From a bacterium (lineage in GTDB: Bacteria; Vulcanimicrobiota; Xenobia; Xenobiales; JADMJV01), in the NCBI GenBank assembly GCA_030149525.1, contig JASBRJ010000367.1, forward strand, positions 1 to 32,021: a stretch of DNA of 32,021 nucleotides, given 5' to 3'. Positions 1 to 32,021 of the stretch are shown piece after piece (the first letter of the stretch is position 1; each line of letters opens with the position of its first letter). Position numbers and translations under genes: made by a program. Under the pieces are notes generated by a model. The model did no database searches. It was not told the origin of the DNA and saw nothing but the letters and a program-made list of their open reading frames with translations.

Positions 1-2
1 TT

Positions 3-2156
3 TTAGAAGACGAGACCGACGATGAAGACGAAGCTGAGGAAGTCGCGGAGCTTGTCGATGACGAAGCCGACGATGAAGACGAGGCTGAGGAAGTTGCCGA
101 GCTTGTAGAAGACGAGACCGACGATGAAGACGAGGCTGAGGAAGTAGCGGAGCTTGTCGAAGACGATACCGACGATGAAGATGAGGCTGAAGACGTTGCC
201 GAGCTTGTAGAAGATGAAGCCGACGATGAAGACGAAGCTGAGGAAGTCGCGGAGCTTGTCGAAGACGAGACCGACGATGAAGCCGAGGCTGAAGAAGTTG
301 CCGAGCTTGTAGAAGACGAGACCGACGATGAAGACGAGGCTGAGGAAGTTGCCGAGCTTGTAGAAGATGAAGCCGAAGCTGAAGCCGAGGCTAAAGAAGC
401 TGCCGAGCTTGTTGAAGACGAAGCTGACGCTGAAGAAGTCGCGGAGCCTGTAGAAGACGAAGCCGACGCTGAAGAAGCGGCCGAACTTGTAGAGAAGGAC
501 GGCGACGCCGCCCCGCCTGAACACGCACCTCAGGAGGCGACCGAAGAGCCGTCTGATTCTCCACCGAGACCTTATCGCATCTCTGCCCAGTCCGTGCCGG
601 GACGCTTTGTCTCCACCTCATCGTCGGTGGAACTGCAGCTCGACTTCCCCGAAGTGCCCCTTCGGTTACCCCATATTTCTGAAGACATAGCTGAGACAGA
701 GGCATCCGTAGACGAGTCCGTTGAGGAGTCCCAAGAACAGTCACAGGAGCCTGTGCCCGTTTCGGAAGAAACTTCCTCCGAGGAGCCTGTCTCCGACGAG
801 GACATCGAGTCCGTAGAGTCGTCTGTTTCCGTTGAGAGAATTCTCGAAATCTCCGACCCGGAGAGCAATCTGTTGCCGTTGGCCCCGGTGTTCTTCTTGC
901 CCGTTCCGTGGCGAGAGGCGACAGAGGCTCCTTTCCACAACGAGTTCGATGGCCTTTACCAGAGTTTCCAGGCAGCCTTCTCTAAAGGAATGGCTTGGAG
1001 GCCGGTCGTTGAGGAAGCTGTCTCAACGGCGCGTCTCAACCCCTCACACGCCTCGGGATACTTCCTGTTTCTCCTCGGCGCCCAGCTGGAGAGAGGCGGA
1101 CACCTTCACACCGCCGATATCTGTCTGGCCACCGCCATCGAGCTGTTGGATCAGGGCTCGCCCCTCGGGGCGGCTTGTCATCTCGCGGGTCGCGTGGCAG
1201 GTCGGCGCGGTGAGTTGAGCCGGGCTCTGGAATACTTTGAACGTTCCGCGGAACTTGCCGGTGAGGCCGAGCTTGCCGTCCTGAAAATCGATGCAGCCGA
1301 GTGTCACTTGGGCATGGGTCGGCCGGAAGAGGCGTTGCTGGGGTTCGAAGAAGTCTTTGAGTATCTGGCCGAGAACGCGCCCAAGGTACAAGCGTTGGCC
1401 GTACAGGCCAAGATGGCCCAAATTCACCTTCTCATCGGTGACCCTGATACTTCGCTGGCTCTGGCAGAACAGACCAGGAAAAATCTTTCCCCGAAGAATG
1501 CCGGGACCTACCGTGTTCTTGGGCGTATTCTCCTTTCCAGGGCTTTCGCTCGTCTTGGACGACACGAATTGGCCAAAGAGTTGGCGGAGAAAGCCTGGGA
1601 AGGTGCCGAGCCGTGGTCGGCCAAGCGAAAAGACGGGCGCCGCATCGCCATCTCTAATCTGGTTGATATCTATTGCCTGAACGGTGAGTTCGAACTGGCC
1701 CAAAAACTTTTGGCGGAATCCGGGCTCACCGGATGGGGGTTGGCGGAAGCGGAGGTTCTTCTGAGGGCAGGCCATGTCGCTTGCGCTCTGGGTCAACGTG
1801 ACCGGGCCAGAACCTATCTTCATCTGGGGAAATCGTTCATTGAGCGATTTCAAAGCCCGGCCCTATGGCGAAGTTGCTTCCTCGAACTGGAGGCTGAGAT
1901 CAACCTTCAGGAAGGCGAATACTTGAAGGCTCAGGCTAATTCCAAAGCCGCCTTGACTGTGTTTGAGAGAGAAGCTACCGGCCCCGTCGACCGTTCTCGC
2001 CACATTGTGAGAGCCGCCAAAATTATGGCCGCTCAAGGGGACTTGAAGACGGCTCGCGAGATGCTTGAACAGGCCCACTCCCTGAGAGATCTCCACCTTG
2101 GTTCCGATCATCCACACACCTCAAGCGTTGAAGGGTTGACGGCTGTTCTTGGATAG
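3..2156 (+). CDS. acidic-repeat TPR protein, 5' end outside window
   Basis: The frame is already open at the left edge and runs without a stop to TAG at 2154-2156, giving 717 visible residues. The GTG at 594 is internal, not a start. Residues 1 to about 180 are almost entirely Asp/Glu/Ala/Val in a 17-residue repeat (consensus LVEDEADDEDEAEEVAE). A second Ser/Glu-rich acidic linker follows to about residue 285. The rest is alternating amphipathic helices of TPR type, for example the stretches at nt 1060-1300 and 1390-1480 with Gly/Ala at helix-packing positions and 34-40 residue spacing. TPRs are protein-interaction scaffolds, so a docking or assembly role is likely; the acidic arm may bind cations or basic partners. 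No catalytic motif is seen. The N-terminus, any signal peptide and further domains lie upstream and cannot be judged. Confidence 0.85.
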   Translation, partial: LEDETDDEDEAEEVAELVDDEADDEDEAEEVAELVEDETDDEDEAEEVAELVEDDTDDEDEAEDVAELVEDEADDEDEAEEVAELVEDETDDEAEAEEVAELVEDETDDEDEAEEVAELVEDEAEAEAEAKEAAELVEDEADAEEVAEPVEDEADAEEAAELVEKDGDAAPPEHAPQEATEEPSDSPPRPYRISAQSVPGRFVSTSSSVELQLDFPEVPLRLPHISEDIAETEASVDESVEESQEQSQEPVPVSEETSSEEPVSDEDIESVESSVSVERILEISDPESNLLPLAPVFFLPVPWREATEAPFHNEFDGLYQSFQAAFSKGMAWRPVVEEAVSTARLNPSHASGYFLFLLGAQLERGGHLHTADICLATAIELLDQGSPLGAACHLAGRVAGRRGELSRALEYFERSAELAGEAELAVLKIDAAECHLGMGRPEEALLGFEEVFEYLAENAPKVQALAVQAKMAQIHLLIGDPDTSLALAEQTRKNLSPKNAGTYRVLGRILLSRAFARLGRHELAKELAEKAWEGAEPWSAKRKDGRRIAISNLVDIYCLNGEFELAQKLLAESGLTGWGLAEAEVLLRAGHVACALGQRDRARTYLHLGKSFIERFQSPALWRSCFLELEAEINLQEGEYLKAQANSKAALTVFEREATGPVDRSRHIVRAAKIMAAQGDLKTAREMLEQAHSLRDLHLGSDHPHTSSVEGLTAVLG
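51..485 (+). repeat. 51-bp in-frame tandem repeat (acidic 17-mer)
   Basis: Seven 51-bp units begin at 51, 102, 153, 204, 255, 306 and 357, each starting CTTGT and encoding L-V-[DE]-D-[ED]-[AT]-D-D-E-D-E-A-E-E-V-A-E with small changes. A partial unit precedes them at 3-50. Two shortened 39-bp (13-codon) units follow at 408 and 447, after which the pattern decays. Nearly all differences are synonymous or D/E swaps, so the array looks recently expanded or homogenised. Confidence 0.95.
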
Positions 2157-2612
2157 TCTCGGGTCAGGCAGGTGCTCGGCTCGACCGCTTGTTGGCACCC
2201 GCGTTTCACTCAACAGGTGAGGCGATCTGGATTTGGGTAGCTCAAGCTCTCGGGTGAGGCTGCTTCTGCCTTGCTCCGGATGTTCGTAATGCCAGGCACG
2301 ATAAAGCCACCGTCTGCGGAGGCCGAAGTCTTTCAACAATGCGTGAATTTCCGACTGGCCCTTCAGCACCCAGGTGGAATCCCGATGAAAGTTATACGCG
2401 CCGGCTAATTTGGCCAGCACATCCCGTGCGCTTTTGTCACAACCCAGAAAGTAAAAGAGAGATAGGCCGGAAGCGGCGTGCCGGAAGAGGTACCTGCTCT
2501 GTTCCAATCGATGAAAGAAGAGACCTCGATCGAGAGAACCGTAGAGTTGTTGATATGTCCCATCAATACCGGGTGCGAAGATCGAATCCATAGAAGAGAG
2601 TTTAGTGAACAT
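2121..2612 (-). CDS. hypothetical protein
   Basis: This 163-residue protein is not recognised. The ATG at 2612 has an AAGGA ribosome site about ten bases upstream. It lies 39 bases after the TolQ/ExbB-type gene on the same strand, so co-transcription is likely. The first 110 residues have protein-like composition, with alternating hydrophobic and charged helices, and include GIDGTYQQLYGSLDRG and a Tyr/Phe-rich stretch. The last 50 residues are Ser/Pro/Arg-rich and may be disordered. The 3' end overlaps the convergent TPR gene by 36 bases, which is unusual. A competing reading from the GTG at 2620 in another frame is shorter and has worse composition. If this gene is not real, 2157-2651 would be a 495-base gap without a clear gene. 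Confidence 0.55.
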   Translation of the reverse strand: MFTKLSSMDSIFAPGIDGTYQQLYGSLDRGLFFHRLEQSRYLFRHAASGLSLFYFLGCDKSARDVLAKLAGAYNFHRDSTWVLKGQSEIHALLKDFGLRRRWLYRAWHYEHPEQGRSSLTRELELPKSRSPHLLSETRVPTSGRAEHLPDPRLSKNSRQPFNA

Positions 2613-2651
2613 GTGTTCACTATCCTTCTCAGAGACTCAATCGGCGGTCTC

Positions 2652-3359
2652 CTACGCTCTCGATTCTAAGAAAAGTTCCGCACTTTTGGTTGGATGACGG
2701 GTTTGTCGTTCCGAAAACAGCGACGCGCGGCTCTCAGGCTCTGTTGTTAAGATGGTCAGCAGGTGACGAGACCCCACGTCCCATTGGCTCAGCATCACTT
2801 CGAATTTCTTCTTAAAGAAGTTGAAGATCACGACTGAGGAGATCGCCACAAGGAGTCCCACCGCTGTTGCGACCAAGGCTTCCGAGACACCGGCAGAGAC
2901 AACCTCAATACCAGCTTTCCCCATCCTGGCCACGTCTGCGAAGGTCTTGGTGATCCCTACAACGGTTCCGAACAGACCAACAAAGGGGGCTATCACGGCT
3001 ATCGTTCCCAAATGAGAGAGGCCTTTTTCCAAATCGATTCGCTCTCGCTCCAGCAGCGTCTCTAGAAAGAAGTCACCCTTGTCCAGTCCTGGATTGTTGA
3101 GGGAGAGCAACTCGCCACAGATTCGTGAGAGCGGTCGATTCAATTGATGCAGATATTCTTGCCATACGGAAGCTTCAAGCTTCTTTTCCAGCATTAAATA
3201 GCGCAACTGATTCAGTAGCCAATCCCCATCCAGTTCGGACCGGCGGACTCTGCGAGAGAGTTCCCAACTGAGAGCGACCATAAAAAACGAACATGCGAAG
3301 AGGACCACTAGAGTGAAGTAGCCGGCCGTCGACATGTGAGAAAGGAGACCGTTTGGCAT
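2652..3359 (-). CDS. MotA/TolQ/ExbB proton channel family protein
   Basis: This 235-residue inner-membrane protein has the three-helix layout of the family: helix 1 at about 11-30, a long cytoplasmic segment, helix 2 at about 118-140 and helix 3 at about 160-185. The central motif APFVGLFGTVVGITKTF and the following GVSEALVATAVGLLVAI are hallmark TolQ/ExbB sequences. TolQ/ExbB pentamers with ExbD/TolR use proton flow to energise outer-membrane processes. Here no ExbD/TolR-like gene is adjacent; the next gene on the strand is an unknown protein. It could therefore be an orphan that borrows a distant partner. The ATG at 3359 has only a weak ribosome site. The 35-residue C-terminal tail is polar and not conserved. 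Confidence 0.92.
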   Translation of the reverse strand: MPNGLLSHMSTAGYFTLVVLFACSFFMVALSWELSRRVRRSELDGDWLLNQLRYLMLEKKLEASVWQEYLHQLNRPLSRICGELLSLNNPGLDKGDFFLETLLERERIDLEKGLSHLGTIAVIAPFVGLFGTVVGITKTFADVARMGKAGIEVVSAGVSEALVATAVGLLVAISSVVIFNFFKKKFEVMLSQWDVGSRHLLTILTTEPESRASLFSERQTRHPTKSAELFLESRA

Positions 3360-3490
3360 AACCCAGGTTTTAACGTTCTGCCCCGGACGCCTTCAGGGGG
3401 TGGGGAAGCGGGCCTGGCGACTTTGTTTTTTCGAAGAAAGCCCCCCATGGCGCCGTTTTGAGAACTTTTCATTTTCACAAAGGCTCAGCT

Positions 3491-3524
3491 CAGTTTACAC
3501 GCAGTTTACATATGAAACGGTTTC
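3491..3524. promoter_or_regulatory. candidate operator: 11-bp-spaced repeat plus palindrome
   Basis: Two exact copies of CAGTTTACA start at 3491 and 3502, 11 bases apart (one helical turn). They are followed at 3514-3524 by the palindrome GAAACGGTTTC. They lie in the 246-base gap between the divergent channel gene and the transglycosylase/amidase gene, about 80-115 bases before the latter's start. A TATCCT at 3531 could be a -10 element, but no well-spaced -35 is seen. The regulatory role is inferred from position and symmetry only. Confidence 0.3.
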
Positions 3525-3605
3525 GACACTTATCCTAGACAAAAGTTATTTTTGCCGTCTGCTCCTCGTCGCTTGAATCAGGGAGGAGCGGCCGAGAGGA
3601 AAGTT

Positions 3606-5105
3606 ATGCAGACCAGCTTTCAGATACCACGTGTTCTCTCACTTAACGTGAATACTCTGAAACCCGCCTCAGCGGTTCAAAGTCAGGAAGACCAGGCAGG
3701 AGATCTTCCTGAGAATATCTCTTACGACGCTCGAGGCTCGGTTCCCGATCACGGGCCGTTGATTCCGAATCCGGCTCATTATCCCGCCCCCTCTCGACTT
3801 CCGGAAAGAAACCCTATGGAGACGACCTGGGGCTTCGGACGATTCGAGAACGCCTACAACGACCAGATCGAGAAGGCTGTGGAAGAGGTTTGGGAACATC
3901 CGGACTATCCGCTTGACCCCCTGACTTTCAAGGCGCTGGTTGCTGCCGAAAGCGCGTTCAAAAAAGACGCTGTCTCTCCCACCGGAGCGGTAGGCCTGGT
4001 ACAGATTACGGGCGGGACCGCCCGAGCCTACGGACTGCGGACTTCGCCCCCGCCGGACGAGCGTCGAGATCCCGACAAGGCGCTTCCTGCCGGAGTGAAG
4101 ATCCTGGCCGACAAACTCACTGTCATCAACCAACCTAATGAGAACGAAGACTACGGCAAGAAAGTTGCGGAGTACTACGCCAGAGAAGGCAAGCCCAATC
4201 CAGAGCAGATGGAAACTCTGGCTCTGGCCGGATATAACGGGGGCGGCTCAACCGTTGTTCGAGCCATGGCCTACGCTATCGAAGATGGTAAAGACCCTCG
4301 TAATTTCGCCAACCTGGTGGCCGAAGACCGTCCAATGACCGAAACCCCGCTCTACAAGGCGATCAAAGACACTTTCGGAGAGCGTTTCGCCTCTGGAAAG
4401 TATCACGAAATGGGTGCCTATCCCGGTCGAATTTACGGCATTGAAAATAGAGAATTCGAGCCTCTCAGAGGTAAGAGGATCATGGTTGACCCTGGACACG
4501 GGGGCGGAGACGCCGGTGCTCGTGGTCCGGAGGGTGCCAAAGAGTCCATGATCAATCTTGGAGTGAGCTTGAAGCTTCGCGACAAACTCGAGGCGCTCGG
4601 TGCCGAAGTGAGAATGACTCGCGACACAGACCGCAAAGTCTCCCACCCCGACGCATCTCAAAGCGAGGAACTGAGAGCTAGAGTTGCCATGGCCAATAGC
4701 TGGCCGGCTCAGGTTTACGTTTCCGTTCACTCGAACTCCGCGGCAAACCCTGCCGCTCACGGTACGGAAACCTACCACAGCCGCAACGCTTCCGAGAAGT
4801 CGAAGGAGATGGCTGCAGCCGTTCATAAGGAAATGGTGGGAGCCACCGGGTTCCGGGATCGCGGCGTCAAGGCTGCCAACTTCCATGTGATCAAGAATAC
4901 CCATATGCCGGCGATTCTGGTGGAAACCGGATTTGTCTCCAACCCCGTTGAGGAAAAGCATCTCACCGACCCGGAGATGCAGGACAAGATGGCTCAAGCT
5001 ATCACTAACGGTGTGGAACAGGTCTTCGGGCTGAACGCAAATCGGGGAGAAGTTTCCTTTGCCGACACAGGAAAGATCATCGAGGCTCCGGTGGAGGCTC
5101 AATAG
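3606..5105 (+). CDS. lytic transglycosylase / N-acetylmuramoyl-L-alanine amidase fusion
   Basis: This 499-residue peptidoglycan hydrolase has two catalytic domains. Residues ~80-215 are an SLT (GH23-type) fold with catalytic Glu115 in AAESAF, GAVGLVQIT and the AGYNGGG motif, which cleaves the glycan strand. Residues ~285-475 are an Amidase_3 (LytC/AmiC-like) zinc amidase with His298 (DPGHGGGDAG), Glu313, His375 (SVHSNS) and catalytic Glu440 (ILVETGFVSN), which cuts the stem peptide from muramic acid. The ATG at 3606 follows GAGAGGA at good spacing; an upstream TTG (3552) is in frame but less likely. No classical signal peptide is visible: the first 80 residues are polar and Pro-rich. Export may therefore need a non-Sec route or lysis. 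It is monocistronic and followed by a strong terminator. Confidence 0.93.
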   Translation: MQTSFQIPRVLSLNVNTLKPASAVQSQEDQAGDLPENISYDARGSVPDHGPLIPNPAHYPAPSRLPERNPMETTWGFGRFENAYNDQIEKAVEEVWEHPDYPLDPLTFKALVAAESAFKKDAVSPTGAVGLVQITGGTARAYGLRTSPPPDERRDPDKALPAGVKILADKLTVINQPNENEDYGKKVAEYYAREGKPNPEQMETLALAGYNGGGSTVVRAMAYAIEDGKDPRNFANLVAEDRPMTETPLYKAIKDTFGERFASGKYHEMGAYPGRIYGIENREFEPLRGKRIMVDPGHGGGDAGARGPEGAKESMINLGVSLKLRDKLEALGAEVRMTRDTDRKVSHPDASQSEELRARVAMANSWPAQVYVSVHSNSAANPAAHGTETYHSRNASEKSKEMAAAVHKEMVGATGFRDRGVKAANFHVIKNTHMPAILVETGFVSNPVEEKHLTDPEMQDKMAQAITNGVEQVFGLNANRGEVSFADTGKIIEAPVEAQ

Positions 5106-5161
5106 CGCAAAACCGCTTCAGCGTTGCCTTTCTAGCGGAGGAAAGGCCTCCATATCAACCT

Positions 5162-5189
5162 AAAAAGAGGTCTACACGGACCTCTTTTT
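5162..5189 (+). terminator. intrinsic terminator
   Basis: AAAAAGAGGTC (5162-5172) pairs with GACCTCTTTTT (5179-5189) across a 6-base loop, ending in a T-run. It lies 56 bases after the stop of the transglycosylase/amidase gene. Confidence 0.9.
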
Positions 5190-5284
5190 CGCGCTTTGAA
5201 CAGCTTGATTTGCCGCACCGAATCCGGTTGTGCAGAGCGCGGATTGGAGGGTCGTTTAGAAACAGTAGAAGTTGGAGAATGTGA

Positions 5285-5533
5285 ATGGCAGTAGTCCTTC
5301 CGAATCAGCTGGGAGACCAGCTCAAGACCTATCTCCGGGCACTCGAGCAGCTGGAGCAGGAAAAGAGTGAGATCGCCAGCGCGATCAAAGAGACCATGGA
5401 CGAGGCAAAGCGTGAGGGTTTAGACGTAAAAGCTCTGCGTGAGATTGTAAAGATGAGAAGAATCGGACGCGAGGCGTTTGAAGAGAAAGAGTCGACCGTA
5501 CACAATTACATGACCGCCCTCGGCATGCGCTGA
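5285..5533 (+). CDS. GapR-like DUF2312 DNA-binding protein
   Basis: This 82-residue protein fits the DUF2312/UPF0335 family: a helical coiled coil (LEQLEQEKSEIASAIKETMD), then the family core GLDVKALREIVKMRR, then a C-terminal YMTALGM helix. Caulobacter GapR is the characterised member; it encircles overtwisted DNA ahead of polymerases and supports topoisomerase action. By family, this protein should coat chromosomal DNA. The ATG at 5285 has GGAG about eight bases upstream. The gene is isolated between two strong terminators, so it has its own transcript. The family is known mainly from Alphaproteobacteria and their phages, so its presence beside genes of non-alphaproteobacterial flavour is notable. 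Length and core motif match well; the function is inferred from the family. Confidence 0.82.
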   Translation: MAVVLPNQLGDQLKTYLRALEQLEQEKSEIASAIKETMDEAKREGLDVKALREIVKMRRIGREAFEEKESTVHNYMTALGMR

Positions 5534-5557
5534 CGACATTACCAGATACCAGAAAAG

Positions 5558-5597
5558 TTGTAAAAAAGAGAGGTCCACCAACCTCTCTTTTTTACAA
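5558..5597. terminator. bidirectional intrinsic terminator
   Basis: A perfect 17-bp inverted repeat, TTGTAAAAAAGAGAGGT (5558-5574) and its complement (5581-5597), with a CCACCA loop. The A/T runs serve both strands. It separates the convergent GapR-like gene and TPR/thioredoxin-fold gene, and the stop codon of the latter (5592-5594) lies inside the stem. Confidence 0.93.
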
Positions 5598-7178
5598 TGT
5601 CTCCACGTATTCGTTCATTTCGCGGAATAACTCCTCGGCCGGACCTGTGCGAGTGAGACAGATTCTCCCGTTTCGGTCGATGACCACCAGCGACGATGAA
5701 CTTGTCACTCCGAACTGACCGGCCATATCCAGGTCACCCCAGAGTTGAGCCGTGGTCCCGGGCATGCTCAAATACAGCTGGTGGGCCTCCTTCTGAGTGG
5801 AAGGGTCGGTATGAATGGCCACGGTTTCAACCCCCTCACCCAAATGAGCTTTGATGGCTCCCAGGGATGTGAGTTGGCTTTTGGCGTCGCTATCGGCCAC
5901 GTTCCAAAACACAATAACTATAGGCTTCTTGAGGAGGTTCTCGGCCAGCCGATAAAAACGACCGCGTCGATCTTTGGCAACCAGAGGGGGAGCGAGCTGA
6001 CCCGCCTCACCGGCATTGGAGACCATCGTTGCAGAGCTCTCCCTTTTGAGACCGCCGTCATTGGAGCGAAAGACCACGGCCTGATCTTTAGCCAGGGTAA
6101 AGGCCTCTTTGGTGCCGTCGGCGGAGGTCAAGGAGACCTTTCCGGGGGGGACGCTCACACCAGTGGGTGGGAGAAGCAGCAAGGAGCCGTTGTCGGTGCG
6201 CAGGCGGACCGGCTTGTCGATGTTGCCGAGGACGGCTAGTTTCCCTCTGGGATCCAGTTCGTAGGCCTCCTGAAGAGCCTGATCGGCGGCTGCCGGCTGC
6301 CCGGCCATGATGTAGGCGGGCCAGAGCAGGCATCGAATGGAGGCCCAGTCAGGACGTTGTTTTTTCGCCTCTTCCAAAACCTCGACCGCCTCCTGGTAGC
6401 GAGCCGTCGCCAGGGCAGCTTGGGCGACCTCCAGACTGAGCATGGGAAACGGGATGTTTGCGGCTCGACTTTTTTCGAGTCCTTTACGGAGGCTTTGATA
6501 GGCAGCCTCGTACTGTTTTGCTTGGAGCTGGCGTCGCCCCAGCAGGAAGTCGAACCCCGGCTCGGTTTTGACTTTCTCACTGGCCTGGGTGTAAAGCTTT
6601 AGCGTTTCCTCATTGAGAGGGCGAGACTGGGCGGCCACCACCTTAGCTACGCTAGAGCTGGGAGCCTGCTCCGCGGCCTCTTTCCACCAGGCAAGCCCGT
6701 CGTCGGGTTTGCCCCGAAGAAACTCCATTCTTCCACGATAGTAGAGGAGGACGGCGTGCTGGGGGTGCCAGGAGTAGGATGCTATCAGGTCGCTAAGTTC
6801 TCGCTCGGCTTCGGCGAAAGCGTTCTGTCGAGCGAGTTCGTCGGCTTGACGTCCACTGGCAAGAAGCAGATTGTGGAGCGCTTCGTCGTTAGTGCGCGAT
6901 AGGGACAACGCTTTCCGGAACGAGTAGATAGCTCGGGGGTCGTTGCCCTTGAGATAGTGAGCGTAACCTAATCTGTTATGAGCGAGACTGGATTCGGGGT
7001 AGAAGTTTGCCAGCTTCTCATATAGGATAACAGCCTTGTCCAAGTCTTTTTCAGCCAGAGCCTCTTCGGCTCTCTGCAGGAGGGGTTGGAAGGCCGGTCG
7101 TTTTTGACCGAGTACCGGACCGATACAAAGAAGAATGAGAACGATCCCTATCAAGGACCTGAATAGGCTTGTGCGCAT
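5592..7178 (-). CDS. exported TPR protein with redox-inactive thioredoxin-fold domain
   Basis: From the ATG at 7178 the protein has 528 residues and opens with a clear signal peptide (MRTSLFRSLIGIVLILLCIG, then PVLG-Q), which is why this start is preferred over the GTG at 7250. Residues ~30-330 are TPR repeats (for example ARYQEAVEVLEEAKKQRPDW). The last ~140 residues form an AhpC/TSA-TlpA-like thioredoxin fold: QLAPPLVAKDRRGRFYRL, PIVIVFWNVADSDAKSQL, and LVVIDRNGRI near the end. The position that carries CxxC in TlpA-type proteins reads WNVADSD, so both redox cysteines are missing. It is probably a periplasmic scaffold or sensor rather than an oxidoreductase. Only 36 bases separate it from the divergent permease gene. 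The ribosome site is weak. Confidence 0.85.
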   Translation of the reverse strand: MRTSLFRSLIGIVLILLCIGPVLGQKRPAFQPLLQRAEEALAEKDLDKAVILYEKLANFYPESSLAHNRLGYAHYLKGNDPRAIYSFRKALSLSRTNDEALHNLLLASGRQADELARQNAFAEAERELSDLIASYSWHPQHAVLLYYRGRMEFLRGKPDDGLAWWKEAAEQAPSSSVAKVVAAQSRPLNEETLKLYTQASEKVKTEPGFDFLLGRRQLQAKQYEAAYQSLRKGLEKSRAANIPFPMLSLEVAQAALATARYQEAVEVLEEAKKQRPDWASIRCLLWPAYIMAGQPAAADQALQEAYELDPRGKLAVLGNIDKPVRLRTDNGSLLLLPPTGVSVPPGKVSLTSADGTKEAFTLAKDQAVVFRSNDGGLKRESSATMVSNAGEAGQLAPPLVAKDRRGRFYRLAENLLKKPIVIVFWNVADSDAKSQLTSLGAIKAHLGEGVETVAIHTDPSTQKEAHQLYLSMPGTTAQLWGDLDMAGQFGVTSSSSLVVIDRNGRICLTRTGPAEELFREMNEYVETL

Positions 7179-7214
7179 GCCTTGGGCTTCGAAATTCGGG
7201 GGCGGTGACCCTTC

Positions 7215-8501
7215 GTGAGTCGCAGTCCTCTCGAACGTGTGTTTGGGCAAGCGGCCTCACTGGCCTTTGTAGTGGGCACCGTGGTGGGAACGGGCATCTA
7301 CCTGAAGCCCTCGCTTCTAGCCTCCCTCGTTGCCAAGCCTTCTCACCTCTTCTTGCTGTGGGCTCTGGGCGGTCTGTTCGCCGGTTGTGGAGCCGCGGTC
7401 TACAGCGCTTTGGCTCAAAATTGGCCTGAGAGCGGCGGGGCCTACATCTATCTCCGAGAAACTTATGGGTCCTGGGCTGCTTCTGTCTTGCTTGCGGCGG
7501 ATGTGTTTTTAGGGCGACCTGCAGCAGTGGGAGCTTTAGCCACGGGCATGGGGCTCGTTTGGAGTCTGGACCGAGGGCCCACCCTGCTGTTGGCTCTAAG
7601 CCTTATCGTGATTTTAACCGGTTTACAACTGGGAGGTTCACGCTTACAAGGTCGTAGCCAGGTCGTGATGACCGTTCTTCAATGTCTGCCTCTACTCACC
7701 ATTCTCGGCGTCGGCTTCCTGAGCCCGGTCTCCCATGTCTCGGTGCCGGTGCCGGTGCAGACCAGTACGCAGTGGGCGGCTGCTTTTCTGGCGATTTTGT
7801 GGGCCTACGACGGGTGGTACAATATCACTTTGATGGCGGGGGAGGTGGAAGAGCCCACAAAGACCTTCCCGGTGGCTCTCGTGGGTGGGCTCGGTCTTGT
7901 CACTTTGCTCTACCTCCTGCTCAATTGGGTTCTGCTCAGGCATCTCAGTTTTGAACTCATTCAGTCAAGCCCCGTCCCTTTCGCCGCCCTCTTCGAGAAA
8001 TGGAGTTTACCCTGGCTCGGAACGGCTTTGCGAATAGCCCTCTCCATCGCTCTTCTTGCGACTCTCAACGGCACGCTCGCTTGCGGTTCTCGAGTTCTGG
8101 TAGCAGCCTCCCAAGACGGCCTCATTCCTTGTAGCCTTGGTCCCAACCCAACCGATCGCGCCCCCACTCTCTGCTTTGCCCTCTGGTGCTTCGGCTTTCT
8201 GTTGTTGTTCGGTGGACTACCCCTGAGGCTTCATCTTTTTGACAGTCTTACCGAACTCACCGCTCTCATCGTCGTACTTCTCACCTGTCTCACGGTGACT
8301 TGCGTCTTCCACGGAAAGAATTTCGCTCAGTCGGTGTCGTGGGTCTTCAAGATCTGCGCTCTTATCTACATAGCTCTCAATGTAGGGTTGGCCTACTTTG
8401 TGGTGAGAGAGGGCAATCTTCTTGCCCTGGCCGGCGGAGTGGGAGTTTTCGGTCTAGGTACGGCCGTTTGGTTCAACAAAAGAGGCCGCTCCTCAAGGTG
8501 A
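7215..8501 (+). CDS. APC-family amino acid permease
   Basis: This 428-residue integral membrane protein has about 12 hydrophobic helices. The unwound helix-1 signature VGTVVGTGIYLKPSL matches the G-[ST]-G-I substrate-binding loop of the APC superfamily. PESGGAYIYLRETYG and the LAILWAYDGWYNITLMAGEVEEP stretch are typical of the LAT/amino acid-polyamine branch. It should import or exchange an amino acid across the inner membrane; the substrate cannot be read. The GTG at 7215 has a weak GGTGA upstream. A glutamine amidotransferase gene follows 29 bases later and may be co-transcribed. The C-terminus is short and basic. Confidence 0.92.
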   Translation: MSRSPLERVFGQAASLAFVVGTVVGTGIYLKPSLLASLVAKPSHLFLLWALGGLFAGCGAAVYSALAQNWPESGGAYIYLRETYGSWAASVLLAADVFLGRPAAVGALATGMGLVWSLDRGPTLLLALSLIVILTGLQLGGSRLQGRSQVVMTVLQCLPLLTILGVGFLSPVSHVSVPVPVQTSTQWAAAFLAILWAYDGWYNITLMAGEVEEPTKTFPVALVGGLGLVTLLYLLLNWVLLRHLSFELIQSSPVPFAALFEKWSLPWLGTALRIALSIALLATLNGTLACGSRVLVAASQDGLIPCSLGPNPTDRAPTLCFALWCFGFLLLFGGLPLRLHLFDSLTELTALIVVLLTCLTVTCVFHGKNFAQSVSWVFKICALIYIALNVGLAYFVVREGNLLALAGGVGVFGLGTAVWFNKRGRSSR

Positions 8502-8530
8502 AGGGCCCCCGTCACAGAACTCAGCAAGCC

Positions 8531-9262
8531 ATGAAAATCCTCTTGTTTCAAATCCGCAATGCGGACGATCCTATGCTGGACCAGGAACGACGCTGTTTCG
8601 ACGGCAAGCTCGAAGGCTTGCGGAAAAAGTTCTCGGTGGAACTCTCCACCCACAATATCATTAGCGAGCCTAAAGGCTACCAGGACAAATGGAAAGATTA
8701 CGACGTGGTGATGGTGGGGGGGTCCGGAGACTACGGTTGCGTCAACAACACCCAGGACTGGTTCCTCAGATTCTGTGATCAGTTGCGAACCCTGGTTGAA
8801 CGCGAGCTTCCTCTGTTCTGCTCATGTTTCGGTCACCAGGCGCTGGCTGCCGCTCTGGGTGGAGAGGTCAGCACCGACCGTTCCAAAGCTGAGCTAGGCA
8901 CTTTGGAGGTCTCCCTCAATGAGGAGGGAGTGCGGGACCGTCTTTTGGGTGGTCTGCCCTCTACTTTTCTGGCCCAATTCGGCCACAACGATTTTGTCAG
9001 TCGCCTTCCCGAGGGGGCGGTAAATTTGGCCCATACACCTCGCTGCGCTGTGCAGTCCTACCGCCTGGAAGGAAAGCTCGTTTATGCCACTCAGTTTCAT
9101 CCTGAACTGAGCTCTCAGGAGAATCAGGAGCGAGCACAGCGATATCTCAAAGTCTACGCCCCGGAACTGACCTCTCCGGAAAAGCTGGCAGAACTGTTCC
9201 GAGACTCGCAACCGGCCTCCAATCTCTTACCTAGATTCGTGGAGTTGGCCAGAGGCGGGTGA
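8531..9262 (+). CDS. class I glutamine amidotransferase domain protein
   Basis: This 243-residue protein starts at ATG 8531; an in-frame extension to 8300 overlaps the permease and is Arg/Ser-rich shadow. The triad of class I (GuaA-like) amidotransferases is present: Cys99 in FCSCFGHQALAAALGG, then His190 and Glu192 in TQFHPEL. DVVMVGGSGDYG forms the usual oxyanion-side loop. Such domains hydrolyse glutamine and pass ammonia to a partner or substrate. No synthetase domain is fused, so it could be a stand-alone GMP-synthase-like subunit or a peptidase/gamma-glutamyl hydrolase-like enzyme. Co-orientation with the permease hints at amino acid or gamma-glutamyl compound use; this is inference. 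Confidence 0.88.
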   Translation: MKILLFQIRNADDPMLDQERRCFDGKLEGLRKKFSVELSTHNIISEPKGYQDKWKDYDVVMVGGSGDYGCVNNTQDWFLRFCDQLRTLVERELPLFCSCFGHQALAAALGGEVSTDRSKAELGTLEVSLNEEGVRDRLLGGLPSTFLAQFGHNDFVSRLPEGAVNLAHTPRCAVQSYRLEGKLVYATQFHPELSSQENQERAQRYLKVYAPELTSPEKLAELFRDSQPASNLLPRFVELARGG

Positions 9263-9266
9263 GACT

Positions 9267-9647
9267 CTAAAGTTCTAAGGCCGGAGTCTCGAAGCCGGCC
9301 TGGCTGAGGTAGCTGTCGAGTTCGGTGACTTCTCTCTTAAGGGAGACTTCGAATTGCTCCCATTGAGCCGGGAGCTTTCCGTATTCACCGTTCTCCACCA
9401 GACGCTCACACTGAGCCAATTCCGGAATAGCCTGGTTTTGGGTGAGAAAGTTAGAGACGAGGCCCCGAAGCTTGTGCAGAAACTTGGCGAATTCTTCTTG
9501 GCAGTTATTGTCGGCAGAGCCGACCAGAGGACGCACCTTGGAGAGTCGGGCGGGCAATTCACGCCGGGCTTTCAGCCACAGTTGATGTAAGAATTCTTGA
9601 TCGCCGAAGCGATCCATGAGCGCCTCATGATTGACCATCTGAGTCAT
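9267..9647 (-). CDS. HPt (histidine phosphotransfer) domain protein
   Basis: This 126-residue, all-helical protein has a single HPt signature: FLHKLRGLVSNFLT, where His58 would be the phospho-acceptor (compare H-x-L-[KR]-G in known HPt domains). HPt proteins relay phosphate between response-regulator receiver domains. No kinase or receiver gene lies in this window, so any partners are elsewhere. It follows hutF on the same strand with an 18-base gap and may share its transcript. The ribosome site for the ATG at 9647 is poor; a second ATG at 9638 is possible. Its end is only four bases from the convergent amidotransferase gene. Confidence 0.75.
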   Translation of the reverse strand: MTQMVNHEALMDRFGDQEFLHQLWLKARRELPARLSKVRPLVGSADNNCQEEFAKFLHKLRGLVSNFLTQNQAIPELAQCERLVENGEYGKLPAQWEQFEVSLKREVTELDSYLSQAGFETPALEL

Positions 9648-9665
9648 TTCTGAATACCGATCCGT

Positions 9666-11090
9666 TTATCCCCCGCGCAACTTCTTAAAGACCCGAGCGA
9701 GGTTTCGCAGGGCCTGCTTTTCTGCCCGGTGATAACCGTCGCTGACCACTTCTTGAGCCTCGACCCACACATCGGAGACGGCACTGTTTTCAAAAGAGAA
9801 AACGATATCCAGCGGCAAGCTGTCCGCGCTGGCTCCGGCTAAACTCAAGTGCTCGAGGTTGAGAGAGAAGAAATTCGAGCTACAACCGACCTCCAGGCGG
9901 CCTTCTTGCTCCTGGCCGAGACTTCGCGCTCCGTTGACGGTCAACATCTGGAGAAAGGTCCTGCCTGCACTCACCTGGTCCTGGAACATCAAGCATCGTT
10001 GAAGGTTCTTGAGACGCAGATGATACTCTAATTGGCGAGCATCTTCGGGAAGGCAGATCTGACATTGGGAGTCTGTTCCAAAGGTGAAGAAGGCACCCGC
10101 TTGGAGAAGCGCCGCAGCCGGTACGATGCCGTCACCCAGGTTGCGCTCGGTTGTGGGGCAGGAAGCGATAGACACCCCGGCCTTGCCGATGGCGCGTATT
10201 TCTCCCTCGTTGACATGAACGGCGTGGACGAGTGTTGTCTTGTCTCTAAGCGCGTCCAGGTCGGCCAACAGTTCCACCGGACGTCGCCCGTGTTCTTGCA
10301 GGCATTCTTCGATCTCCCGAGGTTGTTCACTGGCGTGAATATGGAACGGGAGATTGTTCTTACGAGCGTAATCCACAAGGATGGCCAGATTCTCCCGAGT
10401 CACGGCACGAACAGAGTGAGGAGTGACCCCTACCTGGATTCCGCGCTTGCGAAGTCTTTCCAGGGTTTCGAGATAAAACTCAACCGATGGGTCACAAAAG
10501 ATTCTCTGGGGCCCCTCAGGTTGAGGACGACCGACCCCCTGGCGTTGATAGAAAGAACGCAAAAGGGTGACTTTGATCCCTGCGCTTGCGGCCGCCCGTA
10601 GAATTCGGTTCGTGAGTTCGTCGGGATCCTCGTAGAGTGTTCCGTCCGGCCGGTGATGGAGATAGTGGAACTCACCTACCCTGGTGATACCGGCTTTGAC
10701 CATCTCAACAAAAACGGCCTGGGCCACTGCCTCAACATCCATCGGATCCAGACGGGTAGCCGCATCATACATGAGGCCACGCCAACTCCAAAAATTTTCT
10801 TGTTGTGAGCCGCCCGTCGCAGGATACTCCGTCCGACCTCGGATGGCGCGCTGAAAGGCGTGGCTATGAGTGTTTATGAAGCCCGGAAGCAGTGCCTTGT
10901 GGACAAGACGACGTGTGGAAACGTACTCACCGCGCTGCCTCCGACGAGCCACCTCTTCCTCCACCACAGCGATAGAGTCGACCGTTAGGATTCCGAGATC
11001 CGAAGCTAGAAGGCCCATGCCGGAGCGAAAAGTGCCCTGATGCCAGAGCAGATCGGGATACAGTGCTAGAAGAAGTTGAGGAGTAGCCAT
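9666..11090 (-). CDS. hutF: formimidoylglutamate deiminase HutF
   Basis: This 474-residue amidohydrolase converts N-formimino-L-glutamate to N-formyl-L-glutamate and ammonia in one branch of histidine breakdown. HutF-specific features: GFINTHSHAFQRAIRG with metal-binding His75 and His77, FWSWRGLMYDAA, VGEFHYLHH, TPHSVRAV, HIHASEQ (His250, His252, Glu255), LVHAVHV (His289), CPTTERNLGDG, and metal-site Asp340 in FGTDSQ. Length matches the family. The ATG at 11090 follows AAGGGG. No other hut gene (hutH, U, I or G) is in the window, so the pathway would be scattered. A related deaminase substrate cannot be excluded, but the LGDG and WSWR motifs favour HutF. Confidence 0.88.
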   Translation of the reverse strand: MATPQLLLALYPDLLWHQGTFRSGMGLLASDLGILTVDSIAVVEEEVARRRQRGEYVSTRRLVHKALLPGFINTHSHAFQRAIRGRTEYPATGGSQQENFWSWRGLMYDAATRLDPMDVEAVAQAVFVEMVKAGITRVGEFHYLHHRPDGTLYEDPDELTNRILRAAASAGIKVTLLRSFYQRQGVGRPQPEGPQRIFCDPSVEFYLETLERLRKRGIQVGVTPHSVRAVTRENLAILVDYARKNNLPFHIHASEQPREIEECLQEHGRRPVELLADLDALRDKTTLVHAVHVNEGEIRAIGKAGVSIASCPTTERNLGDGIVPAAALLQAGAFFTFGTDSQCQICLPEDARQLEYHLRLKNLQRCLMFQDQVSAGRTFLQMLTVNGARSLGQEQEGRLEVGCSSNFFSLNLEHLSLAGASADSLPLDIVFSFENSAVSDVWVEAQEVVSDGYHRAEKQALRNLARVFKKLRGG

Positions 11091-11144
11091 AGGACCCCTT
11101 TCCTTTGACGAAGGACTGCTCCCTCTGGACGAAAAGATGCAATC

Positions 11145-11240
11145 ATGACCTTTCCCCGTGAGATGCTCGTGCCTTTCTTACTCGGATTTTTCTTCAGTGC
11201 AGCCGCTATCGTCTCGGTATTCGTGTCGGCGACGCCTTGA
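11145..11240 (+). CDS. 31-residue single-span membrane micro-protein
   Basis: This short frame encodes MTFPREMLVPFLLGFFFSAA and then AIVSVFVSATP: a short basic/acidic start and one hydrophobic helix. Its TGA overlaps the TTG start of the next gene in a TTGA junction, the same coupling seen at dapA-aroA, which supports real translation. No strong ribosome site is visible before the ATG. It opens the cassette with the membrane protein and the macroglobulin-like lipoprotein, and it is divergent from hutF across 54 bases. Possible roles are a small membrane subunit or a leader peptide; neither is proven. Confidence 0.5.
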   Translation: MTFPREMLVPFLLGFFFSAAAIVSVFVSATP

Positions 11241-12004
11241 GTCGTGGATTGCTCTATATCTGGGCCGGTCATCTCTGCTGTCTTTGCGGGTTCGAATGGA
11301 GTCGCTTATGGGCGTTCTTCCCGGGAAGTTTTCGGCCGATACCAACCCTCTTATTGACCATGGCTTTTTGCGCGGTGGTCGTTTTCGATCATTGTGCCTT
11401 GCGGGACCGGGCTGGAACCGTTCTGGTCGGTTCGGCGTGGTGCGGTACCGTTCTCTGGCCTCTCATCGACGGTCCTTGGGAGAGTCTGGCTCTGATCTTG
11501 GCAGGTGGGTTGCTTGTGCTTTCGCAGCTCAGAGGACGTCAAGTGGTGTTCAATCTTCTTTGGCTCTCGGTGGTAGTGACGTCTGTTGTTGTCCAGGTTT
11601 TCCCCCAATGGTTTCTTGGGACCCTGTTAACGCTTGTGAGTGCTGTTGAAATTTACGTTCTGAGTCGTAGGGAGCCGGAACTCAAGCCTCTTCCCGACCC
11701 AGACGACGGTCCTCCTCGCGCGGAGATCTACTGGTTGGGCTTCGCCCAGGTGTACGCCTGTTCGGCCAGTGGAGAGGGGGAAAAATTCAGCAGTCGGGTG
11801 TTAAAAGATACCATGAAGATGATCGACGACTGTGAAGGATGTCTGATAAGAGGCTCCGAGCACAGGGGGATCTACACTTTCCCCACCAGAGAATACCGTG
11901 AACAGTGTCACAGAGTGCTCTCGGCCTACGGAAAGCAGCTGGAAGAGGTTCTCAACAAGGCACAGGCTCCTACCGTCTCGCTGGTGTTTAAAGCGGAAAA
12001 CTGA
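11237..12004 (+). CDS. multi-pass membrane protein with soluble C-terminal domain
   Basis: This 255-residue protein has about five hydrophobic segments in residues 1-145, an acidic Pro-rich linker (EPELKPLPDPDDGPP), then a cytosolic domain of ~105 residues. The family is not recognised. The tail has alternating strand/helix character with ARG-free motifs DDCEGCLIRGSEHRGIYTFP and REQCHRVLSAYGKQLEE. That layout faintly recalls a degenerate class III nucleotide cyclase core (glycine loop, short strand, Phe, helix), but the metal-binding Asp residues are not evident, so no catalytic claim is made. The start is TTG at 11237, coupled by a 4-base overlap to the micro-ORF upstream. The macroglobulin-like gene follows after 24 bases, so the two products may act together at the inner membrane. 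Confidence 0.72.
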   Translation: MSRGLLYIWAGHLCCLCGFEWSRLWAFFPGSFRPIPTLLLTMAFCAVVVFDHCALRDRAGTVLVGSAWCGTVLWPLIDGPWESLALILAGGLLVLSQLRGRQVVFNLLWLSVVVTSVVVQVFPQWFLGTLLTLVSAVEIYVLSRREPELKPLPDPDDGPPRAEIYWLGFAQVYACSASGEGEKFSSRVLKDTMKMIDDCEGCLIRGSEHRGIYTFPTREYREQCHRVLSAYGKQLEEVLNKAQAPTVSLVFKAEN

Positions 12005-12028
12005 ACTCCACGGGAGAACGCTTACCTC

Positions 12029-15000
12029 GTGGTGCGAGCGGCACGTTTATCGATCTTTCTTTTCATGGCACTCCTGTTGAGTGCCTGTCAGCCCTATCTC
12101 GATCACGGAGCGGAGCCGATGGAGTGGGAGGCCGGTAAGGTCGACTTCGGAACTCGACGAAGCCTCCGGATGGTGGACTATTCTGGAGATCGAGAGCGAT
12201 TGATCTTGGAGTTTAACCAACCTTTGCATCTACCGGAGTCGGAAGGTGACAAGCCACCGTTCGCCATCAAGATCCTCCCTAAGACCGGGATTTCGGAAAT
12301 CAAATGGGTGGGGGTGGCGGGAGTGGAAGTGGTCTTCTCTGAGAAACTTCCACCGGCCCGGCGGTACCTGGCGCAGATTCCTGCCGGATGGCGTGCGCTC
12401 ACCGGGGCTTCTCTACTCCGTCCCATTGAGCTGGAATGGGAGACCGAAAGGCCGAGGTTATTAGAGGTGAACCGGGTGGAAGATCCCTCACACCCCGAAA
12501 TACTCAGGTTTCAGTTGGACTTTAATCAGCCGGTAGATATCGAATCGGTGAAGGAGACGCTGACGGCGCAGTCCTCCGGGGCAAAGCAGGCTTTTGCTTT
12601 CCAAGACTGGCAACAAGTTGAAGGACAGGCTTCGGTTCAGGTCTCCATTCCCGGTCTTGGCCCTTTTCAAAGTTTTGAGCTGAAGGTGGCTCCCGGCCTT
12701 CGTTCATTGGACGGAGGACTGGAAGGAGAGGGTGGGGAGACGTTTTCACCGGGAGCGCCTCCAAAGTTTCATTTCACGGCAGAGCGGGTGCAAAAACTGG
12801 AACCGGACGATCCTGTCTCCCTTCAGTTCTCGGAACCGGTAGAACGGGAGGAGTTGAAGCGACACCTTCACGGCGTGGACTGGAATTCGGCCTATCTTTT
12901 CAGTCCCGACGGTCAAAACTACCAACTTCACTGGGTGGAGGAGCGAATTCTCGGGACGAAACCGGCTCACCTCACTCTGCTTGGAGATCTCACCTCCCTC
13001 AAGGGTTCTCGCCTCCATCAGGATATCGATATTCTCATAGCGCGACCGCAGGCAAAGTTGACTTCTTCCGCTCGAGTGCTTCGACAGTGCCAGCTTTTAA
13101 AACCGGGGGAGACTACCCTTAAACAGGTCGCTTCGAAAGAAAGTCTAATCAAGACTTGGAAGCTGACTCCCGGCCAGGCTGCTCGCCTTCTCCTGATTTC
13201 TCCACAAGCCTGGCGCAGCAAAGTGCCGCTGGAGCTCGAAAAGCAGGCGCCGATCTATCAACAGGAAGTGAAGAAGGCGTTTCCAGCGACGCGATTTCTG
13301 AACAAGGAGGGATGGAGCGACAAAAACCGGTTCGGACTCTTTCTGGTGCGCGTCTCGGAAAAGAACGGGAAAACTCGCCGAAGGGTGGTGGCGCGAACAG
13401 ATAGCTCCGTCGACCATTCTTCCATTAACGGGGACGTATTCTGCCATGTGGAGGGCCGCCAATCCGGACTGGCCCGCGGTGGCGCGAAAGTTGTCGCCCT
13501 CGACGGCCAAGCGCGCCCCTTGCGGGAAGTGGCCACCGATGGAGTGGGGGAGGCTCGTTTCCAAGGTCCTTGGTTTGAGATGCCGGTTTTTCTGCAGGTG
13601 GGATGGGGTGAGGACCAACTGATCCAAGGGTTACGGCCTCTGCAAGTCACGGCCCCCGATCTCTTGCCTGGCTTAATTTGGGCCGACAGTCCGGTTTACG
13701 AGCCTGGGGAGAAGGCAGAGTTTTTTGGACTCTGGTGGAGTACCTGGCCTCGCCCCGAAGTCGTTCTTGTCGGACCCGAGGGGCGTCCTCTAGAAACGAG
13801 AGTGACTTCGGTAGCCGCCTCCGGGCAGTTCTTTCGAGGCGAATTTGAGGTCCCCCGAGAGGTTGGAGACTACTTTCTTAAGCTACCGGTCGTGAACAAC
13901 TCGGTGCCTAGCTTCCCGTTCAAGGTGACGGAGCCCACAGGAGGCCCAAATTCGCCTTCGGAACTCTCCCTTGAGAAGGACCACGACGGGTCTTACAAAG
14001 GGCAATATCGATGGGTCGGTCCAGGAGGGGCACATCTGGATGTCCGGGCCACCCTGCGCTACCGCGACCAAGGGCCCAACTTCTGGCGGAGAGTCATTCT
14101 GCATCAACCAAAATGGATACCCGTCGAAGTGAAACTTCGTCAAACACTGGAGGGAGGTACCTTCGAACTCGGTTCTCTCCCTGAGGTCTTCGGGCCCTGG
14201 GAACTCCTAGTGGAACTGTTTGATACCAGAGAGCCTGGCCGGGTTTTTCGCAGGCGGTCGGTCAAGTTGGAAGAGGCCGCTCTGATCTTGGAATCGGGTG
14301 AACTCAAGCATGTTTCGTCCAACCAGCGAAGGGCACGCTTTCGCTTTCGCTTCCGAGATGGGCAGAACGGTCCCGGGCGAAATCTTCAATGTCGCCTTCT
14401 CTTGAAGAAACCAGGAAGTGCCGAATGGCAAACCCTCAACTCCGAGACTGTCACTTGGAAAGAGTCGGCTTACGAATGGCAGACGACTCTTCGTGGAAAC
14501 GGACGGTTGCGACTGGAGGTTCTGTGGACTCCACCAGGCAGTGAGATCGCCGAAGTTTCGAATTGGGAACGGAACCTGGCACCGGACTCCTTGGCAAGTC
14601 GAAAGCCCCTCAGCTTGTCGGAGGAGGTCTTTAATCCCGGACGACCCGTTGCTTTGAGTTGGCCGGGGCTAGCCAAGGGAACCCCGGTATGGCTCGAAGT
14701 CATTTCCGGCCAGGGCCGAATTTTTCATTCCCGGAGGGTGACAGACTCAGAGGGCCGTTTGGGGGAAATCGATTTGGGTCCGGTCAACCCAGGTTGTCGT
14801 GAGGTTGTCCTTGTGGCTCAGGCCGGTGGGCAGGTAAGAGCCAACCGTGTGGACGTGGTAGGGGGCACCGACTTCTTGGATGCCGGTCTTGAGGTGAACG
14901 GAACCCAGGGCGAGGAGGTGGAGGTTGGTCCAGGGCAGAGAATAGTGGTGGAGCCTCTCTACCAGAAGGCCGGACTGAGTCGCGGAGTACTCTGGTGGGA

Positions 15001-16282
15001 GGCCGGCGAAGGGGAAGTGAGGTCCGGCCCCTCGGCGACCCTTCTGCAGAAGATGATCGAGAGCACCAAGAAGAGTGGTGTTACCATCCATGGCATACCT
15101 CGGATGCCCATCTTTGGTCCCCAGGAGCTGCCCGAGGGAGGTCGGATAAGCTTACAGGCCCCCTCTCAGCCTGGCCGGTACAAGCTTCTTTTCCTGGCCG
15201 AGGACGCAGAAAAGACGATCGTTTTCGGGGAGCAACTTCTACAGGTTACCGAGTCCGCCCGGTGGGAGGTGGTGAGGCCTCCTCAACTGAGACCCGGAGA
15301 TAAATTCTCTGCAGGAGTTCGCTTCTGGTCCGATCCGGAGAGCACCGGTCCAACCGGTGCGAACACAACCGTTCAGCTCTCTTCGACTCTCCTTCCGGTT
15401 TCTTATTTCAGCACCAACGCCCTGGTCGACCCTGGCTCTACCGGTGATATGCTTTTTTACTATCAGATGCCGAAATTCATCGCGGCCGGGGAAGTAGAAC
15501 GATTTCGATTGATGTGGGAGTTGGGAGTTGAGGGTGAAGGGCACGAGGTTTCTACCACCCTTCATGCGCTCCCCACAACCTCGGAGAGCGTTGTCTACCG
15601 TGAGGGCATCCTGGCGGAAGGTCAGGGGCTGCGATTAAACCTCACCGGTCTCGAGATGTGGGAGCTAGAGTTCAGTAAAGACGGTTTGCCGGGGGACCCC
15701 TCGGTTCTCACCCTTTTGGGTGTGGAGAAAGAGCCGATCACGATAAACCTCGGACCGGAGGCGAGCCGTCGAGAATTCTACGGTCAGGGAAATGCGCGCC
15801 TTGAGCTTCGCCATTTGAGCGGGAGTGAGGTCCGTCTGAAGGTCTTCCGACTTAAGCCAACCCGGCTCCAAGAGGAGCGCCAGGCTCAAAGCCTTTACTT
15901 GCTCCGTCATTTGGAGACCCGCAACGGAGAGGAAGTGGGCTCGGATCGTTTGGAGATGGGGGGAGAGTATCTTTTGACCCATCATCTGGTCGTTCCAGAA
16001 CCTCTGTCTTCGTCTCTTCTGAGCGTTCCCATACCAGGCGGGTTGGAGCCTCATGGCTGCTGGATTCAGAACTTAGGCGACGGCTACACACCGGTCGGCT
16101 GGAGTCGAGAGAACGGACTCGTCAAGATCCAGCTGCCTTCCTTGCAGGAGGGGGAGAAGCGGGTGTTAGTCGCTGTGAAATCTGTGGTGAGCGGCGACTA
16201 TTTGTGGCCTGCATCGGTGGTCCACTCTCCGTCGGGTACCACGGAGGCCACAACTCTGGCTTCCAGAGTGACCATCAGATAA
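12029..16282 (+). CDS. alpha-2-macroglobulin-like lipoprotein lacking thioester domain
   Basis: A 1417-residue lipoprotein: the signal peptide ends in LLLSAC with lipidated Cys20. Residues ~30-370 hold repeated Ig-like domains with EFNQPL, DFNQPV and QFSEPV motifs. Residues ~470-560 show a carboxypeptidase-regulatory-like or MG strand pattern (ATDGVGEARF), and ~549-570 the MG2-type PVYEPGEKAEFFGLWW. RPPQLRPGDKFSAGVRF (~1082) resembles the segment before the thioester domain in bacterial macroglobulins, and the last ~120 residues resemble their final MG domain (PIPGGLEPHG, then GDYLWPASVVHSPSG). Between these, no alpha-helical thioester domain or CGEQ-type motif is seen. Bacterial relatives trap proteases in the periplasm. 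This one would have to work without covalent capture. The GTG at 12029 is 24 bases after the membrane-protein gene, with GGGAGA upstream. Confidence 0.8.
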   Translation: MVRAARLSIFLFMALLLSACQPYLDHGAEPMEWEAGKVDFGTRRSLRMVDYSGDRERLILEFNQPLHLPESEGDKPPFAIKILPKTGISEIKWVGVAGVEVVFSEKLPPARRYLAQIPAGWRALTGASLLRPIELEWETERPRLLEVNRVEDPSHPEILRFQLDFNQPVDIESVKETLTAQSSGAKQAFAFQDWQQVEGQASVQVSIPGLGPFQSFELKVAPGLRSLDGGLEGEGGETFSPGAPPKFHFTAERVQKLEPDDPVSLQFSEPVEREELKRHLHGVDWNSAYLFSPDGQNYQLHWVEERILGTKPAHLTLLGDLTSLKGSRLHQDIDILIARPQAKLTSSARVLRQCQLLKPGETTLKQVASKESLIKTWKLTPGQAARLLLISPQAWRSKVPLELEKQAPIYQQEVKKAFPATRFLNKEGWSDKNRFGLFLVRVSEKNGKTRRRVVARTDSSVDHSSINGDVFCHVEGRQSGLARGGAKVVALDGQARPLREVATDGVGEARFQGPWFEMPVFLQVGWGEDQLIQGLRPLQVTAPDLLPGLIWADSPVYEPGEKAEFFGLWWSTWPRPEVVLVGPEGRPLETRVTSVAASGQFFRGEFEVPREVGDYFLKLPVVNNSVPSFPFKVTEPTGGPNSPSELSLEKDHDGSYKGQYRWVGPGGAHLDVRATLRYRDQGPNFWRRVILHQPKWIPVEVKLRQTLEGGTFELGSLPEVFGPWELLVELFDTREPGRVFRRRSVKLEEAALILESGELKHVSSNQRRARFRFRFRDGQNGPGRNLQCRLLLKKPGSAEWQTLNSETVTWKESAYEWQTTLRGNGRLRLEVLWTPPGSEIAEVSNWERNLAPDSLASRKPLSLSEEVFNPGRPVALSWPGLAKGTPVWLEVISGQGRIFHSRRVTDSEGRLGEIDLGPVNPGCREVVLVAQAGGQVRANRVDVVGGTDFLDAGLEVNGTQGEEVEVGPGQRIVVEPLYQKAGLSRGVLWWEAGEGEVRSGPSATLLQKMIESTKKSGVTIHGIPRMPIFGPQELPEGGRISLQAPSQPGRYKLLFLAEDAEKTIVFGEQLLQVTESARWEVVRPPQLRPGDKFSAGVRFWSDPESTGPTGANTTVQLSSTLLPVSYFSTNALVDPGSTGDMLFYYQMPKFIAAGEVERFRLMWELGVEGEGHEVSTTLHALPTTSESVVYREGILAEGQGLRLNLTGLEMWELEFSKDGLPGDPSVLTLLGVEKEPITINLGPEASRREFYGQGNARLELRHLSGSEVRLKVFRLKPTRLQEERQAQSLYLLRHLETRNGEEVGSDRLEMGGEYLLTHHLVVPEPLSSSLLSVPIPGGLEPHGCWIQNLGDGYTPVGWSRENGLVKIQLPSLQEGEKRVLVAVKSVVSGDYLWPASVVHSPSGTTEATTLASRVTIR

Positions 16283-17626
16283 TCATTGGTCCCGAGTATC
16301 TCGAAAGTAGGCGATAAATCCACGTCGATCCGCAAGTTGGCGACGAAACTGCTTTGCGTTGAGAGCAGCTTTACGAGTTTTTTGTGTGGTGTGTTCTAGG
16401 AAAGGTTCCACGATAGGGCGGAGCGGACCGAGCATGCAACACCCAAAAAGAAAATGGACGGCGTCTTCGGGCGTAGAGAGCTTGGTAGCCCGATAAACGG
16501 GAGGATTGTTGTCGACGAAATCGTTGATCATCTCTTTCCAAATGGGGATCACTCGCTCTCGATCCAGCTCAACCGCTTGGGAAATGACGACCTTCAATCC
16601 GGTGATGTCGGTCTTGATCTCACTGCCCTCAAGAATAGCAAAGGCGCCACCTCCGGCATCGTGCAGTTCGAGCGGCTCCGTGAGGACTCCGTCTTTGACA
16701 TAGAAGAGTTTAGAGACGCCGTAGAGATAAACCGGTATTCCGTAGACCGCACTAAAGCAGCAGGTTTCTTGCAGCGGCAGCTCGGCAAAGGGGCATTGGA
16801 GACGATTCACCGGTGGGAGATCCGGCTCAAGCAGGGTCAACTCGGGTGGCAGTTCTTTTCGAAAAGAGATCGTCGCCTCGGCCTTTGGCTCACAATGCCA
16901 CCGGAGCAACGTGTCTTCGTTTGTCTCGAAACGGAGCGAGCCAAAGTAGAGGCTGGTGTGTTTTCGGACAGTATCGGTCAGATGCGAGGCCAGAGGAAGG
17001 TAGGGGGTCAGGAGTCGACCGTTGAGGTAGATCGCCGCGGAGGAAAAGCTACACCGTTCTGCGAGCGTTCTTTTCTCTGGTGAGGTCAAGCTATGGACGA
17101 CGCTTTGGCCTTCCGTGTTCTTCGTGAGGTAGAGAAGATGGAGTCGGCGGTCCGGTGCCAGCGGCTCTGTTCGTGGAAACGGTACTGCACGAAAGAGTTC
17201 TGATCGACCGTGTCCCAGGCTCAAGATGATGTCGGTGCTTGCCCCGTCCCAATCTCCCCACATCAGTTCTATCGGTTGGCTTCCGGCTAAAGCACACAGC
17301 GCCATGGAAAGGTGGGAGCGTGCGCTGTGTCGCTCTTCCAGCGGGTTGAGGAGAGCCCTTGTCAGGTTGTCCACAGAGAGGCTGTCGTCTGTTCTGGGCA
17401 CTTCAAAGTAGACAAGAACCGTGGAGCGGGTGATTTCGATATTGAGTCTTTCGACACCGAGAGAGCAAACGCACTGGACGACTTTCAAGATGTAGTCTTC
17501 CGGATTGGCGAGGCTATATGTACTCAGCTTATCCCGGGCCTTTTCAATGGCCAGGGTGAAGGAGCCGGCAGATTCAACCTGGCCGGCCTGTCGTTGTTGC
17601 TCTATATACGCCCCGATATCGTTCAT
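16283..17626 (-). CDS. GHKL/HSP90-like fold protein of unknown function
   Basis: This 447-residue soluble protein begins with a segment resembling an HSP90/GHKL ATPase entry (SFTLAIEKARDKLSTYSLAN, then PEDYILKVVQCVCSLG). There, the helix that usually carries the Mg-binding Asn box reads ILKVVQCV. No DxGxG box is recognised, so ATP binding may be lost or different. The C-terminal ~150 residues are helical with conserved-looking Cys pairs (ETCCFSAVYG, FLFGCCMLGPL). No signal peptide or membrane helix is present, so it is probably cytosolic. The ATG at 17626 follows a hairpin. Its stop codon abuts the stop of the convergent macroglobulin gene with no intervening base. The assignment is tentative and rests on visual pattern. 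Confidence 0.7.
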   Translation of the reverse strand: MNDIGAYIEQQRQAGQVESAGSFTLAIEKARDKLSTYSLANPEDYILKVVQCVCSLGVERLNIEITRSTVLVYFEVPRTDDSLSVDNLTRALLNPLEERHSARSHLSMALCALAGSQPIELMWGDWDGASTDIILSLGHGRSELFRAVPFPRTEPLAPDRRLHLLYLTKNTEGQSVVHSLTSPEKRTLAERCSFSSAAIYLNGRLLTPYLPLASHLTDTVRKHTSLYFGSLRFETNEDTLLRWHCEPKAEATISFRKELPPELTLLEPDLPPVNRLQCPFAELPLQETCCFSAVYGIPVYLYGVSKLFYVKDGVLTEPLELHDAGGGAFAILEGSEIKTDITGLKVVISQAVELDRERVIPIWKEMINDFVDNNPPVYRATKLSTPEDAVHFLFGCCMLGPLRPIVEPFLEHTTQKTRKAALNAKQFRRQLADRRGFIAYFRDTRDQ

Positions 17627-17636
17627 TCAACGCAAC

Positions 17637-17660
17637 AAAGGAGAGGTGGGCCTCTCCTTT
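17637..17660 (-). terminator. hairpin, probable terminator or leader element
   Basis: AAAGGAGAGG (17637-17646) and its complement (17651-17660) form a perfect 10-bp stem with a 4-base loop. On the minus strand it follows the 67-residue gene and ends 10 bases before the GHKL-like gene's ATG. Its sequence TTGTAAAAGGAGAGG resembles the bidirectional terminator at 5558. The T-run is only three bases, so it could instead be a 5' leader hairpin holding the AGGAGAGG element. Confidence 0.55.
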
Positions 17661-17686
17661 TACAATCCTAGAACGTTTGTCGCTGA

Positions 17687-17890
17687 CTAGAGCTTGTTAT
17701 TCTCTCTGCGACGCTCTTCTGCACCGTTCATCCAGTTTGTGGGGTGCAATTTGAAATCTGCAAATCCGGGGTCGTCGAGACAACGCTTGGTACGGAGCCA
17801 AACTTCACGTACGCGTCGATCGCGACACTCGGGGTCGAAAAATTCGAATTCGTCGAAATGTTTTTCCAGGTATTCTTCTTTGTATTGCAC
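17687..17890 (-). CDS. small acidic/basic hypothetical protein
   Basis: This 67-residue protein starts at GTG 17890 with AGAGG eight bases upstream. It opens MQYKEEYLEKHFDEFEFFDP, then has a Cys/Arg segment (CRDRRVREVWLRTKRCLDD) and a charged tail. No family is recognised. The strongly charged, helix-prone composition and good ribosome site favour a real gene over an overlapping 60-residue frame starting at 17910. It lies between the FmdB-like gene (113 bases upstream) and the hairpin at 17637. Confidence 0.55.
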   Translation of the reverse strand: MQYKEEYLEKHFDEFEFFDPECRDRRVREVWLRTKRCLDDPGFADFKLHPTNWMNGAEERRRENNKL

Positions 17891-18003
17891 TTGCTATACC
17901 TCTTCTTCAACGGCCCATGGCCGTCACGTTGGGTGAAATGGCAGGGTTATGCCGTGAAGACGTTTTGTCCTGCTAGGGTCTCGTGAATATCTTTAATCGA
18001 CGC

Positions 18004-18312
18004 TTATTCCGCCTTCGAAGTGGCAGCCGAGGAGGTCGTTTCGGATTTGCCGGAGGACGAAGTGCTGTCGCTGCTGCTCGAAGTGGAATCGCTCGAGTCG
18101 GAACTCGGGGTGGAAGTGGATGCGCTACTGGAGCCTTTGGAATCGGTGACGTAGAAGCCCGAGCCCTTAAATATTATGCCCGCTCGGGAGATCAGTCGCT
18201 TCAACGAATCTTCCGTTCCACACTCGGGGCAATTGTTCGGCTCCTTCCCATTTCGCACGAAGGCCTCAGAAACCGCGTTGCAAGATTCACATCTGTATTC
18301 GTAGATCGGCAT
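18004..18312 (-). CDS. FmdB-type zinc ribbon protein with Ser-rich tail
   Basis: This 102-residue protein begins MPIYEYRCESCNAVSEAFVR, the signature of the FmdB/CxxC regulatory zinc ribbon family, with Cys8/Cys11 and Cys28/Cys31 as probable zinc ligands. RAGIIFKGSGFYVTD closes the conserved domain. Residues ~60-98 are a Ser/Thr/Asp low-complexity tail, presumably disordered. The ATG at 18312 has AGGAG at ideal spacing; longer in-frame readings back to 18768 overlap thrS and are shadow. The family is linked to formamidase/amide regulation in some bacteria, but the molecular role is unclear. It lies 127 bases downstream of thrS on the same strand. Confidence 0.9.
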   Translation of the reverse strand: MPIYEYRCESCNAVSEAFVRNGKEPNNCPECGTEDSLKRLISRAGIIFKGSGFYVTDSKGSSSASTSTPSSDSSDSTSSSSDSTSSSGKSETTSSAATSKAE

Positions 18313-18439
18313 GGTTGTCTCCTGTAAACTGCACTGCTGTACACGGCGCCCAAAACGCCGCAGCGAAACGGTCGCCCGCTTCGCCACGATGATAGTCTGC
18401 TTGTGTTGGTTAGAAAAGTATCGAACCGTTAGAAATGTG

Positions 18440-20239
18440 TTAGACTTCCGGCAATTCCGGCGCTTCCGGCCGTTCCTCGGCGGATTTCTGGGCCAGGTAG
18501 TCCATAATTTCGTCGGCCGACATCTGTTTGAGGTCCTCGCCGGTGCGAAGGCGGACAGAGGCCCCGCCCTTTTCCACTTCTTCGTCGCCCACCACGAGCA
18601 TGAGAGGCACCTTGGACTTTTGGGCGTTGCGAATCTTCTTCTGCATCCGGTCGCTACTATCGTCCACTTCCACTCGATAACCGGCCTTCTTGAATTTCTT
18701 CGCCATGGCGTGACAAGCGTCTTCATGTCGGTCGGCAATAGGAATGAAAACAGCCTGGACGGGGGCAAGCCAGAGAGGAAATGCTCCCGCGTGGTGCTCG
18801 ATGAGGATCCCGAAGAATCGCTCCAGAGAGCCTAACAGAGCTCGGTGGATCATAAACGGTCGGTGTTTTTCTCCGTCTGCACCGGTGTAGGTCATGTCGA
18901 ACCGTTCAGGCAAGTTGAAGTCTACCTGGATGGTCGAGAGTTGCCATTCTCGCCCGATGGCATCGCGTATCTTCAGGTCGATCTTGGGCCCGTAGAAGGC
19001 TCCTCCGCCCTCGTCCACACCGTAGTCCATTTCGGCTCGTTTCAGAGCCTCTTCCAGGGCGTGTTCGGCGGCCTCCCAGTCTTTGGGATCCCCCACCGAC
19101 TTCTCTGGTGGCTTGGTGCTCAGATAAGCCTTCACATCGTTGAAACCAAAGCACTTCAGAATATAAAGGGAGAAGGCCAGAGTGAAATCGATCTCGGCAG
19201 CCAGTTGCTCTCGACTGACCCAGTGGTGGGCATCGTCTTGAGTGAAGCCTCGCACCCTCAACAACCCGTGGAGGGTTCCGCTTCTTTCATACCGGTAGAC
19301 AGTTCCCCACTCTGCGTAGCGAATGGGCAGTTCGCGATAAGAGTGAATGGAACTGTTGTAAATGAGAATGTGGAAAGGGCAGTTCATGGGCTTGAGGTAG
19401 TACTCTTGACCATCGATGTCCATGGGACTGTACATGCCCTCTTTGTAGAAGCCCAGGTGTCCACTGGTCTCCCAAAGGGTTGCCCGACCGATATGAGGAG
19501 TAGAGATCAGATCGTAGCCGTTTTCTAAGTGAACGTCTCGATAGAAGGTCTCTACCAGGTGCTTCATGAGGCCGCCCTTGGGGTGCCATAAGATGAGACC
19601 GCTTCCCATCTCATCGGCTTCAGAGCTGAAAAGGTCGAGTTCTCGACCCAAGCGACGGTGATCGCGCTTTTTGGCTTCCTCCAAGAGCGTGAGGTGCTCT
19701 TGAAGCTCTTCCGGGCTTTCCCAGGCTGTTCCGTAAATACGCTGGAGTTGGGCTTTGTTCTCATCTCCCCGCCAGTAGGCACCGGCTACGGAGAGGAGCT
19801 TGAAAGCTTTCTGGCTGATCTCACCAAGGTTTTCAACATGGGGTCCTTTGCAAAGATCTTCAAAAGAGTCGTGCTTGTAGGTGGAGATGACGTTGTCATC
19901 GCCTTTCTTTTCCAAGTCTTCAATCAGTTCCAGTTTGTACGGCTGATCGGCAAAGAGTTCTTTTGCCTCCTGAGCGGAGAGTTCGCGATACTGGAACTCG
20001 TGACGTTTCTTCACGATGTTCTTCATGCGTTTCTCAATGCTCTTGAGATCCTGGTCGGTGAGTGTTCGAGGCAGGTCAAAGTCGTAGTAGAAACCGTTTT
20101 CGATGGGGGGGCCGATGGCGATCTTCCCCTCGGGAAACATTTCCAATACGGCCTGAGCCATAACATGGGCTAGTCCGTGACGAATTCGGTAGAGGCGTTC
20201 CTCTTTGGTTAGTTCTTCTACAGCAGAGCTTGGTGACAC
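18440..20239 (-). CDS. thrS: threonyl-tRNA synthetase
   Basis: A 599-residue class II synthetase that charges tRNA-Thr. The start is GTG 20239, placed by AGGAGG five bases upstream; an in-frame extension to 20314 lacks a ribosome site. The N2 editing domain has HGLAH (His21, His25) and CKGPH. The catalytic core has the zinc-site Cys in MNCPFHILIY, motif 2 (RYERSGTLHGLLRVRGFTQDD), and motif 3 in LGSLERFFGILIEHHAGAFP. The C-terminal anticodon-binding domain begins at WLAPVQAVFIPIADRH and ends near the stop. The N-terminal TGS domain of the E. coli type (~60 residues) is absent. No T-box-like leader was recognised upstream. Confidence 0.97.
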   Translation of the reverse strand: MSPSSAVEELTKEERLYRIRHGLAHVMAQAVLEMFPEGKIAIGPPIENGFYYDFDLPRTLTDQDLKSIEKRMKNIVKKRHEFQYRELSAQEAKELFADQPYKLELIEDLEKKGDDNVISTYKHDSFEDLCKGPHVENLGEISQKAFKLLSVAGAYWRGDENKAQLQRIYGTAWESPEELQEHLTLLEEAKKRDHRRLGRELDLFSSEADEMGSGLILWHPKGGLMKHLVETFYRDVHLENGYDLISTPHIGRATLWETSGHLGFYKEGMYSPMDIDGQEYYLKPMNCPFHILIYNSSIHSYRELPIRYAEWGTVYRYERSGTLHGLLRVRGFTQDDAHHWVSREQLAAEIDFTLAFSLYILKCFGFNDVKAYLSTKPPEKSVGDPKDWEAAEHALEEALKRAEMDYGVDEGGGAFYGPKIDLKIRDAIGREWQLSTIQVDFNLPERFDMTYTGADGEKHRPFMIHRALLGSLERFFGILIEHHAGAFPLWLAPVQAVFIPIADRHEDACHAMAKKFKKAGYRVEVDDSSDRMQKKIRNAQKSKVPLMLVVGDEEVEKGGASVRLRTGEDLKQMSADEIMDYLAQKSAEERPEAPELPEV

Positions 20240-20491
20240 TGTATCCTCCTGGCAGCACCGGTTCGGAGCAGCGGTTCGTTCCCCTTCCAGCGAGCCTTGG
20301 ACGGCCTGACGCACAGTATGAGAAATATATGATTTAGCATTGAAAGAAGGTGTCGAGAAAGAGAGTGAACAAGAAAATTTCCATCACTTCACTATTGAAT
20401 AGCTGTGCAAGCTCACTACAACAGAACAGGTCGAGGAGGGGCATAGAGCCTCCCGTTAGTCTTCGGTCCTGAAAGCGAAAGGATACAGACA

Positions 20492-20866
20492 ATGCGAAGT
20501 GGGGAACAGAATCGCACAGATAAAGAGTCGAACGAAGAGAAACGTGTTTTTTCTAGAGTCCCATGCCTTGTGGATCTTGAGGTGGTAGGTGCGGAGACTC
20601 CTGCCGCTCCGGTGGAGGCTGTGGATCTTTCGCTGCTGGGGGTGGGCTTTACCCTTAGGCGTCCCGAGACGAAGGTAGAAATCGGGCAACAAGTGGAGAT
20701 CGCCATGCACGGACTGCGAACTGTGCGGGGGCAGGTCCGCTGGAATCAAGGGGGGCGAGTTGGAGTCCAGTTCCGAGGTCGTTTCCAAGATATCGTGGAC
20801 AGTTGGGTCGGTGAAGTTCTCGCCGCGCAAGGTGTTCGACTGGGAGATTTAGTAAAGGTCGAGTAA
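20492..20866 (+). CDS. PilZ domain protein (probable c-di-GMP receptor)
   Basis: This 124-residue, single-domain PilZ protein carries both ligand-binding motifs: RxxxR at Arg18-Arg22 (KRVFSRV) and DxSxxG at Asp45-Gly50 (DLSLLG). The rest is the expected beta-barrel (GQQVEIAMHG, VRGQVRWNQGGRVGVQF). Such proteins sense cyclic di-GMP and adjust motility, polysaccharide secretion or pili through partners not visible here. The ATG at 20492 is preceded by an AAAGGATA site. It is divergent from thrS across 252 bases and 47 bases upstream of the B3/4-domain gene. No diguanylate cyclase is in the window. Confidence 0.93.
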   Translation: MRSGEQNRTDKESNEEKRVFSRVPCLVDLEVVGAETPAAPVEAVDLSLLGVGFTLRRPETKVEIGQQVEIAMHGLRTVRGQVRWNQGGRVGVQFRGRFQDIVDSWVGEVLAAQGVRLGDLVKVE

Positions 20867-20913
20867 ATTCACGCCTGACCCGATATCCCGGGCGGCAAAA
20901 AAGGTCTCGATCA

Positions 20914-21495
20914 ATGTCTACCTTGCATCCACAGTTTGAACCGCTCACTTATCGATTGGCCTGGAACGGCGACTTCAAGCTCACCCCACCGAGGCCGGAA
21001 CGGGCAGAACTCACGGAGGACCGGAAGAAGGCCGTTCGGTCACTCCTCAGGGCCGGAGGCTACAAACCATCGGGTCGAGGGCGCCCAGCCTCGGAGTCGC
21101 TGGTGAAAGCGTTCCAGGAAGAGCGCTTCCCTCAAATCCATCCTGTGGTGGACTTCTTTAACTGGCTCTCCATGGAAACCGGTCTGCCTATCTCCGTCCT
21201 GGATCACGATTTGGTTGTGGGCGACTGGGAGTTCCGACTGGGCCAACCTGGAGAGTCCTACATCTTCAACCCCTCCGGTCAAGAACTCAAGGTGGAGGGG
21301 CTCCTTCTGCTGGCCGATCAGGACGGTGCCACCGGAAGCCCGGTCAAAGATGCTCAGAGGACCAAGATCAGCGAAAGCACCCGGAACTTTCTGGTGGTCG
21401 TTTGGGGCACTGCCGATCTTCCGGAAAGTCTGGCCCGAGCCGCTAAGGAGATCGAAGAATGGGCTCCTAGACTTCATCTTGTCTCCTTGAGTTGA
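20914..21495 (+). CDS. B3/4 domain protein
   Basis: This 193-residue protein resembles the stand-alone B3/4 (PheRS beta-chain editing-like) family, COG3382. Recognisable features are HPVVDFFNWLSMETGLPIS, then HDLVVGDWEFRLGQPGE with a beta-rich middle, GSPVKDAQRTKISESTRNF near residue 150, and the closing strand FLVVVWGTAD. In PheRS the B3/4 module clears mischarged Tyr-tRNA-Phe; free-standing versions are suspected to act on tRNA or amino acid adducts, but this is unproven. The ATG at 20914 has a weak AGG upstream. A GC-rich hairpin (21504-21524) follows its stop. Confidence 0.8.
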   Translation: MSTLHPQFEPLTYRLAWNGDFKLTPPRPERAELTEDRKKAVRSLLRAGGYKPSGRGRPASESLVKAFQEERFPQIHPVVDFFNWLSMETGLPISVLDHDLVVGDWEFRLGQPGESYIFNPSGQELKVEGLLLLADQDGATGSPVKDAQRTKISESTRNFLVVVWGTADLPESLARAAKEIEEWAPRLHLVSLS

Positions 21496-21503
21496 TCAGG
21501 CAC

Positions 21504-21524
21504 GGGAGGGAATGCCGCCCTCCC
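21504..21524 (+). terminator. GC-rich hairpin after B3/4 gene
   Basis: GGGAGGG (21504-21510) pairs with CCCTCCC (21518-21524) across a 7-base loop, nine bases after the stop codon. There is no T-run, so it may be a weak or Rho-assisted terminator, or an mRNA-stabilising stem, before dapA. Confidence 0.4.
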
Positions 21525-21603
21525 TCTCCGAACGCCAGGGCGCAAAAGTAACTGAGGCTATTGAATCAGTCTCTTAGACACACAACTTGAGAGGTATCCA
21601 ACT

Positions 21604-22497
21604 ATGAGTGGGCATTTGGGAAGGCTCCTGACGGCCATGATAACCCCCTTCGACGAAGCCGGAGAGGTGGACTATGAGGGAGCCAAGAGTCTGGCCAAGC
21701 AGTTGGTGGCCGACGGCAACGACGGTCTTGTGATCTGCGGTACCACGGGCGAGGCACCGACATTGACGAGTGAAGAGAAAGTGGAGCTTTGGAAGGCCGT
21801 GAAGGCGGCTGTGGGCTCCGACGTGCCCGTTGTGGCGGGGACCGGTTCTTATTGCACGAGGAGCACCATTGCTCTTTCGCAGAAGGCTCAGGAAGCCGGG
21901 GCCGACGGTTTACTTCTGGTCGCTCCCTACTATAACAAGCCATCCGCCCAGGGTCTCTTGAAGCATTTTACCGCCGTTCATGACGCCACAGAGATTCCTA
22001 TCATGCTCTACAATATTCCCGGCCGGACCGGTATTGAAATACCCACCGAGGTTCTTTTCGAGTTGGCCAAGCTGCCCCGAATTCAATCAGTCAAGCAAAG
22101 CTTGCCTATCGATCCTGTCAGTCGATTGGAGAGCCGTCTGGCAGAGTCCGAAAGCCAACTGGACACCTACAGTGGCGACGACAGCCAGACGCTTCCCCAA
22201 CTCGCCGTCGGCGGTAAAGGTGTGGTCTCCGTGGCAGGTCATGTGGCGGCCCCCCAGATCAAAGAGATGCTGAATCATTTTTTTGAAGGTCGGGTCAGCG
22301 AGGCCGCCTCCATCCACCGAAAGCTATTTCCGCTCTTTGAAGTGCTTTTTGTCACTTCCAATCCGGTTCCGGTCAAGTACGCTCTGAAACTGATGGGGCG
22401 CCCTTCGGGTCCGGTTCGCCTGCCTTTGGCCGAAGGCTCCTTGGAAGACCTGGCTAAGGTCGAAAAGGTCTTGTATCAGGTGGGGATTCTCTCTTGA
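21604..22497 (+). CDS. dapA: 4-hydroxy-tetrahydrodipicolinate synthase
   Basis: A 297-residue class I aldolase that condenses pyruvate with aspartate semialdehyde, the first step committed to lysine and diaminopimelate. Schiff-base Lys164 is in SVKQS; Tyr136 and Arg141 in LYNIPGRTG; Thr47-Thr48 in CGTTGEAPTL; the second-subunit tyrosine in APYYNKP; and TYSGDD is conserved. The usual KEASGD after the lysine is replaced by KQSLPID, a local oddity. The ATG at 21604 follows GAGAGG. It leads a co-directional run: aroA starts within its stop codon. Pairing dapA with shikimate genes ties cell-wall/lysine and aromatic synthesis into one transcript. Confidence 0.96.
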   Translation: MSGHLGRLLTAMITPFDEAGEVDYEGAKSLAKQLVADGNDGLVICGTTGEAPTLTSEEKVELWKAVKAAVGSDVPVVAGTGSYCTRSTIALSQKAQEAGADGLLLVAPYYNKPSAQGLLKHFTAVHDATEIPIMLYNIPGRTGIEIPTEVLFELAKLPRIQSVKQSLPIDPVSRLESRLAESESQLDTYSGDDSQTLPQLAVGGKGVVSVAGHVAAPQIKEMLNHFFEGRVSEAASIHRKLFPLFEVLFVTSNPVPVKYALKLMGRPSGPVRLPLAEGSLEDLAKVEKVLYQVGILS

Positions 22498-23795
22498 ACA
22501 TAAGCCTTGCAGGGGCCGAGGGCTGGAAGCGAACCCTGCGTCTCTTCGGTGATAAGAGCTTGAGTCACCGCAGTCTGATTCTGGCCAGTATGGCCTCAGG
22601 GGAGTCGGTTATTCACGGGCTTTCCAAGGGGGCCGACGTGGCCAGTACCGCCTCTTGCCTTCGACAGATGGGGAGTGAGATAGATATCTCCGAGGAGCTT
22701 CCGGTTAGGGTTTCCGGCTGGGGTGATAGGGGTCCGGCCGAACCTGTCGGCATCCTGGATTGCGGAAACTCTGGGACCACTTTACGTCTCTTGGCAGGGC
22801 TTCTTGCCGGTTCTTCCGGTTTGTTCATACTCGACGGTGACGAGTCGCTCCGCAAGCGACCTCAGGGAAGAGTAGTCAGGCCTTTATCGGAAATGGGGGC
22901 AACGCTTCTGGCTCGTCGTAACGACACTCTTTGCCCGTTGGTCGTGAAAGGAGCTCGACTTTCTCCCTTTCGAGGAAGCCCCGAAGTGGCCTCAGCCCAA
23001 GTCAAATCGAGCATTCTCCTGGCTGCTCTCGCTTCCGGTTCCGAAGTGGAGATGGAGGAGTTAGGGCATACACGAGATCACACCGAGATGATGCTACGTG
23101 GTCTGGGTGTTCCCATCACAAGTGACGGACTGAAGATTTCCCTTTCGTCCGGGCCCCACCGCTGGAACGGTTTCGAATACACCGTGCCCGGCGACCCCTC
23201 GTCGGCGGCGTTTTTGGTGGCGGCGGCCGTTATGGGACAGGGGACGAAGGTGACCGTAGAGGGCGTTTGTCTCAATCCAACGCGAACCGGCTTTTTTCAG
23301 ATTCTTGAGCGCATGGGGGCCAAGATATCCATGCGGGTCACAGAGGAGCGTATGGGGGAGCCGGTGGGCACAATTACCGCCGAAAGTTCGAGGCTGATCG
23401 GAACGGAAGTCGAGCCTCACGAGGTTCCTCCGGCTATCGACGAATTTCCTCTCCTCGCGGTGGTCGCCACCGCTGCTGAAGGAAACACCGTGGTCAAAGG
23501 CGCTGAGGAGCTTCGAGTCAAGGAGAGTGATCGCATCCGATGCGTGGTCACGGAGCTTTCCAAAATGGGGGCAAGGATCACCGAGGCTCCCGATGGTTTC
23601 ACAGTCTATGGACCGACTCCCCTTTCAGGAGCGGTGATGGAATGCCACCATGATCATCGTCTGGAAATGAGCCTGGCCGTGGCTGCGCTCACGGCCGAAG
23701 GGACCACGCGGCTGGAGAATGCCGGCTGGGCCTCCATCTCATTTCCCGAGTTCTGGTCTTTTTATCCAGGTCCTCAAGAGCGTTCCGAGGCGTGA
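22494..23795 (+). CDS. aroA: 3-phosphoshikimate 1-carboxyvinyltransferase (EPSP synthase)
   Basis: A 433-residue enzyme joining shikimate-3-phosphate and phosphoenolpyruvate in aromatic amino acid synthesis. All core motifs are visible: LFGDKSLSHRSLILASMASG, DCGNSGTTLRLLAG, GDESLRKRP, AQVKSSILLAAL, RDHTEMMLRGLG, PGDPSSAAFLVAAA, IDEFPLLAVVA, RVKESDRI and HDHRLEMSLAVAAL. The start is TTG 22494, overlapping the dapA stop (TTGA), and the C-terminus overlaps aroE (GTGA), so the three are translationally coupled. The extreme N-terminus is short, lacking the usual few residues before the first strand motif. Confidence 0.96.
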   Translation: MNISLAGAEGWKRTLRLFGDKSLSHRSLILASMASGESVIHGLSKGADVASTASCLRQMGSEIDISEELPVRVSGWGDRGPAEPVGILDCGNSGTTLRLLAGLLAGSSGLFILDGDESLRKRPQGRVVRPLSEMGATLLARRNDTLCPLVVKGARLSPFRGSPEVASAQVKSSILLAALASGSEVEMEELGHTRDHTEMMLRGLGVPITSDGLKISLSSGPHRWNGFEYTVPGDPSSAAFLVAAAVMGQGTKVTVEGVCLNPTRTGFFQILERMGAKISMRVTEERMGEPVGTITAESSRLIGTEVEPHEVPPAIDEFPLLAVVATAAEGNTVVKGAEELRVKESDRIRCVVTELSKMGARITEAPDGFTVYGPTPLSGAVMECHHDHRLEMSLAVAALTAEGTTRLENAGWASISFPEFWSFYPGPQERSEA

Positions 23796-24679
23796 GATCG
23801 ACTCGCTTCCGGGCCGACCTTTCGACCCTCTGGCTGCTGGGCAGGCCCGTTCATCACAGTCTGAGTCCCTTGATTCAGAACACGGCCCTCGAGCTGCTTG
23901 GAGAGAAATATCTCTATCTAGCGACCTCGGTTGAGGACAAAGACTTCACCAGGGTGGTGGAGACTCTGCCTCTGTTGGGGGCGGTGGGAGCAAATGTCAC
24001 TGTTCCTTACAAGCTTCACGCCTACCGACTTTGCCATCATTTAAGTCCCGAAGCGCAAGTCATGGGAGCGGTCAACACTCTCCACTTTCGTGAGGGAAGA
24101 GTGGAGGGATATAACACCGACGGGCTTGGCTGGTGGAACGCGCTGGGTGAGCAGTGTCCCCCGAGTCAGCGTGAGAACGCCCTGGTGATAGGCGCCGGCG
24201 GCGCGACCCGAGCCATCTGTCATACCCTTTTGAGCCAGGGGGGGCGGAGCCTCAAGATACTCAACCGTACCCTATCCAAGGCTGAGGCCCTCAAAGATGA
24301 ACTGCTCAATCACTATCCGGACGCCGAAGTAGAAGTCCGGCCCTTGACGGACTTTTGCGCACTTTTGGAGGGGCAAGGACTGGTAGTGCAAACCACCTCG
24401 GTGGGTCTCCATGACGAAAAGTCTCCGGTCCCGCTTCCTTCCCAGTGGCCCGAGAACACCTTTCTCTCGGAGCTGATTTACGGCAGAACCACCGCCTTGA
24501 CGAGGCGCGCCTCCGAACTCGGCGCGACCGTCCAGGACGGTTTAGGAATGCTGTGCGGACAGGCAGCGCTGAGTCTTTCCATCTGGTTGGAAAGAGAACC
24601 ATCAGACATTCCTCTTAACAGCATGCTTTCCGCCGCAAGAGCTGTGGTGAACAAGCGACGGGAGGAGTTCGGAACTTAA
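23792..24679 (+). CDS. aroE: shikimate dehydrogenase
   Basis: A 295-residue NADPH-dependent enzyme reducing 3-dehydroshikimate to shikimate. Signatures: LLGRPVHHSLSPLIQNTAL (substrate Ser pair), GANVTVPYK with catalytic Lys, MGAVNTL, GYNTDGLGW, the nucleotide-binding GAGGATRAI, LNRTLSKAEAL, and the C-terminal DGLGMLCGQAALSL. The start is GTG 23792, overlapping the aroA stop. It acts one step before shikimate kinase, which is not in the window. The TPM-domain gene follows 18 bases later on the same strand. Confidence 0.96.
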   Translation: MRSTRFRADLSTLWLLGRPVHHSLSPLIQNTALELLGEKYLYLATSVEDKDFTRVVETLPLLGAVGANVTVPYKLHAYRLCHHLSPEAQVMGAVNTLHFREGRVEGYNTDGLGWWNALGEQCPPSQRENALVIGAGGATRAICHTLLSQGGRSLKILNRTLSKAEALKDELLNHYPDAEVEVRPLTDFCALLEGQGLVVQTTSVGLHDEKSPVPLPSQWPENTFLSELIYGRTTALTRRASELGATVQDGLGMLCGQAALSLSIWLEREPSDIPLNSMLSAARAVVNKRREEFGT

Positions 24680-24697
24680 GACGGTAGATTTCTACCA

Positions 24698-25303
24698 GTG
24701 TCTTTGGCTGAAGAGATAGAGAATCAGGTTGAAGCTGTCGAGGCTGTCTCTTCGGCTGAAGTGGTTGTTTGTCTCCAGAACACTTCGGAGAACTACACGG
24801 ACTTAGATCTGATCTGGGCGAGTCTCTTCGCTTTGCTTACCCTCGCCTACAAGATCTGGAGCCCGCACGTTTTCGACCCCAACTGGATTTTGATAAATGT
24901 CGTGTTTGCGGGATTCTGTGGATTTGCCACGAGCCGATGGGTAGGTCTGCGCAGGTTGCTCATGTCTTCGGAAAGAGTGAGCAAGGCCGTAAAAAGAGCA
25001 GCTTATGCTCAATTCCACGCCCGAGGAGTGCATCAGACTCGAGAGCGCACTGGAATTCTGGTTTTCGTCTCTCGCTACGAAAGAAGAATCGCGCTTGTTC
25101 CGGATTCTGGAATTGAGCCGCGCCTCTCACAGCAACTGTGGCTAGGTTGGGCGGAGAAGTTTGGTTCGGCCTCCAGCGAGAGAGAGCTACTGGAGAATCT
25201 TAAGTCTCAGATGGAAGCTTTTCAGGGCCCTTTCCGACGTCAGAGTCCGCGGCGGGATGACGATATCGACGAGTTATCCAATCAGATGGTGGAAGCCCTA
25301 TGA
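24698..25303 (+). CDS. TPM domain membrane protein
   Basis: This 201-residue protein has the TPM (TLP18.3/Psb32/MOLO-1) fold interrupted by two membrane spans. VEAVSSAEVVVCLQNTS is the first strand-helix, followed by hydrophobic spans at ~37-55 and ~61-80. FHARGVHQTRERTGILVFVS and RRIALVPDSGIEPRLSQQLW supply the family core. Such proteins occur in bacterial envelope clusters, often with LemA or DUF2207 partners, and their biochemistry is poorly known. The start is GTG 24698 with a weak ribosome site; its stop overlaps the next gene (ATGA). The overlap and the neighbour's Tim44-like domain point to a joint envelope role. Confidence 0.85.
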   Translation: MSLAEEIENQVEAVEAVSSAEVVVCLQNTSENYTDLDLIWASLFALLTLAYKIWSPHVFDPNWILINVVFAGFCGFATSRWVGLRRLLMSSERVSKAVKRAAYAQFHARGVHQTRERTGILVFVSRYERRIALVPDSGIEPRLSQQLWLGWAEKFGSASSERELLENLKSQMEAFQGPFRRQSPRRDDDIDELSNQMVEAL

Positions 25304-26814
25304 TTCGTCGAATGCGGCTTCTGGTCGTTTTGTTGGTTCTGCTCACGGCCACAACGTTCGCCCGGGTGGGTGGCGGTCAGTCCTACTCGGGGGGTGGATA
25401 CTCCAGCTCAAGTTCCAGCTCCAGCTACAGTAGCGGCGGGAGCTACAGTAGTGGGGGAAGTTACAGTAGCAGCGGCGGCTATGACAGTAGCGACGGTGAG
25501 GCGGTGGGATTTATCCTGGAGATGCTCATTCGGCTCATCATTTATTATCCGAAGGTCGGCATCCCACTGGTCATCGTCATCATCTGGGCCTTTCTGAAGT
25601 ATGGAGGAAACAACAACAGGCCGTCTTCTCCCTCAAACGACTTCAAAAAATTGCAAGAGTGGTCCAGTTCGAACACGGTCCGGCAAAAACAGCCTCCCGA
25701 CCTGAACAGTTTTAAAACGGCCGACCCCAACTTCAGCACGCCGATGTTTCTGGACTTTCTGACCTCGCTCTACAGCAAAGCCTACCTCACAGCCGGTGAA
25801 GAAGTTCGCCCCTACCTATCTCAAGAAGCCCAGAGCAGTTTCTCCTACAAGGACGTGACGGCCGTGGTTATCGGAGGGGTTACGGTGGTTCGTGCTCTGG
25901 CAAGAGAGCCTCGCGATCTTGTAGAGGTTGAGTTAGAGTCCAATCTGAGCTTTGAGAACGGCCAGAAGCTGTTCGTGGTGGAAAGTTTGATCCTGCAACG
26001 TCATCACGGAGTGAAGACCCGGGAGCCGGAGATCGTCTTCTCCTTCAGTTGTCCCAATTGCGGCAGCCCGGAGGGAGTCAATCCGGACGGACGTTGCGGG
26101 TCGTGTGGAGAAAAAGTGAACGACGGCAGATTCGCCTGGGTGATCACCTCTCGCCAGCGAAAGCACTCCACCGCTGTGCCGCCGGTGGTTCTCTCCAGTA
26201 GTGGAGAAGAGTTGGGAACGGATCTGCCAACCGTGAAGAGTCCCAACCTCTCAGCAGCGTTAAGCCAACTTCAAAATAAAGATCCCGACTTTTCCAAGGA
26301 CGCTTTCGAGAAATTCGCCCGGGAGACTTTCATGGCGCTCCAGTCTGCCTGGACGAATAAAGAGTGGGAGAAGGCTCGTCCCCTTGAAACGGACTTTCTT
26401 TTTCAACAGCACCAATATTGGATGGATTGCTATAAGCACGACGGTCTGCGTAACGTCTTAGAGGATATTGAGATCACAAGAATCGACTGGGCAAGAATCG
26501 ATCTGGACAAGTTCTTTGAGAGTGTGACCATTCGAATCTTCGCACGCATGAAAGACTATACAATACGAGAGGCCAACAACGATGTTCTCTCAGGCAATCC
26601 GACGCAGCTGAGAAGTTTCTCAGAATACTGGACCTTCGTTCGGCGAGCAGGTGTCACATCCAAAAATCGGGAGGCCACCCGCTGCCCTAACTGCGGTGCG
26701 CCGCTCGACAAGGTGACCCATGTTGGTGAATGCGAATATTGCCAGGCTCGTATCACTCGGGGAGACTTCGACTGGATTCTCTCACGAATAGAGCAAGATG
26801 AAGCTTACCGTTAG
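25300..26814 (+). CDS. membrane protein with two Tim44-like/zinc-ribbon modules
   Basis: This 504-residue protein has a signal peptide or anchor (MIRRMRLLVVLLVLLTATTF), then a Gly/Ser/Tyr-rich low-complexity stretch (~25-65) and a membrane span (~75-100). The soluble part is duplicated. Module 1 is an NTF2/Tim44-like domain (FLDFLTSLYSKAYLTAGEEV) ending in a zinc ribbon (CPNC, CGSC at ~250) and GRFAWVITSR. Module 2 is a clearer Tim44 domain (DFSKDAFEKFARETFMALQS) ending in a second ribbon (CPNC, CEYC at ~461) and GDFDWILSRI. Tim44-like domains bind membranes or translocation partners in mitochondria. It is coupled to the TPM gene by ATGA and overlaps the DUF3124 lipoprotein gene by 17 bases. 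Confidence 0.86.
   Translation: MIRRMRLLVVLLVLLTATTFARVGGGQSYSGGGYSSSSSSSSYSSGGSYSSGGSYSSSGGYDSSDGEAVGFILEMLIRLIIYYPKVGIPLVIVIIWAFLKYGGNNNRPSSPSNDFKKLQEWSSSNTVRQKQPPDLNSFKTADPNFSTPMFLDFLTSLYSKAYLTAGEEVRPYLSQEAQSSFSYKDVTAVVIGGVTVVRALAREPRDLVEVELESNLSFENGQKLFVVESLILQRHHGVKTREPEIVFSFSCPNCGSPEGVNPDGRCGSCGEKVNDGRFAWVITSRQRKHSTAVPPVVLSSSGEELGTDLPTVKSPNLSAALSQLQNKDPDFSKDAFEKFARETFMALQSAWTNKEWEKARPLETDFLFQQHQYWMDCYKHDGLRNVLEDIEITRIDWARIDLDKFFESVTIRIFARMKDYTIREANNDVLSGNPTQLRSFSEYWTFVRRAGVTSKNREATRCPNCGAPLDKVTHVGECEYCQARITRGDFDWILSRIEQDEAYR
25381..25500 (+). repeat. Ser/Gly/Tyr low-complexity coding repeat
   Basis: Short imperfect tandem units of AGYTACAGTAG and TCCAGCTC type encode runs such as SSSSSSSSYSSGGSYSSGG. 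The Gly/Ser tract resembles tails common in TPM/DUF2207-type envelope proteins, here placed before the membrane span. Confidence 0.8.
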
Positions 26815-27364
26815 GAGCGATAGGGTGTTGCGAGTTTTTCTTTTTTCTCTCTTCATAGGTTTGTTTTTAAGCGGATGTCAGCAGACGACCGGCGGAGGTC
26901 CCGCCCAACAAAGACCACCGTTAGAACTTCAGAATGTTGATGGAACGGCGGTTGCCCAGCGCGCTCGTTCGCGGGGGCAGGTGGTTTACATCCCGTGCTA
27001 TTCCCACATTAAGCTTGCCAACGGGCAAGACTACCGCCTGGCCGTGAATCTCAGTATCCGTAACACGAGTCAGAATGAAAGTCTGCAGATTTCTTCGGTG
27101 GAGTATTACGACACCGACGGGGTCTTAAAGAAGAACTACACAGAACAGGCTTTGACTCTCAAACCGTTGGCGACGGCTGAGTTTTTTATTGGAGAAAGCG
27201 ATATGACGGGTGGCTCCGGGGCTAACTTTATTGTCACTTGGAACGCTGAGAAAGCGATTTCAGAACCGATTATGGAAGCCGTGATGGTCGGTACCGGCGG
27301 CTCTCAAGGGGTGAGTTTCACGAGTTCGGGCCGCCTTCTGAAGGAATCGTCGTCCCCCCGGTAA
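26798..27364 (+). CDS. DUF3124 lipoprotein
   Basis: This 188-residue lipoprotein has a signal peptide ending LFLSGC with lipidated Cys27. The body matches the DUF3124 pattern: VVYIPCYSHIKLANGQDYRL, LSIRNTSQNESLQISSVEYY, DTDGVL, then GGSGANFIVTW and EAVMVGTGGSQGVSFTSSGR. The family is of unknown biochemical function, with a probable beta-sandwich in the periplasm. The ATG at 26798 lies inside the previous gene (17-base overlap), so expression is coupled to the Tim44-like protein, and the two may meet at the inner membrane or periplasm. Confidence 0.9.
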   Translation: MKLTVRSDRVLRVFLFSLFIGLFLSGCQQTTGGGPAQQRPPLELQNVDGTAVAQRARSRGQVVYIPCYSHIKLANGQDYRLAVNLSIRNTSQNESLQISSVEYYDTDGVLKKNYTEQALTLKPLATAEFFIGESDMTGGSGANFIVTWNAEKAISEPIMEAVMVGTGGSQGVSFTSSGRLLKESSSPR

Positions 27365-27401
27365 CTTTACTTAAATTGAAGGATGTTCAAGTTTTTGGTC
27401 G

Positions 27402-27430
27402 CAGCTTTCCCCTATTCCCGGGAAAGGCTG
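27402..27430 (+). promoter_or_regulatory. hairpin enclosing the NlpC ribosome site
   Basis: CAGCTTTCCC (27402-27411) pairs with GGGAAA and GCTG (27420-27430, one bulged G) across an 8-base loop. The 3' arm holds the purine-rich GGGAAAGG just before the ATG at 27438, so folding would hide the likely ribosome site. Confidence 0.4.
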
Positions 27431-27437
27431 TCCTCAA

Positions 27438-27944
27438 ATGTCTGTTCGAAAAATTCTTGCCACTCTACTCTTTCAATCTCTCCTCGCTGCTCCGGTGGTG
27501 GCCGGTCCCGCGCTACTTGATCCGGAGCCGGTGGAGCCCGCACCCGTCCAGGCTCGACTAGCTTGCGGGCTCAAGGTCTTGAAGACAGCCCGCTCTTTTT
27601 TAGGAACCCCTTATGTTTGGGGCGGGGTAACCACCAGAGGATTCGATTGCTCCGGATACGTTCAGGCCGTTATGAAGATGAACGGCTTTCAGGTTCCACG
27701 TTTGGCAGATGTGCAGTTTGCCAAGAGTCATAAAGTGAAATACAAAGACCTCCAGCCGGGTGACATGGTTTTCTTTTCCACTTACCTTCCCGGTGCGTCC
27801 CATTGCGGGTTTTATCTCGGTGACGGGGAATTCATCCACGCTTCGTCGGCCGGGAAAAAGGTCATGATTTCTCAAATGAGAGACGGATATTACCGCAATC
27901 GCTTCGTGGGAGGCGGTCGCCCTGAGGGATGGACGGAGTCTTAA
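27438..27944 (+). CDS. NlpC/P60 family endopeptidase
   Basis: This 168-residue exported cysteine peptidase has a signal peptide (MSVRKILATLLFQSLLAAPV, cut near AGP). The triad is Cys71 (FDCSGYV), His122 (SHCGFYLG) and His134 (GEFIHASS). GTPYVWGGVTTRG and LQPGDMVFF are standard family elements. It should cut gamma-D-Glu-diamino acid bonds in peptidoglycan stem peptides. No SH3 or LysM targeting domain is present, so it is a bare catalytic domain. It follows the DUF3124 gene by 73 bases, with a hairpin over the ribosome site between them. Confidence 0.94.
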   Translation: MSVRKILATLLFQSLLAAPVVAGPALLDPEPVEPAPVQARLACGLKVLKTARSFLGTPYVWGGVTTRGFDCSGYVQAVMKMNGFQVPRLADVQFAKSHKVKYKDLQPGDMVFFSTYLPGASHCGFYLGDGEFIHASSAGKKVMISQMRDGYYRNRFVGGGRPEGWTES

Positions 27945-27996
27945 TCTCGCCAGAGATTCAGATGTCTAAGGCTTAGTTTGTAGCCAGTCATCGTTG

Positions 27997-28016
27997 GGGA
28001 AGTTGCAAAACTTCCC
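27997..28016. terminator. hairpin between convergent genes
   Basis: GGGAAGTT (27997-28004) pairs with AACTTCCC (28009-28016) across a GCAA tetraloop (GNRA type). It sits between the NlpC gene and the convergent alpha/beta hydrolase. There is no T-run on either side, so termination would be weak or Rho-assisted. Confidence 0.4.
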
Positions 28017-28065
28017 AGAAGGCGAGTGCTACCGAGAAAAATACCGGCGAATCGGGCGGCAAATC

Positions 28066-29193
28066 TTAAGGCACGATGGAGCGTTGAAGAAGTCCTTCCC
28101 AGATTTCGGTAAATTGAGGTGTAATAACCGACATATGACCGTCGCGAACCTGGGCCTCGCTGACGACTATGGGGCTGTCCGGGCTTTCAAAGTCCACCAA
28201 GAATCCTGATTCGTTCGGATTCTCTCGAAGAGTGCGTACGGCGTTCAGCTGGAGTTCGCTTCCGAAGAAATCGTTCTTATGCAAGAAGGCGAGGTACTTT
28301 TTGGGGTCTGTAGCGCTGGGAGCACTGAGCCAAGAGGCCGGTCCGGCATCTGTGGTGTCCTGAGGCCCGGCCAGCAGAATCACTCCTTGCATAGGATGTT
28401 TTTTGGCCAGATAGCCGGCATGACCTGAGCCTTGAGAATGCCCGACCACCACAATCTTGTTCCAGACGGGTCCATCTTCGTTGACGAACTGAGCGAAGTG
28501 CTCGGGCTGCTGAAGGGCCTGATATCGCAGCGCTGCTTCCAAGCGGTATTCGATGGAGTTGAGGTGGTCCACTTCCACAAGGTCACTCACCTGTGCCCCT
28601 GAATTGATCTCTTCTCGAAAGAGAGTGCAGGCATCCGGCTGGGTGCTGTGTTTGCAGGAGGTTGTGATCACGGTGTTGGGATAGTCCAGAGCCAGGCTCA
28701 CGAAGCCCTGTCTTGCCGCTGTCTTGTCGAATTCCAAAAAATCTTTGGGCAGGCTGTTGGTGCCACCTAAGCTGAGCAAGAGATAACCGTTTTGCGGGAC
28801 CGAGTTGTCGGTCACGGCATAGTGGGGACCTCGGGCTTGAGTGATGGAAGGGTCGGTTGCGGAAACCGGAATTTCCGTGACCACGGCTGTCTCCAGCAGA
28901 GTTTCCTTCACAGGAGTGTCGGCCAGGGCGGAGGTTGCGGAGATTCCCCCGGTGAGAACTCCGGCGCCCGCTGCAGCAAGGGAGAGACCGGCTTTGACCA
29001 GATGACCGAGAGAGGGTTGCTCGGGTTTCTGGACGGCCCGGGAAAACTTTGGCTGGACCGGGGTGGCCGAGCTAATTTCCAGCCTGTCGGGGTGGGCAAG
29101 AGATGGTGGAGAGGTTCTCAACTCTTTCTTGCGTTTGTTCGAAACAAAGGCTGGTCTGATCGCTTTGGTGGTGAGAGCAGGCGACGTTTTCAT
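28066..29193 (-). CDS. alpha/beta hydrolase with long N-terminal extension
   Basis: This 375-residue protein has a serine hydrolase core. Nucleophile Ser253 is in VVVGHSQGSGHAGYLA; Asp308 (LHKNDFF) and His353 (VRDGHMSVI) complete a plausible triad; LLLSLGGTN offers the oxyanion loop. The closest visual match is to esterase/lipase-type enzymes; the substrate is unknown. Before the core come ~65 basic, Pro/Ser-rich residues and a hydrophobic Ala/Gly-rich segment (HLVKAGLSLAAAGAGVLTGG). That segment could be a late, uncleaved export signal or anchor. Cys180 and Cys189 may form a disulfide, consistent with export. The ATG at 29193 has a distant AAGG. It is divergent from the zinc-ribbon gene. Confidence 0.87.
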   Translation of the reverse strand: MKTSPALTTKAIRPAFVSNKRKKELRTSPPSLAHPDRLEISSATPVQPKFSRAVQKPEQPSLGHLVKAGLSLAAAGAGVLTGGISATSALADTPVKETLLETAVVTEIPVSATDPSITQARGPHYAVTDNSVPQNGYLLLSLGGTNSLPKDFLEFDKTAARQGFVSLALDYPNTVITTSCKHSTQPDACTLFREEINSGAQVSDLVEVDHLNSIEYRLEAALRYQALQQPEHFAQFVNEDGPVWNKIVVVGHSQGSGHAGYLAKKHPMQGVILLAGPQDTTDAGPASWLSAPSATDPKKYLAFLHKNDFFGSELQLNAVRTLRENPNESGFLVDFESPDSPIVVSEAQVRDGHMSVITPQFTEIWEGLLQRSIVP

Positions 29194-29211
29194 GACAAGA
29201 TCTTACCTTAG

Positions 29212-29230
29212 AAACGTTACAAAAACGTTA
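29212..29230. promoter_or_regulatory. tandem AACGTTA repeat in divergent intergenic region
   Basis: AACGTTA occurs at 29213-29219 and 29224-29230, 11 bases apart, in the 89-base gap between divergent genes. Each contains the palindrome AACGTT. Position and helical spacing suggest a shared operator; no consensus promoter was confirmed. Confidence 0.3.
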
Positions 29231-29282
29231 TTCTTTCAAGACTGTCTGGACGAGTCGATTCGATTTGGAGTAGTATTCAAAA

Positions 29283-29501
29283 ATGAAAATATGCCAAGAG
29301 TGTCGGTCTCCTCGAGCAGATAGTGAAAGCCGATGTGCCAACTGTGGGAAGACTCTGACGAAAGAACCCTCTCAAGGACCATGGAGTCCGGAAGAAATGT
29401 CTCCGGCGGCCAGATTTTACACGGGGGTGTTTGTTGTCTGGGGATTGCTCTTTCCTTTTCTCGTGCCCATTATTCTGAAGCTCTCCAGCGCCTACTCATA
29501 G
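29283..29501 (+). CDS. zinc-ribbon single-span membrane micro-protein
   Basis: This 72-residue protein opens with a compact four-Cys zinc ribbon (MKICQECRSPRADSESRCAN, then CGK; Cys4/Cys7 and Cys18/Cys21). After a short polar linker comes one membrane helix near the C-terminus (YTGVFVVWGLLFPFLVPIIL). It resembles the many small zinc_ribbon-TM proteins of unknown function in bacterial envelopes. The ribosome site is weak (GGAG about 14 bases upstream). It precedes the UPF0104-type gene by 77 bases. Confidence 0.78.
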   Translation: MKICQECRSPRADSESRCANCGKTLTKEPSQGPWSPEEMSPAARFYTGVFVVWGLLFPFLVPIILKLSSAYS

Positions 29502-29578
29502 TATCCTTCCACCATTCTCCGGGGTAGGGGGGAGGGATACCTCGGTCTCTAGGTTTCGGTGATGGCGCTTCTTACAAT

Positions 29579-30547
29579 ATGATCGTGTTCAAAACCCTTA
29601 AGACCAAAGCCCGGCCCGTCCATCTAGCGATGATAGCCCTTTTCGCCGTGGGTCTCGTTGTAACGGGGTTCAGATTTCTTGACGCCAAAGAGGTCGGGCT
29701 TGTTTTTTCCCAACTGAAGCTCTGGTCGATTCTTCCTCTCCTGACGCTTCCCGTAGCCTTTCTGTGGCTTAAAGCCGAACGATACGCCGATCTTTTCGAT
29801 CTCACACCAGAGCCTGTCCACGAGCCTGAGACCCGAAAATTGACCATGCTCAGTTACGCCTCGGCTCAACTCGCTACTCTTTTGCCGGGAGGCTATGTGG
29901 CCCGGATAGCTCTCATGGAAGCGTCTCTCAAGCGCGGAGCCGCAGCAGTGTTGCCGACTCTCATAGAGAAGATTGCCGACTTGTCGTTGCTGATTTTGGT
30001 CGGGCTGTACGCTTGCTACTTCTTTCCCGAGACCCAACGTTACGCTGCCCTCCCTCTGCTGGTGCTCGGTTTGGGATTGGTCGTCTGTTTTTGGCCTGGA
30101 GCGAGGCATAAAGTTTTCTCCGGTGCAAGACAGCTTCTTGAGCATTTCTCAAAGGAGAGTCTGGTTCGGAAAATCTTCGATGTGAGGGCACCGAGTCGCT
30201 GTGCGCTCGTTCGTTTGGGCCTACAGTCGATCGGTGTTCTCTTGATTGAGCTCGCCGTGTTATGGGGTTCCTTCGCAGCGCTAGGGCTGAAGGTGGCACC
30301 TCTCGTAGCACTTATGGCTTACGCTCTGAGCGATTTCCTGGGAAGGATTGCGCCCACGCCGGGTGGATTCGGCTTGACGGAAGTGGGAATGGTCGCTTTG
30401 CTGCACAGTTTCGACGGTTTGGATATTAATCAGGCCGCCGCAGCCACTTTTCTCTTCCGGTTTCTTCTGTTTCTTCTCCCGGCGATATACGGGAGTTTAT
30501 GTTACGTGACTCTTTGGATGCCGTTGACCGGCCGGCGCGAGAATTAG
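29579..30547 (+). CDS. UPF0104 / lysylphosphatidylglycerol synthase TM-type protein
   Basis: This 322-residue protein has seven or eight membrane helices. The family signature near the end, RIAPTPGGFGLTEVGMVALL, and the earlier LATLLPGGYVARIALMEASL fit the LPG_synthase_TM/UPF0104 (AglD/MprF N-domain-like) group. In MprF this module flips modified lipids; stand-alone members are thought to move lipids or lipid-linked sugars, but the substrate here is unknown. The C-terminal lysyl-transferase domain of MprF is absent. The ATG at 29579 lacks a clear ribosome site. Its TAG overlaps the stop of the convergent micro-ORF at 30544. Confidence 0.88.
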   Translation: MIVFKTLKTKARPVHLAMIALFAVGLVVTGFRFLDAKEVGLVFSQLKLWSILPLLTLPVAFLWLKAERYADLFDLTPEPVHEPETRKLTMLSYASAQLATLLPGGYVARIALMEASLKRGAAAVLPTLIEKIADLSLLILVGLYACYFFPETQRYAALPLLVLGLGLVVCFWPGARHKVFSGARQLLEHFSKESLVRKIFDVRAPSRCALVRLGLQSIGVLLIELAVLWGSFAALGLKVAPLVALMAYALSDFLGRIAPTPGGFGLTEVGMVALLHSFDGLDINQAAAATFLFRFLLFLLPAIYGSLCYVTLWMPLTGRREN

Positions 30548-30660
30548 TGCTGCGAAGGCTGCTTGCGAACCCTAACAGGGGCAGGTGCTTTCTTGCCTTG
30601 GGCCGCTCCTATAGTGACAGCCAGTAGGCCGAGGGCAGCGATGAGAGTGAGGGTTGTCAT
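30544..30660 (-). CDS. 38-residue secreted micro-protein
   Basis: This short frame starts at ATG 30660 with GGAG eight bases upstream. It encodes a signal-peptide-like MTTLTLIAALGLLAVTIGAA (cut near AAQG), leaving a ~17-residue basic, Pro-rich mature peptide (GKKAPAPVRVRKQPSQH). The good ribosome site and classic tripartite signal favour a real exported peptide. Its stop overlaps that of the convergent UPF0104 gene by four bases. TATGCTATAGT at ~30698-30708 on the minus strand offers a weak -10. No family is recognised. Confidence 0.55.
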   Translation of the reverse strand: MTTLTLIAALGLLAVTIGAAQGKKAPAPVRVRKQPSQH

Positions 30661-30853
30661 GAATTTTCTCCAGAATTCTTGCACGAGGGCGTCTTTACTA
30701 TAGCATAACCCGTGGCGTATCGTGGGGTTTCTGAGAGATTTCTTTGTTTTTGTGGTGTTCCCGTAACCGTTTCAAGCTGATTCTATTCTGGATGGCCGAT
30801 GGGAGAAATGACACAGAGCCACAAAAGTACGAATCTTTCAGGGACTCGAAAAT

Positions 30854-31255
30854 GTGTTCGTCGAAATGGATCACATTATGACCACTATGCAAGCTCCTCT
30901 CTCAGAACTCCCCGAAGAACTCCAGCGTTGGCTTACGGAGCGCCTGAAATCACACGCTCGGCTTCATTTCGAAACGGCTCAAGAACTGGTCGATTGGTGC
31001 GATTCCCGCGATCTGCTGGGCGAAGACATGTCCGGCAACCGATCGGTTCGCCACTCGACACCGATTCAAATATACCAGGCGATTCGCCAAATGGTTCTGG
31101 AACTGGATTGCCCCGACGTCTTGAGAGAAATGGATGTTATGCAACGACAGCTTCGGGAGTTGAGAGAAGAGAACGCTCTTCTCCAAACCACGGTAGCGGT
31201 GTTGAGCGGACAGTTGAGGGCGGCTCGTGAGGACGAAACTAGTTCAATGAACTAG
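30854..31255 (+). CDS. hypothetical coiled-coil protein
   Basis: This 133-residue protein has an N-terminal helical region (LPEELQRWLTERLKSHARL) and a C-terminal heptad-rich coiled coil (VMQRQLRELREENALLQTTV) of ~40 residues, so oligomerisation is likely. The start is GTG 30854 with AGGGA nine bases upstream; ATGs at 30866 and 30878 are alternatives. A longer overlapping frame from 30799 is Arg/Ser-rich shadow. No family is recognised. Its TAG overlaps the stop of the convergent dnaE2 gene (CTAG). No signal peptide is present. Confidence 0.7.
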   Translation: MFVEMDHIMTTMQAPLSELPEELQRWLTERLKSHARLHFETAQELVDWCDSRDLLGEDMSGNRSVRHSTPIQIYQAIRQMVLELDCPDVLREMDVMQRQLRELREENALLQTTVAVLSGQLRAAREDETSSMN

Positions 31256-31256
31256 T
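31238..31256. repeat. 9-1-9 perfect palindrome at convergent stops
   Basis: ACTAGTTCA (31238-31246) and its complement (31248-31256) flank a single A. The palindrome covers both stop codons of the convergent genes. It could form a hairpin in either mRNA or bind a symmetric protein; there is no T-run for termination. Confidence 0.6.
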
Positions 31257-32021
31257 GAAAGTTCCGACTTCCCACTTCCACAGTAGCCTCTAAATCCGGT
31301 CGGTACAGTTTTTGGGCTACCAGATGAACGACTCCTCGTGCGTTTTGAATCTGGCCTTCCACCGCTAAGAAACTGGTAGAACGCGCCACCACGAAGTGCT
31401 CTTCGAAGACTTTGGGCCAGACGATGACGTTCACAAATCCCGTTTCATCCTCCAGCGTGAAGAAAACGGTGCCCTTGGCTGTTGCCGGTCGTTGACGACA
31501 TATCACCATCGCCGCATATTTTATCCAACGCCCGTGGGGAGTGCGTTGCACGGTGGCGGCGTCGGGATATCCGCAGCGGCTGAGTTGAGGTCGTAAGCTT
31601 TCCATGGGATGGCCGGTAGCCGACATTCCAGCCGTTTCGTAGTCCCATACCACTTTCTCGTTGCGAGAGAGTTGGTGAAAGTCTCGCCCCACCTCTTCCA
31701 GGTGACTGAGAAGAGGATGTCGTCGGGCCTCCAGATGGGAGTCCGTGGCCCACAGTTCGGTACGCCGATTGCGTCCGTAACAATCCAAGGCACCTGAGGA
31801 GGCCAGAAGCTCCAGAGCCTTTTTGTCCAGTCGAGCCCTAACGGTGAGATCTCTGACCGATCGATAAGGCCGGTTTTGCAAGATTCTGGAGGCGGTGTCT
31901 TCCCTAAAGCCTTTAAGAAACTTCAGACCGAGTCGGATGCCGAAAGGGCGGTCGGGGACTGCGCCCTCCAGGGGTTCTAGAGTACATTCCCATTGACTCT
32001 TTTCTGCACAAAAGGAGAGGA
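31252..32021 (-). CDS. dnaE2: error-prone DNA polymerase DnaE2, C-terminal part
   Basis: The frame is open to the right edge, so 256 C-terminal residues are visible and the start lies outside; the TTG at 31881 is internal. The visible segment fits DnaE2 (ImuC): PDRPFGIRLGLKFLKGFRED, YRSVRDLTVRARLDKKALEL and LASSGALDC from the HhH region, then WDYETAGMSATGHPMESLR. The OB-fold follows (ICRQRPATAKGTVFFTLEDE, NVIVWPKVF), then the typical ending VVHLVAQKLYRPD and SRNFH. DnaE2 performs mutagenic translesion synthesis with ImuA/ImuB after DNA damage. Replicative DnaE1 lacks this exact OB/RSRDFH-type ending, so DnaE2 is preferred. Upstream SOS control cannot be judged. Confidence 0.92.
   Translation of the reverse strand, partial: LSFCAEKSQWECTLEPLEGAVPDRPFGIRLGLKFLKGFREDTASRILQNRPYRSVRDLTVRARLDKKALELLASSGALDCYGRNRRTELWATDSHLEARRHPLLSHLEEVGRDFHQLSRNEKVVWDYETAGMSATGHPMESLRPQLSRCGYPDAATVQRTPHGRWIKYAAMVICRQRPATAKGTVFFTLEDETGFVNVIVWPKVFEEHFVVARSTSFLAVEGQIQNARGVVHLVAQKLYRPDLEATVEVGSRNFH

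Follow-up and report, generated by a model that had tools for sequence, protein, structure and literature searches.

In the stretch of bacterial DNA analysed here (the window, 32,021 nucleotides in all), the last of three closely spaced open reading frames, gene 3, is to judge from its sequence a very divergent bacterial alpha-2-macroglobulin (A2M)-like lipoprotein of 1417 aa from which the entire thioester domain (TED) has been lost. This loss is the main point of our analysis and was missed by the original prediction for the locus. The worthwhile result is the TED-less form of macroglobulin, which probably originated two or more times within a single family. The bacterial macroglobulins described so far either carry a thioester (type I) or are thioester-less (type II), and in the part of the literature that our searches covered we found no description of a TED-less macroglobulin in bacteria.

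The identification of gene 3 (12029-16282, plus strand, GTG start) as a macroglobulin-like lipoprotein, as originally predicted, is borne out by a lipobox, a colinear alignment with full-length A2Ms and a match to the bMG10 domain. The lipobox, LSAC at residues 17-20, follows a hydrophobic stretch (by inspection) as in the signals of bacterial lipoproteins, and on sequence and hydropathy the predicted lipoprotein signal peptide, VVRAARLSIFLFMALLLSA-C20, is encoded at 12029..12088 (+). The residue at +2 is Gln, although outside the Proteobacteria the presence of Gln after the lipid cysteine is little guide to membrane sorting. When gene 3 was compared by hhalign with a profile of eight full-length A2Ms from the same phylum, residues 5-686, i.e., the N-terminal half, proved colinear with profile positions 65-806 (E 4e-16), and weaker, short stretches of alignment were found at residues 1025-1190 (the pre-TED region) and 1289-1397 (MG10). 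The Pfam profile for bMG10 matches residues 1288-1398 (15890..16222, +) with an E value of 9e-4, below the Pfam cut-off in the scan of the window, in which a weaker bMG3 match was also seen; taken with its neighbouring segments the bMG10 match reaches 27 bits, above the cut-off. Together, the hhalign and bMG10 results point to the ordered MG domains and C-terminal bMG10 that characterize the A2M superfamily. Past residue ~690 the domain matches are individually weak, the C-terminal half being very divergent, and an AlphaFold2 model of residues 801-1417, computed with no alignment as input, was too poor to use (pLDDT 37.5). By hhalign, multiple alignment and domain spacing, the MG domain equivalent to A2M (PF00207) would lie at residues ~1027-1119 (15107..15385, +) and the bait-region position at residues ~981-1026 (14969..15106, +), where a weak alignment leaves ~45 residues that include several Lys/Arg and the survival of a bait region is uncertain.

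The A2M superfamily typically has a TED inserted in the CUB domain before MG10, and it is here that gene 3 departs from its relatives. The A2M-to-MG10 spacing is 427-463 aa in the eight relatives, as compared to 168 aa in gene 3 (15386..15889, +), so that the stretch that holds CUB and TED in the relatives is occupied by a remainder that is at most CUB-sized and could correspond to a CUB remnant. The thioester motif, CXEQ, occurs in all eight relatives and is absent from the whole of gene 3, the A2M-MG10 stretch included. Profiles of the TED and of the two segments that flank it were built from the relatives' A2Ms; the TED profile failed to match gene 3, its hits in the rest of the window were all above E 2, and the best window matches of the two flanking profiles, which are weak (E 0.14-0.18), both fall in gene 3. 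A deletion created by misassembly is unlikely, because the identity of gene 3 to its relatives is only ~20% over the whole protein. Lacking both CXEQ and the TED, the gene 3 product cannot trap proteases through a thioester.

A survey of the same spacing in 60 A2M/MG10 pairs from 19 related genomes gave a median of 457 aa and a sole other short case, of 149 aa, in a 1421-aa protein (G005:C214, at L067:6718-10980) from the same family as the source genome. This protein has matches to MG2, A2M and MG10, a weak match to the bait region and none to the TED profile; the TED-less form thus appears to recur. A CTEQ in this protein was considered as a possible thioester motif and rejected, since it sits upstream of the A2M domain. 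G005:C214 resembles gene 3 in being TED-less and differs from it in A2M subtype: it groups with the C89 A2M of the source genome (support 100/99), apart from gene 3, which suggests that the TED was probably lost twice in this family, although with both proteins on long branches two separate losses are likely rather than proven. Its listed start shows no obvious signal peptide, unlike that of gene 3, and it lies among unrelated genes, including a PIN-domain gene, with no multi-pass neighbour like gene 2.

Other unusual A2Ms were encountered among the relatives. Long ORFs of G010 and G013, in which CXEQ is not in the right place, were considered as TED-less candidates and set aside; they retain A2M, TED and MG10 matches and are therefore type II-like. 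The A2Ms of L068, L069 and L070 (1660-1720 aa) are missing CXEQ at the TED position, and those of L068 and L070 combine N-terminal TPR repeats with TED matches, resembling the type II variant. A 1260-aa A2M without CXEQ (G001:C5, at L185:4281-8060) seems, by eye only, to have a reduced helical TED.

Set beside the known systems, gene 3 has features of both types. The PBP1c-paired type I A2Ms (E. coli YfhM/ECAM and S. enterica A2M) likewise have a lipoprotein-type signal, a big MG chain and a C-terminal bMG10, and it is to the N-terminal domains of pbpC-paired A2Ms from its own phylum that residues ~49-332 of gene 3 (12173..13024, +) are nearest (blastp E 1e-12 to 1e-9). Gene 3 differs from type I in having no TED, no CXEQ thioester and no adjacent pbpC. 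With the type II A2M of P. aeruginosa, MagD, it shares the absence of a thioester and the adjacency of a membrane-protein gene (PMC5764988). The membrane protein in the mag operon, MagB, has one predicted TM helix. Type II, however, has lost CXEQ within an otherwise A2M-like chain, whereas in gene 3 the whole TED is missing (PMC5764988); a class defined by an absent thioester in a chain that is otherwise present does not accommodate gene 3. The six-gene mag operon is missing around gene 3, and the comparison of gene 2 with the Mag proteins was confined to Pfam and NCBIfam. MagD can trap a protease without a thioester and depends on the membrane protein MagB for its placement (PMC5764988), and it plays a part in resisting type VI effectors whose target is peptidoglycan (PMC12663445).

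Upstream of gene 3 lie a micro-ORF (11145-11240, 31 aa, ATG start) and gene 2 (11237-12004, 255 aa, TTG start), both also on the plus strand. The stop codon of the micro-ORF (TGA, 11238-11240) and the start codon of gene 2 (TTG, from 11237) share the sequence TTGA, and 24 bases separate gene 2 from gene 3; our re-checking of the coordinates reproduced exactly the compact, co-directional layout originally reported. Genes 2 and 3 have codon scores like those of the remaining genes in the window. A Shine-Dalgarno match of at least 4 bases precedes gene 3 (GGAG, 12 bases upstream) and neither of the other two ORFs, and such matches are also missing from several further genes in the window. No promoter-like site was found in the three-ORF region and terminator-like sites occur there at chance level, a scan that neither proves nor excludes a single transcript. 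Gene 3 is flanked by gene 2 and by a convergent gene for a 447-aa protein, with no pbpC at either side; gene 2 and the micro-ORF are its only co-directional neighbours, with hutF and the 447-aa gene facing away or converging.

From its hydropathy, gene 2 is predicted to be a multi-pass integral membrane protein, with ~6 TM helices (residues ~3-144) followed by a ~105-aa alpha/beta tail that we place in the cytosol because a charged RR follows the last helix. This agrees with the multi-pass protein with an unfamiliar tail that had been predicted, the tail matching no known family. A single-sequence structure model of low confidence consists of 6 helices followed by b-a-a-b-b-a elements, and a Foldseek search with this model returned nothing below E 0.1. 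The b-a-a-b-b-a order raised the idea of a class III cyclase or GGDEF (half-)domain in the tail, which was rejected when the hhalign scores (6.8 and 12.2) fell below the best of 40 shuffled sequences. A search of the PDB with the tail gave no match, nor did searches with gene 2 of Pfam, NCBIfam, PADLOC or plasmids. Neither the 58 relatives nor the 149 genomes of the phylum yielded a convincing homolog: the best match there, in G035 (E 0.006 over 66 residues), runs across a stop codon and does not persuade, and by these searches gene 2 is an orphan.

The micro-ORF product, MTFPREMLVPFLLGFFFSAAAIVSVFVSATP, has one predicted TM helix (hydropathy 2.35). Its codons score +0.17 bit per codon, as compared to means of 0.23 for coding and -0.06 for non-coding frames, and 9% of non-coding windows score at least as high, which for 31 codons is moderate evidence only that the ORF is coding. 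When the mononucleotides of the 210-nt region were shuffled 3000 times, hydrophobic ORFs of 25 aa or more turned up in 0.9% of the shuffles. The micro-peptide of the original prediction is thus upheld as an ORF with coding-like codons and a TM helix, but its status as a separate gene is uncertain: it may encode a small membrane peptide of its own, or it may be the missing N-terminal TM segment that a change of frame has separated from gene 2. The latter, whether through an error of one base in the assembly or through a frameshift of recent date, is a serious possibility, if somewhat short of an even one, and is compatible with the explanation of gene 3 that we favor below. A one-base change at the overlap would fuse the two ORFs and give gene 2 an extra N-terminal TM segment, the codons are coding-like on either side of the overlap, and gene 2 on its own would have to begin at a TTG without a Shine-Dalgarno match. 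Against a split gene, stop/start overlaps such as TTGA are common and serve as functional translational coupling, and since the TTG start of gene 2 overlaps the upstream TGA without a Shine-Dalgarno match of its own, gene 2 is probably coupled in this way.

The explanation that we consider the most probable, while holding it with some reserve, is that gene 3 is a diverged A2M paralog that serves as a thioester-independent, lipid-anchored MG scaffold, with gene 2 possibly holding it. Gene 3 would have diverged from the A2Ms of its genome, keeping the MG chain and the lipid anchor while losing the thioester domain, and as a lipid-anchored chain in the periplasm it would bind non-covalently, as a clamp or decoy for proteases in the manner of type II or else purely as a protein-binding scaffold. 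Gene 2, probably co-transcribed and joined to the TM peptide by translational coupling or by fusion, may be an inner-membrane protein that holds or localizes gene 3, in loose analogy to the holding of MagD at the inner membrane by MagB. Any contact between the products of genes 2 and 3 is conjectural, and it counts against the partnership that nothing comparable to gene 2 accompanies the second TED-less A2M.

A further four A2Ms are encoded in the same genome; they are about 1870-2050 aa long and carry a canonical CXEQ. The one on contig C325 precedes a gene that its Transgly, Transpeptidase and BiPBP_C domains identify as pbpC, and the same arrangement is seen for the nearest relatives of gene 3 in other genomes (judged for L083 from gene order and size alone). 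The yfhM-pbpC arrangement is therefore present in this genome and gene 3, whose best matches are pbpC-paired A2Ms, would be an extra diverged copy. The original prediction had PbpC exchanged for a membrane partner; it was right that gene 3 has no adjacent pbpC, but the A2M-pbpC pair elsewhere in the genome indicates that PbpC has not been replaced. Four intact A2Ms alongside gene 3, the very long gene 3 branch (3.25 vs. a median of 0.88, with its placement in the tree unsure) and the lack of an ortholog in the 149 genomes of the phylum, sister genomes included, would also suit a duplicate of the pbpC-paired type that is degenerating under weak constraint, inactive and with gene 2 as an unrelated orphan neighbor. 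We regard such decay as unlikely, given an intact 4.25-kb reading frame with normal codon usage, the retention of signal peptide, lipobox and domain order, and the further, probably independent loss of a TED within the family, which suggests that the form is tolerated or useful. A search of genomic contigs likewise found no relative of gene 3.

The thioester-independent, lipid-anchored scaffold is also the better reading when set against the conserved three-gene system of the original prediction. The suggested check for the three-gene order in relatives found it here only: there is no second instance in the 149 genomes, which have no ortholog of gene 2 or gene 3, and hutF has different neighbors in sister genomes. 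The pairing of genes 2 and 3 is, on these comparisons, lineage-specific. With the order seen at this locus only, and nothing of the kind beside the second TED-less A2M, the comparisons do not support a conserved system of three parts for signalling or anchoring, and the earlier interpretation as a whole is partly supported. That the micro-peptide and gene 2 anchor the macroglobulin or relay its state to the cytosol accords with the tight layout, the TTGA coupling and the predicted set of a TM peptide, a multi-pass protein with a cytosolic tail and a periplasmic lipoprotein, but is very improbable for a device whose order and gene 2 were found in no other genome of the phylum searched and whose gene 2 tail has no Pfam signalling domain and failed the profile test for likeness to a cyclase or GGDEF domain.

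Gene 3 suggests that a macroglobulin scaffold can be retained without its chemical warhead, and a form lacking the whole TED would, if true, be a natural test of whether the MG scaffold does anything beyond covalent trapping, a question raised anew by the role of MagD in resistance to type VI effectors (PMC12663445). A broader proposal, which we put forward as doubtful, is that such proteins form a third class among the bacterial macroglobulins: the TED would have been removed from CUB on at least two occasions, and the product, anchored by lipid and held by a membrane protein of its own, would be a purely mechanical clamp or scaffold that works without a thioester.

Several other genes in the window may be mentioned. 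The 447-aa protein encoded next to gene 3 (16283-17626, minus strand) has no Pfam match and belongs to a large paralogous family: six related genomes have 14-22 matches apiece, most of them to its first ~215 residues. At 3552-5105 (plus strand) a lytic transglycosylase (SLT) and an N-acetylmuramoyl-L-alanine amidase (Amidase_3) are combined in one protein, near a MotA/TolQ/ExbB gene at 2652-3359 (minus strand).
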